Source: Pyrococcus yayanosii CH1
GTDB lineage: Archaea; Methanobacteriota_B; Thermococci; Thermococcales; Thermococcaceae
Assembly: GCF_000215995.1 (NCBI RefSeq)
Contig: NC_015680.1
Span: 992,001-1,056,000 of the forward strand
Direction of reading: 5' to 3'
Length of the DNA stretch: 64,000 bases
Shown: positions 1-64,000 of the stretch, one piece after another
Layout: each line of letters begins with the position of its first letter
How positions within the stretch are numbered: position 1 is the stretch's first letter
Translations under genes and position numbers: made by a program
The notes under the pieces: model-generated
Told to the model about the DNA's origin: nothing
What the model saw: only the letters and a program-made list of their open reading frames with translations
Database searches by the model: none

Positions 1-90
1 GATACTCTCGGCGAAGCCACCGTTCTGTTTACGGCCATAGCCGGTGCCGTGGCCCTGCTAAGGCCCTGGAGGAGGGATGAGAATGAGTGA
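1..90 (+). CDS. mbhE: Mbh hydrogenase subunit E, C-terminal end (partial)
   Basis: The first 29 codons of the window are open in frame 1 and end at a TGA at 88-90. The peptide DTLGEATVLFTAIAGAVALL followed by RPWRRDENE has the conserved DTLGE motif and a hydrophobic helix ending in positive charges. The same motif (FDTLGEVTVLF) occurs in the matching subunit of the mbx operon in this window, MbxF. It is the small MnhB-N-like membrane subunit of the Mrp-type module of the membrane-bound hydrogenase. The start and the upstream mbhA-D genes lie outside the window. The stop overlaps the start of mbhF, as expected for a coupled operon. Confidence 0.85.
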   Translation, partial: DTLGEATVLFTAIAGAVALLRPWRRDENE

Positions 91-526
91 CATGGGACTC
101 ATCGTGAGGACGCTTGCACGAACCACAATACCGCTCATTGGAATATTCGGCGCCTACATCGTCTCGCACGGCCACCTTACACCGGGTGGCGGCTTCCAGG
201 GAGGGGCTACGATAGCCGGGGCTGGAATACTCTTCCTCGTCGCCTTCGGCCTTGAAGAGGCCAAGAAGAGGATAAACAAGAGCCTGTATTCAGTTCTAGA
301 AGGGATAGGGGGCCTCGTGTTCCTCGGCGCCGCAATGCTTGGCCTGAGTGTGGCCTTCTTCTACAACATCCTCTGGCATGAAGGGCCTTTCCTCAACGGT
401 CAGCCCGGAACTCTCCTCTCGGCTGGCTATCTGCCAATAATGAACCTCGCCGTCGGTCTCAAGGTATTCACCGGACTCGTCTCGGCGCTTATGGCAATAG
501 CCCTCTACAGGAGGTGGCGAAAGTGA
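83..526 (+). CDS. mbhF: Mbh hydrogenase subunit F (MnhB-like)
   Basis: This 147-residue membrane protein is the MnhB/MrpB-like subunit of the sodium/proton antiporter module of membrane-bound hydrogenase. Residues about 20-45 carry the family signature IFGAYIVSHGHLTPGGGFQGG, followed by three more hydrophobic segments. An ATG also exists at 77, but it sits directly on the GGAGGAGGG ribosome binding site at 69-76, so the ATG at 83 has better spacing. It overlaps mbhE by 8 bases and mbhG by 4. MbxF in the mbx operon carries the same signature in its C-terminal half. Confidence 0.92.
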   Translation: MSDMGLIVRTLARTTIPLIGIFGAYIVSHGHLTPGGGFQGGATIAGAGILFLVAFGLEEAKKRINKSLYSVLEGIGGLVFLGAAMLGLSVAFFYNILWHEGPFLNGQPGTLLSAGYLPIMNLAVGLKVFTGLVSALMAIALYRRWRK

Positions 527-876
527 TAGCCCTCCAGTACCTCACGGCCTTTATAATGGTAGCTCTCGGGATATACGCTTTCCTGTACAAGCGCAACCTC
601 ATCAAGCTGATACTCGCCCTGAACCTAATCGACTCTGGAATACACCTGCTCCTCATAAGTGAAGGCTACAGGATGGAGAACGGTATTCCCCCGACGGCCC
701 CCGTCTACACTGGCTATGAGGGTGGCGCGATGGTAGCTCCGATTCCCCAAGCCCTTGTCCTGACGAGCATAGTCATCGGCGTTTGTGTGCTTTCCCTCGC
801 GGTGGCCATGACGGTAAACGCCTACCGTCACTATGGAACCCTTGACGTAACGAAGATCAGGAGGTTGAGGGGATGA
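523..876 (+). CDS. mbhG: Mbh hydrogenase subunit G (MnhC-like)
   Basis: A 117-residue MnhC/MrpC and NuoK-like subunit with three transmembrane helices; the PQALVLTSIVIGV segment is typical of the family. The GTG at 523 overlaps the mbhF stop (GTGA) and is preceded by AGGAGG at about 509-514, which favours it over the in-frame GTG at 514. The C-terminal motif YGTLDVTKIRRLRG recurs almost unchanged at the end of MbxG (YGTLNVEEIRRLRG), showing that the two operons share an ancestor. It belongs to the ion-translocating membrane arm. Confidence 0.93.
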   Translation: MIALQYLTAFIMVALGIYAFLYKRNLIKLILALNLIDSGIHLLLISEGYRMENGIPPTAPVYTGYEGGAMVAPIPQALVLTSIVIGVCVLSLAVAMTVNAYRHYGTLDVTKIRRLRG

Positions 877-2402
877 TACTGCCGTACCTCATAATAATCC
901 CCCTACTCGGAGCGTTTTCCATGCCTATAGTGAGCCTCCTCGGAAGGAGAGCAAGAGAAGCCTGGGCCCTGCTCATCAGCGGCGCAACTCTTGCAGTAGC
1001 CGTTCAGGTCTTCAGGGATGTCTGGAATAGGGGGACGATAGTCTACACGCTCGGTGCCAAGAGCCCCTTCGGCATGGCGAACTTCCCAATAAGGATAGTC
1101 TGGGAAGTGGACAAGCTTGGAGCAATCATGGTCGTCATAGTGGCCTTTGTGAGCTTTCTGGCGGTGCTATACTCCCTCGAGTATATGGCCCACGACACCG
1201 GGCTCGAGAAGTTCTACACCCTCATCCTTATCCTCGAGCTCGGCATGCTTGGTATAGCGATAACGGGCGATATCTTCAACTTCTACGTCTTCCTCGAGAT
1301 AATGAGCATAGCCAGCTATGCCCTCGTCGCCTTTAGGAATGACACTTGGGAGGCCATTGAAGCGGGTATAAAGTACATGTTCGTTGGTTCCCTTGCCAGC
1401 TCCTTCGTCCTGCTCGGCATAGCTCTCCTTTACGGCCAGTATGGAACGCTGACGATGGCTTACTTGGCCATTAAGATGGCCGAGAACCCGACCATAGTGG
1501 CTAAGGTTGCCTTGGCGCTCTTCCTCGGAGGCCTGCTATTCAAGAGTGGTGCCTCACCCGTCCACATGTGGCTCGCCGATGCGCATCCAGCGGCCCCAAG
1601 TTCTATCAGCGCAATGCTGAGTGGGCTGGTTATAAAGGTTGGTGGCATATACGCAATAGCCAGAATTATCTTCAGCGTATTCTCTCCGGCAGTAAACCTC
1701 ACGACCGTGGGCTGGATAATAATAATCTTTGCCTGCATAACCCTCATCGTGGGTAACGCCATGGCCGTTATCCAGACGGACATGAAGCGCCTCCTCGCTT
1801 ACTCCTCGGTCGGGCAGATAGGCTACATACTCCTCGGCCTCGGTATCGGCCTAGCCGCCTACGGAACAAAGGTTGGCGAAATCGCCCTGGCTGGAGCCAT
1901 CTACCACACCGTCAACCACGCCCTGATGAAGGCACTCCTCTTCCTTGTCGCTGGGGCCGTCATCCACGAGCTTGGCACGAGGAACCTCAACGAATTGAGT
2001 GGCTTAGCAAAGAGCATGCCCAAGACGACCTTTGCCTTTCTCATAGGTGCGGCCGCCATAGTCGGCCTACCTCCACTCAACGGCTTCGCCAGCAAGTGGC
2101 TCATCTACGAGAGCTCAGCACTGTTCAACCCAGTCCTCGGTGCCATAGCAATCATCGGAACGGCCTTCTGTACGGCAGCGTACGTTAGGGTGCTCTTCAC
2201 CTTCTTCGGAAAGCCCAGCGAGAAGGTCATTGAGGCAAAGGAACCAGGCCCAGCAATGCTGATTCCAATGTTCATCCTAGTTGCGACAATAATTATCATG
2301 GGCATCCTCCCGTGGCAGATAAGTGAGAAGTTCATGATTCCTGCAGCTAGGGCACTCTGGGACGTCTTCGGATACGTAGCGGCCCTTATGGGGGTGGGAT
2401 GA
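873..2402 (+). CDS. mbhH: Mbh hydrogenase subunit H (MnhD/NuoN-type antiporter subunit)
   Basis: A 509-residue polytopic membrane protein of the MrpD/NuoL-M-N family, with about 14 hydrophobic helices. Family landmarks include a conserved glutamate in FYVFLEIMSIASYALVAF, the KSGASPVHMWLADAHPAAPS segment, LLAYSSVGQIGYILLG, and YHTVNHALMKALLFLVAG. These supply the lysine, glutamate and histidine residues of the proton/sodium path. In the complex it is the main antiporter-like subunit that converts ferredoxin:proton electron flow into an ion gradient. It overlaps both neighbours by 4 bases. Confidence 0.96.
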   Translation: MILPYLIIIPLLGAFSMPIVSLLGRRAREAWALLISGATLAVAVQVFRDVWNRGTIVYTLGAKSPFGMANFPIRIVWEVDKLGAIMVVIVAFVSFLAVLYSLEYMAHDTGLEKFYTLILILELGMLGIAITGDIFNFYVFLEIMSIASYALVAFRNDTWEAIEAGIKYMFVGSLASSFVLLGIALLYGQYGTLTMAYLAIKMAENPTIVAKVALALFLGGLLFKSGASPVHMWLADAHPAAPSSISAMLSGLVIKVGGIYAIARIIFSVFSPAVNLTTVGWIIIIFACITLIVGNAMAVIQTDMKRLLAYSSVGQIGYILLGLGIGLAAYGTKVGEIALAGAIYHTVNHALMKALLFLVAGAVIHELGTRNLNELSGLAKSMPKTTFAFLIGAAAIVGLPPLNGFASKWLIYESSALFNPVLGAIAIIGTAFCTAAYVRVLFTFFGKPSEKVIEAKEPGPAMLIPMFILVATIIIMGILPWQISEKFMIPAARALWDVFGYVAALMGVG

Positions 2403-2749
2403 TGTTCGGATACTGGGACGCTCTCTACTTCGTCCTCGTCTTTATCATCGGCCTTATCCTCGCGTGGCTCCTTGAGAGGTGGGCAGCTAAGGCGGGCATG
2501 GGAACGAGGGAAGTCGGAGAGGGAACGAAGATATTCATCAGCGGTGAGGACTCTGAGAAAGTAATTCCCGGCTTCGAGCACCTCGAGGGCAACTACACTG
2601 GCAGGAACGTCATGTGGGGTCTAATCCACGGTGTCAAGAGGTTCTTCACAATCCTCCAGAAGGACCATACCGGCCTGCTCACAGACTATGCGAGCTACCT
2701 ACTCATGACGACGGCCTTCGTCCTCGTGATCCTCCTGCTGAGGGGGTGA
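2399..2749 (+). CDS. mbhI: Mbh hydrogenase subunit I
   Basis: A 116-residue membrane protein with one hydrophobic helix at about residues 6-24 and another at the C-terminus (about 98-114), joined by a hydrophilic stretch containing an amphipathic region (VMWGLIHGVKRFFTIL). I assign it to MbhI by operon position, between the antiporter-like MbhH and the hydrogenase small subunit MbhJ. In the known Mbh complex this subunit bridges the two membrane modules. The start ATG overlaps the mbhH stop (ATGATG), and the gene ends 4 bases before mbhJ. Confidence 0.88.
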   Translation: MMFGYWDALYFVLVFIIGLILAWLLERWAAKAGMGTREVGEGTKIFISGEDSEKVIPGFEHLEGNYTGRNVMWGLIHGVKRFFTILQKDHTGLLTDYASYLLMTTAFVLVILLLRG

Positions 2750-2753
2750 CATC

Positions 2754-3272
2754 ATGATCAAGGTTCCTGTCAATGGGAACTCATTGGAGCGGGAGAAGCT
2801 TGAGAAGAGGATTGCTCAGTTATGCCGATTCATAGGGCGCTCACCATGGGTCTTCCACGTGAACTCGGGGAGTTGCAACGGTTGCGACATCGAGATAATA
2901 GCCGCGCTGACGCCCCGCTATGATGCAGAGCGCTTCGGCGTTAAGCTCGTTGGTAGCCCAAGGCATGCCGACATCCTACTCGTTACCGGCCCGGTTACGA
3001 ACCAGAGCCTCGAGAGGGTCAAGCTTGTATACGAGCAGACCCCCGAGCCGAAGATAGTCATAGCCGTTGGGGCGTGTCCAACCGGGGGTAGCGTCTTCTA
3101 CGAGAGCCCCTTCACAAACGCCCCCCTCGACAGGGTAATACCCGTTGACGTCTTCGTTCCGGGTTGCCCGCCGAGGCCAGAGGCCATACTCCACGGCGTC
3201 GTCCTCGCGCTGGAGAAGCTGGCCCTTAAAATTAAGGGGAAACTTCCGGAGGAGGGTGAAGATAATGAGTGA
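2754..3272 (+). CDS. mbhJ: Mbh [NiFe]-hydrogenase small subunit J
   Basis: A 172-residue NuoB-like hydrogenase small subunit that holds the proximal [4Fe-4S] cluster. The cluster ligands are visible: SGSCNGCDIEI at about residue 40, GACPTGG at about 105, and PGCPPRPEAI at about 138. It passes electrons from the MbhN clusters to the nickel-iron site in MbhL. The last codons overlap the mbhK start by 8 bases. Confidence 0.95.
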   Translation: MIKVPVNGNSLEREKLEKRIAQLCRFIGRSPWVFHVNSGSCNGCDIEIIAALTPRYDAERFGVKLVGSPRHADILLVTGPVTNQSLERVKLVYEQTPEPKIVIAVGACPTGGSVFYESPFTNAPLDRVIPVDVFVPGCPPRPEAILHGVVLALEKLALKIKGKLPEEGEDNE

Positions 3273-3834
3273 CGCTAACCCTACAACCGAGAATGTTGAG
3301 GCGCAGAGAGAGCCAACCAAAGAGGAGAAGATCGCCGAGATGATAAAGGCCAAGTTCCCGAGGGCTGAGGTCGAGGTCAGGGAGAACAAGTGGGGTAGGA
3401 AACGAATAGGGGTGAGCGTGAGCAGGGAGGACTATAAACCCCTCATGGAGTTCCTCAGGGAGCTGGATCCAGAGGCCCACTACTCCATTGCAATTGAAGA
3501 GGACCTTGGCGAAGAGCTGGGCCTAGCAACGCACCTCCTGATCCTCTATGAAGATGCCCCCGGCGTTTCGCTCATCGTGAAGACCAAGGTTCCCAAGGAG
3601 GACCCCGTTCTACCCGACGTCAGCGATGTATATCCTATAGCACTCCAGTTCGAGAGGGAATGCATGGAGATGATAGGGCTCGACTTCGAGGGTGCCCCGG
3701 ACAAGAGGCGTTTGTTCCTTCCGGACGACTTCCCCGAGGATATCTACCCGCTCAGACTTGACGAAAAGGGCATAAGCGAAGAGATTGTGAAGAACGCCGG
3801 CCATCCGTATCTCCTCAGGAGGGGTAGCACATGA
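3265..3834 (+). CDS. mbhK: Mbh hydrogenase subunit K (NuoC-like)
   Basis: A 189-residue NuoC-like peripheral subunit. The start ATG at 3265 follows GGAGGGTGA and overlaps the end of mbhJ; an open frame extends further upstream but only reads through mbhJ in another frame. The N-terminal 30 residues are charged and low in complexity. The family core includes LPDVSDVYPIALQFERECMEMIGLDFEGAPDKRRLFLPDDFPED (landmarks only: the LPDV and ERE-GLDFEG motifs). The mbx operon contains the same kind of subunit, MbxK. Confidence 0.93.
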   Translation: MSDANPTTENVEAQREPTKEEKIAEMIKAKFPRAEVEVRENKWGRKRIGVSVSREDYKPLMEFLRELDPEAHYSIAIEEDLGEELGLATHLLILYEDAPGVSLIVKTKVPKEDPVLPDVSDVYPIALQFERECMEMIGLDFEGAPDKRRLFLPDDFPEDIYPLRLDEKGISEEIVKNAGHPYLLRRGST

Positions 3835-5120
3835 AGAAGGTTGAATACTGGGTCAAGATACCCTTTGGCCCAATTCATCCAGGGCTTGAGGAGCCCGAGA
3901 AGTTCATCCTCACGCTCGACGGTGAGAGCATAGTTAACGTTGACGTCAAGCTCGGCTACAATTTGAGGGGCATCCAGTGGATAGCCATGAGGAGGAACTA
4001 CGTCCAGATAATGTATTTGGCGGAAAGGATATGCGGCATCTGCTCCTTCTCCCACAACCACACCTACGTCAGGGCCGTCGAGGAGATGGCGGGTATTGAA
4101 GTGCCCGAGAGGGCCGAGTATATAAGGGTTATTATCGGCGAGCTCGAGAGGATTCATTCCCACCTCCTCAACCTCGGTGTCATCGGGCACGACATAGGTT
4201 ACGATACCGTTCTGCACCTAACATGGCTAGCCCGTGAGAAGGTCATGGACGTCCTTGAAGCCATCAGCGGTAACCGCGTCAACTACTCCATGATAACCAT
4301 AGGTGGCGTTAGAAGGGACATCAACGAGAAGAGGAAGAGGCTGATCCTCGAAATGATAGAGTACTACAAGAAGATTATGCCCCAGATAGAGGACATCTTC
4401 CTCCACGACTCCACGATAGAGGCAAGGCTTAGAGATGTCGCCACGGCCCCCAAAAAGCTTGCCTTGGAGATGGGTGCCGTGGGACCGACGGGAAGGGGAA
4501 GCGGCATCAAAGAAGATGCCAGGTGGAGCGAGGGACTCGGCGTTTATCCGGATCTCGGGGTAAAGCCCATCCTCCCGCAAGACGTCACTGGGGAGAAGGC
4601 AAGGGGAGACGTTTACGACAGGGTCGCCGTGAGAATTGGAGAGCTCTGGCAGAGCCTTGAGCTTATAGAGAGAGCGCTCGATCAGATGCCCGAGGGCAAG
4701 ATAAAGACCTTCCCCAAGGACAACGTCCTCCTCGCAAAGCTCAAAGTTATGGCTGATGGAGAGGGAATAGGAAGGTACGAGGCCCCGAGAGGCGAGCTCG
4801 TTCACTACGTCCGCGGTCAGAAAGGCAAAGACGGGCCTCTGCGCTGGAAGATGAGAGAGCCCACATTTCCAAATCTATTCACCATAGCGAAAGCACTTGA
4901 GGGCAATCAGCTCGCCGACGTTGTCGTTGCAATAGCCTCGATAGACCCATGCCTGAGCTGTACCGACAGGGTCGCGGTAGTCAAGGATGGAAAGAGAACC
5001 ATCCTCACGGAGAAGGACCTTCTTAAGCTCTCGATTGAGAAAACGAGGGAAATAAATCCCAATATCAGGGGCGATCCAACGCCCGCTGGACTGGGCTGTT
5101 TGAGGGGTGGTCTGCTATGA
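3831..5120 (+). CDS. mbhL: Mbh [NiFe]-hydrogenase large (catalytic) subunit L
   Basis: A 429-residue group 4 [NiFe]-hydrogenase large subunit, NuoD-like. Both nickel-iron binding motifs are intact: ERICGICSFSHNHTY at about residue 65 and SIDPCLSCTDR near residue 380, giving the four cysteine ligands of the H2-producing site. The chain ends about 45 residues after the second motif. This intact set contrasts with the mbx homologue in the same window, which has lost ligands. It overlaps mbhK and mbhM by 4 bases each. Confidence 0.97.
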   Translation: MKKVEYWVKIPFGPIHPGLEEPEKFILTLDGESIVNVDVKLGYNLRGIQWIAMRRNYVQIMYLAERICGICSFSHNHTYVRAVEEMAGIEVPERAEYIRVIIGELERIHSHLLNLGVIGHDIGYDTVLHLTWLAREKVMDVLEAISGNRVNYSMITIGGVRRDINEKRKRLILEMIEYYKKIMPQIEDIFLHDSTIEARLRDVATAPKKLALEMGAVGPTGRGSGIKEDARWSEGLGVYPDLGVKPILPQDVTGEKARGDVYDRVAVRIGELWQSLELIERALDQMPEGKIKTFPKDNVLLAKLKVMADGEGIGRYEAPRGELVHYVRGQKGKDGPLRWKMREPTFPNLFTIAKALEGNQLADVVVAIASIDPCLSCTDRVAVVKDGKRTILTEKDLLKLSIEKTREINPNIRGDPTPAGLGCLRGGLL

Positions 5121-6076
5121 TTTGGGAGCTCCTCGCCCTCCTCGGCATCTACGCCTATGTCTCGATAGCATCGCTCCTCTATGCGGGAATAGACAGGAAG
5201 CTCGTCGCGAGGATGCAACGCAGGATAGGGCCGCCGATCTTGCAGCCATTCTACGACTTCCTGAAACTTGCCAGTAAAGAAACGATAGTGCCTAATACTG
5301 CCAATTTCATGTTCAAGGCTAGCCCAATCCTCATGCTTGCAACTACCATAGCACTCTTGGCCTATACACCCATCGGCTTTAAGCCGCTCTTCGCTACCAA
5401 GGGCGACATAATAGTCTTCATATACCTCCTCACGCTAGCTGACTTCTTCCTCGTGCTTGGTGCCATAAGCTCGGGCAACCCCTACGCGAAGGTAGGGGCG
5501 AGCAGGGAGATCGCACTACTTGCATCAAGGGAGCCCGCGATGATGCTTGGAGTCTTCACGGTGATGTGGGCCCTCTCAAAGCACGGCGTCGAGAAGCCCT
5601 TCAGCCTCGCCAACCTCTACGAGCACAATATCTGGGAGTTTGGCCCGATGGCATGGGTTGGGGGTGCTGTACTCATCTACGTCTTCATGACTTGGCTGGC
5701 GAGTGAGGTGGAGGCGGGGTTCTTTAACGTGCCTGAGGCTGAACAGGAGATTGCCGAGGGACCCCTCGTGGAATACAGCGGTCGCTACCTTGCCATAATA
5801 AAGCTTGCCGAGTCCCTGAAAGAGTTCATAGCCGCTTCACTCGTCGTGGCCATACTCTTCCCATGGGGAATTGAGATGCCAGGCCTTGAGGGCTACGTGG
5901 TCAACCTTCTTATACACACCGCCAAGGTCTTCGCGGTGCTCTTCGTCGCCAAGACGGTCTTCAGGGCCGTTACAGGTAGGCTTAGGGTCACAGAGGCCGT
6001 CAACCTGCTCTGGACGAGGGTATTCAGTGCCAGCCTTGTGGCCAGCCTGATAATAGCCATGGGGGTGGTTATGTGA
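5117..6076 (+). CDS. mbhM: Mbh hydrogenase subunit M (NuoH-like membrane anchor)
   Basis: A 319-residue NuoH/HyfC-like membrane subunit with about eight helices. The QRRIGPPILQPFYDFLKL motif near residue 35, and the acidic loop with EVEAGFFNVPEAEQEIAEGPLVEYSG at about residue 195 (landmarks: EAEQEIAEG, LVEYSG), are the conserved quinone-site-like region of complex I relatives. It anchors the hydrogenase arm to the ion-pumping arm. The start ATG overlaps the mbhL stop. Confidence 0.95.
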   Translation: MIWELLALLGIYAYVSIASLLYAGIDRKLVARMQRRIGPPILQPFYDFLKLASKETIVPNTANFMFKASPILMLATTIALLAYTPIGFKPLFATKGDIIVFIYLLTLADFFLVLGAISSGNPYAKVGASREIALLASREPAMMLGVFTVMWALSKHGVEKPFSLANLYEHNIWEFGPMAWVGGAVLIYVFMTWLASEVEAGFFNVPEAEQEIAEGPLVEYSGRYLAIIKLAESLKEFIAASLVVAILFPWGIEMPGLEGYVVNLLIHTAKVFAVLFVAKTVFRAVTGRLRVTEAVNLLWTRVFSASLVASLIIAMGVVM

Positions 6077-6489
6077 TAAAGCTTCCGCTCCTCTCAACGG
6101 TCTTAAAGAACATCGCCAAGAGGCCTGCAACTAACCTCTTCCCGAAAACGGACCCCGTCCCCGTTCCTGAAGATTTCAGAGGCAAGATTATCTATCACGT
6201 GGACAAGTGCGTTGGATGTAGAATGTGCGTCATGGTGTGCCCGGCGGGCGTCTTCATTTACCTACCGGAGGTCAGAAAGGTCACCCTGTGGCTTGGACGC
6301 TGCGTCTTCTGCAAGCAGTGCGTTGACGTCTGCCCGACAAGAGCCCTAGAGATGAGCGATGAGTTCCTCCTTGCAACCTACGACAAGTATGATAAGAAGC
6401 TCAGGTGGTTCACCGAAGAGGAAATCGAGGAGTACAAGAGGAAGCTAGAAGAGCAGAAGAAGGCCAAGGAGGTAGCAAAGAAGTCTTAA
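6073..6489 (+). CDS. mbhN: Mbh hydrogenase subunit N (two [4Fe-4S] ferredoxin subunit)
   Basis: A 138-residue NuoI-like ferredoxin subunit with two CxxCxxCxxxCP motifs, CVGCRMCVMVCP and CVFCKQCVDVCP, for two [4Fe-4S] clusters. It takes electrons from reduced ferredoxin and passes them to MbhJ. The start is a GTG at 6073 overlapping the mbhM stop. The C-terminal 30 residues are a charged, lysine/glutamate-rich helix. It is the last gene of the operon; a pyrimidine/T-rich tract (TTCTTTTCTTTTTC) follows the stop at 6491-6504 and probably terminates transcription. Confidence 0.95.
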   Translation: MIKLPLLSTVLKNIAKRPATNLFPKTDPVPVPEDFRGKIIYHVDKCVGCRMCVMVCPAGVFIYLPEVRKVTLWLGRCVFCKQCVDVCPTRALEMSDEFLLATYDKYDKKLRWFTEEEIEEYKRKLEEQKKAKEVAKKS

Positions 6490-6490
6490 C

Positions 6491-6504
6491 TTCTTTTCTT
6501 TTTC
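6491..6504 (+). terminator. T-rich tract after mbhN
   Basis: The tract TTCTTTTCTTTTTC begins two bases after the mbhN stop. Archaeal termination commonly occurs at U-rich runs. The tract overlaps the 3' end of the antisense guide RNA described next. Confidence 0.55.
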
Positions 6505-6554
6505 AGCCAACCGGTCCTCATCACTGCTCAGGCCAGGGAGTTCTCATCATCGCC
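6499..6554 (-). ncRNA. C/D box 2'-O-methylation guide sRNA
   Basis: Read on the minus strand, the region has a complete archaeal C/D box layout: C box ATGATGA (6550-6544), guide GAACTCCCTGGC (12 nt), D' box CTGA (6531-6528), spacer GCA, C' box GTGATGA (6524-6518), guide GGACCGGTTGG (11 nt), D box CTGA (6506-6503). Spacings are those of Thermococcales sRNAs. A TATA sequence (TTTTTAAA at 6573-6580, readable on both strands) lies about 25 bases before the C box and also serves the plus-strand gene at 6602. By the N+5 rule the D guide would methylate the fifth base of CCAACCGGTCC and the D' guide the fifth base of GCCAGGGAGTTC. I could not assign the target RNA. Confidence 0.85.
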
Positions 6555-6601
6555 ATCCGCTCCCTTCTAAGGTTTTTAAACCTGACTCCTAAAATTCACA
6601 T

Positions 6602-7888
6602 ATGTTCAACATTATCGTGAGGGCGAGAAAGGACGCGAAGGCCGTCCAATACGTAAATGAGAGGAACTATGGTGGTTATCTGAGGGTTTCGAGTCTCGGA
6701 GGGGGCAGAAAGTTCGAGGAAGTCAAGGATGGCCTTCAGGATGCCCTCGAGAACCCCTACGTCCCAATTTTTCTCTTCGGGGAGAAGGAGAAGGAGCTAG
6801 CTCAAAGGATCAGCGAGGAAATTAAGGGTCCATTTTTCGTGAGAGTACTCAGGACGAAGCGCGTGAGGAACATGCGCGTTGACGAGCTTTACGGGAACAT
6901 AGAGGATATAAAGGCGAGGTTCAGACTGGGGGTCGCATGGTCCGAGGAGAGAAGGGCCTATATCCTCGATCCTTCAAATCCTCTTGGCCTTGAGATAAAC
7001 CCAGACTACGATACTTACCTCGCGGTCGGAGAGGGCTTCAGGAGGCACATGAAAGAGTTGTTAGGTGTAGAAATGGGAGACGTCTCCCTCGTTCTGAGGA
7101 AGCTCATGAACCAGGAAGTCTACTATTCGGGACCAAATAAGATCGCGGAGGTTAGCAAGGTAATCGGAAGGTCCACGGAGGTTCTCTGGAGGATTCTGGC
7201 TAGCGAGGAAGTTTCCCTCGATGAAACGATAGAGGGAAACAAGGAGTATATAGAGGCATTCGAAAGGGCCAGCGCCGCCTTCCTGAAAGGCTTCGAAGGA
7301 GACATCATCGTTCCGTGGAGTGGTGGCAAGGATTCAACAGCTGCCCTCATACTCGCGAGTAAGGTATTCAAGAATGTCACCGCCGTCTACGTGCGCATGG
7401 AATACGAGATGCCATTGACGGATGAATACGTAGAGAGAACAGCCAAAAAGCTGGGAGTCGACCTGATAAAGGTGGAGGTCCCAATGCCCCTCGAGAGATA
7501 TGGCCTACCCACCCACACCAACAGATGGTGCACAGGGATGAAGGTTGAGGCCCTCTATGACGTCGTGAAGGACTTCGAGAACCCAATCCTTGTCGTCGGG
7601 GACAGGGACGGAGAGAGCATGAGGAGAAGGCTGAAGCCGCCCGTCGTCGAGAGAAAAACTCCCTTTGGACCAATCACGGAAGTGATGCCCATAAAGTTCT
7701 GGAGCGGCATGATGGTCCAGCTATACATCCTAATGAACGGTCTCGACCTACACCCCCTCTACTACGAGGGATTCTATAGGCTCGGATGCACCGTCTGTCC
7801 GAGTTTGGCTGATTGGGAGATAAGACTCCTGAGCGAGCTGGGACACCTGCCCGAAATAATGAAGAAAAGGATTAACGGCGCCTCCTGA
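6602..7888 (+). CDS. PP-loop ATPase of the PAPS reductase family with N-terminal extension
   Basis: A 428-residue protein with an N-terminal region of about 220 residues that I do not recognise, followed by an adenine-nucleotide alpha-hydrolase (PAPS reductase-like) domain. The PP-loop motif is VPWSGGKDSTAALIL near residue 235. Downstream are RWCTGMKVEAL and, near the end, LGCTVCPSLADWE, so several cysteines could bind a cluster or carry sulfur. It lacks a clear clue to substrate; sulfur transfer to RNA or a cofactor, or sulfonucleotide reduction, are both possible. The TATA box at 6573-6580 puts the transcript start at about 6600, so the mRNA is probably leaderless. It overlaps the convergent protease gene by 17 bases. 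Confidence 0.85.
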   Translation: MFNIIVRARKDAKAVQYVNERNYGGYLRVSSLGGGRKFEEVKDGLQDALENPYVPIFLFGEKEKELAQRISEEIKGPFFVRVLRTKRVRNMRVDELYGNIEDIKARFRLGVAWSEERRAYILDPSNPLGLEINPDYDTYLAVGEGFRRHMKELLGVEMGDVSLVLRKLMNQEVYYSGPNKIAEVSKVIGRSTEVLWRILASEEVSLDETIEGNKEYIEAFERASAAFLKGFEGDIIVPWSGGKDSTAALILASKVFKNVTAVYVRMEYEMPLTDEYVERTAKKLGVDLIKVEVPMPLERYGLPTHTNRWCTGMKVEALYDVVKDFENPILVVGDRDGESMRRRLKPPVVERKTPFGPITEVMPIKFWSGMMVQLYILMNGLDLHPLYYEGFYRLGCTVCPSLADWEIRLLSELGHLPEIMKKRINGAS

Positions 7889-9761
7889 GAAGAGGCGCAA
7901 GAGCCAGTGCAATGAATAGCGCTGGACCGCACACCGAGGTCGTAATGGTCGTTGGGGAAGGCTTCTGGGTCGTCTCGGTTGGCGTTGGGATAGGCAGTTG
8001 AGTGCCCGTGTCCGTGACCTCTTCGACTTTGTTCTCTCCTCCACCCCATCCAAGGAATATCATTGCGGTCTCCTTGGCATACTGGTAGAAGAGCATGGCA
8101 GTTATAATGTCGTCCGTTGTGTTCCCAGCCTCGTAGCTCTCGGCGAACTCATAGTAGGCCATTGACAAGAGGGGAAGCACACCTTCCATCTGGGCCCTCG
8201 CTATGGCAATCTTGGCGTCCTCTTTCATCCTCGCCAGCTTATCTCGCAGCACGGTTGTATTGCCTATCCCTATGGTGTCGAGGATTATCTCACCCCTTAT
8301 CCTCGCCTCCATCGCTGAAAATAAGGCCGCAGAGTATTTTCCATCTTCGTAATAAGCCTCCCCCTTGTTAAGCTCATCCACCAGATCCTGCAGGTTCGTC
8401 TCTCCAAACATCGAGGTGATGTAGGTGACTATCAGCCTAGCGTTGTCGAGCTGGTTCCTTGCCGCCATCTTTATACTGCTCCTAGGTATGACCTCTCCCC
8501 TTGAGAACCTCTCTCCAAGCCTCGCCCAAAACTCGGCCGTCTTGGCTCTCTCGTAGGAGTAGGCGGCGTTGCTTATGGCGTTCCAGTAGTCCCCGTTGTA
8601 GTAGTCGGTGCGAGCCTTCCTGAGGTATTCCTTGGCCTCCTCTATTCTTTCCTCGCTTGCGGCAACCGCCTGGAGCATTGTGATGCCCCTTATCGTGAGG
8701 TTGGAGACGTAGGACTCGACGGAGTTTATCTCTGCCTGGACATCCTCAAAGATTGCCTCTATGTCCTTCCCCTCGCTTGCATATATATACCACTCAACGT
8801 GCCGGAGAACTATCCTTGCTTGGAAGTCGAGGCTCATGGTGGTGTAGTATTTGCCAGCATCCAAGGCGGCCTTGGCCCTCTCGATCGTGGCCCTTGCACT
8901 GTCGAGGGCCGTCTTGAGGTAGTTGTAGGTGGTGTAGCCCACGTTGCTATCATTGAGCTTCGCTTCAACGGCCTTGTAGTATCTCACAGTCTCTTCATAA
9001 TCCTTCTTGGCGTCCTCCTTGAGGAAGTCCGTGTTTATGAGAACCTGAGCCGGGGGTTTCGGTCGCTCGAGCTTGTGACCCGTGAAATAGTAGATAGCAT
9101 CGTAGATGTCCCTTATCTCGATGACCTGAAGGCCCCATCTTTCCTTGGCGTATTCAACGACATCGACCTTCTTCTGGGTCGTGGTTATCTGAACGATTGG
9201 CCCTATGCTTTTCCTCTGGCTCTCGGTCACCACCTGAATCCTCTGACCCTCTGGAATCAGAAACACTTTGGCGCCGGCTTGGTGGGCCGCAGAGGCCTTT
9301 TCGAGGATTCCTCCAACGGGTCCTATGCTGCCGTCGGGATTTATCATGCCCGTCATCATCACGTCCTTCCTTATATCCCAGCCCATGAGGGCCGCTATTA
9401 TGCCCACGGTCATCGTGCCGCCCGCTGAGGGGCCCCCGATTATCGGTGAGTCAGCCCTGACCTGTATGAAGACGTCGTACTGGCTCATGTTCACGCCCAG
9501 AACCCTGCCCGCGACCTCAGCCGCCAATCTTGCAGATGCTTGCATATCAACCTGGGTGAGAGGCCAAGTCTCAACGTAAACATGACCACTGCCCGGAGCC
9601 ACGGTTATAACGAACTCCGTGGGGACGCCGACGAGCTCGCCTGTGGAGGTCTGGGAGACAGCCGGAGCCTTCAAAATCACCGTTCTTCCTTCGCAGGGAC
9701 ATTGAGCTGCTGCAGGCGATAGTAGAACGAGCAACAGGAGGAATAGAACAAGCTTCTTCAT
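7872..9761 (-). CDS. Secreted Lon-like (S16) protease with CGP-CTERM tail
   Basis: A 629-residue exported protein. Residues 1-19 form a signal peptide (MKKLVLFLLLLVLLSPAAA). Residues about 45-220 form a Lon-type proteolytic domain without an ATPase: the serine is in GGPSAGGT (Ser112) and the lysine in GGILEKASAAH (Lys155). A long helical region of tetratricopeptide or coiled-coil character (about 250-560) follows, then a Thr/Pro-rich linker. The C-terminus is CGPALFIALALAPLLRRRR, matching the CGP-CTERM membrane-anchoring signal of Thermococcaceae. It probably cleaves proteins at the cell surface without ATP. The start ATG follows GGTGGTG. Confidence 0.88.
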   Translation of the reverse strand: MKKLVLFLLLLVLLSPAAAQCPCEGRTVILKAPAVSQTSTGELVGVPTEFVITVAPGSGHVYVETWPLTQVDMQASARLAAEVAGRVLGVNMSQYDVFIQVRADSPIIGGPSAGGTMTVGIIAALMGWDIRKDVMMTGMINPDGSIGPVGGILEKASAAHQAGAKVFLIPEGQRIQVVTESQRKSIGPIVQITTTQKKVDVVEYAKERWGLQVIEIRDIYDAIYYFTGHKLERPKPPAQVLINTDFLKEDAKKDYEETVRYYKAVEAKLNDSNVGYTTYNYLKTALDSARATIERAKAALDAGKYYTTMSLDFQARIVLRHVEWYIYASEGKDIEAIFEDVQAEINSVESYVSNLTIRGITMLQAVAASEERIEEAKEYLRKARTDYYNGDYWNAISNAAYSYERAKTAEFWARLGERFSRGEVIPRSSIKMAARNQLDNARLIVTYITSMFGETNLQDLVDELNKGEAYYEDGKYSAALFSAMEARIRGEIILDTIGIGNTTVLRDKLARMKEDAKIAIARAQMEGVLPLLSMAYYEFAESYEAGNTTDDIITAMLFYQYAKETAMIFLGWGGGENKVEEVTDTGTQLPIPTPTETTQKPSPTTITTSVCGPALFIALALAPLLRRRR

Positions 9762-9811
9762 TTTACACCACCAAAAAGAAGAGAATTAGGATTATTTATA
9801 CGGGTTTCGGG

Positions 9812-10159
9812 TCAAAAGTTAACCTTCGGAAGCCACTGTTCGGCAATATCTCCCACGATTGGAAACTTGTAGCGCTCCCCCTGGTAGGCCTTTACGATAC
9901 CGACTATCCAGACTACGAGGCCAACTATCTGGACGAGAAGGGCTATTATCCAGCCCATGAACGGTATCATAGAGAATATCGCCCACAGGAAGAACAGTCC
10001 CAAGAAAGCAACAGTAGATTGCATTGCGTGGAACCTAACAAATTCGCTCTCCTTCTCAAGGGCCAAGAAGATTATCCCAGTTATGAATATTCCCACGTAA
10101 GCGAGCGCCGCCTCCACGTTCTCCTCCAAGCCAAGACTCGTTCTCTTCTCCCCATCCAT
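9812..10159 (-). CDS. DUF4870-like small membrane protein
   Basis: A 115-residue protein with three or four hydrophobic segments. It resembles the DUF4870/Tic20-like family: AALAYVGIFITGIIFLALE, then FVRFHAMQSTVAFLGLF, and a C-terminal PFMGWIIALLVQIVGLVVWIVG helix pair (landmarks VRFHA and GWI). The ATG at 10159 follows GAGGTGAT with good spacing and is preferred to an upstream start at 10168. Function is not established for the family. It stands alone between the protease gene and divergent coaBC. Confidence 0.75.
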   Translation of the reverse strand: MDGEKRTSLGLEENVEAALAYVGIFITGIIFLALEKESEFVRFHAMQSTVAFLGLFFLWAIFSMIPFMGWIIALLVQIVGLVVWIVGIVKAYQGERYKFPIVGDIAEQWLPKVNF

Positions 10160-10255
10160 CTTTATCACCTCTTAGGGAAAGGTCCCAGGAAGTAAATATA
10201 GGTTTCGATATCGATTGACTTAAAAGCCTCTCACCGAATTCCTTCTGGTGATCCT

Positions 10256-11479
10256 ATGCTCCATCACGTTAGGCTCATCTATGCTACCAAGAGCAGAAAA
10301 CTCGTCGGCAAGAAAATAATTCTTGCCATCCCCGGAAGCATAGCCGCCGTCGAGTGCGTGAAGCTCGCCCGGGAACTCATACGGCATGGAGCTGAAGTTC
10401 ATGCGGTAATGAGCGAGAGCGCCCAAAAGATAATCCACCCCTATGCCATGGAGTTTGCAACTGGCAACCCCGTCATCACCGAGATAACTGGGTTCATAGA
10501 GCACGTGGAATTGGCAGGAGAACACGGAAACAAGGCCGACCTGATTTTAGTGTGTCCGGCAACCGCGAACACTATATCCAAGATAGCCTGCGGCATAGAC
10601 GACACACCCGTCACGACCGTGGTAACCACGGCCTTCCCCCACACGCCCATAATGATAGCCCCCGCGATGCACGAAAGCATGTACAGGCACCCGATAATCA
10701 GGGAAAATATAGAGAAGCTCAAGAGGCTCGGCGTCGAGTTCATAGGACCGAGGTTCGAGGAGGGAAAGGCTAAAGTGGCGAGCATCGACGAAATCGTTTA
10801 CCACGTCATAAAGAAGCTCCACAGGAAAGACCTGGCAGGGAAAAGGGTTCTCGTCACGGCAGGGGCCACGCGCGAATATATCGACCCAATCAGGTTCATA
10901 ACCAATGCGAGCTCAGGAAAAATGGGAGTGGCCATGGCTGAGGAGGCGGACTTCCGCGGGGCAGAGGTGACGCTGATAAGAACGAAGGGAAGCGTTCCAA
11001 GCTTCGTCGAGAACCAGATAGAGGTCGAGACCGTTGAGGAAATGTTAGAGGTTATAGAGAGCGAGCTGAAGTCCAAGAGGTACGATGTAGTTATCCACGC
11101 GGCCGCCGTGAGCGACTTCAGGCCAAAGGTAAGGGCAGAGGAGAAAATAAAGAGCGGGCGGGAGCTCGTCTTAGAGCTGGAACCGACACCCAAGATAATC
11201 GACCGTATCAAGGCCATTCAGCCCGACGTATTCCTTGTGGGTTTCAAGGCGGAGACTAATGAGAGCAGGCTCGTGGAAGAAGCGAAGAGGCAAATCGAGC
11301 GGGTCGGAAGCGACCTTGTAGTTGCCAACACCCTAGAGGCCTTCGGAGGAGAAGAAAGTGAAGTAATCCTAGTTGGCAGGGAGTTCGTGAAAGAGCTACC
11401 GAGAATGAAGAAGAGAGAGCTTGCGGAGAGGATTTGGGACGAGATAGTCCGGCTCTTGAAGGAAAGGGAAAGGGCATGA
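10256..11479 (+). CDS. coaBC: Bifunctional phosphopantothenoylcysteine decarboxylase/synthetase CoaBC
   Basis: A 407-residue two-domain enzyme of coenzyme A synthesis. Residues about 1-190 are the flavin-dependent decarboxylase (CoaC), with ILAIPGSIAAVECVKLAREL, the active-site HVELA, and IMIAPAMHESMY. Residues about 195-405 are the synthetase (CoaB), with RVLVTAGATREYIDPIRFIT and NASSGKMG. It makes 4'-phosphopantetheine from 4'-phosphopantothenate, cysteine and a nucleotide. The start ATG follows GGTGATC. The gene ends one base before the end of convergent mbxN. Confidence 0.95.
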   Translation: MLHHVRLIYATKSRKLVGKKIILAIPGSIAAVECVKLARELIRHGAEVHAVMSESAQKIIHPYAMEFATGNPVITEITGFIEHVELAGEHGNKADLILVCPATANTISKIACGIDDTPVTTVVTTAFPHTPIMIAPAMHESMYRHPIIRENIEKLKRLGVEFIGPRFEEGKAKVASIDEIVYHVIKKLHRKDLAGKRVLVTAGATREYIDPIRFITNASSGKMGVAMAEEADFRGAEVTLIRTKGSVPSFVENQIEVETVEEMLEVIESELKSKRYDVVIHAAAVSDFRPKVRAEEKIKSGRELVLELEPTPKIIDRIKAIQPDVFLVGFKAETNESRLVEEAKRQIERVGSDLVVANTLEAFGGEESEVILVGREFVKELPRMKKRELAERIWDEIVRLLKERERA

Positions 11480-11480
11480 G

Positions 11481-12074
11481 CTACTTCTCATAAGCTTTTT
11501 CGGCTGGTGACTTCGGCGGCTTTATGCCGTAACCCAGTATCTTGAACTTCATGACTTCTCCATCCCTCAGGTAGTAGGTGACCTCCTTGGTCTCCCTGTT
11601 GAACTCCATCTTCTCAAGGGGGAAGCGGTAGTCGCCGAACTTCTCCTGCATCTCCCTGAACTTATCGGGAGGAATCGGAACCCAGTCGTAAAGCTCCAGT
11701 TCCTCCTCCCTCCACGTGGTCGTCAATATGTAGCTCTCGATGAAGCTCAAAGCTCCGGTAGGGCAGACGTCAACACAGAACTGGCAGAAGGTACATCTGC
11801 CATAGTCTATCTTAGGATGGGGCCTTTTCTCGCCCTCTATCCATGTCATCTCGATGGCCCTCGCCGGACATATCTGGCCGCAGAAGTTGCAGCCGACGCA
11901 TTTTTTCCAGTCCAGGGTGTGGAATCCCCTGTACTTTGGGGCCGGATCTATTTTCTCGTCCGGTATCTTTATCGTGACCGGCCTCTTAAAGAGGTATTTG
12001 AGGCCGAGCCAAGGCTTAACGAAGGAAGGCTTCTTTCTCACCTTCTCCTCAGGGGCAACCTTAACCTCGGTCAT
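11481..12074 (-). CDS. mbxN: Mbs/Mbx sulfane sulfur reductase subunit N (ferredoxin-like)
   Basis: A 197-residue NuoI-like subunit with two [4Fe-4S] motifs, CVGCNFCGQICP and CTFCQFCVDVCP, and a C-terminal extension of about 85 residues that is longer than in MbhN. It feeds electrons from reduced ferredoxin into the complex. I prefer the ATG at 12074, preceded by GGTGAT at good distance, over the in-frame GTG at 12083 and ATG at 12080. It is the last gene of the 13-gene operon and ends one base from the end of coaBC. Confidence 0.94.
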   Translation of the reverse strand: MTEVKVAPEEKVRKKPSFVKPWLGLKYLFKRPVTIKIPDEKIDPAPKYRGFHTLDWKKCVGCNFCGQICPARAIEMTWIEGEKRPHPKIDYGRCTFCQFCVDVCPTGALSFIESYILTTTWREEELELYDWVPIPPDKFREMQEKFGDYRFPLEKMEFNRETKEVTYYLRDGEVMKFKILGYGIKPPKSPAEKAYEK

Positions 12075-12079
12075 CTCCA

Positions 12080-13255
12080 TCACCTGTCTATGTCGGGCGG
12101 GCAGTTGTCGAGGCTCATCAATATGACGGGGACATCGGCTATCCTCGCTCCAACTAGAAGGTGCTCGAGAACCCTAATGCCGTGGGCTATACTCGGACCC
12201 CTTATGTGCACTCTGTAAGGCTTGTGGCCGCCGTCGCTGACAACGTAGGCACCGAAGTCGCCCTTTGTTGACTCAACGTGGGCGAAGGCATCTCCGGCAG
12301 GCACCTTGAACCTCGGAAGGTTCTTGAGCTTTGGATCTTTGACCTTGTAGGGCCCGCTGGGCGGCCCCATCTCGAGGAGCTGTTCCAGTATGTAGAGATC
12401 CTGCTCTAGCTCGTAGCGCCTTATCAAAGCCCTCGCGAGGGCGTCACCTTCTTTGAGAACGGGAACCTCGAAGTCTAGCTCGGGGTAGAGCAGGTACGGA
12501 TCAGCTCTCCTAACGTCGTAGGGAACCCCCGTGGCCCTTAGGTTCGGACCGGTGACGCCTTCAGCCAGGGCGAACTTCTTGTCCATAACGCCTATTCCCT
12601 CAAGCCTCCTGTGGACGATGTAGTTCTCGAAAACTAGGTTGTCGAAGTCAGAGAGCTTACTCTTGATGTATTCCACGGTGTCCCTCAGCTGTCTCAACCA
12701 TTTGTCGCCTGGAATGTCTCTCCTAACGCCGCCGGGGATTGTGTAGATGTGGTAGACCCTTGCCCCAGTCAGTTCCTCAAAGAGGTGCATGAACCTCTCC
12801 CTGTAAGCCGCGGCCCACTGACCGGCCGTGTAAACGCCAAGCTTGAAGCTGAGGCCCATTATCCAGAAGAGGTACGCTGAGACCCTCGCCATCTCAAGCA
12901 CGATCGTCCTTATCCACTGGGCTCTCTCCGGCACTTCCCAGCCCATTAGCTCATCAACGGCCATGGAGTAGATTGCCTCAGGAACATCAGGCTCTGGAAC
13001 GCATATCCTCAGGAGCAAGGCTATGTTGGTATACCAAGGCCTGTATTCGGCGAGCTTCTCGAACCCTCTGTGGAGGAAGCCCGGATTTGCTATGGCCTTC
13101 ATAACTCTGTGGCCATCCATCTTGAGAATTATGCTGAAGTTCTCCGTCGCCATATGCTGAGGACCAAAGAACAGCTCATAGGTGTCCTTGTCTATGGGGA
13201 GTAACTCCATCCCGTTCTCTCTCGCCTCACGGATGATCTCTTCTTGGGATACCAT
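12080..13255 (-). CDS. mbxL: Mbs/Mbx subunit L (NuoD/hydrogenase large subunit-like, NiFe ligands degenerate)
   Basis: A 391-residue homologue of hydrogenase large subunits and NuoD. Where MbhL has RICGICSF, this protein has RICVPEPD (near residue 80). Where MbhL has DPCLSC, it has DNCPPDIDR at the very C-terminus. Two of the four nickel-iron cysteines are therefore missing and no nickel site is expected. This fits the membrane-bound sulfane sulfur reductase, which reduces polysulfide at an iron-sulfur site. An ATG at 13255 follows GAGGTGAT; in-frame starts also exist at 13261 and 13264. Confidence 0.95.
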   Translation of the reverse strand: MVSQEEIIREARENGMELLPIDKDTYELFFGPQHMATENFSIILKMDGHRVMKAIANPGFLHRGFEKLAEYRPWYTNIALLLRICVPEPDVPEAIYSMAVDELMGWEVPERAQWIRTIVLEMARVSAYLFWIMGLSFKLGVYTAGQWAAAYRERFMHLFEELTGARVYHIYTIPGGVRRDIPGDKWLRQLRDTVEYIKSKLSDFDNLVFENYIVHRRLEGIGVMDKKFALAEGVTGPNLRATGVPYDVRRADPYLLYPELDFEVPVLKEGDALARALIRRYELEQDLYILEQLLEMGPPSGPYKVKDPKLKNLPRFKVPAGDAFAHVESTKGDFGAYVVSDGGHKPYRVHIRGPSIAHGIRVLEHLLVGARIADVPVILMSLDNCPPDIDR

Positions 13256-13265
13256 AATCATCACC

Positions 13266-13790
13266 TCAGATGAGGTAGTTGTCCTTATTCTCGTCGAACC
13301 TGTCGAGCAGCTTGTACTTCTTCTTCACGTAGGTCAGCATATCGAAGTCCTTCCTATGGGGATACAGGCCCCTCTCGGGATCGTCGAGTATCCAGGGCAT
13401 CTCCATCTTGTCATTGCCCTCGAAGTAGACGCCAAAGAAATCATGGACGTCCCTCTCGTAAGTCTCGGCCGCAGGATAAATGTCCCTAACCGTTGGCACC
13501 CTCGCCTTGTCGAGGTCTCGAGGAATGCGGGTCTTGACCATAGCGTGCGTCCCGTGTGTTATGCTCCACATCTGATAGACGAGCTCAATCTCGCCGTCCT
13601 TGGGCCAGTCAACCGCGGTTATCTGGAGCATGAGCTCGAAGCCGCTCTCCTTGAGCGTCATGAGGAAGTCCCTTATCCTGTCTGCAGGAATGCTGAACTC
13701 AAGCCTCCTATCCCTTCTGACTTTCCCCTCAGCATAGGGAGCCTTTTTAAGGATTTCCTGGACGAGCTTTTCGCCCTTCTCCCAGGTCAT
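13266..13790 (-). CDS. mbxK: Mbs/Mbx subunit K (NuoC-like)
   Basis: A 174-residue NuoC-like peripheral subunit. The family core is visible around VPTVRDIYPAAETYERDVHDFFGVYFEG (landmarks VRDIYPAA and YERDVHDFFG), corresponding to the same region of MbhK. The start ATG overlaps the mbxJ stop by 4 bases. The gene lies between the small-subunit and large-subunit genes, as in mbh. Confidence 0.93.
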   Translation of the reverse strand: MTWEKGEKLVQEILKKAPYAEGKVRRDRRLEFSIPADRIRDFLMTLKESGFELMLQITAVDWPKDGEIELVYQMWSITHGTHAMVKTRIPRDLDKARVPTVRDIYPAAETYERDVHDFFGVYFEGNDKMEMPWILDDPERGLYPHRKDFDMLTYVKKKYKLLDRFDENKDNYLI

Positions 13791-14368
13791 GTTCCTTCCT
13801 CCTTCTTCTTATCCATGAGCCAAGGTATCCACTTCCTTGCCTCCTTCTCCCGCCATCCCTCTCCAAGGAGCTCGTCCTGGTTCTTCCTATACCACTCATA
13901 GTTCTCCTTGTACCTTTTCCATCCGTCTGCTTCACCGTTCTCAATCATTTCCATGAGCTTCTTTATTCCATCCATCACAGCTTCAGGCCTTGGCATGCAG
14001 CCGGCTATGTAAACGTCGACGGGGATGTAAAGGTCGAGCCTCTTTATCGCGTTGTAGGCGTCCCAGTAGATGCCACCGTTTATCGGACAGGAACCGTGAG
14101 CCAACACATATTTCGGATCTGGGGCCATCTCGTAGGTGATTATTATTCTCTTGAGGGTCTTCGGCGTGACGTAGCCCGTTATGAGGAAGAGATCGTACTG
14201 CCTTGGGCTTGGGTCGGGCATTATACCGAAGCGCTCTAGGTCATAGCGGGCGGTCATTAGGGGGGGCATCTCTATACCGCCACATCCCGTACAGAACGAC
14301 ACAATCCAAAGGCTTTTCTTCCTCGCCCAGTTGAAGAGGGGTTCAAAGAGCCTCCAATCAACCATCTT
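13787..14368 (-). CDS. mbxJ: Mbs/Mbx subunit J (NuoB-like, proximal cluster)
   Basis: A 193-residue NuoB-like subunit. Cluster ligands appear in FCTGCGGIEMPP, HGSCPINGG and AGCMPRPEAV. The C-terminal 45 residues are an additional charged helix not found in MbhJ. The ATG at 14368 follows GAGGTGAT; the longer open frame to 14389 overlaps mbxM. It should carry electrons between the MbxN clusters and the sulfur-reducing site in MbxL. Confidence 0.94.
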   Translation of the reverse strand, partial: KMVDWRLFEPLFNWARKKSLWIVSFCTGCGGIEMPPLMTARYDLERFGIMPDPSPRQYDLFLITGYVTPKTLKRIIITYEMAPDPKYVLAHGSCPINGGIYWDAYNAIKRLDLYIPVDVYIAGCMPRPEAVMDGIKKLMEMIENGEADGWKRYKENYEWYRKNQDELLGEGWREKEARKWIPWLMDKKKEEGT

Positions 14369-14375
14369 TATCACC

Positions 14376-15305
14376 TCACAGGCTTGCAAGTATCGCCCCG
14401 AGAGCGGCTATTATCGTGGGCCACTTCCAGTAGAACTTGACAGCCTGATCTATGGTGAACCTCGGGAATATCGCACCGATGAATATCGCTATGAGGAGCA
14501 CCGCTATCTGCTTCACGAGGAGGATTCCCAGTGTGGCGAGCGTGTTGAGTATTGGACTGCTGAATGCTATCACGACGGCTCCTCCGAGGAATATGTTGGC
14601 GAAGAACAGCGTCTCGGCGAAGAGGCCAATGGCGTGTTGTATCTGGAGCATTCCCATGTGCTTGCCGCCGAACTCGACCATGGGTCCAAGGGATATTTCG
14701 CCAGGTGCGATCATCATGTCGAAGGGCTCCTTGCCAAACATCGCTTGGAGGACTATATCGTAGGCTATTGCCACTAGGAGAAGCGGGAGGTGGAATATGC
14801 TCCATCCGCCGACCTGCTGGGCCATGACTATCTCGTAGGTGCTGAAGGTCCCGTAGAACTCTGCGAGGGCTATTATGGCGAAGCCCAACGGAACTTGAAT
14901 TGCCAGCAGTGTGAGTAGGGCCCTCTGGGCACCGAGGCCAGCCCAGGGGTTGCCGGAGCTCATTGCGGCGAACATTATGCCGAGCATGGGTATCTCGAGG
15001 AGGAAGGTAATGAGGATTAAGTCGCCATATGTCCTGAGGATGCTTATGCTGCCCAGGGGAATAAACATAAGAGCTAAGATAGTGGCACCGAGGGCGAAGA
15101 TTATGCCGAAGTCGTAGATTAAGCCGTGCGTTATGTTCTCCCTTTTGCCGAAGAACTTGATGGTGTCTATGATGGGCTGGTAGATGGGCGGCCCTATCCT
15201 TCTGTGAATCCTCGCCGTGACCTTCCTGATTATGCCCATGAACATGAACCCGACGAATGTTGCGTAAAGGATTATGAAGATTGCCTTGAGCACGGCTCCG
15301 AGCAT
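14376..15305 (-). CDS. mbxM: Mbs/Mbx subunit M (NuoH-like membrane anchor)
   Basis: A 309-residue NuoH-like subunit with about eight transmembrane helices. The HRRIGPPIYQPIIDTIKFFG motif lies near residue 35 and the acidic loop KEPFDMMIAPGEISLGPMVEF near residue 205 (landmarks EPFD and PGEI). It starts 3 bases after the mbxH' stop. A 328-codon open frame overlaps it in another frame, but that frame has no membrane or family features. Confidence 0.94.
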   Translation of the reverse strand: MLGAVLKAIFIILYATFVGFMFMGIIRKVTARIHRRIGPPIYQPIIDTIKFFGKRENITHGLIYDFGIIFALGATILALMFIPLGSISILRTYGDLILITFLLEIPMLGIMFAAMSSGNPWAGLGAQRALLTLLAIQVPLGFAIIALAEFYGTFSTYEIVMAQQVGGWSIFHLPLLLVAIAYDIVLQAMFGKEPFDMMIAPGEISLGPMVEFGGKHMGMLQIQHAIGLFAETLFFANIFLGGAVVIAFSSPILNTLATLGILLVKQIAVLLIAIFIGAIFPRFTIDQAVKFYWKWPTIIAALGAILASL

Positions 15306-15308
15306 GGC

Positions 15309-17165
15309 TCACACCCCCCACATCGCGAGGATTAGCAGGATTGCCGCAAGATACCAAGCATATGCCTGAACATTTCCGTTGTAGACGTAGTTCCTCACAG
15401 TCTCTGCTAGATCCTCTATGGCCTTCCAGATGTCTCTGTAGAGCCTATCGAAGCTCATCCTGAGCCAGAAGGCCATGGCTTCCTTGAGTGGAAGGAAGAA
15501 GTTCCTCCTGATGGTGAGGTTGTACTCCATGGTAACCGGGTTGCCCGACTGATACGTGTCGGTGACCGGGACCCTCCTGACCTTGGCACCCATGAAGTAT
15601 ACGATGGCCGCTATGAGCAGGCCAACGACCATCCAGATGGTGAGGAGCAGGCCGTTATACCTGCCAAAGCCTAAATCCAGCTCCCATATAGTCCCGCCGA
15701 TGACCTCCTGTCCGAATATCTTGTTGAGTTCCTTCGCGACGAGGCCAGGCGCAACGCCGAAGGCCACGTTTAAGGCAGCCAGTATTCCCATGCCTATTGC
15801 AAGCGGGAGAGGCGCGTCCTTGATGTCGTCGAGGTCGGTCGGCCTTTGACCGAACCACACGGCGTAGGTGAACCTGATGAGATAGACGAAGCCTATGGCA
15901 CTTCCAAAGAATAGCATACCGCCGAGTATTGGCAGGTTCTGACTTATCACAGCCTCAAATATCAGCCACTTACTGGCGAATCCGGCGAGGGGCGGGATTC
16001 CGGCGAGGCTGAGGATTGCGACGAATGCCATGGCAAAGGTTAAAGGCATCTTCTCTGCTAAGCCGCCCATGTCCTTGAACTCGGTCTTGCCGGTGCGATA
16101 TATTATCGTGGCAACTATGAGGAAGAACAGGCCCTTGAACAGGGCGTGGCTGATGGCATGGTATATTGCCGCTTGTATGCTCAATGCCGTCCCGACACCT
16201 ATGCCCACGAGGATGTAGCCGAGCTGGCTTATACTGGAGTAGGCGAAGAGCTTCCTGATGTCCTCCTGGAGGGCGGCGAGGATGCCTCCGACTATAATGG
16301 TTAAACCACCGAGGAACGCGATTATGTAGCCGAAGGCGGGTGCGCTTCTGACGGTCCCGAACTCGTAGAAGAGCCTGTAACCCATGAGGAGGTAGAGGAG
16401 CAGGAAGCCATAGACACCCGTCTTGCTGAGGACGCCGCTGAACATGGCGGTGTAACTCTGGTTGGTTTCACCGTAGGCGTCGGGGGCCCAGACATGGAGC
16501 GGGAACATGCCCGCTTTAACGCCGAAGGCCAGCAGGAAGAGGCCAAAGATAAAGGCCACTTCGCCCCTGCTGAAGAGGGCCGGTCCGCCCATTGTCAGGG
16601 AGAGGGCATCCCTGTAGAAGGCTGAGCGTATGTCGGCAAATGCAAAGGATCCGACCTTCGCGTATATCAGGCCGATGGCTATGAGCATGGCGTAGGCCCC
16701 GGCGATGCTTAGAACGAAGTACTTGAGGGATGCTCCCCTGTTATACTTGAGCACCATCATAAAGCTACCGAAAGTCATGAGCTCCCAGAATATGAAGAAG
16801 CCAAGCAGATCGCTGGCGAGGAAGACGCCGTAAACGCCGGTCAGGCTCATAAGGGCAAAGAGCCACTCGTAGCCGCTCCTGACAGTCGAGACCATACCGA
16901 GGACCGCCGCCAGGCCGACGACACCGGCTATCATGGCGAATATCCAGTTGAGCTGACCGAGGCTGAAGGCGAACGTGAAGCCGCCGAAGTTCAGGTTATA
17001 GCTTATTCCACCCGCGCTGAGGTTCGGGTAGAGCTTGACGAGGTAGGCGAGCGGGACCAGTGCACCACCCACGCCAAGGAGCTCCCTGATTCCCTTAACG
17101 TTGAGGGCTCCAGCGAGCACACCTGCCATAAGGGGTGCGAAAATTATTATTAGAAGCTCGTTCAT
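15309..17165 (-). CDS. mbxH': Mbs/Mbx subunit H' (antiporter-like, long form)
   Basis: A 618-residue NuoL/MrpA-D-type membrane subunit. Core motifs include FIFWELMTFGSFMMVLKYN, KAGMFPLHVWAPDAYGE, LFAYSSISQLGYILVG and AIYHAISHALFKGLFFL. The C-terminal 130 residues include a lateral, amphipathic stretch and a last helix, probably the counterpart of the stand-alone MbhI in the hydrogenase operon. The presence of two antiporter-like subunits (H and H') distinguishes mbx from mbh. Start and stop overlap the neighbours in the usual way. Confidence 0.94.
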   Translation of the reverse strand: MNELLIIIFAPLMAGVLAGALNVKGIRELLGVGGALVPLAYLVKLYPNLSAGGISYNLNFGGFTFAFSLGQLNWIFAMIAGVVGLAAVLGMVSTVRSGYEWLFALMSLTGVYGVFLASDLLGFFIFWELMTFGSFMMVLKYNRGASLKYFVLSIAGAYAMLIAIGLIYAKVGSFAFADIRSAFYRDALSLTMGGPALFSRGEVAFIFGLFLLAFGVKAGMFPLHVWAPDAYGETNQSYTAMFSGVLSKTGVYGFLLLYLLMGYRLFYEFGTVRSAPAFGYIIAFLGGLTIIVGGILAALQEDIRKLFAYSSISQLGYILVGIGVGTALSIQAAIYHAISHALFKGLFFLIVATIIYRTGKTEFKDMGGLAEKMPLTFAMAFVAILSLAGIPPLAGFASKWLIFEAVISQNLPILGGMLFFGSAIGFVYLIRFTYAVWFGQRPTDLDDIKDAPLPLAIGMGILAALNVAFGVAPGLVAKELNKIFGQEVIGGTIWELDLGFGRYNGLLLTIWMVVGLLIAAIVYFMGAKVRRVPVTDTYQSGNPVTMEYNLTIRRNFFLPLKEAMAFWLRMSFDRLYRDIWKAIEDLAETVRNYVYNGNVQAYAWYLAAILLILAMWGV

Positions 17166-18649
17166 GCTCCCACCTCCACCAAGGGAACGTTCTTAACGTA
17201 TTGGGCCACGTTGAAGATGTCCTCACCGGCCTTCTTCGCAAGGCTCCAAGCGTAGTCTGGGTAAATCCCTATGGCCACCACGAGGACCAGCAAGAAGAGC
17301 AGCATTGCCACCACGACCGTGTTCTCTCCGACCTTCGACCCGGTTTTGCCGAACCACATTGTGTGGAGCAGCCTGAAGTAATACACGGCCTCGACGACGC
17401 TCGCAAACAGCACGAGGGCGGCTGCCCAGAGGTAACCGGCGTCGAGTGTCGCCATGATTATCCTGACCTTGCTCCAGAAGACGTTGAAGAGCGGTATGCC
17501 CACCGTCGCTATTGCACCAACAGATATGGCGAGGGCCGTGAGCGGCATCCTCTTGCCAAGTCCCTGGAACTTCTCTAGCTCTGCACCGTCAAGGGTTATC
17601 GCCACGTAGCCGACAGCCAAGAAGAGGAGGGCCTTCACTATGGCGTGGTTAACCATGTGGAATGTCCCTGCCTCAACGCCCTCAGCCGTTCCCAGGGCAA
17701 AGGCGAGGGTTATGAGGCCTATTTGAGCTATGCTGGAGTAGGCTATCATGCGCTTGACGTTCCTCTGCCTAAGGGCCGAGAGCTCGGCGATGACGACGGT
17801 AAGGGTCGCCATCACGAGGAGTAACTTCAGGACGGACGACCAGCGGACTGTGGAGCTCATAATGTAGAGGATCCTAGCCATCGCGTAAAGGCCGGCCTTA
17901 ACGACGAAGGCCGAGAACATGACCGTTATCGGATGGGGTGCCGCCTGATATGCATCTGGCGCCCAAGCGTTGAGCGGGAAGAGCTCTGCCTCGACGGCTA
18001 GGCCGAAGATTATCAGGGCGAGGCCAACCTGAGCCACGACAGGGTTTATTCTGCCAGCAAGCTGGGCTATCTGAGCCATGTTAAGGGTTCCAAGGGAGCC
18101 GTAGATAAGGGCCACGCCGATGAGGAAGAAGCTTGAGCCTATTCCTCCAAGGACGATGTACTTCATTGAGGCCTCAGCGGCTTCGCCAGTCTTGTTGTAG
18201 GCGGTGAGGGCGTAGGCCGTTATGGCGGTTATCTCCATGAACACGAAGAGGTTAAAGATGTCACCCGTTGCAATCATGCCCGTGGCTCCGAGCATCAGCA
18301 GGAGGAACAGCATGGCGAACTTGTCTATGGGTTCTACCTCGACGGCCCTGAGGCTGAAGACGGCCATGAGGAAGCTGATGGCGGCAACGATGAGCACGAA
18401 CAGTGCCGCGAAGTGGCCGATGTAGAGGTTTATGCCGATGGGTGGTCTCCAGCCACCCGCGAAGACTATGATGGGCTCGCCGGTCGTGTAGACCTCCTTG
18501 AAGACCCAGGCCGCTATACCGGTCTGGAGGGCCGTTATCAGGATAAGGAACGGCTTTATCAGGCCCTTTCCAATCTGCTTTAGCACGGGGATGAAGAAGG
18601 CGCTGATAAGAGGAAGCGCTATGAGGAGGGACGCGAACTGCCCGCTCAT
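17162..18649 (-). CDS. mbxH: Mbs/Mbx subunit H (MnhD/NuoN-like antiporter subunit)
   Basis: A 495-residue polytopic subunit of the MrpD family, paralogous to MbhH. Landmarks are LFVFMEITAITAYALTAYN, the AELFPLNAWAPDAYQAAPHP segment, MIAYSSIAQIGLITLA and FHMVNHAIVKALLFLAVG. It should carry an ion path of its own in the Mbs complex. The ATG overlaps the mbxG stop and the TGA overlaps the mbxH' start. Confidence 0.95.
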   Translation of the reverse strand: MSGQFASLLIALPLISAFFIPVLKQIGKGLIKPFLILITALQTGIAAWVFKEVYTTGEPIIVFAGGWRPPIGINLYIGHFAALFVLIVAAISFLMAVFSLRAVEVEPIDKFAMLFLLLMLGATGMIATGDIFNLFVFMEITAITAYALTAYNKTGEAAEASMKYIVLGGIGSSFFLIGVALIYGSLGTLNMAQIAQLAGRINPVVAQVGLALIIFGLAVEAELFPLNAWAPDAYQAAPHPITVMFSAFVVKAGLYAMARILYIMSSTVRWSSVLKLLLVMATLTVVIAELSALRQRNVKRMIAYSSIAQIGLITLAFALGTAEGVEAGTFHMVNHAIVKALLFLAVGYVAITLDGAELEKFQGLGKRMPLTALAISVGAIATVGIPLFNVFWSKVRIIMATLDAGYLWAAALVLFASVVEAVYYFRLLHTMWFGKTGSKVGENTVVVAMLLFLLVLVVAIGIYPDYAWSLAKKAGEDIFNVAQYVKNVPLVEVGA

Positions 18650-18990
18650 CCTCTCAACCTCCTTATCTCCTCAACGTTAAGGGTTCCGTACTTCTCGTAA
18701 ATCAGGATGGCAACGCTAAGGGCCATGGCGGTGGTTGCGACGCCGATAACTATGGCCGTAAGAACCAGCGCCTGCGGTATTGGATCAACGGCCTGGTTTG
18801 GGCCTATCCCCTCGCTAAGTATCGGAGCGCTCCTTCCGCTCACGTACCCGATGCTTATGAGGAGCAAGTTTACCCCTGTCTCCATTATGCCAAGGCCTAT
18901 GAGGATCTTGAGTAGGTTCTTCTTGACGAGCACGGCATAGAGGCCGATGAGGATCAACGCTACAGAGCCGAAGTAGTAGGCGCTTATCAT
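18646..18990 (-). CDS. mbxG: Mbs/Mbx subunit G (MnhC-like)
   Basis: A 114-residue MnhC/NuoK-like subunit with three helices. IPQALVLTAIVIGVATTAMAL and the C-terminal YGTLNVEEIRRLRG match MbhG closely. It belongs to the ion-translocating module. The gene overlaps both neighbours by 4 bases. Confidence 0.93.
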   Translation of the reverse strand: MISAYYFGSVALILIGLYAVLVKKNLLKILIGLGIMETGVNLLLISIGYVSGRSAPILSEGIGPNQAVDPIPQALVLTAIVIGVATTAMALSVAILIYEKYGTLNVEEIRRLRG

Positions 18991-19694
18991 TCGCTCACCT
19001 CCTCCTTGAGCATGTTGTCAACGATGCCGCTCAGCTCCATGCCGACCTTGATGCCGATTATGGTGTAGATTATCGGAATGAAGCCGCCGCTAAAGAGCCT
19101 GCCGAGGTTCTCGTGGCCGAAGCCCCATGTCTGCCATACCCAGTCGAGGAGGAAGTAGCCACCTATTGCAAGGCCTATGAGGCCGACGAGGACGTAACCC
19201 ATTCCAGCCAGTCCCTCGGTAGCCTCAAAGCCCCTGTGCGGAATCTCGTAAGTTATGAAGGCCATGTAGAGCAAAAGGAAGGCCGTTGCTATGGTGGCCC
19301 CGCCGGGGAATCCTCCACCGGGGGTGAGGTGGCCGTGGATGAAGATGTAGGCGCCAAACAGAATCACGAAGGGGAAGAGTAGCTTTGTTCCTGTCGTCAG
19401 GACAACGCTACCTTTCGTCTTGGCCGTCCTTTTCCTCTTCCTCCTCCAGAGGAGGGCGGCGACGCCCGTGGACGCGATGAATAGGACTGTGACCTCACCG
19501 AGGGTATCGAAGCCACGGTAGTTGACGACGACCGCGGTGACGGCGTTTACAGCTCCGGTCTGCTCCTTAACGTGGTCAAGATAGTACTGGCCGACGAGCA
19601 TCTTGTTCTCACCGAAGGGAACGTTGGCAAGGCCCTGGGCAAGCCAGTAACCAATGATGAGGAGGACAAGTATGGCAAGGAGTCTCTTCACCAT
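18987..19694 (-). CDS. mbxF: Mbs/Mbx subunit F (MbhE-MbhF fusion type)
   Basis: A 235-residue membrane protein that combines two mbh subunits in one chain. The N-terminal 90 residues resemble MbhE (FDTLGEVTVLFIASTGVAAL), and the rest resembles MbhF/MnhB (LFGAYIFIHGHLTPGGGFPG near residue 120). The ATG at 19694 follows GGTGAG; an in-frame start at 19706 is also possible. The fusion explains why no separate E gene lies between D and G. Confidence 0.93.
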   Translation of the reverse strand: MVKRLLAILVLLIIGYWLAQGLANVPFGENKMLVGQYYLDHVKEQTGAVNAVTAVVVNYRGFDTLGEVTVLFIASTGVAALLWRRKRKRTAKTKGSVVLTTGTKLLFPFVILFGAYIFIHGHLTPGGGFPGGATIATAFLLLYMAFITYEIPHRGFEATEGLAGMGYVLVGLIGLAIGGYFLLDWVWQTWGFGHENLGRLFSGGFIPIIYTIIGIKVGMELSGIVDNMLKEEVSE

Positions 19695-19972
19695 CTCACC
19701 CACCACCCTGGCCTTTCCTCCTCTTCACTCTCATACCTGTAGGTTCTCTTAATCGCGAAGATGAACACCGCACCGCTGAGAGCAGCTCCTATCGCTGCCT
19801 CCGTCATGGCCACGTCAGGCGCCTGCAGGAAGAAGAACAGTATTGACGCGAAGAGACTAACCGCTGCCATTCCAACCACGGCCGCCAGCAGGTCCCTCCA
19901 CTCGACGGCAAGTATGGCCGACAGCACCATGAGGGCGACGATAATATACTCGATGCAGGATATGCAGTTCAT
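19688..19972 (-). CDS. mbxD: Mbs/Mbx subunit D (DUF4040/MbhD-like)
   Basis: A 94-residue membrane protein with three helices. FFLQAPDVAMTEAAIGAALSG is the DUF4040 signature shared with MnhA C-terminal and MbhD-type subunits. It is part of the Mrp-like ion-translocating arm. The start ATG overlaps the mbxC stop by 4 bases. Confidence 0.92.
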   Translation of the reverse strand: MNCISCIEYIIVALMVLSAILAVEWRDLLAAVVGMAAVSLFASILFFFLQAPDVAMTEAAIGAALSGAVFIFAIKRTYRYESEEEERPGWWVRW

Positions 19973-20349
19973 GCCTCCCCACCCTCCTCTTCGCCACTCT
20001 CGGCCCGGGCCTTGGCCTCCCGGTATTTGTCAACTACGCTGCCCTCCCAGAGAGGGATGCCGCTCTTGTACGCGGCCCTGATGAGAGTGTGAGCGCTTAT
20101 CGGGTTAGTCAGGAGGAGGAAGACCGCGATTATTATCGTCTTCGTGAGCCAGGCGACGCTTCCACCATCACCGAGGGCCCATATTCCTGCACCGATTATG
20201 ACGCCGAGGGAGCCAAGGGTAGCGCTCTTGGTTGCCGTTTGCATCCTGGTGTAGACGTCGGGCATCCTGATGAGACCGAGGGTTGATAGGAAGTAGAACG
20301 CTGAGCCAAACAGCACGAGGAACTCCCCCACCGCCACGAGGACGTTCAT
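19969..20349 (-). CDS. mbxC: Mbs/Mbx subunit C (MnhG-like)
   Basis: A 126-residue MnhG/MrpG-like subunit. Three helices are followed by a charged tail. The family motif LGLIRMPDVYTRMQTATKSATLG is clear (landmark RMPDVYTRMQ). It overlaps its neighbours by 4 bases. Confidence 0.93.
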   Translation of the reverse strand: MNVLVAVGEFLVLFGSAFYFLSTLGLIRMPDVYTRMQTATKSATLGSLGVIIGAGIWALGDGGSVAWLTKTIIIAVFLLLTNPISAHTLIRAAYKSGIPLWEGSVVDKYREAKARAESGEEEGGEA

Positions 20350-20600
20350 AGGCCTCCCTCCAGGTAGCGTGCGAAGGCTATGACTCCTCCAAAGGCCAGA
20401 ACCGCGTAGATCAGGGCAACGTCGAGGAATATCATCCTCTTATAGTATAGGGCGAAGAGAACCATGAGGCCCGTGGTTATCGTGGTCATGATGTCGACGG
20501 CCACAAGCCTGTCCACGATAGTGGGTCCCCTAAAGACCCTGTACATACTTAGGAGCGTCGCTATCGCTATGAGGGCGAGATAAACGTTTATCCCTATCAT
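20346..20600 (-). CDS. mbxB: Mbs/Mbx subunit B (MnhF-like)
   Basis: An 84-residue MnhF/MrpF-like subunit with three helices. The motifs RVFRGPTIVDRLVAVDIMTT and LIYAVLAFGGVIAFARYLE are characteristic. It is part of the Mrp-type membrane arm, with coupled overlaps on both sides. Confidence 0.93.
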   Translation of the reverse strand: MIGINVYLALIAIATLLSMYRVFRGPTIVDRLVAVDIMTTITTGLMVLFALYYKRMIFLDVALIYAVLAFGGVIAFARYLEGGL

Positions 20601-21103
20601 CCGAAGATCACCTTCAGAAACTTTTCAAAGGGCCCGGTTATGCTCTTAGAAGCCCCTTCAACGGAGGCATCCTTGACGTCTATCCAATGGATGAAGTACC
20701 TGTCACCCTCAACCTCGAGTGTTATGGTTCCGGGCGTCAGGGTTATCGAGTTCGCCAGAACGAGCTTCCCGACATCGCTCCTGAGGTTTGTTCTGCACTC
20801 AACGATTCCAGGGTTTATTGGCCTTTTCGGATGGAGGACGCGATAAGCCACGTCAAGGTTTGCCAGGAGCATGGCCCAGAGGAAGTAGGGAATGTAGGCT
20901 ATCGCGTAGGCGACCCTCTTGGGGTGAAGGTTGGCAAGGCCGCGCGTTGTAAATATCTCGTAGGTGAAGGCCCCAATGATTAGGGACAGCACCAGTCCGA
21001 ACGCGAGTTCCTGAGGATCCAGACTTGCCGTCAGAAACAGCCATATGATGAACAGCACGATAATAGTATAGAGGTAGCGACTTATCCTGCTTGCCTCAGC
21101 CAT
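20597..21103 (-). CDS. mbxA: Mbs/Mbx subunit A (MnhE-like), first gene of mbx
   Basis: A 168-residue MnhE/MrpE-like membrane subunit. Two or three helices precede a hydrophilic C-terminal domain with LANSITLTPGTITLEVEGD, the family hallmark. It is the first gene of the 13-gene operon. Upstream, within 90 bases, are two TATA-like sequences and a SurR-type box. Confidence 0.93.
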   Translation of the reverse strand: MAEASRISRYLYTIIVLFIIWLFLTASLDPQELAFGLVLSLIIGAFTYEIFTTRGLANLHPKRVAYAIAYIPYFLWAMLLANLDVAYRVLHPKRPINPGIVECRTNLRSDVGKLVLANSITLTPGTITLEVEGDRYFIHWIDVKDASVEGASKSITGPFEKFLKVIFG

Positions 21104-21148
21104 TTCTTACCCTCCCGGCCCGCTTTATTGTTGGTTGAAGATTTCTTC

Positions 21149-21190
21149 CAATATATTTCACCGTTGGTTTGCAACGAACTTTTATAAATG
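21149..21190 (-). promoter_or_regulatory. mbx promoter region with SurR-type box GTTGCAAAC
   Basis: On the minus strand the box GTTGCAAAC (21175-21167) fits the SurR recognition pattern GTTn3AAC. It lies between two possible TATA boxes, TTTATAAA (about 21188-21181) and AATATATT (about 21158-21151). If the distal TATA is used, the box lies directly downstream, where SurR acts as a repressor; if the proximal one is used, it lies upstream, where SurR activates. A second half-site at the usual spacing is not present. Confidence 0.55.
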
Positions 21191-21274
21191 TTTGCCTAGC
21201 TCCTAAAGGTTTTAAACCTGAGGTTTCAGATGCCCGCAGGGGTGTGAAGGATAACTTTCATATTTACGCAAAAC

Positions 21275-21311
21275 TTTTTATACTCGAGGCCATAAATTTG
21301 GGGCAGGTGAT
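21275..21311 (+). promoter_or_regulatory. Promoter and ribosome binding site of the tetraether synthase gene
   Basis: TTTTATA at about 21276-21282 lies 33-39 bases before the ATG at 21315, giving a start of transcription near 21305. GGTGAT at 21306-21311 is the ribosome binding site. Further upstream, the near-palindrome AGGTTTTAAACCT (21207-21219) is another TATA-like sequence of unknown use. Confidence 0.5.
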
Positions 21312-21314
21312 AGT

Positions 21315-23084
21315 ATGGCGGAAAACGTTGGTGAGATTCCGAGCGGTGAAAAGGAATTCGAGGGACTCACCCGCACAATAAAAGACATTGTCGAGTTCCC
21401 CGAGCTAACCGAAGAGGAATTTGAGGGAATGCTCAAGAACGCGAGCAGAATCTATGGTGAACCTCTCCCCCATAAGACATGGTCCCTCTGTCCCGAGACC
21501 AGGAAGGTCGTCCCCGCCGTCATATGGGAGAAGGACGGGATGGTCTGGATAACCAAGAAGTGTCCCGAGGGCATAATAACCGACCTTTATTATGAGGATG
21601 TTGACCTCTACTATAGGTTCCGCCGGTGGAGGTGGACGGAAAAGAAGCTGTCCTCCTTCAACGTCGAGAACACGGGCGTCAACTGCCCCTTTGACTGTGG
21701 CCTCTGCGCGAGGCACTACTCCCACACTAATTTACTTAACATAGTGCTCACAAATAGATGTAACTTAAGTTGTTGGTATTGTTTCTTTTATGCCAAAGAA
21801 GGAGAACCAATTTACGAGCCAACATTGGAACAGATTAGAATGATGCTCCGCAACGCCAAGAAGGAACAGCCTATAGGGGCAAACGCTGTCCAGTTCACGG
21901 GTGGCGAGCCAACCCTCCGTGATGATCTCGTCGAGATAATCAAGATAGCAAAGGAGGAAGGTTATGACCACGTTCAGCTCAACACCGATGGCATAAGGCT
22001 TGCCTTCGAGCCGGAGCTCGTTAAGAAGATTAGGGAGGCCGGCGTGAATACTCTATACCTGAGCTACGACGGAATGACGCCCCAGACTAACTGGAAGAAC
22101 CACTGGGAGATTCCGCTCATCTTCGAGAACGTAAGGAAGGCTGGTGGGCCTGGCATAGTCCTTGTCCCGACCCTAATCAGGAACGTCAATGACCACGAGG
22201 CCGGGGCAATAATAAACTTCGGCCTCAACCACCTCGACATCGTCAGGGGTGTGAACTTCCAGCCAATATCCCTCGTTGGTAGGGTTCCGAAGAAGGAGCG
22301 CCAGAGGTTCAGGATAACTGTGGCGGGTGCCATAAAGAAGATAGAGGAGCAGACTAACGGGGCCATAAGCAGGGACGACTGGTATCCCATACCGATTGCG
22401 GGCCACATAGCGCGCTTCTTCGAGGTCTTCACTGGAAGGAAGTACTACATGACAAGCCATTACGCGTGTGGTGCTGCCACCTACGTCTTCCTCGACAGGG
22501 AGCAGAAGAAGGTTATTCCGATACCGAGGTTTATAGACGTCGAGGGACTCGCGGAGTTCCTCGAGGAGAAGGCGGATGAGATTGAGAAGGCGAGGTTCAA
22601 GGGACTCGCCAAGCTCAAGGCTGTCGGAGAGGCAGTATTCCTCAAGCTCAAGAGCTTCTACGATGAGAAGAACGCCCCGAAGGGCCTAGATGTACTGGAA
22701 CTAATTAAAAACGCCCTTGTGCACGGCAACTACGAGGCCCTCGGCCAGTTCCACACCAGGACGCTCTTCCTCGGAATGATGCACTTCATGGACGAATACA
22801 ACTACGACGTCGAGCGTGTCGAACGCTGTGTAATCCACTACGCCATGCCCGACGGCAGGATAGTGCCCTTCTGTACCTTTAACGTGATTCCAGAGCTTTA
22901 CAGGGATAAGGTCCAAGCCCAGTTCAGCTACAGCTGGGAGGAGTGGAAGAAGCTACACCCAGACTGGGACTACACGAAGGACAAGTACGTTCGTACCAAG
23001 GAGTTCGTCGAGAAGATGAGGAACAGCGAGCTGTACAGGAAGACCTACATTGACATCGAGGACTACTTCGGGCTCAGGGGGTGA
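21315..23084 (+). CDS. Radical SAM protein, probable tetraether lipid synthase (Tes)
   Basis: A 589-residue radical SAM enzyme. A cysteine-rich segment at about residues 118-130 (NCPFDCGLCARHYSHTN) precedes the SAM-cluster motif CNLSCWYC (about 145-152), and GGEPTLRDD follows. The C-terminal half has further cysteines (HYACGAA, ERCVIHYA, PFCTFN), suggesting auxiliary clusters. This layout, including CPxDCGLCxxH before the radical SAM motif, fits the MJ0619-type enzyme that joins archaeol chains into tetraethers. Assignment rests on remembered family motifs. A small gene follows immediately. Confidence 0.72.
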   Translation: MAENVGEIPSGEKEFEGLTRTIKDIVEFPELTEEEFEGMLKNASRIYGEPLPHKTWSLCPETRKVVPAVIWEKDGMVWITKKCPEGIITDLYYEDVDLYYRFRRWRWTEKKLSSFNVENTGVNCPFDCGLCARHYSHTNLLNIVLTNRCNLSCWYCFFYAKEGEPIYEPTLEQIRMMLRNAKKEQPIGANAVQFTGGEPTLRDDLVEIIKIAKEEGYDHVQLNTDGIRLAFEPELVKKIREAGVNTLYLSYDGMTPQTNWKNHWEIPLIFENVRKAGGPGIVLVPTLIRNVNDHEAGAIINFGLNHLDIVRGVNFQPISLVGRVPKKERQRFRITVAGAIKKIEEQTNGAISRDDWYPIPIAGHIARFFEVFTGRKYYMTSHYACGAATYVFLDREQKKVIPIPRFIDVEGLAEFLEEKADEIEKARFKGLAKLKAVGEAVFLKLKSFYDEKNAPKGLDVLELIKNALVHGNYEALGQFHTRTLFLGMMHFMDEYNYDVERVERCVIHYAMPDGRIVPFCTFNVIPELYRDKVQAQFSYSWEEWKKLHPDWDYTKDKYVRTKEFVEKMRNSELYRKTYIDIEDYFGLRG

Positions 23085-23090
23085 GTGGAG

Positions 23091-23369
23091 ATGCTCATAG
23101 AGCTCACGCTCCGGCTCGGGGAAATTAAACCGGAGGAGGCAAAGGACATTCAGTACAGGCTCTCCCTCCACGAGGGGACGTACAGGGTCTTCGTGAACGG
23201 ATACGCGAGGACCGCCAGGGTGGTCTTCAATCCCAAAAAGCTTTCCAAGGACTTCATTCTGAAAGAGTTCGAGCCCTACGGCTACGAGGTCGTCTCGGAG
23301 AGGGAAATAACTCTGGAGGAGCTCATAGAGGCCAGCATGAGCTGGAAGAACACAGCCGAGAAGACATGA
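23091..23369 (+). CDS. Small conserved protein downstream of the radical SAM gene
   Basis: A 92-residue soluble protein beginning MLIELTLRLGEIKPEEAKDI. It alternates hydrophobic and charged residues in a beta-alpha-beta pattern (YRVFVNGYARTARVVFNPKKL), like a ferredoxin-fold or metal-binding-like domain, but has no cysteines. I do not recognise the family. It starts 6 bases after the radical SAM stop, with GTGGAG as ribosome binding site; a GTG at 23085 is an alternative start. The tight spacing suggests it is co-expressed with, and may assist, the radical SAM enzyme. Confidence 0.7.
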   Translation: MLIELTLRLGEIKPEEAKDIQYRLSLHEGTYRVFVNGYARTARVVFNPKKLSKDFILKEFEPYGYEVVSEREITLEELIEASMSWKNTAEKT

Positions 23370-23471
23370 GGATTTCCTCAGCCTCCCCCTATCCCCATCA
23401 ATTCACCCCCTTTCGGGGTCTGCCTCTAAAGGTTTATATCCCTCCCCTCCCTTTCCCACTCGGGGGTAGTT

Positions 23472-24785
23472 ATGAGGGTGGAGGAGTTTCTTAGGGAACG
23501 GGGAATCGGCGTTGGAGATTACGTCAGGATAATCAAGCAGGAGGGCAATAAGGAAATCATCTACGAGGGCATCGTAATGCCTCCCTACGAGCTCTCAAGC
23601 GGTGAGACCCTCGTCATAAAGCTCGACAACGGCTACAACATAGGAGTTGCCCTCGGGAAGATAAAGGCCATTGAGGTTCTTGAAAAGGCCAAGGTGAAGC
23701 CTGAGGTCCACTTTAAGGCCCTCATCGAGGGAAAACCCGAGCTTCCAAACGTCACGATAATAGGCACGGGAGGAACGATAGCGAGCAGGATTGACTACGA
23801 GACAGGTGCAGTCCACCCGGCTTTCACGGCGGAAGAGCTCGCCAAAGCGGTGCCTGAGATATTTGAGATGGCCAACATCACGCCAAAGCTCCTTATGAAC
23901 ATCCTAAGTGAGGACATGAGGCCCGAATACTGGGTTAAGATCGCCCACGAAGTTGCCAAGGCATTAAACTCTGGCGATGCCGGTGTGATAGTGGCCCATG
24001 GAACGGACACCATGGGTTATACCTCAGCCGCCCTCAGCTTCATGCTCCGCGATTTGAGCAAGCCGGTCGTTCTTGTTGGTGCTCAAAGAAGCTCCGACAG
24101 ACCGAGCAGCGACGCCGCTATGAACCTCATATGCTCGGTTCGGATGGCCCTAAGCGATGCCGCCGAGGTCATGGTCGTCATGCACGGGGAAACGGGTGAC
24201 ACGTACTGCCTCGCCCACAGGGGAACAAAGGTTAGGAAGATGCACACGAGCAGAAGAGATGCATTCAGGAGCATAAACGACGTGCCGATAGCAAAGGTCT
24301 GGCCTGACAGGGTGGAGTTCCTCAGGGACGATTACAGAAGGAGGAGCGAGGGGGAGGTATGGGTCGATGATAAGCTTGATGAACGGGTTGCCCTCGTGAA
24401 GGTCTACCCCGGGATGAGCCCCGAGATAATCGACTTCCTCGTGGATAGGAGATATAGGGGGATAGTTGTCGAGGGAACGGGTCTCGGCCATACGCCAAGC
24501 GGATTGATACCCACTATTGAAAGGGCCGTGCAGGAGGGCGTCGCCGTCTGCATGACGAGCCAGTGCCTGTACGGCAGGGTGAACCTCAACGTATATTCAA
24601 CGGGCAGGAAGCTCCTCAAGGCAGGCGTCATTCCGTGCGAGGACATGCTTCCGGAAACGGCCTATGTTAAGCTGATGTGGGTTCTCGGTCACACTGACGA
24701 CCTTAACGAAGTCAGGAGGATGATGCTGACGAGCTACGCGGGTGAGATAACCCCATACACGAGGTTCGACACCTTCCTGAGGTGA
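23472..24785 (+). CDS. gatD: Glutamyl-tRNA(Gln) amidotransferase subunit D
   Basis: A 437-residue archaeal GatD. The N-terminal 75 residues form a small beta-barrel domain, and the rest is an L-asparaginase-like amidase: TIIGTGGTIASRIDYETGAV and VIVAHGTDTMGYTSAAL supply the catalytic threonines and aspartate. It releases ammonia from glutamine or asparagine for GatE. A TATA sequence (TTTATAT, about 23431-23437) lies at the expected distance. The gene is followed by a short ORF and gatE. Confidence 0.96.
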   Translation: MRVEEFLRERGIGVGDYVRIIKQEGNKEIIYEGIVMPPYELSSGETLVIKLDNGYNIGVALGKIKAIEVLEKAKVKPEVHFKALIEGKPELPNVTIIGTGGTIASRIDYETGAVHPAFTAEELAKAVPEIFEMANITPKLLMNILSEDMRPEYWVKIAHEVAKALNSGDAGVIVAHGTDTMGYTSAALSFMLRDLSKPVVLVGAQRSSDRPSSDAAMNLICSVRMALSDAAEVMVVMHGETGDTYCLAHRGTKVRKMHTSRRDAFRSINDVPIAKVWPDRVEFLRDDYRRRSEGEVWVDDKLDERVALVKVYPGMSPEIIDFLVDRRYRGIVVEGTGLGHTPSGLIPTIERAVQEGVAVCMTSQCLYGRVNLNVYSTGRKLLKAGVIPCEDMLPETAYVKLMWVLGHTDDLNEVRRMMLTSYAGEITPYTRFDTFLR

Positions 24786-24790
24786 TACGC

Positions 24791-24892
24791 GTGGGAATAA
24801 TGGCCATTTACATGAGCACCTTCACGATAGAGCGAGTGATGCTGGAGCTCTACGGAAACGAAAAGGACGATTTTGTTGAGGTGCTGAGGTGA
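24791..24892 (+). CDS. Candidate 33-residue ORF between gatD and gatE
   Basis: A GTG start at 24791 is preceded at 5 bases by GGTGA, which overlaps the gatD stop. The frame runs 33 codons ([20 protein letters not shown], then [13 protein letters not shown]) and ends in CTGAGGTGA, whose GGTGAT is the ribosome binding site of gatE. Placement is as expected for a translationally coupled small gene. The product would be amphipathic with an acidic tail. I know of no family. It could also be a coupling leader for gatE. Confidence 0.45.
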
Positions 24893-24897
24893 TTTCC

Positions 24898-26787
24898 ATG
24901 GGGGAGAAGTTTGATTACGAGAAGCTCGGGCTTAAGGTCGGCCTCGAGATTCACAGACAGCTCGACACGAAGAAGCTCTTCTCGCCCGTTCCGAGTGAGC
25001 TCAATGATAAGGTCGACTTCACCTTCCAGAGGAGGCTTAGGCCGACGATGAGCGAGCTCGGCGAGATCGACCCAGCCGCCTTAGAGGAGTTCAAGAAGGG
25101 TAGAGTTTACGTCTACGAGGGCAACTACGAGCTGACGGACCTCGTTTATATGGACGAGGAGCCGCCGCACATGCCCGACGAGGAGGCCCTCCGCGTTGCC
25201 CTCCAGATAGCCTACCTCCTAAATGCGACGCCCGTTGACGAGGTTCACTTCATGCGTAAAATAGTTATTGACGGCTCCAACGTTTCGGGCTTCCAGAGGA
25301 CGGCGATAATAGCGACGGATGGAAAGGTGGAGACGCCCTGGGGGACGGTGGGCATTCCAACTATCTGTCTCGAAGAGGACGCCTGCAGGATAGTCGAGAG
25401 GAAAGATAAAGAGGTTATCTACCGCATAGACAGGCTTGGAATCCCCCTCATCGAGATAAGCACGACTCCGAACATACACCATCCGGAGCAAGCAAAAGTT
25501 GTTGCCAAGTTCATAGGCGACGCCTTAAGGGCAACAAGAAAAGTTAAGAGGGGCCTCGGAACCATAAGGCAGGACCTCAACATCTCCATCGAGGGCGGTG
25601 CGAGGGTAGAGATTAAGGGCGTTCAAGAGCTCGACATGATTCCCCTTATAATCGAGCGGGAGGTCGAGAGGCAACTCAACCTTCTCGAGATAAGGGACGA
25701 GCTGAGGAGGAGGGGCGTTAAACCTGAGGACATAAGGGAGGAGTTCTACGACGTCACCGACATATTCCAGAACACCGGTTCTAAGATAATAGCACGGGCC
25801 ATAAAGAAGGGAGGCCGTGTCCTCGCGATAAAGCTCCCCAAGTTCAGGGGACTAATAGGGAGGGAGATCCAGCCCGGAAGGAGGCTAGGTACGGAGTTCG
25901 CGGACAGGGCCAAGAAGTACGTGCCCGGAATATTCCACATAGACGAGCTCCCCAACTACGGGATAAGTCAGGAGGAGGTAAACGCCGTCATCGAGAGGCT
26001 CGGCCTCGGCGAGGAGGATGCCTTCGTGCTTGTCGCTGCTGAAGAGGAAACCGCCAAGAGGGCCCTCCGTGAGGTCATCAAGAGGGCGAGGGAAGCCATA
26101 GAAGGTGTCCCCGAAGAGACGAGGAGAGCCCTGCCGGACGGGAATACCCAGTACATGCGCCCCCTCCCCGGAAAGGCGAGGATGTATCCTGAAACGGACA
26201 TACCACCCATTCCACTGAGCGACGAGCTGAAGGAGGAGATAAGGGCCAATCTTCCAGAGCTCCCGCAGGCAAGGGTTGAACGCTACGTGAAGGAGTTCAA
26301 GCTTGACAGGAGCATGGCCCAGACGCTCGTGGACGACGAGAGAGATGAGCTCTTCGAGACCCTTGTGGAAATGGGCGTCAAGCCATCGTTGGCCGCTTCA
26401 GTACTCGTGGTCGTCCTCAAGGGGCTCAGGAAGGAGGTGCCCATTGAGAATATCACTGACGAGCACATAAAGGAGGCCTTCAGGCTGTTCCTTGAGGGCA
26501 AGATAGCGAAGGAGGCCTTCGAGGAGATATTCAAGGAGCTTGCCCTTCACCCGGAGAAGAGTCCAAAGCAGATCGCCGAGGAGAAGGGACTAACATTGCT
26601 CAGCGAGGAGGAAGTGGAGAGGATAGTAGACGAGGTCATCCAGCAGAACATCGAAGTCGTGAGGGAAAAGGGCATGGGAGCGATGGGCCTCATAATGGGC
26701 CGCGCCATGGCCAAGCTTAGAGGCAGAGCCGACGGAAAGCTCGTAAGCCAGATAGTCAGGAGGAAGCTCCAAGAGCTCTCTTCTTAG
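24898..26787 (+). CDS. gatE: Glutamyl-tRNA(Gln) amidotransferase subunit E
   Basis: A 629-residue archaeal GatE. It begins [20 protein letters not shown] and contains the GatB/GatE kinase-amidotransferase core ([25 protein letters not shown]), an inserted AspRS-like region, and a helical YqeY-like tail. With GatD it converts Glu-tRNA(Gln) to Gln-tRNA(Gln). The ATG at 24898 follows GAGGTGAT; a GTG at 24889 is too close to that site. Confidence 0.96.
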
Positions 26788-26837
26788 CTTCAATTACCAT
26801 TTTAATTTCAAACAGACCAAGCTCGAAGACTTTTAAC

Positions 26838-26890
26838 AAGCTCAGCCAGCTCACCCTCTCATCACCGATCAGAGGGGTAGGCCTCATCAT
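26838..26890 (-). ncRNA. C/D box guide sRNA (second of a tandem pair)
   Basis: On the minus strand: C box ATGATGA (26890-26884), guide GGCCTACCCCT (11 nt), D' box CTGA (26872-26869), spacer TCG, C' box GTGATGA (26865-26859), guide GAGGGTGAGCTGG (13 nt), D box CTGA (26845-26842). All four boxes match consensus. N+5 targets would be the fifth base of AGGGGTAGGCC and of CCAGCTCACCCTC. The target RNAs were not identified. Confidence 0.87.
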
Positions 26891-26892
26891 GG

Positions 26893-26944
26893 TCAGATAC
26901 CCTGGGCTTCTTCACCGCTCCGCTCTAGCGAACCTCATCATCCC
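26893..26944 (-). ncRNA. C/D box guide sRNA (first of a tandem pair, degenerate internal boxes)
   Basis: On the minus strand: C box ATGATGA (26941-26935), guide GGTTCGCTAGAG (12 nt), D' box CGGA (26922-26919, one mismatch), spacer GCG, C' box GTGAAGA (26915-26909, one mismatch), guide AGCCCAGGGTAT (12 nt), D box CTGA (26896-26893). Internal boxes of archaeal sRNAs are often degenerate. Only two bases separate this D box from the C box of the next sRNA. A TATA sequence (CTTATAAAAGG, minus strand 26973-26963) predicts a transcript start at about 26943, just before the first C box. Confidence 0.65.
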
Positions 26945-26962
26945 GACCTAATACTCCTCCAG

Positions 26963-26973
26963 CCTTTTATAAG
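26963..26973 (-). promoter_or_regulatory. TATA box of the tandem sRNA transcript
   Basis: CTTATAAAAGG on the minus strand lies about 25 bases before the first C box. It reads also as CCTTTTATAAG on the plus strand, but the plus-strand transporter gene has its own better placed TATA at 26989-26997. Confidence 0.5.
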
Positions 26974-26988
26974 GCATTTGGGCACAAC

Positions 26989-27044
26989 GTATATAACTGA
27001 TGATGAACATTACAACGGCCCGATATTCACCTGTGCGGAGGTGG
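26989..27044 (+). promoter_or_regulatory. Promoter and ribosome binding site of the glutamate transporter gene
   Basis: GTATATAAC at 26989-26997 is the TATA box, and GGAGGTGG at 27037-27044 is the ribosome binding site, 6 bases before the ATG. The leader should be about 30 bases. Confidence 0.6.
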
Positions 27045-27050
27045 ACATAG

Positions 27051-28325
27051 ATGGGCATTTTAAAGAAGTATTTAGAGTATCCGGTGCTCCAAAAGATACT
27101 TATAGGGCTGATAGTAGGAGCAGTCTTCGGTCTCGTAATGGGCCACTACGGCCACGCCGACGCCGTCAAGACATACATTAAGCCCTTCGGAGACCTCTTT
27201 GTCAGACTTCTGAAGATGCTCGTCATGCCCATAGTCTTCGCATCACTGGTCGTCGGTGCGGCCAGCATCAGCCCGGCTAGGCTCGGGAGGGTTGGCGCCA
27301 AGATAGTCGTCTACTACCTACTGACGTCAGCTTTCGCCGTGACGCTAGGAATCGTGATGGCCAGGGTTTTCAATCCCGGTGCAAACCTCAAGCTCGTCGT
27401 TGAGGGCGCCAAGTTCGAACCCAAGCAGGCCCCACCACTCGTCGAGACCCTCCTCAATATAGTCCCGACGAACCCCTTCAACGCCCTCGCCAACGGTCAG
27501 GTCCTGCCCACGATATTCTTCGCGATAGTGCTGGGAATAGCGCTCAGCTACCTCATGAACAGTAAGGATGAGAGGATTAAGAACAGTGCCACGACCCTCT
27601 ACAGGGCCATAGATGGCCTCGCCGAGGCCGTCTATAAGATCGTTGCTGGAGTCATGCAGTACGCTCCCATCGGTGTCTTTGCCCTCATCGCGTACGTCAT
27701 GGCAAGCTATGGGGTTAAGGTAATCGGTGACCTCGCCAAGGTTACCACCGCAGTTTACGTTGGCCTCATTCTTCAGATAGTCCTTGTCTACATGGTGCTA
27801 CTCAAAATCTTTGGCATCGACCCGATTAAGTTCTTGGCCAAGGCCAAGGATGCCATGCTCACGGCCTTCGTCACGAGGAGCTCCAGCGGAACCCTGCCAG
27901 TCACCATGAGGGTCGCCGATGATATGGGCATATCCAAGGGCATATACTCCTTCACCCTGCCCCTCGGCGCCACGATAAATATGGATGGAACGGCCCTATA
28001 CCAAGGTGTCACGACCTTCTTCATAGCCAATGCCATTGGAGTCGGCCTCTCCATCAGCCAGCAACTCACCATAGTGCTGACGGCCGTGCTGGCCTCGATA
28101 GGAACGGCTGGCGTGCCCGGCGCTGGAGCCATAATGCTTGCCATGGTTCTTGAGAGCGTTGGCCTGCCACTCACCAACCCAAGTGTCGCCGCCGCCTACG
28201 CCATGATATTGGGCATCGACGCAATCCTCGACATGGGTAGGACGATGGTCAACGTTACCGGCGACCTTACCGGAACCGCCATAGTGGCCAAGACGGAGGG
28301 TGAGCTCGACACTGGGAGGCTCTGA
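27051..28325 (+). CDS. gltP: Sodium-coupled glutamate/aspartate transporter (GltPh-like)
   Basis: A 424-residue transporter of the dicarboxylate/amino acid:cation symporter family, very similar as I recall to GltPh of P. horikoshii, an aspartate transporter. It begins [19 protein letters not shown]. The family signatures are the HP1 serine loop ([11 protein letters not shown]), the TM7 motif NMDGTA, the HP2 loop ([11 protein letters not shown]) and the TM8 segment [12 protein letters not shown], whose Asp and Arg bind substrate. It has eight transmembrane helices plus two hairpins and acts as a trimer in the membrane. Confidence 0.96.
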
Positions 28326-28334
28326 CCTCCTTTT

Positions 28335-29489
28335 TCAATTTTTGGGCACGTAGAAGCCGTTTTCGAACCGCAGGGCCGGAGCTATTTTCTCCACAAGGCT
28401 CGGCTTCTTCAGAAGACCTTCCAACCGCTTTTCGTGGACTCTCAAACCCCTCCTGAGCCAGCCCGGATACACCTTCATCCTCTCGCGGCAAAGGAGGCCT
28501 TCCCTCTCACACCTCCCCCACAGGTCTCCGGGCTTTGCTCTCCCCTTCTCGTAGGCCTCAAGGTAGAGGTCCCAGAGGGTCTGTCTCCTCGTCCACCCAG
28601 CCTCGAGAAATCCCATGCCACAACAATCCAAAGTTTTCGGTTCGTGAAGATGGAAGAGCCCCTCCTTGCATGTGGCGAATGCAAGACCCCTTTTCACAGC
28701 CTCTTTCGCTATCCGGGTCGCAATTTTAAGCCTGTATTCGAAGGGAGCCTGAAGGAGAGGAGCCTCATCGCTCGGTGTCCTCGGAAGGTAAGACTCCCAC
28801 TCCTCCATATAGACCCCATTCCCGGGGAAGAGCCGCCTGAAGAAGTCGAGAAACCCCCTTTCAATCCTCAAGAACTCGACAATGACCATCCGAGCCCCCG
28901 CTGATGCTATCTCATCGAGGAAACCCTCCACATTCCTGTCGCTCAGACCCGGAATAAAGGGCTGAATTCTCACGATCGTCGGAATTCCAATCTCGCTGGC
29001 CCACTCAACGAGCCTCAGCCTCTCCTCAACGGGACTCGCGAAGGGTTCGAGCCTTCTGATTGCGGCCTCGTCTAGTCCCGTGATGCTGACCTGAAGGAGG
29101 AGCAGGCCTTCAGCCGCTAGGGATTCCATAACCTTCAGGTGGGCCTCTCCCGGTTGAAGCTTCGTGTTGAGGATTATTGGGATCCTCAGCTTGAGGGCCA
29201 TCTTGAGGGCTTTCAGCGTTACCTTTGCCGGGGGCTGGAAGGGGTCGCTCAGGGCCGAGAATCTAACGGGAATCACAGGAATGCCGCGTCCAACAAGCTC
29301 TCCCAGGGACTTCAGGAGCTTGAAGATATCAAACCTTGCCTTCGGCCTGCCATGGGGCCCCCTATACCAGCGGGCGTAGCAGTAGATACATCCAGAGGAG
29401 CAGGTCGTGAAGAGCTCTCCCCTGACGACGCTGTGGCAGAGACCGCTGATGTGACTGCTCGTACCGATGACCGAGTCAATGAGCCCCAT
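28335..29489 (-). CDS. SPL-like radical SAM protein
   Basis: A 384-residue radical SAM protein of the spore photoproduct lyase-like family. The SAM-cluster motif is TCSSGCIYCYARWY (about residue 31-44), followed by PVRFSALSDPFQP and a TIM-barrel-like region. C-terminal cysteines (FATCKEG, LDCCGMGF) could bind another cluster. Archaeal members have no established substrate; DNA repair is only one option. It ends 10 bases from the convergent transporter gene. Confidence 0.82.
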   Translation of the reverse strand: MGLIDSVIGTSSHISGLCHSVVRGELFTTCSSGCIYCYARWYRGPHGRPKARFDIFKLLKSLGELVGRGIPVIPVRFSALSDPFQPPAKVTLKALKMALKLRIPIILNTKLQPGEAHLKVMESLAAEGLLLLQVSITGLDEAAIRRLEPFASPVEERLRLVEWASEIGIPTIVRIQPFIPGLSDRNVEGFLDEIASAGARMVIVEFLRIERGFLDFFRRLFPGNGVYMEEWESYLPRTPSDEAPLLQAPFEYRLKIATRIAKEAVKRGLAFATCKEGLFHLHEPKTLDCCGMGFLEAGWTRRQTLWDLYLEAYEKGRAKPGDLWGRCEREGLLCRERMKVYPGWLRRGLRVHEKRLEGLLKKPSLVEKIAPALRFENGFYVPKN

Positions 29490-29578
29490 CTTTTAGAGGT
29501 TGGCACCCTCAGTTTAAACGGGCTTTGGTGGGCTAAGCTTTTTATCCTCCACTTTCGATTCCAATCCGGTGGTTGATA

Positions 29579-30169
29579 ATGGGCATATACATCTTCAGGC
29601 CGGAGGATCTTCTGAGGTACGGAACCATCCGCGAGGAGCAACTTAAGGTTCTTGAGGAGGCCGTTAAGGGCCGGAGCGACATCCTTATAGTGGGTGGCAC
29701 GAGGGCCGGAAAGACAAAGCTCGTAGAGGCCTTAACGTTTCTCATACCTGACGATTGGAGGATAGCCGTCATCACAGCTTATGGAGAGTTTAAACCCTTC
29801 AAGGAGAACATCGAGGTCATCGATACCAGGTTCGATGGAAGGAGGCTCGAGGAGAGGACCCAAGACGTTGTGGAGAAGCTAAGGGAAATCGAGCCCGACT
29901 ATGTTATCGTAGATACCCTTCACACCGTTAGCGTTCCAGAGATTCTCAGGGCCCTGATAGATAACTACGCCTTCATTATCACTTCTCTAGTAATCGCCCG
30001 CAACCTGGTTGAGGAAGTGAAGCACTGGCTCAGAATGGACGATGAGCTCTTGGCCAGGTTCGAGCTCATCGTGGAGCTTTACAGGGATGTCAGGACAGGG
30101 CTCAGGAAGGTGAATGCCATATATAGGATAAAGAACGAGAAAGGAATAAAGCTGGAGAAAATAGCTTAA
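29579..30169 (+). CDS. P-loop ATPase of the secretion/pilus ATPase-like type
   Basis: A 196-residue protein with Walker A GGTRAGKTKL at about residue 40 and a Walker B-like segment EPDYVIVDTLHT near residue 103. The layout resembles the core of VirB11/PilT-type or small archaeal ATPases, but it is much shorter, with no partner genes nearby. The ATG at 29579 follows GGTGGTTGAT, with TATA (TTTTTAT) at about 29539. The end overlaps the convergent aminotransferase gene by 4 bases. Function unknown. Confidence 0.7.
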   Translation: MGIYIFRPEDLLRYGTIREEQLKVLEEAVKGRSDILIVGGTRAGKTKLVEALTFLIPDDWRIAVITAYGEFKPFKENIEVIDTRFDGRRLEERTQDVVEKLREIEPDYVIVDTLHTVSVPEILRALIDNYAFIITSLVIARNLVEEVKHWLRMDDELLARFELIVELYRDVRTGLRKVNAIYRIKNEKGIKLEKIA

Positions 30170-31317
30170 GCCAGCCCCTTCTCCCTTTTCAGCTCCTCTA
30201 TGACCTCCCTCAGGTTGTCGAGCATCTCCCTTATGTCCTCAAAGGTCATGTAGCCCATGTGGCCTATGCGGAAAGTCTTCTCCTTGACGCTACCGTAGCC
30301 CTTGGCCAGTTCAAAGCCCCTCTTCCTCATGGCCTCGTAGACCTCATCGCCCTTTATCCCTTCTGGCGTCACGACGGCCGTTATCGTTGGGCTCTCGTAA
30401 CCAGGCTCCGCCAGGATACTGAGGCCTATTTCCCTGACACCCTCGCGGATCATCTCGGCCCTCTTCTGGTACATCTTGAGCCACTCTTCCTTGCCACCCA
30501 TCTTCTCAACGATACGGAGGACTACGTTGAGACCGAATATCTGCGGCATTGGGGGAGTTGAGGGAGTGCCCTGCTTCTCGTTCTGATACTTTACGTACTT
30601 GGGGATGTCGAAGTACCAACCCCTCTCCTCCATCTTCTCAGCCTTCTCCAAAAAGGCCTTGCTGAAGGCTCCTATTGCCAGGCCGGGTGGAACCCCGAAG
30701 GCCTTCTGGCTACTTCCGAACACGACATCAAGGCCCCACTTATCGAACTTTATGTCAGCGCCACCCATGGCGGAGACCGCATCGACAAAGACGAGCTTGT
30801 CATGCTCTTTGGCGACCTTGGCAAGCTCTGGAAGTGGGTTGAGAACTCCTGTAGAGGTCTCGTTGTAGGTTATGGCAACGGCCTCGACGTCCGGGTTCTT
30901 TTTGAGGGCATCATCGAGGTCCTCGGGCTTGACGGCCTTACCCGGCTCGTATTCTAGGACAACAGCCTTCCTGCCGTTGCTCTCGACGACGCTCTTGTAC
31001 CTCTTTCCGAAGGCCCCGATTATCGTGACGAGAACCTTTCCACCCTTGGAAACCCCGTTCCTTATGCTTGCCTCCATGATACCCGTTCCGGAGCTCGGGA
31101 AGAGCAGGACTTCACCCTCTTTAACCTCGAGGAACTCCCTCAGTCTCTTGACGGTGTCCACGTGAACCTCCTTGTACTCCTTGGCCCTGTGACTAAACAT
31201 CTGAACGCCCATAATGGCGAGGACCTCAGGGAAACACGCGACTGGGCCTGCCGTAAAGAGCTTATACTTAGGCTTGACGAGCTCATAAACCTCTTTAAAT
31301 GCCTCCTCGAACTGCAT
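30166..31317 (-). CDS. Class V aminotransferase (serine/alanine-glyoxylate type)
   Basis: A 383-residue PLP enzyme of the alanine-glyoxylate/serine-pyruvate aminotransferase family. Landmarks are KLFTAGPVACFPEVL near the start, LFPSSGTGIMEA, VDAVSAMGGADI with the aspartate that holds the PLP ring, and GSSQKAFGVPPG with the PLP-binding lysine. Substrates may be alanine, serine or aspartate and glyoxylate or pyruvate. The ATG at 31317 follows GAGGTG; a GTG at 31326 is in frame but too near it. Confidence 0.88.
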   Translation of the reverse strand: MQFEEAFKEVYELVKPKYKLFTAGPVACFPEVLAIMGVQMFSHRAKEYKEVHVDTVKRLREFLEVKEGEVLLFPSSGTGIMEASIRNGVSKGGKVLVTIIGAFGKRYKSVVESNGRKAVVLEYEPGKAVKPEDLDDALKKNPDVEAVAITYNETSTGVLNPLPELAKVAKEHDKLVFVDAVSAMGGADIKFDKWGLDVVFGSSQKAFGVPPGLAIGAFSKAFLEKAEKMEERGWYFDIPKYVKYQNEKQGTPSTPPMPQIFGLNVVLRIVEKMGGKEEWLKMYQKRAEMIREGVREIGLSILAEPGYESPTITAVVTPEGIKGDEVYEAMRKRGFELAKGYGSVKEKTFRIGHMGYMTFEDIREMLDNLREVIEELKREKGLA

Positions 31318-31376
31318 CTTGAACACCTCATAGCGGACATCGCATGTTGTCTATAAAAACACTTCGGGGGAAGGAC

Positions 31377-32018
31377 ATGAAGGGGCCCCTTGGGATGCTC
31401 GTTAGCGAGGAGGATATCAAGGAGCTTAGAAAATTCCTTAGGGGTGAGGGAATCGAGCTCTTAGAACCCTACTCCAAGGGTACTACGAGCGTCGTGTTCA
31501 AAGGTATGGCTGGGAAAAAGCCCGTCGTAATAAAATGGCAAAGAAGGGACTCACCGCGAAGGACCTTATGGAGGGAAGCCAGGATACTCGAGATGCTTAA
31601 GGGAACGGGGGTAACGGCCGAGCCCGTGCTCTACGCTGAGGTCCTGGGAAGAGAGATCCTCGTCAGGGAGTTCCTTGAAGGAAAGCCTATAATAGAGGCG
31701 GACGTTGAAAAGAAGCACCTCCTGAGGATAGCTGAGAAGGCGCACCTCCTGGATGTAATGGGAGTAGATCACGGCCAGATACAAGGGGGAAAGCACATAA
31801 TAATCGGAGAGGACGTCTGGATAATCGACTTCGAGAAGGCTAGCACCCAGAGAAAACCCCGAAACCTGACCTCGGCGATGGCTATGATATTTCTATCCAA
31901 CAACATCGTGTCGAGGAGAGTATTGGAAAAATTCGGAATAGGCGACGACTTTCGAAAGGCTATGAGAGAGACCCTAAGGGAATACAAGAGGACAATGAAC
32001 CCTAGCAAAGTATTCGAG

Positions 32019-32036
<18 letters not shown>
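31377..32036 (+). CDS. Predicted Ser/Thr protein kinase (COG2112-like)
   Basis: A 219-residue small eukaryotic-type kinase fold. GTTSVVFKG resembles a glycine-rich loop, VVIKWQ has the ATP-binding lysine, WREARILEML the partner glutamate, GVDHGQIQ the catalytic loop and IIDFEKA the DFG-equivalent. I chose the ATG at 31377 because the ATG at 31344 precedes the TATA sequence CTATAAAAA (31350-31358). This would give an almost leaderless transcript. The HGQIQ loop lacks the aspartate of canonical HxD loops, so activity is not certain. Confidence 0.75.
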
Positions 32037-32552
<516 letters not shown>

Positions 32553-32555
32553 TCC

Positions 32556-32879
32556 TCATTTGAGCTTCTTCAGAGTGTCCTCTATCAATTTTATGCCCTC
32601 TTCGAAGAGCTTCTCCCCCTTCTCTGTAAGTTTGTAGTACTTCCTAGCGGGTCTTCCCGCCTCGCTCTCGTGCCATTCGGAGGTAACGTAGCCCTCTTCT
32701 TCGAGCTTGTAGAGAACAACATATGAGCTCACGGTAGCTGGCTCGAAGCCAAATCTCTCCTTAAGGAGGCCCTTTATCTCGTAGGCATACATAGGCCTTT
32801 CCTTCAGGAGTCGCAGGATGTAAAGCCACAGCACCTCCTTGGTGAGCTTGTCCCTAAGCCTGTTGAACATCTCGACCAT
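32556..32879 (-). CDS. PadR-family transcriptional regulator
   Basis: A 107-residue winged-helix protein: LWLYILRLLKERPMYAYEIK, SYVVLYKLEEEGYVTSEW and GRPARKYYKLTEKGEKLFEE are the recognition and wing regions of PadR-like proteins. It begins MVEMFNRLRDKL, with GGTGAT as ribosome binding site 5 bases before the ATG. A CACC-n6-GGTG inverted repeat covers the leader and might be its own operator. Its targets cannot be inferred from position; the next gene on the same strand encodes methylmalonyl-CoA mutase but has its own promoter region. Confidence 0.88.
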   Translation of the reverse strand: MVEMFNRLRDKLTKEVLWLYILRLLKERPMYAYEIKGLLKERFGFEPATVSSYVVLYKLEEEGYVTSEWHESEAGRPARKYYKLTEKGEKLFEEGIKLIEDTLKKLK

Positions 32880-33018
32880 TATGTATCACCTTAGATGGTG
32901 TATATTCTTTGCCGATGAAACATTCCTAACTATAAAGTTTTCGCTTGGCTCTTAAATATTTTGTTGTTATGAATTATGCTGGACAGATAAAAAAATGCTT
33001 AGCCTAAAATAAATAGTT

Positions 33019-34707
33019 TCAGAAGATGAGGGGGGCCTTGTACTCTCCCCAGACCTCCCTAAGGACGTCCGTGACCTCGCCAAGTGTCGCGAGGTGCCTG
33101 TGGGCCTCAATGATGTAGGGCATCAGGTTCTCATCCTCCTTCTCAGCAGCGTTTCTTAGCTTATCAAGGGCCTCCTCGACCTTTTTGTTGTCGCGCTCGC
33201 TCCTGAGCTTCTTCAGACGTTCAATTTGCTTCTCCCTTATGCTTGGATCAACTTTGAGTATCTCAACCTCAATGGGCTCATCCGTCACGAACTTGTTTAC
33301 GCCCACGATTATTCGCTTGCCCTCCTCTATTTCCTTCTGGTACTTGTATGCGGCATCCGCTATCTCCTTCTGTACGTAGCCCCTCTCAATGGCCCTCATC
33401 ATGCCTCCCATCTTCTCTATCTTCTCGATGTACTTAAGGGCCTCCTCATAGATGTGGTCGGTGAGCCACTCGATGTAGTAGGCGCCGCCAAGTGGGTCTA
33501 CTGTATCGACCACGCCACTTTCGTAGGCGATAATCTGCTGTGTCCTTAGGGCTATGCGGACGCTCTTCTCCGTTGGCAATGAGAGGGCCTCGTCGTAGGA
33601 GTTAGTGTGCAAACTCTGAGTTCCGCCAAGGACGGCAGCCAAAGCCTGAATGGCGACCCTTATTATGTTGTTTTCAGGCTGCTGAGCCGTGAGCGTAGAG
33701 CCAGCGGTCTGGGTGTGGAATCGGAGCATCATGCTCCTCGGGTTCTTGGCACCAAACCATTCCTTCATGATATAGGCCCAGAGCCTTCTTGCGGCCCTGA
33801 ATTTGGCTATCTCCTCGAGGAAGTTGTTGTGTGCCGCGAAGAAGAAGCTTAGTCTTGGAGCGAATTTGTCAACGTCCATACCCCTCTCTATGACCGCCTT
33901 AACGTACTCGATGCCATCCGCCAAGGTAAAGGCGACCTCCTGAACGGCGTTCGCTCCAGCCTCACGGATGTGATAGCCGCTTATGCTTATGGGGTTCCAC
34001 TTGGGGACGTTCTCGGCACAGTACATGATGATGTCGGTCGTAAGGCGCATGCTCGGCTGGGGCGGGAAGATGTAAGTTCCTCTAGCTATATATTCCTTCA
34101 AGATGTCATTTTGGACGGTTCCCCTGAGGACGTGCTGGGGAACTCCCTGCTTTTCAGCAACGAGAATGTACATGGCAAGCAGATTGGCGGCTGTGGAATT
34201 TATCGTCATCGATGTGGAAACCTTGTCGAGTGGAATTCCATCGAAGAGTATCTCCATGTCCCAGAGCGAATCTATGGCAACACCCACCTTGCCGACCTCG
34301 CCCTCAGCAAGTGGATGGTCGCTATCATATCCGAGCTGGGTCGGCAGATCGAAGGCAACACTCAGACCGGTCTGACCCTGCTCAAGGAGATACTTGTAGC
34401 GCTTGTTGGATTCTTCGGCCGTTGCATAGCCCGCATACTGCCTCATAGTCCAGAAACGACCCCTGTACATCGTGGCGTAGACGCCTCTCGTGAAGGGATA
34501 CTCGCCAGGAAAGCCAAGCTTCTCCATGTAGTCCCAATCCTCTCCAAGGTCGGCTGGCGTGTAGATGCGCTTTATCTCGAAGCCGTCATCTGTCATGAAC
34601 TTCTCCTTTCTCTCGGGAGCCTTCTGGAGGAACTTGGTTACTGTAGTTTCTTCCCAGCGCTTCTCCTCCTCCCTAATCTTCTTGAGCTTCTCGGGATCGA
34701 AAGTCAT
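33019..34707 (-). CDS. Methylmalonyl-CoA mutase, large (catalytic) subunit
   Basis: A 562-residue catalytic subunit of B12-dependent methylmalonyl-CoA mutase. It has the substrate-binding barrel with [58 protein letters not shown] and [20 protein letters not shown]. No cobalamin-binding domain follows, as usual in archaea where the small subunit is a separate gene; that gene is not in this window. The ATG at 34707 follows GGTGGTTGGG. TATA (CTTTTATAA on the minus strand) lies at about 34743-34751. Confidence 0.94.
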
Positions 34708-34778
34708 CCCAACCACCAAAGAATAGTTAAGGAGCGGGAGTTATAAAAGCTTTTTACATACTCCAAGCCAAACCTTGA

Positions 34779-34796
34779 TATTGGATAAAATATCCA
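34779..34796. repeat. Inverted repeat GATATT-n6-AATATC between two minus-strand genes
   Basis: The dyad GATATTGGATAAAATATC lies 7 bases beyond the stop of the upstream minus-strand gene and about 30 bases before the TATA box of the mutase gene. It could be a transcript-end hairpin or an operator. Confidence 0.4.
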
Positions 34797-34802
34797 TGTT
34801 CT

Positions 34803-35471
34803 TCAATCCAGCATCCCGAGGATCTTGTCAACCTCGTTGGCCACCTCGAGGTCGAATAGGTGTAGCGTCGGTAATGTCCAGTAGAGCCTGTAGTTATGTC
34901 TCTTGTCTTCCTCCCCGAAGTACTGGAATACGAACCTACCAAACCCTGTCATGTCTCGGTGAACATCCTTGACAGCCCTCAGAACCCTTCTAACCTTCGG
35001 CGGATACTCCTCGTAGGGAAGAGGTATAGCCTTTATGAAAACGTTATCCTTGTAGAAGTCCGTGGTAAGGCCAACGCTCCTCACGTGCTTGAGGAGCTGG
35101 TTGAACTTCTCTTTCTCCCAGAACCTTCTCAGGATTATTCTCGGATCTTCTTTGGCTAGTGGGAAACTTCTATCCTCCTCCTCGAGCCAGAAGACCAGAT
35201 AAGGCTGACCCTTCTCTATGACTATCTTCGCCAGCAGACGGGCATTCTCGGGGATATCCCTCTGTGTTTCTTCGACATAGTACTCTTTCCCGCCGACGAC
35301 ATAGGTTTCTCCCTCCTGTTTCTCGCCAGCCCTGAAAACGAAGTAGGCTCTTTCCCCCTCAATTGTACCAAGATGCAGATCATAGCCCCAAGCCTTTAGG
35401 TCCCTGAATCGAAACCTCCTTTCGGCCGGGACGACACCCGGGTTCTCGATTATGTAGTAACCCTCCAGCAT
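34803..35471 (-). CDS. Conserved hypothetical protein, 222 residues
   Basis: A soluble protein without signal peptide or membrane helices, beginning MLEGYYIIENPGVVPAERRF. It is rich in aromatic and charged residues with a beta-rich first half (YDLHLGTIEGERAYFVFRAG) and a helical second half (FNQLLKHVRSVGL). I see no cysteine clusters, nucleotide-binding motifs or HTH, and I do not recognise the family. GGTGAAG precedes the ATG. Confidence 0.6.
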   Translation of the reverse strand: MLEGYYIIENPGVVPAERRFRFRDLKAWGYDLHLGTIEGERAYFVFRAGEKQEGETYVVGGKEYYVEETQRDIPENARLLAKIVIEKGQPYLVFWLEEEDRSFPLAKEDPRIILRRFWEKEKFNQLLKHVRSVGLTTDFYKDNVFIKAIPLPYEEYPPKVRRVLRAVKDVHRDMTGFGRFVFQYFGEEDKRHNYRLYWTLPTLHLFDLEVANEVDKILGMLD

Positions 35472-35555
35472 TTTTCTTCACCAATTGTTATTAAAACTTC
35501 AGAGCTTTTAAGCCTTGCGCCCGCTAGTCATATAAATCGGGAGACGAACCTCAAG

Positions 35556-36509
35556 ATGGGATCGCGAGTGAACGCCGTGGTAGTGAGATACGGAGAGATT
35601 GGAACGAAGTCGAGACAGACGAGGAGCTGGTTCGAGAGAATACTCGTGAACAACATAAGGGAGGCCCTTATTAGTGAGGGAATAGGCTACAAGGAGATAG
35701 TCGCGAGGCACGGGAGAATAATCGTGAAGACCAACGAGGCCGAGAAAGCTACCGAAGTTCTGGCGCGGGTCTTCGGAATAGTCTCCCTCAGCCCCGCAAT
35801 GGAAGTCGAGGCGAGCCTTGAAAAGATAAACAAAATAGCCCTGAGGCTCTTCCGGAGAACAAAGAGAAGCTTAAGCTTAGAGCGGCCAAGGTTCAGGGTG
35901 ACCGCGAGGAGGATAACGAAGGAGCTTCCGCTGACAAGCGTGGAGTTGCAGGCAAAGGTGGGAGAATACATCTTAGAACATGAAGAGGCTGAGGTAGATT
36001 TGAGGAACTACGACATCGAGGTTGGCATCGAGGTCATGGAGGGAAAGGCGTACATATTCACGGAAAAAGTTAAGGGGTGGGGAGGGCTACCTCTAGGTAC
36101 TCAGGGAAAGGTTGTCGTCCTCTTGAGCGGGCCCAACTCTGCCCTCGCGGCCTTTCTAATGATGAAGAGGGGAGTTGAGGTGATCCCCTTCCACGTGAAG
36201 GAAAGCGAAGAAGAGCTAGAGAACGTAAGAGTACTTTGGAGGAAGCTAAAACGCTATGCCTACGGGGGAAAGGGAGAGCTAGTCGTCGCGGAGGTTCCAA
36301 AGGAGAAGATGATAGAGAAGGCCGTTGAACTTGCTAAGGATTTTGGAGCAAAGGGTATCGTGAGTGGCCGTCGTGCGGAAAAACTTACGGAGGCTCTTGG
36401 CGACGCCCTCATAGAGGAGAACGCGAAGTGTCCTCTCCCGATTTATTATCCGCTCATAGCACTCCCTAAGGAATACCTAGAGGGTGTCAGAAAAAGGGCA
36501 GGGCTATGA
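35556..36509 (+). CDS. ThiI-like THUMP protein with altered PP-loop
   Basis: A 317-residue homologue of tRNA 4-thiouridine synthetase ThiI. The N-terminal ferredoxin-like and THUMP domains are clear (VRYGEIGTKSRQTRSWFERI; DLRNYDIEVGIEVMEGKAYI). The C-terminal domain keeps the fold context but not the catalytic PP-loop: ThiI has SGGxDSPVAA, whereas this protein has LLSGPNSALAAFLMMKRGVE, one residue shorter and lacking the Gly-Gly and Asp. A single cysteine (AKCPLP) remains near the end. It may bind tRNA without thiolating it. The family resembles P. horikoshii PH1313 as I recall. Confidence 0.8.
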   Translation: MGSRVNAVVVRYGEIGTKSRQTRSWFERILVNNIREALISEGIGYKEIVARHGRIIVKTNEAEKATEVLARVFGIVSLSPAMEVEASLEKINKIALRLFRRTKRSLSLERPRFRVTARRITKELPLTSVELQAKVGEYILEHEEAEVDLRNYDIEVGIEVMEGKAYIFTEKVKGWGGLPLGTQGKVVVLLSGPNSALAAFLMMKRGVEVIPFHVKESEEELENVRVLWRKLKRYAYGGKGELVVAEVPKEKMIEKAVELAKDFGAKGIVSGRRAEKLTEALGDALIEENAKCPLPIYYPLIALPKEYLEGVRKRAGL

Positions 36510-36899
36510 GGCCTCTCCCTGCTCCTCGATGTTTATTCCCCCTCCCTCTTTTCCGTTGTTGAGCTCCCTAATCTCAAATAGCTTGAGTGGAACCTTCTTA
36601 AGGGCCTTCCCGACGACCGCCTTAGCTATCCTCTCGGCGTGCTCGAGGCTCTGAGCGTTGAACACCTTCAAGGTAAGGTATATACCCACGAGGCCAACGT
36701 CGCCGACCACGAAGGCACTCTCGAAGTGGGTCCCGCAGACAGGGCACCTAGAGTAGCCGAGCTCTATCCTCACAAAGTCCAGCTTCTCCCTGTTAAGGGC
36801 ATTCATAACCTTGCTCACGGCGGCCTCTATCGCCTCCTCGACGCTTTTCACATCTCTCACTATTATTGGAGCCTCCAAAACTACCACATAGTCTCCCAT
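36504..36899 (-). CDS. DUF555 (UPF0212) protein
   Basis: A 131-residue archaeal protein matching UPF0212: MGDYVVVLEAPIIVRDVKSV at the start, YSRCPVCGTHFESAFVV in the middle with a CxxC pair that may bind metal, and a lysine-rich helix before a polar tail. Function is unknown in the family. It overlaps the convergent ThiI-like gene by 6 bases and probably shares a transcript with the DUF357 gene upstream. Confidence 0.85.
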   Translation of the reverse strand: MGDYVVVLEAPIIVRDVKSVEEAIEAAVSKVMNALNREKLDFVRIELGYSRCPVCGTHFESAFVVGDVGLVGIYLTLKVFNAQSLEHAERIAKAVVGKALKKVPLKLFEIRELNNGKEGGGINIEEQGEAS

Positions 36900-36911
36900 A
36901 ACTCCACCCCC

Positions 36912-37208
36912 TCACCCGAAGGCAAAAAGCCTCTCGTCCTCCCCCTTGAAAACACCGAGCCTCACACCAGCATCTATGAAGCCATGGGCGTAGTTTAGGG
37001 CAGCGAAAGCCGTCACATAATCACCCTTCTCATAGTAGTACTGGGCGTCGCGGAAGTAGCTTTCGGCCATCATTAAAAAGTCTTTCGCAACAGAATAGAG
37101 GTGGCTCTTTTCGTGAACGGCTATTTCCAGCTTTTCGAGGGCCTCCCTGGTCAGGCGGAAGTACTTCTTGAGCTTTTCCTCGCTGATAACGTTGGCCACA
37201 TCGGCCAA
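36912..37208 (-). CDS. DUF357 protein
   Basis: A 98-residue all-helical protein of the archaeal DUF357 family: LKKYFRLTREALEKLEIAV, DFLMMAESYFRDAQYYYEKG and YVTAFAALNYAHGFIDAGVR. These give a tetratricopeptide-like helix array. No function is established. TATA (TTTATAAAAAA on the minus strand, about 37238-37248) precedes it, and the DUF555 gene follows 12 bases downstream. Confidence 0.85.
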   Translation of the reverse strand: MADVANVISEEKLKKYFRLTREALEKLEIAVHEKSHLYSVAKDFLMMAESYFRDAQYYYEKGDYVTAFAALNYAHGFIDAGVRLGVFKGEDERLFAFG

Positions 37209-37312
37209 GGTCTCCCGCCCCGCCCCCTATACCTCAGGGTTTTTTATAAACCTTAGCACAGAACTTACCGAAAAGCTTATAAAAGGACTAGGCCCCAATG
37301 GTTTCGGGTCTT

Positions 37313-37390
37313 GGGCCGGTAGCTTAGCCTGGTTAGAGCGGCGGACTCTTAATCCGCAGGTCGGGGGTTCAAATCCCCCCCGGCCCGCCA
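37313..37390 (+). tRNA. tRNA-Lys (CTT)
   Basis: A complete cloverleaf: acceptor GGGCCGG pairs with CCGGCCC, the anticodon arm is GCGGA-CTCTTAA-TCCGC with anticodon CTT, the T loop is GTTCAAAT, and CCA is encoded at 37388-37390. No intron. TATA (CTTATAAAAGG) lies at 37275-37285. Confidence 0.96.
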
Positions 37391-37426
37391 GCTTTTCTGG
37401 GTGATCTCATAGGCGGGTGGAGAAGG

Positions 37427-38116
37427 ATGGACATTAAACTTCTCCCAGAAAAAGCCATTCTTGCAAACGGTAATCTAATTGTGGCAGATATCCATATAGG
37501 ATTTGAGGAGGCTGCTGCAGCGGAAGGAAAATACATCCCGAAGCTTCTGAAGGAGGTAATATCTCAAATCCAAGCGATAATAGAGAGGGAAAGACCGAGA
37601 AGAGTAATAATAAACGGAGACCTAAAGCACTCTTTTGTTCCCCTGAAAAGGGAGTATGTAGAGGTAAAAACCTTCCTGGAAAATATAACTTCCTTAGTTA
37701 ATGAAGTCATTGTTGTAAAGGGAAATCACGACGTGGGAATAAAATGGATCGAAAATATCGGGGCCGAAGTGCTAGATGCATTTGAAATTGGAAAGTGGAA
37801 AGTCGTTCATGGCCATAGATTGGAGGAAGGCGAAAGGTTCATAATCGGCCATGAACATCCAGCCATAAGGTTAAGGGACGAGGTTGGAGCAGTAATTAAG
37901 GTCCCAACATTCTTGATTGGAAAGGACATAATAGTACTGCCAGCTTTTAGCCCATGGGCCTATGGAAATGACATAACCGGCGAAATAATCTCCCCAATTT
38001 TGAGGACAAAAAACATTAATGAGCTGGAAGTTCACGTCCCTCTAGAAAATGAAATACTAAATTTTGGGAAACTTGGAAAGCTAATTGAAGCCCTAAGAAG
38101 GCTTTCCTCTATCTAG
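37427..38116 (+). CDS. Calcineurin-like metallophosphoesterase
   Basis: A 229-residue phosphoesterase with the metal-ligand motifs in order: VADIHIGFEEA (DxH), INGDLKHSF (GD), VKGNHDVG (GNHD), WKVVHGHRLEE and IIGHEHPAIRL (GHxH). Substrate is unknown; DNA-repair-associated or nucleotide substrates are possible given the convergent helicase gene, which it overlaps by 24 bases. Codon third positions are visibly AT-richer than in genes before the tRNA. Confidence 0.88.
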   Translation: MDIKLLPEKAILANGNLIVADIHIGFEEAAAAEGKYIPKLLKEVISQIQAIIERERPRRVIINGDLKHSFVPLKREYVEVKTFLENITSLVNEVIVVKGNHDVGIKWIENIGAEVLDAFEIGKWKVVHGHRLEEGERFIIGHEHPAIRLRDEVGAVIKVPTFLIGKDIIVLPAFSPWAYGNDITGEIISPILRTKNINELEVHVPLENEILNFGKLGKLIEALRRLSSI

Positions 38117-41100
38117 TTCTCTGATTAAGGCCATTATCTTCCGGTGCAAAGCCTTTATCAGCTCTCTCCTGTCTTCCATTAATATGACATCGCTCGCACC
38201 AACGACCTCTAAGTTAAACGCAAACGGACTAGGCAATGGATTCCTCCTGAATATAACCTTAATTTTTCCTTCTCTAATCCAGCCGAGAAACCTCTCGGCA
38301 TTTTCTATATCCATTTTGTCCTCTAGTATCTCCCTGTAAACCTCCTTTAAAAGTGGAAAGTCCGGATAGCGCTCCTTCAGTATCTTGAGAAGGGAAACTG
38401 CCATTTGTTGTTGTCTTTCGAGCCTTTTACCTCTGCCGACATACCTCCTTAATATTAACAAACCCCTGTTCGCGACATGCCTGAAACGCCTCTTCAGAAG
38501 CTCCGTGTTTTCAAGGGCCCTCATTAGGACATCCCTAAGGTTTTTCACATTAAACAGCTCGAGTATTTCTCCCTCCTTAAGCCTCCTGTCCTTTGGAATC
38601 CTGAGCATAAAACCGTTATCCGTTATCGCAACGCCGACATTGCACTTCTTTTCCTTGCCTATCAGATAAGCGAACGCCCTGCTCAAGGCATCGTTTGCCC
38701 TCCTGCCTATCAGGGTGTGGAAGAAGTATTCGACGGTGTTTTCCCTCACAACTTCCTCAACCAAAATTGTCTCATCGTCAGGTATTATCGAGAACTTCTC
38801 CTGCTCCCTGAAGTATGCCAGTATTGCCCTCGCGGCCCTCTCGTCAATGCCGTATTTCCTCATGAGAATTTCCTTAGCTCTTTTGCTCCTAAGCAGACCC
38901 TTTACTTCCCTCCTGAACCTCTGCACGTCCAAAGCTAAATCAAAGCTCAAGGGCAACATCTCAGAAAACCAGGAGGGAATTGTAGGCTTTGCTCCCTCCC
39001 TTGGAATAACGTAGATTCTGTTCCCCCTGCTCTTTACGAACTCATAGGTTCTTCCAGCTAAGACGAATATATCACCGGGCATCAGCCTTTCAGCAAACTC
39101 CTCCTCCACCGTTCCAATGTACCTTTTGTCGAGGGTGAAAACATCTATCTTTGCCTCGTCTGGAATTGTTCCAACGTTCATATAGTAGATGGCCCTAGTC
39201 ATCTTTCCTCTCTTTCCAAACTTTCCATCCTCTAGCCATATCTTTGCATAAACCTTTTTCTCCTCAAGGCCAGCATATTCGCCTGCCAGATATCTTAAAA
39301 CGCTCATGAAGTCTTCAAATGGTAAATCCCTGTAAGGATATGCCCTCCTCACAACTTTGTATGCCTCCTCAACATCCCAGACTCTCTCAAGGGCCATGCC
39401 AAGGAGGTGCTGAGCTAAAACGTCAAGAGGGTTCTTCGGAATCTTCACCCTGTCGAGCCTTCTAATTCTCGCGTTGTGAGCCAAAACGGTTACCTCAACG
39501 AGGTCATCCCTGTCGAGGGCAAGGATTATCCCCCTACTGACCTCATGCAATCTATGCCCCGCTCTCCCTATCCTCTGCAGGGCCCTGTTCACGCTCTTCG
39601 GAGAACCTATCAAGACAACGAGGTCAATGCTCCCTATATCGATGCCAAGCTCAAGCGATGTTGAGCTGTTTTTCGAAATGAAACCTTCAACGACATAGTT
39701 TCCAGTTTCAGAGTTTATTATTCCATAGGCGATGTCCAGTTTTACGGGCCTAATTTCTATTATCCTGTCAAAGAAAATATCGCCCTCCGCAAGCTTTTTC
39801 AACTCTTCGAGTTCTCTTATCGTATTTGTATCCCCTTTTTCCTGTGCAATTCTTCTATAGATATCAATTAACTTTCTTAGGTTCTTGCGACTAATTTCCC
39901 TTGTTCCGAGTTCAACTTTAACCGGATTGTATCCCCCATTTTTCTGGAGAGAATACGAGCTCGTCTCAAGCCTTTCGCTGATCCTCAGGAGTTTCTTCTC
40001 GAGATTAGGTATAACATCCATATTTGAATATCCCTCAGGCTGAAATTCCTTAACTTTGAAGAGTTCCTCCCTCCATGGGTCAATCAGCCGAGAGAACTTC
40101 CTGAGGTAGTCCCCTCCAAGGATTGAGACGGTATATGAGATGCCCCTATGCTCTCTGCTACGAAGAGAAGAAACAATTCCAAGCTGGAGCAGAATATCCC
40201 TTATACCCCTAGCAAATTTCTCATTGAACGTTGTGAAGCCAGCTGAATAAATCCTGCCTCCCCTAACTTCGAGATACCCGTCTCCATCGAAGTAACCCGA
40301 AAGAAACTGGATCTTATGCTTTTCAGGGAGAACGTAGAGAATCTCTGGAAACTCTCTGAGCTTTGACTTTCTCCCTATACTCCCAACAAGCTTTTTAAAT
40401 ATCTCAAGGAGAATGGTGAAAGAAAGTTCAAGGACATAGGTACTTTCGTTATGTTTTCTTATTATGCCCTCAATTCCAAACTCTCGCTTTGCGAGTTCGC
40501 GATATCTTTTGAGCATATTTAGATCGCTTGAGAAGAGTGTAATCGCGCTTGATTTCCACGAACCGTCCGCGAGCCAAAAGCCAAGCAATCTTGCCATTCC
40601 GGGAGTAAACTTCAATGGGAGGTGACCCTTACCCTTACTTGAGGTTATCCTAATGATATCTTTCTCATTCAAGCTAATGTGAACATTTTCAAGAATGGCT
40701 TGAAGCTTTCCCCACCTAAACGGATAAGCACCTCTGAGCTGTTTGGAAAGATAGTCCCCGCTAATTCCAACCTCTCTGGCGAAAGATTTTATAGAGCCAA
40801 ACTTTGCCCGAATGTTGGCCTTTAACTGTTTAAGGAACTCTTCAGTCAAGTAAAGATAAGCAGAATCCTGCGGAAGGATTTCAAGAATGGAAACTTCCCT
40901 GTTTGGGCTTGGTAACCTTCTCACAACCCCTATGTAATCACCCTCCTTCAGCCTTGAAGCATCAATCCATTCAAGTTCTCCCTCTTCGTTAATAATTAGG
41001 AACTTGTGTTCCTTTGTGACTTTAACACTGAACCCGAGCCTCGTTCTTATTTTGAGGCCATTATCCTTGTATTCAATCCTATATGGATAGTCAAACATCA

Positions 41101-42238
41101 CAAAGGAACTTCTCCCATCCTTTACTCCCACTATTGCACCGCCTTCCTTAAGGATCTCTATCCTTTTGGGACCAGCTAATGTGAGAACCCTCGAATCTCC
41201 AGAAACACACACAACAGCCTTAAGCTCACCTCTCTTCAACCTCTCTTCAACGTCCAGTCTTACCTCTCTCGACAGAGAGGAGTGGTGGGTCTCTACGAGG
41301 TTCTCAAACTCCGGATAGCGCTTCTTAAGGTTATAGGCTACCCTCTCCGCACCGCTCCTCGTGTTCGTGAATATTAAGGTTGTTCTGTGCTTTCTTATGA
41401 GCTCCGCGAGTCGCTCATAGAGAGCCTCGCTGAGAGCTTCCGCCGGCGTATATACTAAATCTTCAACCACACTCTCGACCTTTATCTCGGTCTTCTTCGC
41501 AAAGCTCACATCCACTATTAGCCCCGGCCTTGGATTTCCGTTCTCATCAAATCCAAAAACGAACTTCGCTATCTCCTCAAGAGGGTGAATTGTTGCGCTA
41601 AGCCCTATCCTCACAAAGTCCCTTCCCGTCAATTCCCTGAGCCTCTCAAGGCTTAGGGCCAGGTGAGAACCCCTCTTATTCTCAGCCAAGGCGTGGACTT
41701 CATCAACTATGACATACTTCACCGTTTTGAGTTTTTCCCTGAACTTAGGCGCGTTGAGGGCTATGGCAAGGCTCTCTGGGGTTGTTATAAGTATGTGCGG
41801 AGGCTTTTTCAGCATCTTGCTCTTCTCGTAGCTTGAAGTATCGCTCGTCCTTATGGCTATCCTTATGTCTGGAAGCTTGTAGCCGAGCTCCTTTGCAACC
41901 TCCCTTATCTCCCTTAATGGTTCTTCAAGGTTCCTCTTTATGTCGTTGTTGAGAGCCCTGAGAGGAGAAACGTAGAGAACGTAGATTTTATCCTCAAGCC
42001 TTTCCTCCTTTCCTAGGAGAATGAGCTCGTTTATAGCGGCAAGAAAAGCGGAGAGAGTTTTTCCAGAACCCGTCGGAGAAGAAATCAGCACGTTCTCCCC
42101 TTTATGTATTTCAATGACCGCATACCTCTGGGGAGGGGTAAAGGTGCCAAACTTCCTTCTAAACCACTCCCTAACCGGCTCCTCAAGGATTGAAAATATC
42201 TCTTCGTCGCTGTATTCTCTCTTGGCCCACCTTATCAT
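38093..42238 (-). CDS. lhr: Lhr-type superfamily 2 helicase interrupted by an intein
   Basis: A 1381-residue precursor; removing the 514-residue intein leaves an 867-residue Lhr-family (large helicase-related) protein. Helicase motifs are ISSPTGSGKTLSAFLAA (Walker A), VIVDEVHALAENKRG (DEVH box), GLSATIHPLE (motif III), TLIFTNTRSGAERVAYNL (motif IV), then, after the intein, SSTSLELGIDIG (motif V) and ALQRIGRAGHRL (motif VI). The C-terminal part has the winged-helix and DUF4145-like Lhr core. It is likely a DNA repair helicase. No interruption other than the intein is present. Confidence 0.95.
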   Translation of the reverse strand: MIRWAKREYSDEEIFSILEEPVREWFRRKFGTFTPPQRYAVIEIHKGENVLISSPTGSGKTLSAFLAAINELILLGKEERLEDKIYVLYVSPLRALNNDIKRNLEEPLREIREVAKELGYKLPDIRIAIRTSDTSSYEKSKMLKKPPHILITTPESLAIALNAPKFREKLKTVKYVIVDEVHALAENKRGSHLALSLERLRELTGRDFVRIGLSATIHPLEEIAKFVFGFDENGNPRPGLIVDVSFAKKTEIKVESVVEDLVYTPAEALSEALYERLAELIRKHRTTLIFTNTRSGAERVAYNLKKRYPEFENLVETHHSSLSREVRLDVEERLKRGELKAVVCVSGDSRVLTLAGPKRIEILKEGGAIVGVKDGRSSFVMFDYPYRIEYKDNGLKIRTRLGFSVKVTKEHKFLIINEEGELEWIDASRLKEGDYIGVVRRLPSPNREVSILEILPQDSAYLYLTEEFLKQLKANIRAKFGSIKSFAREVGISGDYLSKQLRGAYPFRWGKLQAILENVHISLNEKDIIRITSSKGKGHLPLKFTPGMARLLGFWLADGSWKSSAITLFSSDLNMLKRYRELAKREFGIEGIIRKHNESTYVLELSFTILLEIFKKLVGSIGRKSKLREFPEILYVLPEKHKIQFLSGYFDGDGYLEVRGGRIYSAGFTTFNEKFARGIRDILLQLGIVSSLRSREHRGISYTVSILGGDYLRKFSRLIDPWREELFKVKEFQPEGYSNMDVIPNLEKKLLRISERLETSSYSLQKNGGYNPVKVELGTREISRKNLRKLIDIYRRIAQEKGDTNTIRELEELKKLAEGDIFFDRIIEIRPVKLDIAYGIINSETGNYVVEGFISKNSSTSLELGIDIGSIDLVVLIGSPKSVNRALQRIGRAGHRLHEVSRGIILALDRDDLVEVTVLAHNARIRRLDRVKIPKNPLDVLAQHLLGMALERVWDVEEAYKVVRRAYPYRDLPFEDFMSVLRYLAGEYAGLEEKKVYAKIWLEDGKFGKRGKMTRAIYYMNVGTIPDEAKIDVFTLDKRYIGTVEEEFAERLMPGDIFVLAGRTYEFVKSRGNRIYVIPREGAKPTIPSWFSEMLPLSFDLALDVQRFRREVKGLLRSKRAKEILMRKYGIDERAARAILAYFREQEKFSIIPDDETILVEEVVRENTVEYFFHTLIGRRANDALSRAFAYLIGKEKKCNVGVAITDNGFMLRIPKDRRLKEGEILELFNVKNLRDVLMRALENTELLKRRFRHVANRGLLILRRYVGRGKRLERQQQMAVSLLKILKERYPDFPLLKEVYREILEDKMDIENAERFLGWIREGKIKVIFRRNPLPSPFAFNLEVVGASDVILMEDRRELIKALHRKIMALIRELDRGKPS
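39668..41209 (-). other. Intein with LAGLIDADG homing endonuclease in lhr
   Basis: Residues 344-857 of the precursor (514 aa). It begins CVSGDSRVLT (block A), has a VTKEHKFLI block B, and carries two LAGLIDADG-type motifs, LLGFWLADGSW (about residue 553) and LSGYFDGDGYLEV (about 649), with both acidic residues. It ends GNYVVEGFISKN followed by extein Ser. The insertion is inside helicase motif V (KAVV/SSTSLELGID), a position where a fully active helicase requires splicing. The penultimate residue is Lys, not the usual His. Confidence 0.93.
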
Positions 42239-42287
42239 CGTCTATCCTGATGGATAGTCCCTTGAAAAAGGTTTTTCTAGACCGAAA

Positions 42288-42297
42288 AGTTTTTAAA
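42288..42297 (+). promoter_or_regulatory. TATA box of the 5S rRNA gene
   Basis: GTTTTTAAATC at about 42288-42298 lies about 25-30 bases before the start of the 5S RNA. Confidence 0.55.
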
Positions 42298-42320
42298 TCA
42301 AACCTTGGGACTATCGATCG

Positions 42321-42445
42321 GTACGGCGGCCATAGCGGGGGGGCCACACCCGGTCTCGTTTCGAACCCGGAAGTTAAGCCCCCCAGCGATCCCGGTTGTA
42401 CTGCCCTCCGAGAGGGGGCGGGAAGCCGGGGACGCCGCCGGCCAC
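42321..42445 (+). rRNA. 5S ribosomal RNA
   Basis: The sequence has the conserved 5S landmarks CACACCCGGTCTC, CGAACCCGGAAGTTAAG and CCGAGAGGGGGCGGGAAGCC, starting GTACGGCGGCC and ending near GCCGCCGGCC. No 16S or 23S gene is near, as expected for a stand-alone 5S copy in Thermococcales. Ends are placed by eye to within a few bases. Confidence 0.93.
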
Positions 42446-42512
42446 TATCTTCTACTTCCAACGTAAAGCTTAAGGGGACAAGTATTTTTAATTTCTCGTC
42501 AAGGTGAAAGCA

Positions 42513-43073
42513 ATGACCCTCTTTTCCTTCCGCCCAGACAAGAGGAAAATAAAGAAGATGCTCGAAGAAAACAAAGTTAACGAAGTGATAGAAAAGGCCG
42601 TGAAGGACAAGAAGATCCTTGACATCCTCTTCGAGCTTCTCGACGATGAGAACCCTGGAACTGCCGGCGATGCAATTCTCGTTTTGACAACTATAATCAG
42701 TGAGAAGCCCGAAGTTATAGGGAAAGTGCTCACGGAGGAAAAGGCCCTTAGGGTTTTGAAGCTGATCTCCGCGAGAAATCCCTACGTTAGAGAAGGAGCT
42801 ATGGTATTCACGATGAATGCCATCAGGAAGTATAGGCCGGTCTATGAGGGCATGAGGGACAAAATCGTGGCCGAGATCGGAAAGCTCCTTGAGGAGGGCG
42901 ATAAGAATCAGAGAGGCTTCGCCATACTGCTTGCCAAGGAGCTAAAGCTTGGAGAGCTTAAGGATAAGGTTGAGGCGCTCGTAGACGTCAAGGACAAGGT
43001 CATGCTCCCATTTGAGGGCTATAAATGGGTTCCCCTCGGTCAGATAGCGGAGAAGGCCCTTAAGGAGCTATAA
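42513..43073 (+). CDS. HEAT-repeat-like helical protein
   Basis: A 186-residue all-helical protein: LFELLDDENPGTAGDAILVL, ISARNPYVREGAMVFTMNAI and FAILLAKELKLGELKDKVEA look like HEAT/armadillo-like repeats. It has no cysteine or nucleotide-binding motif, so protein-protein binding is the likely role. The ATG at 42513 follows AAGGTGA, which also disfavours the GTG start at 42504. It overlaps the convergent PHP gene by 6 bases. Confidence 0.7.
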   Translation: MTLFSFRPDKRKIKKMLEENKVNEVIEKAVKDKKILDILFELLDDENPGTAGDAILVLTTIISEKPEVIGKVLTEEKALRVLKLISARNPYVREGAMVFTMNAIRKYRPVYEGMRDKIVAEIGKLLEEGDKNQRGFAILLAKELKLGELKDKVEALVDVKDKVMLPFEGYKWVPLGQIAEKALKEL

Positions 43074-43718
43074 GAGATCCGAGAAGAGAAGGTCTTCCTT
43101 TTTCCCTCCTGCCCTCTCAAACACCTTAATGCTCCAACTCAAAGCCCCAACGTCCTCGGGCCTGTGAGCATCGCTCGCGAAGGTCAGCTTAACGCCTCTC
43201 CGCACGCAGAGCTTAATAAACTCTTGCTCTGGAACCCTGTAGCGTGAGCTTATCTCAAAGGCCTTTCCGTAGGCCTCTGCCAGCTCGACTATCTCCAGAA
43301 GTTCCTCCTGACTCGGGTAGCCTATCCATGGGAAGATGTTGCCAAAGTGGCCGATTACGTCCACGTTCTTATCCATCAGGGCAAGCTTGATGCGCTCCAG
43401 ATACCTATGAACTTCCCCTACCCCGAACCAGTCATGAACGCTCGCTATGACGTAGTCAAGCTTCTCCGTGAAATCGTCCGTGATGTCCGGCCCGGAATCA
43501 AGTATATTAGCCTCAACCCCAACTAGGACTATAACCTCGCTCTCTTCGGCCGCCCTTCTGACCTCGGCAACGTATGAGCGAAAGGTCGCAGGCGTGAGGT
43601 AGTGAATGTGATCGCTTATTCCCACCAATCTCAGGCCCCTCGCCTCCGCCCACGAGACGTTGTCTATTATGAGACCCACCCCATCTGAGTACCTAGTGTG
43701 CGTGTGAAGGTCCATCAT
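43068..43718 (-). CDS. PHP-domain phosphoesterase
   Basis: A 216-residue PHP-family hydrolase. Metal ligands are in [14 protein letters not shown] (HxH), [33 protein letters not shown] and [13 protein letters not shown], the nine-ligand pattern of this family. Histidinol phosphatase or RNase P/PolX-type nuclease relatives are possible; no his genes are nearby. A TATA sequence (TTTTAAAG) shared with divergent rps17e lies about 20-25 bases upstream, so the mRNA should have little leader. Confidence 0.88.
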
Positions 43719-43794
43719 GGGGGGCAAGTTGTGGGTAAACTTTAAAACTCCTCCGCCCCAGGGGAGATTGGATTACGATAACGGGGGGATGAAG

Positions 43795-43998
43795 ATGGGG
43801 AAGATTAGGCAGGGATTCATTAAGAGGGTCGCGAGGGAGCTCGTGAATCGTTATCCAGATGAGTTCACCACAGATTTCGAGCACAACAAGAAGAAGGTGC
43901 AAGAACTTACTAATGTGACTAGCAAGACCATAAGGAACAGGATAGCGGGCTACGTGACGAAGCTCGTCAGAATGAAGCAGGAGGGCAAGATTCTCTGA
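43795..43998 (+). CDS. rps17e: 30S ribosomal protein S17e
   Basis: A 67-residue ribosomal protein starting [20 protein letters not shown] and containing the highly conserved [20 protein letters not shown]. The ATG at 43795 follows GGGGGGATG with good spacing; the frame upstream of it is open but not conserved. It stands alone, divergent from the PHP gene. Confidence 0.96.
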
Positions 43999-44013
43999 AA
44001 AATTTTTAAGAGC

Positions 44014-44418
44014 TCAGAGGGTCTTGAGGTGTTCAGCGTAGGCGTTTGCATCCATTAGCTCCTTCAATTCTTCTTCAAGGTTGCTTGGCTTTATCTTTGC
44101 TATCCAGGCTCCGTAGGGGTCTTCGTTTATCTTCTCGGGGCTGTCGTTCAGCTCCTCGTTGACCTCTATGATCTCGCCGCTGATAGGAGCATAAACTTCC
44201 GTGACAGCCTTGACGCTCTCCACCTCACAGAGAACATCGCCCTTCTCCACCGTTTTCCCGACCTCAGGCAGCTCTACGTAGGCTATGTCTCCAAGCTCTT
44301 TCTGAGCGTAGTCGGTTATCCCAACGAGGACCGTTCCGTCCTCAAGGACCTGAGCCCATTCGTGATCCTTCGTGTAGTAGAGGCCCTCCTTAACCTTGTA
44401 CTCCCCGACCTCTATCAT
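44014..44418 (-). CDS. gcvH: Glycine cleavage system H protein
   Basis: A 134-residue H protein carrying lipoate. The lipoyl-lysine lies in CEVESVKAVTEVYAPISGEI (about residue 69), with YTKDHEWAQVLEDG near the start and GITDYAQKELGDIAYVELPE. It shuttles the aminomethyl group between P, T and L proteins; none of those genes is in the window, and a role in lipoate metabolism is also possible. The ATG at 44418 fits a TATA sequence (CTTTAAATTT, minus strand about 44450-44459); the longer frame overlaps the divergent gene. Confidence 0.95.
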   Translation of the reverse strand: MIEVGEYKVKEGLYYTKDHEWAQVLEDGTVLVGITDYAQKELGDIAYVELPEVGKTVEKGDVLCEVESVKAVTEVYAPISGEIIEVNEELNDSPEKINEDPYGAWIAKIKPSNLEEELKELMDANAYAEHLKTL

Positions 44419-44488
44419 GAGAACCACCGGACGAATTTTACGATTGTGAAATTTAAAGCTTTTGTATGCAGTGACCTTACCTCCAGCC

Positions 44489-44950
44489 ATGAAAGTGGTG
44501 TGGGAAAAGGAAATCCCCGCCGAAAGTGTCATCATCTCACCGAGACCCGTGTGGAAGTGCAGAACGTGCCCCATGTTCGGCAAGCGGCCAAGCTGCCCTC
44601 CCCATGTTCCTGAGTGGAGAGAAACTAGAGAGCTCCTCCGCCACTACAGGAAGGTCCTCCTTATCAAGTTCGAGATCGAAATGAAAGACTTTGAGAACGA
44701 GAAGAGAAAAGTGCTTACCTGGTTGCTGAAAAAAGAAAGAGAGTTCTTCAGGCAGGGGAAAATCTATGCTCTCGCCCTCTTTCCCGGCAACTGTAACCTA
44801 TGCGACGACTGTCCTTTCGAAAAAGGTAAAAGCTGCAAGATGCCCACGGAGGTGAGGCCAAGCATAGATGCCATCGGCATTGAGCTGGGCTCTCTCGTAG
44901 AACTGAATTTCTCCGAAAGCGTTTTGTACGGTATGATTTTGATTGAGTGA
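44489..44950 (+). CDS. DUF2284 putative metal-binding protein
   Basis: A 153-residue cysteine-rich protein. CRTCPMFGKRPSCPPHVPEW near residue 25 and CNLCDDCPFEKGKSCKMPTE near residue 107 match the DUF2284 layout, probably for iron-sulfur or zinc binding. The ATG at 44489 is preferred over a TTG at 44462 because TATA (AATTTAAAGC) lies at about 44450-44459. It is divergent from gcvH. Confidence 0.85.
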   Translation: MKVVWEKEIPAESVIISPRPVWKCRTCPMFGKRPSCPPHVPEWRETRELLRHYRKVLLIKFEIEMKDFENEKRKVLTWLLKKEREFFRQGKIYALALFPGNCNLCDDCPFEKGKSCKMPTEVRPSIDAIGIELGSLVELNFSESVLYGMILIE

Positions 44951-45006
44951 AATTCGAAAGCTTTAAATATTTTCACTTAGGAACTAATTACTTGGTGCAC
45001 GGGAAA

Positions 45007-45585
45007 ATGACGCTGAAAGACGCGAAATTGTACGGTGGTATAGGAGCAATATTAGGACTTATTGGTGGCCTAGTGCCAAGGATAGGCTTTGTGCTGTCGC
45101 TGGCAGGCTTAGTGCTTATCTTCATGGCCGTGAAAAAAATAAGCGACGAAACGGGTGATAAGGACATATTCGATGATTTTCTTAAGGCTTTCATAATCCA
45201 GATCGGTGGTATCGTGTTGGCGGCAATTATTGCCATCGCAACCGTGGGAGCCTTTATACTAGGGGCAGGTATAGAGGGCATGATGAGAGAGGCCCGTAAT
45301 ATAGCGGCAATACTCGGCGGTGTCCTAATAGCTTTAGTGATTCTCTGGATAGCCCTAGTCATAGCAACCTATTTCAGGAAGCGTAGCTACGAGAGGATAG
45401 CGGAGCGCACAGGCACGGATCTCTTTCGGACAACGGGTCTACTATATTTCATAGGGGCAATAACTATGGTAGTGCTCGTTGGGCTCCTTGTGATATTCGT
45501 CGCCGCCATCTTAGAGATAGTATCGTTCTTCTCCCTGCCTGATGAGCTGGAGCGGCCGGAGGAGACTACAGCGATGGTCTACTGA
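45007..45585 (+). CDS. DUF996-like membrane protein
   Basis: A 192-residue membrane protein with four to five helices, starting MTLKDAKLYGGIGAILGLIG. The LKDAKLYGGIGAIL and GDKDIFDDFLKAFI features resemble the archaeal DUF996 family of unknown function. The TATA sequence CTTTAAATATT at about 44961-44971 makes the ATG at 45007 the first usable start; the frame opening at 44947 overlaps the promoter. It ends 2 bases before the convergent NOG1 gene. Confidence 0.78.
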   Translation: MTLKDAKLYGGIGAILGLIGGLVPRIGFVLSLAGLVLIFMAVKKISDETGDKDIFDDFLKAFIIQIGGIVLAAIIAIATVGAFILGAGIEGMMREARNIAAILGGVLIALVILWIALVIATYFRKRSYERIAERTGTDLFRTTGLLYFIGAITMVVLVGLLVIFVAAILEIVSFFSLPDELERPEETTAMVY

Positions 45586-45587
45586 AG

Positions 45588-46658
45588 CTATGATTCCCTG
45601 TACTTCCTAAGCTCCTCCTCGATTTTCTTCTTCGCAAGTTCCTCTGCCATAGGTCGCAGTATCTCGATTATCCTCTTCCTTACTTCCTCAACACCGATGC
45701 CCTTGGTGGCGGCCACCCTTATTGGTTCCAGCTCCCTTGCCCTGACGAATTCTTCCACCCTTTTAATTTGGGCCTCGCTTGCAACGTCCACTTTGTTCAG
45801 CACAACTATGAATGGGAACTCTCTAAACTCGCCGTGAATCTCCTCGAACAAGTGCATCTGCTCCTCTATTGGGAAGCCACAGTACTCGCTTGGGTCAAAG
45901 ACGTAGACTATAACCTTCCCAAGGTGCTTGAGAGCGAGTATTGCCTGCTTCTCTATCTCGTTCCTCTCACTCAGGGGTCTGTCAAGTAGACCAGGAGTGT
46001 CTATAACTTGATACCTGAAGTAGCCGTCCTCGAACTGGCCGACGTTTATCCCCCTCGTCGTGAAAGGATAACTCGCTATTTCTGGCTTCGCAGTCGTCAG
46101 GGCCTTCAAAAGCGTGCTCTTGCCAACGTTTGGATGCCCAGCTATCACGATTGTCGGAACATCAAGATCCACTACCGGCAGGTCCTTCAAAACCTCTCTT
46201 GCCTTGTTCAGGTACCTCAGGCGGTCATCTATGTCTCTCAGCACGCTCGCGACCCTGCCGTAAAACTGCCTCCTAAGCTGAGCCATCTCATCTGGATCCT
46301 TAGAATAGCGTATTCGCTCCACGTACCTCTCTTCGAGCGTCCTCACCATTCTTATGGCCCAGTCTATCCCGGCCATGGCCTTGTGGAAGGTGTCCCTGTC
46401 CACGAGCACATCCACGAGCTCCTGATAGAATGGGGGAAGCGTTGAGAGACCTGGCGTTCTTTCCAGGACTTTCCTGAGGTTGTCCCTGATAACGTTGCTC
46501 ACAGTCCTTACCCTAAGCTCCTCTCTCTGCCTCGCCTTCTTAACCCTGTCCCCCCGCGGTTTAAAGGCTGATGCAGCCCGTTCGGCCCGCCTGAAGGCCT
46601 TATCGATGAGCTCATCAGCGGTAAGGACCGTGGGCATCCTCTCAAAGGGATTCCTCAT
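45588..46658 (-). CDS. NOG1-family GTP-binding protein
   Basis: A 356-residue GTPase of the NOG1/Obg group. The N-terminal 160 residues are a helical bundle typical of NOG1. G motifs: VIAGHPNVGKSTLLKAL (G1), PFTTRGINVGQ (G2), VIDTPGLLDRPL (G3) and VLNKVDVA (G4). The role is probably in large ribosomal subunit assembly. The ATG at 46658 follows GGTGAGAGG. Confidence 0.93.
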   Translation of the reverse strand: MRNPFERMPTVLTADELIDKAFRRAERAASAFKPRGDRVKKARQREELRVRTVSNVIRDNLRKVLERTPGLSTLPPFYQELVDVLVDRDTFHKAMAGIDWAIRMVRTLEERYVERIRYSKDPDEMAQLRRQFYGRVASVLRDIDDRLRYLNKAREVLKDLPVVDLDVPTIVIAGHPNVGKSTLLKALTTAKPEIASYPFTTRGINVGQFEDGYFRYQVIDTPGLLDRPLSERNEIEKQAILALKHLGKVIVYVFDPSEYCGFPIEEQMHLFEEIHGEFREFPFIVVLNKVDVASEAQIKRVEEFVRARELEPIRVAATKGIGVEEVRKRIIEILRPMAEELAKKKIEEELRKYRES

Positions 46659-46703
46659 ACCTCTCACCCTCAAGAGATTTAGTTCCAGCTTTTAAATCCT
46701 TGT

Positions 46704-47714
46704 TCAAATTAGCTTCCATTCTTTCCTCTTCATAAAGGCTATCCCAAGGAAAATAGTAAGGGCGTAGATGTACCTCCACCAATCCCTCTCCCTCCGAGCC
46801 CTGTACACGGTGACCAGCCTCACCTCCTCCCCCGTCAACTCGTAGATCCTGACCTCCTCTATTTCCGCATACTTCCCCATAGTATTTATGAAATCTTCAA
46901 AAGGAACAGATTTCGAGCCCCAGTCGAAGACCCAGAGGGTGCCGTTGTAATAGATGGCCATGGCCGCATGCCCGCCGGTCTCGTCACCCCTGAACACCGT
47001 GTGGACTATATAAACCGGGGAAACGTTGTTGTGCAAGAGGACAGATGCTCCAAGGATTGCGAAGTCGCTACATACTCCCATGTTTCTCCTCAGGGTCTCT
47101 TCCGGAGTCTGAATGTAGGGCTCCGAGAACTTCAGCCTCCTCATATCGTAGGGAATTCTCGAGATAATAGCCTGAATCCTCCGGCTAGCTTCAAAAGGGT
47201 CGCTCGTCCCAAGGTTAAAATAAACTTCTCCAATGCCCTCTTTTATTACGCAGACCATGGCAGCCCTGAAATCGTAGAGCCATGAGAGCCTATAGGAGCA
47301 GAGATGTGTGCTGAACGTAACGGGCTCGTTCGGGTGTGCTATTGTGTAGGAGGTATTGAAACTCCAAAGGCTAGATATTATTGCAGGAAAGAGGAAGAAG
47401 ACTATGAAAAGAAAAGCTACGAGCTTTGAATCCACGAGCCTGAAAGGTCTGCCCCGAATTTTGAAATAACGGAATTGAGGAGGGACAATACACTCCTCTA
47501 TCTGGGCTCCATATCTCCACAAAATCATGAGGAGGACGTTCCTCTTTTCCCTGCTCACCCTCAGTCTCGCGACCTTATCAACGAGCTTGAGATATTCCTC
47601 GAAGGCCCGATTGGGAGGAAGATCAGCCAACCTCCTGACGTCATCCCCGAGGCCGGGAAGCTCAGCATCTAGGGCCTTGGCACACTCAAGGAAAAGCTTC
47701 CTAACATCCGCCAT
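46704..47714 (-). CDS. Membrane-anchored transglutaminase-like protein
   Basis: A 336-residue protein. A cytoplasmic helical N-terminal domain of about 100 residues precedes a membrane helix (VAFLFIVFFLFPAIISSLW), an extracellular transglutaminase-like domain, and a second helix (YIYALTIFLGIAFM) at the C-terminus. The catalytic triad is visible in NMGVCSDFAILGAS (Cys), ETGGHAAMAIYYNG (His) and WVFDWGSKS (Asp). It could act as a protease or cross-linking enzyme at the cell surface. The ATG at 47714 is chosen because the frame before it overlaps the divergent promoter. Confidence 0.8.
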   Translation of the reverse strand: MADVRKLFLECAKALDAELPGLGDDVRRLADLPPNRAFEEYLKLVDKVARLRVSREKRNVLLMILWRYGAQIEECIVPPQFRYFKIRGRPFRLVDSKLVAFLFIVFFLFPAIISSLWSFNTSYTIAHPNEPVTFSTHLCSYRLSWLYDFRAAMVCVIKEGIGEVYFNLGTSDPFEASRRIQAIISRIPYDMRRLKFSEPYIQTPEETLRRNMGVCSDFAILGASVLLHNNVSPVYIVHTVFRGDETGGHAAMAIYYNGTLWVFDWGSKSVPFEDFINTMGKYAEIEEVRIYELTGEEVRLVTVYRARRERDWWRYIYALTIFLGIAFMKRKEWKLI

Positions 47715-47798
47715 TATTCCCAGGTAGGCCCCGAGATTTAAATCGATTTGGGAAAACATTTAACGGGGAAGTACAAACTATACCCCGAGGTGGCCCAC

Positions 47799-48992
47799 AT
47801 GATTGGAGCCTCAAAGAGGGCCCTCAGCGTTGAGTACGCAATAAGGGACGTAGTTTTACCCGCAAGGGAGCTTGAGAAGAAGGGTATAAGGGTAATAAGG
47901 CTTAACATAGGGGACCCCGTCAAGTTCGACTTCCAGCCCCCGGAGCACATGAAGGAGGCCTACTGCAGGGCGATAAAAGAGGGCCATAATTACTATGGGG
48001 ACAGCGAGGGACTTCTCGAGCTGAGGGAGGCCATAGTTGAGAGGGAAAAGAGGAAGAACGGCGTGGACATAACGCCCGACGATGTCCGCATTACCGCTGC
48101 CGTTACGGAGGCTCTCCAGCTGATATTCGGGGCCCTTCTTGATCCCGGGGACGAGGTTCTGATACCAGGCCCAAGCTACCCGCCCTACACGGGACTCGTG
48201 AAGTTCCTCGGTGGCAAGCCTGTCGAGTACAAGACGATTGAGGAGGAAGGCTGGAGACCCGACATAGATGACATGAGGAAGAAGATAACGGAAAAAACTA
48301 AGGCGATAGCTGTCATAAACCCCAACAACCCCACGGGAGCCCTCTATGACAAGGGAACGCTGAGAGAGATACTCGACCTCGCAGGAGAATACGGAATACC
48401 CGTCATAAGCGATGAGATCTACGATCTCATGACCTATGAGGGAGAGCACATCTCACCCGGCTCGCTCACGAAGGATGTCCCTGTCATAGTTATGAATGGC
48501 CTCTCCAAGGTCTATTTCGCGACGGGTTGGCGTCTAGGCTACATGTATTTCGTCGATCCCGAGGGTCAGCTCGCCGAGGTTAGAGAAGCCATAGACAGGC
48601 TCACCAGGATAAGGCTATGTCCCAACACACCGGCCCAGTTCGCGGCCATTGCCGGTCTCAGGGGACCCATGGACTACCTCAAGGAATACATGAAGAAGCT
48701 GAAGGAGAGAAGGGACTACATCTACAAGAGGCTCAGCGAGATGCCCGGGATAAGCGTCGTCAAGCCACAGGGGGCCTTCTACATCTTCCCGAAGATTGAG
48801 GGGGGACCGTGGAAGGACGATAAGGAATTCGTTCTCGACGTCCTACACACCGCTCACGTCCTTCTCGTGCACGGTTCAGGCTTCGGCGAATACGGAAGGG
48901 GCCACTTCAGGGCAGTCTTCCTGCCGCCCGTGGAGATCCTCGAAGAGGCTATGGACAGGCTGGAGAAGTTCATGAGAGAACGCCTCTCCTGA
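47799..48992 (+). CDS. aat: Alanine aminotransferase
   Basis: A 397-residue class I aminotransferase that matches, from memory, the alanine aminotransferase of P. furiosus over its whole length (SKRALSVEYAIRDVVLPARE, IGDPVKFDFQPPEHM). The PLP-lysine is in NGLSKVYFATGWRLGYM, and NPNNPTG and YYGDSEGL are further signatures. It makes alanine from pyruvate and glutamate, an overflow route of fermentation in Thermococcales. The ATG at 47799 follows GAGGTGG; the open frame reaches 47748 but covers the promoter. Confidence 0.95.
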   Translation: MIGASKRALSVEYAIRDVVLPARELEKKGIRVIRLNIGDPVKFDFQPPEHMKEAYCRAIKEGHNYYGDSEGLLELREAIVEREKRKNGVDITPDDVRITAAVTEALQLIFGALLDPGDEVLIPGPSYPPYTGLVKFLGGKPVEYKTIEEEGWRPDIDDMRKKITEKTKAIAVINPNNPTGALYDKGTLREILDLAGEYGIPVISDEIYDLMTYEGEHISPGSLTKDVPVIVMNGLSKVYFATGWRLGYMYFVDPEGQLAEVREAIDRLTRIRLCPNTPAQFAAIAGLRGPMDYLKEYMKKLKERRDYIYKRLSEMPGISVVKPQGAFYIFPKIEGGPWKDDKEFVLDVLHTAHVLLVHGSGFGEYGRGHFRAVFLPPVEILEEAMDRLEKFMRERLS

Positions 48993-49131
48993 CCTTTCAT
49001 TTTTAGAGAATTCATGCTTATATGCCGTCCCTACAATGGTTTAAGGCTCTTCTGGAATTGGAGGCTCATAAGGGAGGGCAGGCTCGAGAATGGCTTAAAG
49101 GTTCTGCTTCCACTTAAGCGGAATAAAAGGA

Positions 49132-49206
49132 TGGAGCCGGGACCGGGATTCGAACCCGGGTGGAGGGGATCTGCAGTCCCCCGCCTGGCCTCTAGGCTAT
49201 CCCGGC
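49132..49206 (-). tRNA. tRNA-Cys (GCA)
   Basis: On the minus strand a full cloverleaf begins GCCGGGATAGCC and ends in CCGGCTCCA with encoded CCA. The anticodon arm GGGGA-CTGCAGA-TCCCC gives anticodon GCA, and the T loop is GTTCGAAT. No intron. Confidence 0.96.
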
Positions 49207-49214
49207 ATAGAATG

Positions 49215-49300
49215 TGGCGCCGCGGCGGGGATTTGAACCCCGGAGGGCAACGCCCACCGGCTTAGCAGGCCGGCGCCCTACCAGGCTAGGCTACCGCGGC
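49215..49300 (-). tRNA. tRNA-Ser (GCT)
   Basis: On the minus strand the sequence starts GCCGCGGTAGCC and ends CCGCGGCGCCA with encoded CCA. The anticodon arm CCGGC-CTGCTAA-GCCGG gives GCT, and the long variable arm GGGCGTTGCCC is typical of tRNA-Ser. TATA (TTTAAATATA) lies at about 49330-49340. tRNA-Cys follows 8 bases later, so both may share one transcript. Confidence 0.96.
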
Positions 49301-49364
49301 GCCGCCCGGTTTACACTACGGAGGGGATGTATATTTAAAGTTTTTGATGGAGGTATGGAAAAGG

Positions 49365-50507
49365 TCACCAGCTAGCTTCGTGGATAAGCTTCCCCTCAGC
49401 GAAAACGTGCGTGGGATAGTTTTCAAGGTTGAAAGGATCACCATTCCAGACTACCAGAGAGGCCCACTTGCCGGGCTCGATGCTCCCGAGCTTATCGTCA
49501 ACGCCAAGGATTTTCGCGTTGTTGTATGTGATGACCTTTATCGCTTCGGCCTTGCTCATCCCAAGGCGTATGAAGTGCCTGAGCTGAAGGTAAAGGTTGG
49601 CCTGCAAGGTGACCGGGTGGTCGCTCATAAGGCCGAAGAACGGTTTGACCTCGAGCAGGTAGCGGGCGTTCTTCCAGTCCTCGTGCTTCAGCTCGACCTT
49701 GTAGGGAAGGCTGTCAAAGGGACCGTAGATTATGGGAGCCCCCTCCCTCTTTATCTTCTCGAAGGTCTCCCTGCTGTGGACGTCGCCAGCGTGCTCGATT
49801 GTAATCTTTAGCCCGAACTTGCGCTTTATCATTAGGAGGGCCGCTATGTCGTCCTCCTTATGCACGTGGACCCTCAGTGGCATCTCTCCCTTCAGAACGG
49901 GAATTAGGGCCTCGACCGTCGGCTCGACCTCTTCAGGTTCCTTCTTACCCTTCTCGAGCAGGGCTATAGTCTTTTGCGTTTTAATCAGCCAGCTTAGGAG
50001 TATTCCCACCGCGCCCATCCTCGTGCTTGGCCTTGTTCCCTTCCAGTTCGTCGTCGAGCGCGGGTTGTAGCCGAAGGCCGCCTTGACGCCCGCATATTTT
50101 ATGAAGGCCTCTTCTATGTCGCGGCCGTAGTTCTTGATGAAGACTGCCTTCCCCCCGATGACATTGCCGCTTCCCGGAAGCACGGACGAGTAGAGGACAC
50201 CGAATTCTATGGAGTGCTTGAAGGCCTTGTCGTCCATGTAGATGGAGTAGAGGGCATCGACGAGCGGTAGAACGGAATCCATCTGCTCATTAGCTTCTCC
50301 CTCCTGGTAAGGCTCACCATAGCGATCCATGCCTATGTGGCTGTGGCCGTCTATGAAGGCAGGGGTTACAACGCCCTCCGCTATCACCTCGGCCTCCTTT
50401 GGCCTCTCCTTCGCTATTTCAACGATTTCCTTATCGAAGATAATGTAAACATCCTTCAAGACATTGCCAAGGCCGTCATAGAGGAGCGTCGCCTTAACGG
50501 CCTTCAC
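49365..50507 (-). CDS. Amidohydrolase (imidazolonepropionase/HutI-like family)
   Basis: A 380-residue metal-dependent amidohydrolase. The signatures are IDGHSHIGMD (HxH), RVHVHKEDDI, TIEHAGDVH, LMSDHPV and the C-terminal LGSIEPGKWASLVVWNGDPF. Substrate is unknown. The GTG at 50507 follows CTTGGTGGTG; the open frame extends to 50579 but crosses the TATA sequence AAATATTTAAG (minus strand, about 50541-50551). It is divergent from the malic enzyme gene. Confidence 0.87.
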   Translation of the reverse strand: MKAVKATLLYDGLGNVLKDVYIIFDKEIVEIAKERPKEAEVIAEGVVTPAFIDGHSHIGMDRYGEPYQEGEANEQMDSVLPLVDALYSIYMDDKAFKHSIEFGVLYSSVLPGSGNVIGGKAVFIKNYGRDIEEAFIKYAGVKAAFGYNPRSTTNWKGTRPSTRMGAVGILLSWLIKTQKTIALLEKGKKEPEEVEPTVEALIPVLKGEMPLRVHVHKEDDIAALLMIKRKFGLKITIEHAGDVHSRETFEKIKREGAPIIYGPFDSLPYKVELKHEDWKNARYLLEVKPFFGLMSDHPVTLQANLYLQLRHFIRLGMSKAEAIKVITYNNAKILGVDDKLGSIEPGKWASLVVWNGDPFNLENYPTHVFAEGKLIHEASW

Positions 50508-50613
50508 GAGCACCACCAAGTGTATAAGGACGCTGGCGGGCTTAAATATTTCTCCACCATTATAATGTTTTGGCAGCATCCTCTGAATTCGATACCGTTT
50601 GGAGGTGTCAAAA

Positions 50614-51930
50614 GTGAAAGTTAAACTTACCGAGGAGCAGAGGAAGAGGCTGAAGGAAGGTGCGCTGCTCTACCACAAGAACAACTTCCCAGGCAACGGC
50701 AAAATCGAGGTCATTCCAAAGATCAGGCTCAAGGACTTCTATGACTTAAGTTTAGCATACACTCCCGGCGTAGCGGAGCCCTGCAAGGCCATAGCGAGTG
50801 GGGAAAGTCCCGACGATTACACGGTAATTCCCAACACTGTTGCCGTCATCACAGACGGCTCTGCCATTCTCGGCCTCGGAGACATTGGAGTACTGGCAGG
50901 AATGCCCGTTATGGAAGGGAAGTGCGTCCTATTCAAGTCTTTGGCTGGGGTTGATGCCTTCCCGATTCTGATTGATTCTAAGGATGTTGACGAGATAGTC
51001 AGAACTGTCAAGCTTATCTCAAAGGGCTTTGGTGGAATAAACCTCGAGGACATCAGCGCGCCGAGGTGCTTCGTCATTGAGGAGCGTCTCAAGAGGGAGC
51101 TCGATATCCCAGTCTTTCACGATGACCAGCATGGGACTGCCATTGTAACTTTGGCTGGTCTCATCAACGCCTTGAAGATCGTTGGTAAGAAGTTCAGCGA
51201 AATAAAGGTCGCCATAAGCGGCGCTGGCGCGGCGGGGATAGCTATAGCGAAGCTTCTTCATCACGTTGGGGTTAGAGAAATCCTCGTCGTTGACAGGAGC
51301 GGAATAATCTATGAGGGAAGGAAGGAGAACATGAATCCTTACAAGGAAGAGGTGGCGAAATTCAACATCCATAACGTCGAAGGTGACCTAGCAAAGGCCA
51401 TGGAAGGTGCGGACGTTTTCATCGGCGTCAGTGTTGGCGGCATCGTTACAAAGCAGATGGTAGCGAAGATGGCCGACGATGCGATAGTCTTCGCGATGGC
51501 AAATCCAATCCCTGAGATAATGCCCGAGGATGCTAAAGAAGCTGGAGCAAGGATAGTGGCAACGGGTAGGAGTGACTATCCAAACCAGATAAATAACGTC
51601 CTCGGCTTCCCGGGGATATTCAGAGGAGCTTTAGATGTTAGGGCGAGGGGCATAACGCTGAACATGAACATAGCCGCGGCCAAGGCAATAGCGAGTTGCG
51701 TAGGGGAGGATGAGCTGAGCGAGGATTACATAATTCCAACACCACTTCACCCGGACGTTTACCCGAAGGAAGCCAGAGCAGTCGCGGAACAGGCAATTAA
51801 AGACGGTGTCGCGAGGAGAAAGGTCAGCGGTAAGTGGGTTGAAGAACACACAAGGAAGCTCAGGGAGTTCTATCAGAAGGTGATAGCTCCAATCAACGAA
51901 GAACGGAGGAAATGGAGCTCCATGCCATGA
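50614..51930 (+). CDS. Malic enzyme (malate dehydrogenase, oxaloacetate-decarboxylating)
   Basis: A 438-residue NAD(P)-dependent malic enzyme that converts malate to pyruvate and CO2. Motifs: DLSLAYTPGVAEPCKAIAS, ITDGSAILGLGDIG, VFHDDQHGTAIVTLAGLINA and the nucleotide-binding ISGAGAAGIAIAKLL. The GTG at 50614 follows GGAGGTG (50601-50607); an in-frame TTG at 50599 precedes that site and is unlikely to be used. The TATA sequence TTATAATG lies at about 50558-50566. Confidence 0.95.
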   Translation: MKVKLTEEQRKRLKEGALLYHKNNFPGNGKIEVIPKIRLKDFYDLSLAYTPGVAEPCKAIASGESPDDYTVIPNTVAVITDGSAILGLGDIGVLAGMPVMEGKCVLFKSLAGVDAFPILIDSKDVDEIVRTVKLISKGFGGINLEDISAPRCFVIEERLKRELDIPVFHDDQHGTAIVTLAGLINALKIVGKKFSEIKVAISGAGAAGIAIAKLLHHVGVREILVVDRSGIIYEGRKENMNPYKEEVAKFNIHNVEGDLAKAMEGADVFIGVSVGGIVTKQMVAKMADDAIVFAMANPIPEIMPEDAKEAGARIVATGRSDYPNQINNVLGFPGIFRGALDVRARGITLNMNIAAAKAIASCVGEDELSEDYIIPTPLHPDVYPKEARAVAEQAIKDGVARRKVSGKWVEEHTRKLREFYQKVIAPINEERRKWSSMP

Positions 51931-52089
51931 AAGGAAAGCCGTAAGGAACAGTTTAAACGTTAAAGGATTGCCATGGCTTTCATCATGGCCAAAGTGCTCG
52001 CAGATCTTTTCGTCCCTCTTTTCACATTTGCACGTTTTCTTGGACACCAAAGGTTGATAACACCAAGCTTAGAAAATTATTAAAAACGT

Positions 52090-52107
52090 GCTACTAAACT
52101 AGCTACT
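52090..52107 (+). promoter_or_regulatory. Direct repeat GCTACT in the FmdE operon promoter
   Basis: GCTACT occurs twice (52090-52095 and 52102-52107), spaced 12 bases start to start, between a TATA sequence (TTATTAAAAA, about 52077-52086) and the ATG at 52117. It could be an operator but may be chance. Confidence 0.3.
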
Positions 52108-52116
52108 GGTGATACA

Positions 52117-52812
52117 ATGCTCACCCTAAACAGGCTCGTCGAGGAGAGAAATGCGGTTAAAATCCTGGAGTACGCAAGGGAGTTCCATGGCCACGTCTGC
52201 CCATACCTTGCACTTGGAGTAAGAGCTTCTCTGATAGCCATGGAGGAGCTCGGTGTTGGAAGGCTTGACCACTCGGGCAGTGTTGATGAATCCGTTCTTG
52301 CCATAGTTGAGGTGAACAGCTGCTTCACCGACGGCGTTCAGGTAACGACTGGTTGCACCTTGGGAAACAACTCTCTGATATACCTTGACCTCGGAAAAAC
52401 GGCCTTGACCCTCGTGAAGCGCTCCACCTGGGAGGGTGTAAGGGTCTACGCCGATGCTGAAAAGCTGAGGAAATATTACCCACCAGATGCCATGGAGCTC
52501 TTCAGGAAGGTTGTCAAGGAAAGAAAGGGAACCGAAGAAGAGCGGAGGCGCCTCTGGGAGCTCTGGGAAGATATAGCATACACCATGCTCAACCTGCCGA
52601 AGGAGGAGTTCAAGATTGAGCGCCTGAAAGTCGCCCCCATCGAGCAGGCGCCGATAGTGGAGAGCGTCCGTTGCGCGAAGTGCGGGGAGCTGGTTATGGA
52701 GACGAGGACAGTTTACATAAACGATAAACCCTTCTGCCTCCGCTGTGCCGGGGAAATCTATCGAGCGGTGGTTGGAAGGGGGATAGTTGATGTCCCGCCA
52801 AGGGGGTGCTGA
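52117..52812 (+). CDS. FmdE-family protein with C-terminal zinc ribbon
   Basis: A 231-residue protein of the FmdE (formylmethanofuran dehydrogenase subunit E-like) family. The N-terminal domain has [20 protein letters not shown] and [19 protein letters not shown], with metal-ligand His and Cys. A C-terminal ribbon ([20 protein letters not shown], then FCLRCAG) has two CxxC pairs. No formylmethanofuran dehydrogenase is present. Its position as first gene of a FecBCD-type ABC transporter operon suggests a role in metal or molybdo/tungsto-cofactor uptake. The start follows GGTGAT. Confidence 0.87.
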
Positions 52813-52813
52813 G

Positions 52814-53932
52814 ATGAAAAGGTTCCTTGCCCTGTTTTTAATCCTGCTCGTGGTTTCAATGAGCGGCTGCATCGGGAGCAGCACGAACACCGAAACCGGA
52901 AAGGCTATGATAACCGTCACGGACGCCCTTGGAAGAACTGTCGAGGTTCCGGCGAAGGTCACCAGAATAGTTGCGGTTGGTCCTGGTGCGCTCAGGCTGA
53001 TAGTCTACCTCAACGCGAGCGACATGGTTGTGGGAGTTGAGGACTTCGAGAAGCGCTACAACTTCGGGAGGCCCTACATCATAGCCCACCCCGAGCTGAA
53101 GGAGCTTCCCAGCATAGGGCCCGGCGGGCCGGGAAAACTGCCGGACTTCGAGGCGCTGATACAGCTCAAGCCGGACGTTATCTTCATCACCTACGTGGAC
53201 AGGAAGACGGCCGATGATATACAGGCAAAGACGGGCATTCCGGTTGTTGTTCTCAGCTACGGCCGGCTGGCGACCTTCGAGGACGAGGAGCTTTTCAAAT
53301 CGCTTGAACTGGCCGGTAAAATCCTTGGGAAGGAGAAACGAGCGGAAGAGGTTATTAACTTCATAAAGTCCCTCCAGAAGGATTTGATGGAGCGCACATC
53401 AGGTGTTGAACCGAAGACAGTCTACGTCGGTGGAATCGGCTACAAGGGCGCCCACGGCATAGAGAGCACCGAAGCGGAGTACCCGCCGTTCGTTGTCACC
53501 CATGCTAAGAACGTCGCCGATGAACTCGGTGAGGGGCATCACCTCATAGACAAGGAAAAGCTCCTTGAGTGGCAGCCGGAGTACATATTCATAGACGAGG
53601 GCGGTCTAAAACTCATCCTTGACGACTACAAGAAAGACCCCGACTTCTACAACTCCCTGAGGGCCGTCAAGGAGGGCAACGTTTACGGCATACTTCCCTA
53701 TAACTTCTACACGACCAACATAGGAACCGCTTTAGCGGACGCGTATTTCATAGGCAAAGTCCTCTATCCAGACCGTTTCGAGGACATCGACCCGGCTAAG
53801 AAGGCCGACGAGATATACACCTTCCTGGTCGGGAAGCCGGTCTACAGCGTCATGGCGGAACAGTTCGGGGGCTTTGGAAAGATAGACCTCACCAACGGAA
53901 CCGTTGAGTACTCACTGCCGGTCTCGCCGTGA
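52814..53932 (+). CDS. ABC transporter substrate-binding lipoprotein (FecB/BtuF-type)
   Basis: A 372-residue periplasmic-type binding protein. Residues 1-18 are a lipoprotein signal and the lipobox ends at MSGC (Cys19). The fold is class [40 protein letters not shown] and [15 protein letters not shown]. Such proteins bind iron-siderophore, heme, cobalamin or molybdate/tungstate; the ligand cannot be named. The start is 2 bases after the FmdE stop, and the stop overlaps the permease start (TGATG). Confidence 0.92.
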
Positions 53933-54972
53933 TGAAAATGGACTACGAGGGCTACGTGGCCAGGAAGCTGTTCATCGGCCTTTTCCTTCTTCTTTTCATC
54001 GCTCTGGTTAGCCTGTACTCCCTCTCACACGGTGCATACTCGCTCTCCGTGCGGGAGGTCATCGATGTCATTCTCGGCGGCGGGAGCGAGAGCGCTAGGC
54101 TTGTAATCTGGAACATAAGGTTGCCGAGGATCGTCGCTGGAATCCTCGTCGGCGCTTCCCTGGCCGTGGCTGGAGCCGTCATGCAGGGATTCCTCAGGAA
54201 TCCGCTGGCGACTCCTTTCACGATGGGCGTTTCTCACGGCGCGATGTTTGGAGCATCCTTAGCCATACTCCTCGGGGCAGGCTACGCGGAAAGTTCAGGG
54301 AGGATTTCACTGGACAATCCCTATTCGGTTGTCCTGTTCGCTTTCATAGGAGCGATAAGCGCAACCTCCGTAATTCTGACACTTGCAAGGCTCAGGGGGC
54401 TCAGTCCTGAGGCGATTATTCTCGCAGGAGTGGCAATGAGCTCGCTCTTTGTGGCACTAACCACGCTCATCCAGTATTTCGCTGATGAGCTCCAGCTGGC
54501 GGCGATGGTTTACTGGAGCTTCGGTGACCTCGGGAGGGCCACCTGGAGGGAAGATACGATAATGCTCATCACCTTCCTCCCCGTTTTCGGGTATTTCGTC
54601 GTGAAGCGGTGGGACCTGAATGCCGCGGTCATTGGGGACGACGTTGCAAAGAGCGTGGGCGTTGACGTCGAGAGGGTTCGTCTCGTTTCCACGTTTTTGG
54701 CGGCGCTGATAACTGCGGTTAGTGTTGCCTTCGTGGGTGTCATAGGCTTCGTCGGCCTCATAGCCCCCCACGCAATAAGACTCGTCGCCGGCGGCGATTA
54801 TCGCTTCCTCATTCCCCTATCTGCCCTGACGGGGGCACTTCTCCTGGTAGCGGCGGATACAGTTGCAAGGCTGGCTTTTTCTCCGATGATCCTGCCGGTT
54901 GGAGTCGTCACCTCATTCCTCGGTGCGCCGACCTTCATCTACCTGCTGGTGAAAATGGAGGGGGCAAGATGA
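53932..54972 (+). CDS. FecCD-type ABC transporter permease
   Basis: A 346-residue permease with about ten helices. LPRIVAGILVGASLAVAGAV, NPLATPFTMGVSHGA and FVGLIAPHAIRLVAGGDYRF are FecCD/BtuC family signatures. It pairs with the ATPase encoded immediately downstream (4-base overlap) and the lipoprotein upstream. Confidence 0.94.
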   Translation: MKMDYEGYVARKLFIGLFLLLFIALVSLYSLSHGAYSLSVREVIDVILGGGSESARLVIWNIRLPRIVAGILVGASLAVAGAVMQGFLRNPLATPFTMGVSHGAMFGASLAILLGAGYAESSGRISLDNPYSVVLFAFIGAISATSVILTLARLRGLSPEAIILAGVAMSSLFVALTTLIQYFADELQLAAMVYWSFGDLGRATWREDTIMLITFLPVFGYFVVKRWDLNAAVIGDDVAKSVGVDVERVRLVSTFLAALITAVSVAFVGVIGFVGLIAPHAIRLVAGGDYRFLIPLSALTGALLLVAADTVARLAFSPMILPVGVVTSFLGAPTFIYLLVKMEGAR

Positions 54973-55715
54973 GCGCCGTGAGGGTCAGGAACCTCCACTT
55001 CACGTACAGCGGCTCCGAGGTTCTGAAGGGAATCAACCTTGAGGTTGGTGAGGGCGAGTTCGTGGCCATACTCGGCCCAAACGGGGCTGGAAAAAGCACC
55101 CTCCTCAAGTGCATCGCCGGAATTCTGGACTGTGATGCCGTGGAAATTTTTGGGCGGTCGATACGTGACTACTCCCGGAATGATCTGGCGAAGGTTCTCG
55201 CCTACGTGCCGCAGAGATACGAGCCGGGTTTTATAACCGTTTTTGACACGGTTTTACTCGGCAGGAGGCCCTATATGGGATTAAAACCGTCAAAGAGAGA
55301 CGTTGAGGTGGTAATGGGCGTGCTGAGGAAGATGGGGATACATGGCCTGGCTCTGAAACCCACCAACAGGCTGAGCGGTGGCGAGCTCCAGAAGGTAAGC
55401 ATAGCCCGGGCTCTGGCACAGGAGCCAAGGATACTCCTGATGGACGAGCCAACCAACAACCTTGACATAAAGAGCCAGCTGGAGGTAATGGAGATCGCCA
55501 GGGACTTTGCCGCCGGGGGAGGGACTTCAATAGTTGTCATGCACGACGTCAACCTGGCCCTGCGCTTCGCTGAGCGCTTTGTCTTCATGAAAAACGGAAA
55601 GATTGTGGCCGACGGTGGAAGGGAAATACTGGAACCGGGCCTTTTTGAGGAGGTCTACGGTGTGAGAGTGGAGATAGAAGAGGTAAGGGGAGTCCCCGTC
55701 GTGATTCCCCTTTAG
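54969..55715 (+). CDS. ABC transporter ATP-binding protein (FecE/BtuD-type)
   Basis: A 248-residue ATPase with Walker A LGPNGAGKSTLLKC, signature LSGGELQKVSIARAL, Walker B ILLMDEPTNNLDI and the switch histidine in VVMHDVNLALRFA. It powers the FecCD-type permease. It is the last gene of a four-gene operon and ends about 30 bases from the end of the convergent MinD-type genes. Confidence 0.95.
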   Translation: MSAVRVRNLHFTYSGSEVLKGINLEVGEGEFVAILGPNGAGKSTLLKCIAGILDCDAVEIFGRSIRDYSRNDLAKVLAYVPQRYEPGFITVFDTVLLGRRPYMGLKPSKRDVEVVMGVLRKMGIHGLALKPTNRLSGGELQKVSIARALAQEPRILLMDEPTNNLDIKSQLEVMEIARDFAAGGGTSIVVMHDVNLALRFAERFVFMKNGKIVADGGREILEPGLFEEVYGVRVEIEEVRGVPVVIPL

Positions 55716-55744
55716 TCCGGCGTGAGCAGTGAGGTTTCGTTCAA

Positions 55745-56632
55745 TTACTTTAAAATCTCCCCCATTATGACCTCCGCTATCTCCCTTATTGCCCTTGAGG
55801 CCGGCGCTTCCGGAAACGCTTCGACTACAGGCTTAAGCATTGCCATGCTCTTCGGTATTGCCCTGTCGTAGGGTATCTCGCCGAGTATCGGGATGCCTTC
55901 GCCCTCGGCCCACTCCCTGAGGGCCCTAAAGCCAGGGTTTATGTCGGCCTTGTTGATTATCAGGTAAGCTGGTTGTCTGAAGTGCTGAACGACCTTGTAA
56001 ACCCTCCGGACGTCGCTGATTGAAGCAGGCGTCGGCTCCGCTATGAGGATGGCAACATCGGCACCCCCAAGGCTCGCTATGACCTGACAACCTATCCCGG
56101 CGGCAGAGTCAACTATCATATGCTCAAGGTCGAGCTTCTTCATGAGCTGCTTGGCCCACTCCTTTTCTTCTGTCACCAGCTTCCCGCTCTCTGGTCTTCC
56201 TACGTCTAACTGGGCCGAGATTATAGGGAAGCCGTACTTGGTGGTCGCCCTCCTTATCACGCCGGAGCGGACCTCTTCGAGGGTTACCGTACCCGGCACG
56301 GGGCACACGAGCCCGCAAACGTTGCAACCCTCGCACGTCAGCTGGTTGACAACGTAGTCGCCGTCAACCAGTTTGATGCTATCATGGGGGCACTTCTCAT
56401 GGCAGATGCCACATCTGATGCAGGTCTCTGGGTTTATCCTGGCGACCTTGGCACCCACGTGTTCTCTCTCCTCCTCCCACTCCGTTACGCCCAGCAACAG
56501 GCCGAGGTTCGGGGCCTCAGCGTCCGCATCAACGGCTATGAGCCTGTACTCATCCTTCAAGAAGTAGAGCAGGGAGGCCGTCACGGTGCTCTTTCCGACG
56601 CCACCCTTACCGCTTGCTATTGCTATCTGCAT
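55745..56632 (-). CDS. MinD/Mrp-type ATPase with inserted two-[4Fe-4S] ferredoxin domain (1)
   Basis: A 295-residue ParA/MinD-family ATPase. The deviant Walker A is ASGKGGVGKSTVTASLL, and VDADAEAPNLGLLLG follows. A ferredoxin-like insert at about residues 70-115 has CIRCGICHEKCPHD and CEGCNVCGLVCP for two [4Fe-4S] clusters. Switch-type motifs VDSAAGIGCQVI and EPTPASISDVRR complete the fold. The relatives I recall act in Fe-S or cofactor handling and redox protein partners. It begins one base after the stop of the paralogous gene upstream. Confidence 0.9.
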   Translation of the reverse strand: MQIAIASGKGGVGKSTVTASLLYFLKDEYRLIAVDADAEAPNLGLLLGVTEWEEEREHVGAKVARINPETCIRCGICHEKCPHDSIKLVDGDYVVNQLTCEGCNVCGLVCPVPGTVTLEEVRSGVIRRATTKYGFPIISAQLDVGRPESGKLVTEEKEWAKQLMKKLDLEHMIVDSAAGIGCQVIASLGGADVAILIAEPTPASISDVRRVYKVVQHFRQPAYLIINKADINPGFRALREWAEGEGIPILGEIPYDRAIPKSMAMLKPVVEAFPEAPASRAIREIAEVIMGEILK

Positions 56633-57502
56633 TCAGATCACCTCCTTCAGGAACTCGGCCACCCTGTCGGCCAGCCCCTTGAAAATCTCGGCTTCAGGAC
56701 CATCCTTCAAGACTATCGGTCTGCCGGCGACGTAGCTCCTGACTATGGCCTCGCTGTAGGGTATCTCTGCAACGATTTCGGCCCCATATTTGGTGGCCAG
56801 CTTCTCGACCTCCTTCACGTCCCCAAGGTCTGCCCTGTTCACAACGATCCATGTGGGAATACTCATAAGCCTCCCGAGCTCCAGGATGAGCTCCAAGTCG
56901 TGAAGACCGAGGGGAGTGGGCTCCGTGACGGCTATTAGGAGCTTCGAATCTTCGATGGCCTTGGAGACCGTGTTTCCAGTCCCAGCAGCGGTGTCCACGA
57001 GGATGAGATCCTTGTTAAGGGCTTGAGCTCTCTTCTTTGCGACGACAACAAGAGGCATTGAACGCTCCTCACCCTCTAGGAGCTTCCCCGTGACGAGCGG
57101 GAAGCCATAGGGTGTCTCCGTAACGTAGGTATGGCCAACGAGCCTGCTACCCTCCAGTATAGCTCCTGGAACCGGGCAGACTATCTCGCAGGCCCTGCAC
57201 CCGGAGCAGAGGGTCGGCATGAGGAAGGGCGTGCCATCCTTGAGAGTTATAATCGCATGTTCCTCGCAGACCTCGGCACACTTCCTACACCGGGTGCACT
57301 TCGAGTAGTCGAACTTTGGCATAAACTGGGTAACCGGCTCCTCGTTGGCCAGCTCAACGCCAAGCAGTAAGTGGTCGTTCGGGGCCTCCACGTCAAGGTC
57401 TGCAAGTGCAATCTCGATTCGATTGGCTAGAGCAACCGCAAGGTTAACGGCAATCGTTGACTTTCCGGTTCCGCCCTTTCCACCGCTGACCGCGATCTGC
57501 AC
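56633..57502 (-). CDS. MinD/Mrp-type ATPase with inserted two-[4Fe-4S] ferredoxin domain (2)
   Basis: A 289-residue paralogue of the downstream gene. Walker A is VSGGKGGTGKSTIAVNLAVAL, and DLDVEAPNDHLLLG follows. The insert carries CTRCRKCAEVCEEHA and CSGCRACEIVCPVP. VDTAAGTGNTVSKAI and EPTPLGLHDLELI are the switch regions. The GTG at 57502 is preferred: the frame before it crosses a TATA box and a DtxR-like box. The two proteins probably form a heterodimer. The promoter carries both candidate operators described at 57518 and 57548. Confidence 0.9.
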   Translation of the reverse strand: MQIAVSGGKGGTGKSTIAVNLAVALANRIEIALADLDVEAPNDHLLLGVELANEEPVTQFMPKFDYSKCTRCRKCAEVCEEHAIITLKDGTPFLMPTLCSGCRACEIVCPVPGAILEGSRLVGHTYVTETPYGFPLVTGKLLEGEERSMPLVVVAKKRAQALNKDLILVDTAAGTGNTVSKAIEDSKLLIAVTEPTPLGLHDLELILELGRLMSIPTWIVVNRADLGDVKEVEKLATKYGAEIVAEIPYSEAIVRSYVAGRPIVLKDGPEAEIFKGLADRVAEFLKEVI

Positions 57503-57517
57503 CCCACCACCCCCAGA

Positions 57518-57533
57518 GTTAGGGCAACCTAAT
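57518..57533 (-). promoter_or_regulatory. DtxR-like box 1 in the MinD-pair promoter
   Basis: On the minus strand ATTAGGTTGCCCTAAC resembles the DtxR/IdeR-type box TTAGGTTAGCCTAA. It lies directly downstream of the TATA sequence TTTTTAA (57544-57538), where a repressor would cover the transcript start. The same pattern recurs 110 bases away. Confidence 0.55.
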
Positions 57534-57547
57534 AGCTTAAAAATTTT

Positions 57548-57559
57548 GTGCATATGCTA
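57548..57559 (-). promoter_or_regulatory. Palindrome GCATATGC upstream of the MinD-pair TATA box
   Basis: The plus strand reads GTGCATATGCTA, 10 of 12 bases of the perfect palindrome GTGCATATGCAC found in two other promoter regions of this window. On the minus strand, GCATATGCACAAAATTTTTAA shows it abutting the BRE/TATA. Confidence 0.65.
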
Positions 57560-57626
57560 AATTCTGCTTAGGAGCCTCCTCATGTAAAAAAAGGCCACTT
57601 TCAGGCACCTCATCGTGGTCACCAAT

Positions 57627-57642
57627 GTTAAGCGAACCTAAC
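57627..57642. promoter_or_regulatory. DtxR-like box 2
   Basis: The minus strand reads GTTAGGTTCGCTTAAC, which matches box 1 at 13 of 16 positions. It abuts a TATA-like sequence (AAAATATAAGC, 57643-57653) that is usable in both directions. On the plus strand it precedes the remnant of an ABC ATPase gene; on the minus strand it precedes an 18-codon ORF (57613-57557) that begins after GGTGA. Confidence 0.5.
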
Positions 57643-57718
57643 AAAATATAAGCATTCGGGGGGACGTTGAAGCCAGCCATTTAAAAGATAATAGCCCTTG
57701 GGAGTTTTCAATAGCCAG

Positions 57719-57935
57719 TTGTCGATGAGCAACTTTTCCTCGACTTCAAAATCAGTCCCTTCGTTTTCTCGTTCAGGAGGAGCACCAAAAAAGCCTGATC
57801 TTATTCCATGACCCCAACTTAGCCCTCCTTTTCTGCAACGAGGTCTTCCTTACGGAGGATGGAAGGATACTTGGCCACAGAAAGGCTAAAGAGGTCATTA
57901 ACAAGGTCAAGTTAGTTGATAGGCAAGCTCCATAG
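57719..57935 (+). pseudogene. Remnant of an iron-type ABC transporter ATPase
   Basis: The stretch ending at the TAG at 57933-57935 reads EEHQKSLILFHDPNLALLFC then NEVFLTEDGRILGHRKAKEV, the C-terminal switch-histidine and end region of a FecE-type ATPase (compare VVMHDVNLALRFAERFVFM in the intact gene at 54969). Just before it, a different frame reads DEQLFLDFK, resembling a Walker B/D-loop (DEPTxxLDxK); joining them with one frameshift gives LDFKNQSLRFLV. The Walker A, the signature motif and the N-terminal two thirds are absent. It is a decayed gene. Confidence 0.75.
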
Positions 57936-57948
57936 GGCGCGTTAGGTG

Positions 57949-58770
57949 ATGAACTTGAGGATAGCGACCGTTGGCGGGATGGCCTTCGAGGTTCCTAAGG
58001 GAGCATGGTGGAGCTTCTACAACAGCCCCTACCCCGCCCATAGGCTCGGAACGGCCATTGACGTTTACTTTCCCGACAGAGCGCTCTTTCCCCTCGAAGA
58101 GGGCATCGTTAAGGTAATCAGGAAGGTTACAACTCCAGCCTACGTGCCAATAAGGGAGGACTACGTCATAGTTTTCCAGGTAGGTGAATTTTGTCTCAAA
58201 GTTCTTCACGTTAAGCCTTCCATTAAAGTCGGGGAGCGGGTTTCCCTAGGGGAGGAGATTGGAGATATGATAATTTCCGGCTTCTACATGCCCTGGAGCG
58301 ACAAGCACGCCCACTTCGAGCTCCGGCCCTGTGAGGACCCCTACCGGGCAAGGGGAGCCTTCCCTATTCGACCAAAGGTTTTGAGGCTCGTCCCGACGGC
58401 TAAGGATAGGGAGTTCGAGGTCGTCGAATGTCCCGAGAACTATTGCTGGGTTGTCCCCAGAAGGCGGGGAAGAAGGAGCCTGACGCCGCTCACCTCCGAA
58501 GGCGTTCCAATCGAGGGTGGCCTGCCGCACTACCACTACGGAGCGGCCTTCGAGCATATGGGAGAGGTCAGACTCTTCGACGTCATCTTACCTACCTGCC
58601 AGATTTCATCTGGAGTTTCAATCTTTGACGCGGCCTTTACAATCACCGCGAACGGAAAGCGGGTGGGAATCGGGATATACTGCAATCAGGAGCGGATAAA
58701 GCTCGTAGGAGGAAGTTTTGAGGAGGGAGACGTGATTACGCTCACCGCATCCCCAAGACGGAACGTTTAA
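57949..58770 (+). CDS. M23-like metallopeptidase-fold protein
   Basis: A 273-residue protein. The first half has LytM/M23 landmarks: HRLGTAIDVYF (HxxxxxxD), VLHVKPSIKVGERVSLGEEI, and KHAHFELRP (HxH), which together make a metal site. The second half is beta-rich and unknown to me. No signal peptide is visible, which is unusual for a wall hydrolase. Thermococcales lack peptidoglycan, so the substrate is open. The ATG follows GGTG, and the gene starts 13 bases after the ABC remnant, so it may once have belonged to the same operon. Confidence 0.72.
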   Translation: MNLRIATVGGMAFEVPKGAWWSFYNSPYPAHRLGTAIDVYFPDRALFPLEEGIVKVIRKVTTPAYVPIREDYVIVFQVGEFCLKVLHVKPSIKVGERVSLGEEIGDMIISGFYMPWSDKHAHFELRPCEDPYRARGAFPIRPKVLRLVPTAKDREFEVVECPENYCWVVPRRRGRRSLTPLTSEGVPIEGGLPHYHYGAAFEHMGEVRLFDVILPTCQISSGVSIFDAAFTITANGKRVGIGIYCNQERIKLVGGSFEEGDVITLTASPRRNV

Positions 58771-58786
58771 AGGCTTAGAACTTAAC

Positions 58787-59521
58787 ATTGAAGGGTTAAA
58801 GAGGTTCAAGAAGGAAGCTCTTAATATAATAGATGAGGACTTCAAGCTTCTGGACTTCTCTTTCGGGTTGCCCTACACCTACGTCCTTATTGAAGGAAAA
58901 CACGGCAAGGCCCTGGGTGTTGCTATGACCCTCCCCGAGGAGATTCAGGGGTATGAGAACTCGATTGAAGAACCCTCCATTGAAGCATTCATAGAGAAGG
59001 CCGACAGCTTGAACGTAATCGAGAGGACGCTCGGTTTAGCGGCGATAAACGCGGTGTCCCAGTACTACATAGACCTAAGCGAGGCGGAATGGGTGGATGC
59101 GGTAAATATCCTCGATGATGGCATAGGGAAGGTTGCTGTAATAGGCAACATGGCCCCGATAGTAAAGGCCCTTCGCGAGAAAGGCTATGATGTCTATGTC
59201 TTCGAGCGGAACCCCAAGCTCTGGGACAGGAAAACGCTCAGCGACGCCCTCGAATACTGGCTCCTGCCCGAAGTCGATGCCGTAATAGCGAGTGCCACCT
59301 GCATAGTAAATGGCACCCTCGACATGATACTCGACAGGGCGAAGAACGCGGGGGTAATACTCCTGACCGGCCCAACTGGGCAGGTTCTGCCAGAGTTTCT
59401 CAGAGGGACGGGCGTAACGCACGTGGCCGCGATGAAGGTTGTGGATATCGATAGGGCAATAGAAAAGCTGAAGCTTGGTTGCTTCAGGGGTTCTCAAAAG
59501 AGAGCAGGAAGTACACAATAA
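58787..59521 (+). CDS. DUF364/DUF4213 putative heavy-metal chelation protein
   Basis: About 244 residues if started at an ATT codon (58787). The N-terminal DUF4213 part is EALNIIDEDFKLLDFSFG then LPYTYVLIEGKHGKALGVAM, and the DUF364 part includes DDGIGKVAVIGNMAPIVKAL and LLTGPTGQVLPEFLRG. The conserved helix starts before the first canonical start in frame (TTG at 58868), and no ATG, GTG or TTG lies between the preceding in-frame stop (58733) and 58868. So the gene either uses a rare ATT start or has lost its start. TATA (GTTTAAAGG) lies at about 58765-58773. The family is often linked to metal transporters. Confidence 0.72.
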   Translation: MEGLKRFKKEALNIIDEDFKLLDFSFGLPYTYVLIEGKHGKALGVAMTLPEEIQGYENSIEEPSIEAFIEKADSLNVIERTLGLAAINAVSQYYIDLSEAEWVDAVNILDDGIGKVAVIGNMAPIVKALREKGYDVYVFERNPKLWDRKTLSDALEYWLLPEVDAVIASATCIVNGTLDMILDRAKNAGVILLTGPTGQVLPEFLRGTGVTHVAAMKVVDIDRAIEKLKLGCFRGSQKRAGSTQ

Positions 59522-59536
59522 GAATAGAGTGAACGA

Positions 59537-59764
59537 TCAGAAAACCTTTCGGAAGTAGCTCTTCAAGGCCCCCCAGTTGAGAGCTATATGAACCACTGAG
59601 AGACCAAAGAACGCAAAGCCCGCGTACATGTGAATGGTATCCATCAGCGAAACTGGGAGGCTGGGAAAGAGGGGGCCCAGCAGCAGCACCGTCCCGCTTA
59701 TTCCTGTGATTAGCCAGAGGAAAAACAGCACTATTGAAACCCACATCCTCAGCCTTATTCCCAT
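59537..59764 (-). CDS. Small DUF4405-like membrane protein
   Basis: A 75-residue protein with two clear helices (VSIVLFFLWLITGISGTVLL and YAGFAFFGLSVVHIALNW) and conserved histidines (TIHMYAG, SVVHIALN), similar to DUF4405/cytochrome b561-like heme-anchor domains. Heme binding is possible but not shown. It starts 4 bases after the stop of the exported-protein gene upstream, so the two are probably co-expressed. Confidence 0.65.
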   Translation of the reverse strand: MGIRLRMWVSIVLFFLWLITGISGTVLLLGPLFPSLPVSLMDTIHMYAGFAFFGLSVVHIALNWGALKSYFRKVF

Positions 59765-59768
59765 GCTA

Positions 59769-60551
59769 TCACCCCTTGGTAAAAATTTCCCCGTTTATCA
59801 CGATTTCTACCGCCTTCCACTCACCATCTTCATAGACTGCCCTAACCTTGACCTTCTCCCCAACTTTTATTAGGGAGAGCATTTCTCTCCAAGTGTACTC
59901 TTCGCCATTCGGTCCGATCCACTTGCCCCTGACAGCGAATGTAGTGCCATCGATTACGAAGTAGCGACCATCAACGTTCACCTCTTGGACAACTCCTTCC
60001 ACGATCTTCTCAGTGGTGTTAAGCTCTGGAAGTTGAGTCTGGGCTGAGGCATTGCTGAGGACCTCGTTGGTTGGTGTTCCGACGTAGAACTTTATCGTCA
60101 CTCTCTCTTCTGATCCGTAAGGACACTCAGAGCCGTATTTAAAGACAACGTCGAGGGTACCATTTCCAAGAACTTTCACAACGTATTGCTTAAAAGCCGT
60201 GTACGGATCTTTGAGCTCCGTCTCGGTTTCGTCAATAACTTCAACGTTTTTGGGGTTTTCGGTCAGTATCTGCCAGTCGGAGCAAGGACAGGGCTGAGCA
60301 TGTTTAAATTTCACGGTGACGTTGAGCGTTACCTCGATTCCCGTCTTTGGAACATAGACCTCGGCCGGAACCACACAGAGCAAATCCGAGCCCTCGTGGG
60401 AAATTGCTGAGCCTACGTAATAGACACCGGCGTTCGAAACAACCGTTACCGTAACTGATGTCTCTGACACGTTCTCCAAAAACTTAACCGCAAAAGGCAT
60501 TGAAGTTATGATAGCACAGAGTATTAAGGCGAGAATCAACCCCCGCTGCAT
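59769..60551 (-). CDS. Exported protein of unknown function
   Basis: A 260-residue protein with an N-terminal signal or anchor (MQRGLILALILCAIITSMPF), a beta-rich domain with cysteine motifs (PCPCSDW, ECPYGSEE), and a C-terminal OB-like domain (VNVDGRYFVIDGTTFAVRGK, then VGEKVKVRAVYEDGEWKAVE). It seems exported and Asn/Thr-rich stretches may be glycosylated. I do not recognise the family. It is divergent from the first NifX-like gene and followed by the DUF4405-like gene. Confidence 0.65.
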   Translation of the reverse strand: MQRGLILALILCAIITSMPFAVKFLENVSETSVTVTVVSNAGVYYVGSAISHEGSDLLCVVPAEVYVPKTGIEVTLNVTVKFKHAQPCPCSDWQILTENPKNVEVIDETETELKDPYTAFKQYVVKVLGNGTLDVVFKYGSECPYGSEERVTIKFYVGTPTNEVLSNASAQTQLPELNTTEKIVEGVVQEVNVDGRYFVIDGTTFAVRGKWIGPNGEEYTWREMLSLIKVGEKVKVRAVYEDGEWKAVEIVINGEIFTKG

Positions 60552-60657
60552 TTTTATCCGCTCCCTCCAAATTCATAGTTTCGTAATACCACTATTATTA
60601 AATCATTTCGATTGATTCTCCTCGCCTAACCTCAGCTGAGTAATGTTGGTCGAAAAG

Positions 60658-60695
60658 TTTATATTTATGTGCATATGCACAAAATAATGGAGGTG
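60658..60695 (+). promoter_or_regulatory. Promoter of the first NifX-like gene with palindrome GTGCATATGCAC
   Basis: TATA (TTTATATT, 60658-60665) is followed at 3 bases by the perfect 12-bp palindrome GTGCATATGCAC (60669-60680) and by the ribosome binding site GGAGGTGG (60688-60695). The palindrome sits between TATA and the expected transcript start, a repressor-like position for this gene. Confidence 0.7.
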
Positions 60696-60700
60696 GTAAG

Positions 60701-61228
60701 ATGGTTAGGGTTGCCGTACCAACCAATGGTAGAGGTCTCGAGGGCACCGTGGCACCCGTCTTCGCGAGAGCACCGGCCTTCCTCATAGCGGACGTTGACG
60801 AGAAAGGCAACATAACGAACACCAAGGTTATCCAGAATCCAGCCACGACTGCAGCCGGCGGAGCCGGGCCAATGGCTGTGCAAATGCTCATAAATGAGGG
60901 GGTTGACATCATCGTCGCACCACAGGTCGGCCCAAGCTCCCTTGGCGCTATCCAGGCAGCTGGCATAAGGCTCTATCAGGTGTCCCCAGGAACGCCCGTC
61001 GAGGAGGCGATTAAGATGGCGATCAGTGGAAAGGCCACCCAGCCCCCGGCCCCGGCATATGGCCCGATTTATCCATCGTATCCAGCCTACTATGGCCCAG
61101 CTTCTGGTTGGGGCTGGGGCCGCGGACGGGGCAGAGGAGGTAGGGGCTGGGGCGCCCGTCTAGGGTACTGCCCCCGAACTGGCATGCCAAACAGGAGAAC
61201 CCCCCACCGGCTCTACGGCTGGTGGTGA
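60701..61228 (+). CDS. NifX/dinitrogenase cofactor-type protein with Gly/Arg/Trp-rich tail
   Basis: A 175-residue protein. Residues 1-110 are a NifX/NifB-C-type domain (VRVAVPTNGRGLEGTVAPVF, AGGAGPMAVQMLINEGVDII, GPSSLGAIQAAGIRLYQV). The tail from about 120 is low-complexity, with Pro/Tyr then WGWGRGRGRGGRGWG. Such domains bind Fe-S or Fe-Mo precursors; no nitrogenase is present, so general cofactor handling is likelier. A small membrane protein gene follows 31 bases downstream. Its promoter carries the palindrome shared with the MinD pair. Confidence 0.85.
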   Translation: MVRVAVPTNGRGLEGTVAPVFARAPAFLIADVDEKGNITNTKVIQNPATTAAGGAGPMAVQMLINEGVDIIVAPQVGPSSLGAIQAAGIRLYQVSPGTPVEEAIKMAISGKATQPPAPAYGPIYPSYPAYYGPASGWGWGRGRGRGGRGWGARLGYCPRTGMPNRRTPHRLYGWW

Positions 61229-61259
61229 GGTTTTTCCTTAATTTTTGGAGGAGTGAGCA

Positions 61260-61490
61260 GTGCCGCGCGGTATGGGAAGGGGATATGATAGGAGCTTCGG
61301 CAGGAGGTACTATGGTTATCCAGTTCCATTTGGAGGATTCTACAACCTACTCGACCTGCTCCTGCTCATCGGAATACTCTACACCCTTGTGAAGATCTTC
61401 TTCGTCGCAGCCCCCTACGCTCTGGCATTGGCCCTGCTCCTGACCATAAGGAGCTTCCTTCGATCACGTTGGACTTTCTGGTCATTATGA
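61260..61490 (+). CDS. Small membrane protein downstream of NifX-like gene
   Basis: A 76-residue protein with a GTG start after GGAGGAG (61246-61252). A Gly/Arg/Tyr-rich N-terminus (MPRGMGRGYDRSFGRRYYGY) resembles the tail of the upstream NifX-like protein, and one long hydrophobic region follows (LLDLLLLIGILYTLVKIFFV and further). It may hold the NifX-like protein at the membrane. Family not recognised. Confidence 0.65.
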   Translation: MPRGMGRGYDRSFGRRYYGYPVPFGGFYNLLDLLLLIGILYTLVKIFFVAAPYALALALLLTIRSFLRSRWTFWSL

Positions 61491-61513
61491 GACGCTTTTT
61501 CTTCCTTCTCCGT

Positions 61514-62857
61514 TCACATCCCCCCGGTAACCGCAAGCTCAATAATTTTCCTTATCTCGACCAAGAACTCTACCGGAATGTCCTTAAGCATCGGCTCCAG
61601 AAAGCCCTTGACTATTAGCTGCGTCGCCTTTTCCTCGCTGAGCCCCCTCGACATGAGATAAAAGAGCTCCTCCTCCCTTATCCTTCCTATCGCCGCCTCG
61701 TGGCTAAGCTCTGCATCATCAACCCTGCTGACCAGGCCAGGATACGTCTCCATAACCGCTTTGTCGCTCATCAGAAGAGCATCACAGCTTATGTGCCCCT
61801 TCGTTCCGCGGGCCTCTGCCACTATCTTACCCCTCGTTATGACCTTTGACTCGTCCATTATCACAGCCTTGCTGGCGTTTATTCCCCTCGCCCCCCTGCC
61901 CTTGAGAGACATCTCACCGCCCAGGTCCACGTACCAGTCTTTCTGGCCGAGGATTATGCCGTTCAGCTCAACGTAGCCGTTCTCGGCAACCCAGTACTTG
62001 GGATTAGCCACGTTGCTCTTCCCACTGCCGAGAGAAACGGTGGTGTTTATGAACCGGGCCTCTTCTCCCACCATGGCTCTCGTCATGGGCCTCGTATGGA
62101 CGTACTCAGGCCAGTTCTGGAGGACTGTCAGCTGAACCTTAGCCCCCTTATGGAGATACGCCTCCGTCATGTCTAGGTGGAGAGAGTGACGGACGAGGAT
62201 AGGGGCCGTGCACCCTTCTATCAGGTGAACCTGGCTGTTGGGTCCAGCGATTATGATGATGTGAGGCGCCTGGGCGAGGGAGCTCTCTTGGATTAGGAAG
62301 AAGAGATGAAGAGGGAATGGAACCTTCAGCCCTTCCTTAACGTATAGGAATATGCCCCCGTTCCACACGGCCGTGTGATAGGCAGTCAGCTTGCTCTCTC
62401 CGGCGTTGAACAGCCTTAGAAAGTGCTCCTTGATGACCTCCGGATACTTCTTCAAGGCTTCCTCCATCGGAAGAACTATTAGGCCTCTCTTTGCCCACTC
62501 CCGGATGAACTGATTGTATATGACACCTGTATCCGTCTGAACGGCGAGGCCAGCTATGTACTTCTGCTCAACCTCGCTTATGCCAAGCCTGTCGAGAAGG
62601 GCTCTCATCTCCGGTGGGAGGTCATCAAGACTCTCTATGTGTTCAGGGAGGCCCTCCACTTCCGGCTTCGCTATGAACTGGAGCAACTGCTCTTCATCAA
62701 TGACGGGATCATTAAGGGGAGCCTTCTCAAAAGCCTCAAGTCCCTTGTACCTTATGCGCGTCATCCACTCAGGTTCCTTATTTCTCCTCGCCAGCTCCTC
62801 TATCTGGTCCTCTATAACGGAACGAACGTCCTTAGAGGTGAGCGTTTCCACCATCAT
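61514..62857 (-). CDS. sufB: Fe-S cluster assembly scaffold SufB
   Basis: A 447-residue SufB/SufD-family protein. The beta-helix core includes IEGCTAPILVRHSLHLDMTE, RGKIVAEARGTKGHISCDAL and ISCDALLMSDKAVMETYPGL, and the C-terminal VDDAELSHEAAIGRI carries the conserved Glu and His of SufB. With SufC it forms the minimal archaeal Suf system. The start overlaps the sufC stop (ATGA); a second ATG at 62854 is also possible. Confidence 0.94.
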   Translation of the reverse strand: MMVETLTSKDVRSVIEDQIEELARRNKEPEWMTRIRYKGLEAFEKAPLNDPVIDEEQLLQFIAKPEVEGLPEHIESLDDLPPEMRALLDRLGISEVEQKYIAGLAVQTDTGVIYNQFIREWAKRGLIVLPMEEALKKYPEVIKEHFLRLFNAGESKLTAYHTAVWNGGIFLYVKEGLKVPFPLHLFFLIQESSLAQAPHIIIIAGPNSQVHLIEGCTAPILVRHSLHLDMTEAYLHKGAKVQLTVLQNWPEYVHTRPMTRAMVGEEARFINTTVSLGSGKSNVANPKYWVAENGYVELNGIILGQKDWYVDLGGEMSLKGRGARGINASKAVIMDESKVITRGKIVAEARGTKGHISCDALLMSDKAVMETYPGLVSRVDDAELSHEAAIGRIREEELFYLMSRGLSEEKATQLIVKGFLEPMLKDIPVEFLVEIRKIIELAVTGGM

Positions 62858-63591
62858 TCCACCTCCGAGAATACAGCCTTGAAACCTTCCCTCTCTATGA
62901 CCTCGATGAGCTCCTTCGAGCCCGTCCTGACTATCCTTCCATCCTTCATCACGTGAACTTTCAGGTAGTCCGTGTCGATGTGAGCGAGTATCCTCCCATA
63001 GTGGGTTATCAAGATTATGGCCGTCCCCTTCTTGTGAAGCTCCTCTATCTTCCTGCTTATAACGCTGAGCGAATCTACGTCAACACCGCTATCCGGTTCG
63101 TCCAGGATTAGGAGCTTAGGTTCCACAAGAAGGGCCTGAAGGAGCTCGAGCCTCTTCTTCTCGCCACCTGAGAAGCCAACGTTAACGTAGCGCCTGAGAT
63201 CCTCCTCGGTGAACCAAAGCTCCCTTGCCCTTTCCTCTATCAACTCGTACGCCTCGGCGGGGTCAATCCCTTTGAGCTCGGTGAGAACCTGCTGGAGGAA
63301 ATCAATAATCCTAACTCCCTTAACCTCCGGGGGAACTTGAAAGGCCAAAAAAATCCCCCTCCTTGCCCTCTCGTCGGGACCAAGGGAAGTTATCTCCTCC
63401 CCATCGAAGAGAATCTTGCCTCTTACGACCTCGTATCGGGGATGGCCGGCTATGGTTAAGGCGAGTGTGGACTTTCCACTTCCATTCGGCCCCATAACCA
63501 CGTGAAGCTCTCCAGGATTTACCATGACGTTAACACCATGAAGAATCTCCTTCCCCTCAATCGCAACCCTAAGGTCCTCAATTTTTAACAT
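62854..63591 (-). CDS. sufC: Fe-S cluster assembly ATPase SufC
   Basis: A 245-residue ABC-type ATPase, MLKIEDLRVAIEGKEILHGV at the start, Walker A MGPNGSGKSTLALTIAG, the SufC-specific FLAFQVPPEVKGVRIIDFLQ, signature FSGGEKKRLELLQALL and Walker B LLILDEPDSGVDVDSL. It drives cluster assembly on SufB. TATA (CTTAAAAAATG, minus strand about 63624-63634) and the palindrome GTTACAGTAAC (63606-63616) lie upstream. Confidence 0.96.
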   Translation of the reverse strand: MLKIEDLRVAIEGKEILHGVNVMVNPGELHVVMGPNGSGKSTLALTIAGHPRYEVVRGKILFDGEEITSLGPDERARRGIFLAFQVPPEVKGVRIIDFLQQVLTELKGIDPAEAYELIEERARELWFTEEDLRRYVNVGFSGGEKKRLELLQALLVEPKLLILDEPDSGVDVDSLSVISRKIEELHKKGTAIILITHYGRILAHIDTDYLKVHVMKDGRIVRTGSKELIEVIEREGFKAVFSEVE

Positions 63592-63605
63592 CTCAGCACC
63601 CCCCG

Positions 63606-63616
63606 GTTACAGTAAC
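63606..63616. promoter_or_regulatory. Palindrome GTTACAGTAAC upstream of sufC
   Basis: A perfect 5+5 inverted repeat around one base, lying between the sufC TATA (about 63624-63634) and its start (63591), where a repressor would block transcription. It does not resemble the two other candidate boxes of the region. Confidence 0.4.
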
Positions 63617-63663
63617 ATCTACATTTTTTAAGCATTTTGGGACATTTTTGGGTATCGCATAGA

Positions 63664-63675
63664 GTGCATATGCAC
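63664..63675. promoter_or_regulatory. Palindrome GTGCATATGCAC in the sufC/NifX divergent region
   Basis: The perfect 12-bp palindrome lies immediately before GAAATTTTTAAA, whose TATA (63680-63687) drives the NifX-like gene at 63721. It is also about 35 bases upstream of the divergent sufC TATA, so it may affect both. Confidence 0.7.
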
Positions 63676-63720
63676 GAAATTTTTAAAGTTCGGCTCCCCT
63701 AATTCAGTGGGGTGGAGGAA

Positions 63721-64000
63721 ATGAGAATAGTGGTAACCACGATAAGGGGAGGACTCGACGACTTCGTCAACCAGGCATTCGGGAGGACGCCCACGTTCAC
63801 AATCGTAGATGTTGAGAATGGCGAAATAATGAACGCTCAAGTGGTCCCGAACCCGGCGGCGAACGCCTCAAGAGGTGCGGGCATTCAGGCGGCCCAGTTC
63901 TGCATCGAGCAAGGAGCCGACGTGGTGATAGCCGGGCGCTTCGGTCCAAACTCTTACCAGGTCCTTCAAGCCGCTGGTATAAGAATTGTCTCGGCCCCCT
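63721..64000 (+). CDS. NifX-like protein (partial, runs past the window end)
   Basis: The ATG at 63721 follows GGTGGAGG. The 93 codons visible read MRIVVTTIRGGLDDFVNQAF, then GRTPTFTIVDVENGEIMNAQ and further GAGIQAAQFCIEQGADVVIA and GPNSYQVLQAAGIRIVSAP, a NifX/NifB-C-type domain paralogous to the gene at 60701. A cysteine (FCIEQ) differs from the paralogue. The promoter carries the shared palindrome. The 3' end is missing. Confidence 0.87.
   Translation, partial: MRIVVTTIRGGLDDFVNQAFGRTPTFTIVDVENGEIMNAQVVPNPAANASRGAGIQAAQFCIEQGADVVIAGRFGPNSYQVLQAAGIRIVSAP

Follow-up and report, generated by a model that had tools for sequence, protein, structure and literature searches.

Two guide RNA units between gatE and a symporter gene

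We analysed a 64,000-nt stretch of the Pyrococcus yayanosii CH1 genome (NC_015680.1, positions 992,001 to 1,056,000), hereafter the window, whose positions are used below unless stated otherwise. Between gatE and a sodium:dicarboxylate symporter gene, direct reading of the minus strand gives a TATA box (TTATAAAA), 23 nt, a first C/D box sRNA unit (u1), the dinucleotide CC and a second unit (u2) (Table 1). The preliminary description of this DNA had claimed two C/D box guide RNAs in tandem, 2 nt apart, on one predicted transcript, with guides of 12, 12, 11 and 13 nt and four consensus boxes in the second unit; sequence, conservation and targets agree with the tandem, the guide lengths are correct and the u2 boxes are all canonical. 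The TATA box described at 26973-26963 is also present, but its exact span is 26972-26965. Both units have the sizes of archaeal C/D box sRNAs (guides of about 12 nt, spacers of about 3 nt), the D'-C' spacer being 3 nt in each. All four boxes of u2 are canonical, and u1 has canonical C and D boxes and one coupled substitution in each of its D' and C' boxes.

Table 1. Features of the locus (window coordinates).
Feature	Position	Strand	Basis or remark
gatE (Glu-tRNA(Gln) amidotransferase subunit E)	24889..26787	+	convergent neighbour; Pfam GatB_N, GAD, GatB_Yqey; syntenic in relatives
C/D box sRNA u2	26842..26890	-	sequence, scan, orthologs in seven congeners; 23S target C1230 and weaker G1189 or alternative G1588
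u2 C box ATGATGA	26890-26884	-	sequence
u2 D' guide, 11 nt	26883-26873	-	sequence
u2 D' box CTGA	26872-26869	-	sequence; then spacer TCG
u2 C' box GTGATGA	26865-26859	-	sequence
u2 D guide, 13 nt	26858-26846	-	sequence
u2 D box CTGA	26845-26842	-	sequence
Junction CC, 2 nt	26891..26892	-	alignment with relatives and stem analysis
C/D box sRNA u1	26893..26941	-	sequence, scan, orthologs in eight congeners; 23S targets A2495 and C2546
u1 C box ATGATGA	26941-26935	-	sequence
u1 D' guide, 12 nt	26934-26923	-	sequence
u1 D' box CGGA	26922-26919	-	sequence; then spacer GCG
u1 C' box GTGAAGA	26915-26909	-	sequence
u1 D guide, 12 nt	26908-26897	-	sequence
u1 D box CTGA	26896-26893	-	sequence
TATA box TTATAAAA	26965..26972	-	31 nt 5' of u1 C box; sequence and spacing common at C/D units
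Sodium:dicarboxylate symporter gene	27051..28325	+	divergent neighbour; Pfam SDF; promoter and leader conserved with relatives

The units belong to a distinct population of C/D box sRNAs

We scanned the whole P. yayanosii CH1 genome (complete, 1,716,818 bp) for C/D units. The strict scan found 34 units, 15 of them with four perfect boxes, compared with no perfect unit in three second-order Markov genomes; the relaxed scan gave 41 matches, corresponding to 38 distinct units, and none in the reversed genome. Both u1 and u2 are members of this well-separated population. They also match archaeal C/D families in Rfam, with scores below the gathering threshold, so that neither fits a family there. 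The folding energy of the 110-nt RNA was no better than that of shuffled sequence (z about 0) and is therefore uninformative either way. That the boxes arose by chance, or form an L7Ae-binding regulatory element and not a guide RNA, is highly improbable. L7Ae k-turn elements are reported from archaeal mRNA leaders (PMC6298567), but here there are eight boxes at the correct spacing, a quality reached nowhere in the shuffled or reversed controls, the guides are conserved with paired rRNA targets, and the strand downstream runs into gatE in antisense and not into a gene leader.

A TATA-like motif lies 24-36 nt 5' of the C box in 12 of the 38 units, compared with 1.8% of random positions, and the distance of the u1 TATA box (-31) is the usual one among the genome's C/D units. 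From the position of this box, transcription is predicted to start at about 26942-26944, 1-3 nt 5' of the u1 C box, so that one promoter would start the transcript at u1's own 5' end. We also looked for a TATA-like motif 5' of u2 and found none, only u1 having one; the two units are probably co-transcribed from a single promoter. As to protein partners, the genome encodes adjacent Nop5 and fibrillarin genes (identified by Pfam), an RNA ligase gene and an L7Ae gene, the last recognised by motif and sequence only.

Both units match pairs of nearby sites in 23S rRNA

Taking the target as the fifth nucleotide upstream of D or D' (N+5 rule), we found that the D' guide of u1 forms 10 Watson-Crick pairs with 23S A2495 (E. 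coli A2388) and its D guide nine with C2546 (E. coli U2441). These targets are 51 nt apart in 23S, a combination given by 0/1500 shuffled guide pairs. The D guide of u2 forms 10 Watson-Crick pairs with C1230 (E. coli C1100), and its D' guide has a weaker site at G1189 (E. coli 1059), 41 nt from C1230, which is the usual double-guide geometry (2/1500 shuffled guide pairs); in the relatives, the u2 D' guide matches G1189 over 10 positions (one G.U), and none of 1500 shuffled pairs equalled this together with C1230. A T to C change in the u2 D' guide, present in P. yayanosii and in the congeneric genomes G002 and G005, creates a mismatch at N+3 of the G1189 site and improves the match at G1588, which is a perfect 9-bp match in P. 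yayanosii. The u2 D' target thus appears ambiguous, and may be either G1189 or G1588. The comparison of the guides with rRNA that had been proposed earlier therefore gives an unambiguous 23S match over 9-10 bp for three of the four guides (u1 D', u1 D and u2 D), whose pairings all cover N+5. We compared eight 23S sequences and found no difference among them in any of the target sequences. E. coli numbers are from an alignment of which only the P. yayanosii-to-E. coli mapping was used, the relatives being partly misoriented in it; conservation was checked separately.

On this basis, each unit would guide the 2'-O-methylation of two nearby 23S nucleotides, those of u1 lying in domain V (E. coli 2388, 2441) and those of u2 around the base of the GTPase-centre stalk (E. 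coli 1100, plus 1059 or another site). With their boxes and spacing, two guides per unit, two nearby rRNA targets and the 3-nt D'-C' spacer, both resemble the known archaeal C/D box sRNAs (Rfam sR families; snoPyro_CD, RF00095), from which they differ in abutting with 2 nt between them and in the 3b.3n pair of the u1 internal module. A C/D unit can also be scored from the middle half-units (26915-26869); we set this reading aside, as its best guide sites (C2546 versus G1189/G1588) are far apart in 23S.

The altered internal boxes of u1 form a coupled change

In u1, position 2 of the D' box is changed from U to G and position 5 of the C' box from U to A. We take these two positions to face each other as 3n and 3b in the C/D k-turn; the 3b.3n pair of the u1 internal module is A.G instead of U.U. 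Among the 76 C/D and C'/D' modules of the genome, all 16 with a changed D position 2 also have a changed C position 5, and C position 5 is changed alone in only three (Fisher p = 9e-14 for the coupling across the 76 modules). Since 3b.3n changes are coupled genome-wide, the paired change is usual here and does not imply the decay of u1. The one-mismatch internal boxes that the preliminary description had passed over as common do exist, but they represent a coupled 3b.3n change and not generic decay. A G at 3n or a C at 3b (not both) allows k-turn folding with metal ions alone, and Kt-7 itself carries A.G (PMC4382518). By analogy, we infer that the u1 internal module might fold without L7Ae.

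These results bear on whether u2 alone matures, u1 having been decaying since its internal boxes changed. In accord with such a decay, P. yayanosii alone among the nine members of the genus lacks canonical D' and C' boxes in u1. However, the u1 changes are paired at 3b.3n, as in 15 other modules of the genome, a G at 3n is reported to permit k-turn folding (PMC4382518), neither u1 guide has lost its target match, and the core of the D guide is nearly invariant among relatives, so we consider the decay of u1 quite unlikely. A lack of conservation of the first unit's boxes in relatives had been suggested as an argument against the pair; in all eight relatives, they read CTGA (D') and TGATGA (C'), and this objection fails.

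The pair is conserved in the genus and has probably lost its spacer in P. yayanosii

Each of the eight other genus members has a u1 ortholog and seven have a u2 ortholog, which is truncated in one of them; in G007, u1 was found and u2 was not. A comparison of the locus in related genomes, recommended in the preliminary description, confirms that both units are conserved in the genus, either 39-75 nt apart (counted from the sequences: 40 nt in G003, G006 and G008, 39 nt in G004 and 75 nt in G005) or at separate loci (G001 and G002). The order gatE > u1 > u2 > symporter, in one direction throughout, is found in four relatives (G004, G005, G006 and G008), with additional sequence after gatE in G004; in G003, gatE > u1 > u2 is kept and the symporter was not found nearby. 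The P. yayanosii pair is flanked by the same gatE and symporter genes, yet in the opposite orientation, and the promoter and leader of its symporter gene still resemble those of G006. The inversion may not be unique to P. yayanosii, as u1 is also divergent from the symporter in G002 and G007.

The u1-u2 spacer of the relatives is T-rich and contains T-tracts, which are of the kind used by archaeal terminators; it is missing in P. yayanosii. When aligned with the relatives, in which the u1 D box and the two bases after it read CTGACC or CTGACT, the CC junction corresponds to the native 3' flank of u1, and the GG, AG or TG that usually precedes the u2 C box is gone. Since the 3' flank of u1 is kept and the 5' dinucleotide of u2 is not, the abutting pair would most simply have arisen by loss of the spacer.

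Other observations concern the individual units. Two further genera (g3 and g5) have a u1-like unit with the same D' guide and a different D guide. In G007 and G001, the u1 ortholog is closely followed on its own strand by a tRNA-like sequence, a possible dicistronic sRNA-tRNA arrangement. The u2 ortholog of G003 is cut in the D guide, its D half being replaced by other sequence, which leaves only the D' guide. Matches to the u2 D guide core in other genera were discarded as apparent protein-coding sequence, four of them lying in one shared coding context.

A potentially shared junction nucleotide and the proposed maturation of the two units

We examined the terminal stems in the k-turn register in which the nucleotide before the C box lies in the bulge and stem I starts with -2 pairing +1 after the D box, a register in which many of the genome's other units have 3-6 stem pairs. 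In this register, u1 has two possible terminal pairs (26943 with 26892 and 26944 with 26891) and u2 one (26892 with 26841). C26892, the first nucleotide after the u1 D box, is claimed by stem I of both units, and this demand on a single nucleotide by both terminal k-turns is what would set the junction apart. It had been stated that so close a junction leaves no room for ordinary terminal stems. The stems are indeed short, but this is not special to the junction: the stand-alone orthologs of u1 and u2 could form no more than 0-3 stem pairs (by-eye count in the same register), N. equitans sRNA ends are unpaired, and M. kandleri C/D sRNAs have no terminal stem or one that is too short. In the u1 and u2 families, a weak terminal stem is the normal state. 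In T. kodakarensis, circularisation goes with at least three terminal stem pairs, and 16 of 17 non-circular C/D sRNAs have at most two (PMC9014305). With 2 bp in u1 and 1 bp in u2, both units are therefore predicted to be linear or joined.

Archaeal C/D genes occur in clusters of two or three, and most archaeal C/D sRNAs are without a promoter of their own and are thought to be trimmed to what the particle protects; the exposed ends of precursors are trimmed, and maturation depends on the boxes and not on the flanks, which can be changed without its loss (PMC7994747). We consider it probable (about 0.7) that the locus encodes two ordinary archaeal C/D guides on a dicistronic transcript and that they are matured from this one precursor; on this reading, a pair already present in the genus, as two separable units with a T-rich spacer, was inverted in place and lost the spacer. 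The k-turns of the precursor would be bound by L7Ae, Nop5 and fibrillarin would be recruited in turn, and nucleases trimming the RNA around the assembled particles would separate u1 from u2. If both units had mature ends of their own, the flanks between them would have to be longer than the junction. With 2 nt between them and at most CC to share after a cut, probably not both units of a transcript get a full terminal k-turn; both guides would be made from the transcript pool, perhaps not both from each molecule.

Alternatively, the transcript is left uncut, as a single RNA of ~105 nt in one four-guide particle, either with D(u1)/C(u2) acting like an internal k-loop or as two particles back to back. 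The 2-nt junction lies within the range of the genome's D'-C' spacers (mostly 3 nt, and 2 nt in the unit at 1628627), u1 and u2 offer just the two and one stem pairs given above, T. kodakarensis units with at most two possible terminal pairs are mostly not circularised (PMC9014305), and the T-rich spacer of the relatives is gone. However, a k-loop at the junction implies that C(u1) pairs with D(u2), a combination that allows no stem; the u1 and u2 target pairs lie ~1300 nt apart in 23S, and the units are separate or at other loci in relatives, so the guides do not need to be joined in order to function. A four-guide particle made of both units is possible, though nothing observed favours it, and we rate the uncut transcript as unlikely, though less so than the decay of u1.

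It is conceivable, though unlikely, that the pair either stays joined as a four-guide particle or has terminal k-turns that compete for C26892, so that each transcript yields u1 or u2. If such competition takes place, the locus itself would impose a choice of whether domain V or the GTPase-centre region of 23S rRNA is methylated. The origin of archaeal C/D sRNA ends is poorly understood, and a 2-nt junction here, as against separate guides in close relatives, offers a natural experiment: such a pair would show if neighbouring particles need flanks, if the formation of one k-turn prevents that of its neighbour and if several guides linked in one particle can work.

Comparison with other clustered guide RNAs

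In 513 archaeal genomes, a pattern with a D box 0-6 nt before a complete unit gave 12 matches, an undercount, as the downstream unit must have canonical C, D' and C' boxes and the spacer must be exactly 3 nt. The upstream CTGA belongs to no unit in 10 of the 12, and both true cases are in the P. yayanosii genome. The second abutting pair, with a 5-nt junction, lies outside the window (genome positions 820063-820249, minus strand), in an array of three C/D or C/D-like units, arranged as A, 34 nt, B, 5 nt, C. Orthologs of the three are at scattered loci in the genus's other genomes; unit B is C/D-like and has an unusual D box in relatives. Guide gene compaction may therefore be a trait of the P. 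yayanosii genome. A three-C-box pattern for tandem arrays was dropped, as it mostly matched D boxes overlapping TGATGA.

The pair may be a variant of clustered C/D sRNA genes (PMC7994747), with which it shares co-directional units, probably on one transcript and matured by trimming around particles; the difference lies in a u1-u2 junction so short that a single nucleotide would be common to both terminal k-turns. An equally short published junction may exist; a literature search of incomplete coverage found no mention of P. yayanosii C/D sRNAs. The tRNA-C/D sRNA dicistrons of Nanoarchaeum equitans (PMC3491384) likewise produce a C/D sRNA from a compact dicistronic precursor, but there tRNA 3' processing makes the 5' end, whereas u1 and u2 have no adjacent tRNA. 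The likeness to TIGR-Tas arrays (PMC12045711) is superficial and lies in tandem short guide RNA units; in contrast to those, the present locus has no more than two units, both of them ordinary C/D sRNAs whose guides match rRNA.

Two further loci were noted. In genus g5, a tandem of two C/D-like units with ~8 nt between them is conserved in several genomes, and its upstream sequence resembles that of the 820-kb locus of P. yayanosii. Within the window, a further C/D box sRNA lies at 6500-6553 on the minus strand and scores above the Rfam gathering threshold for snoPyro_CD.
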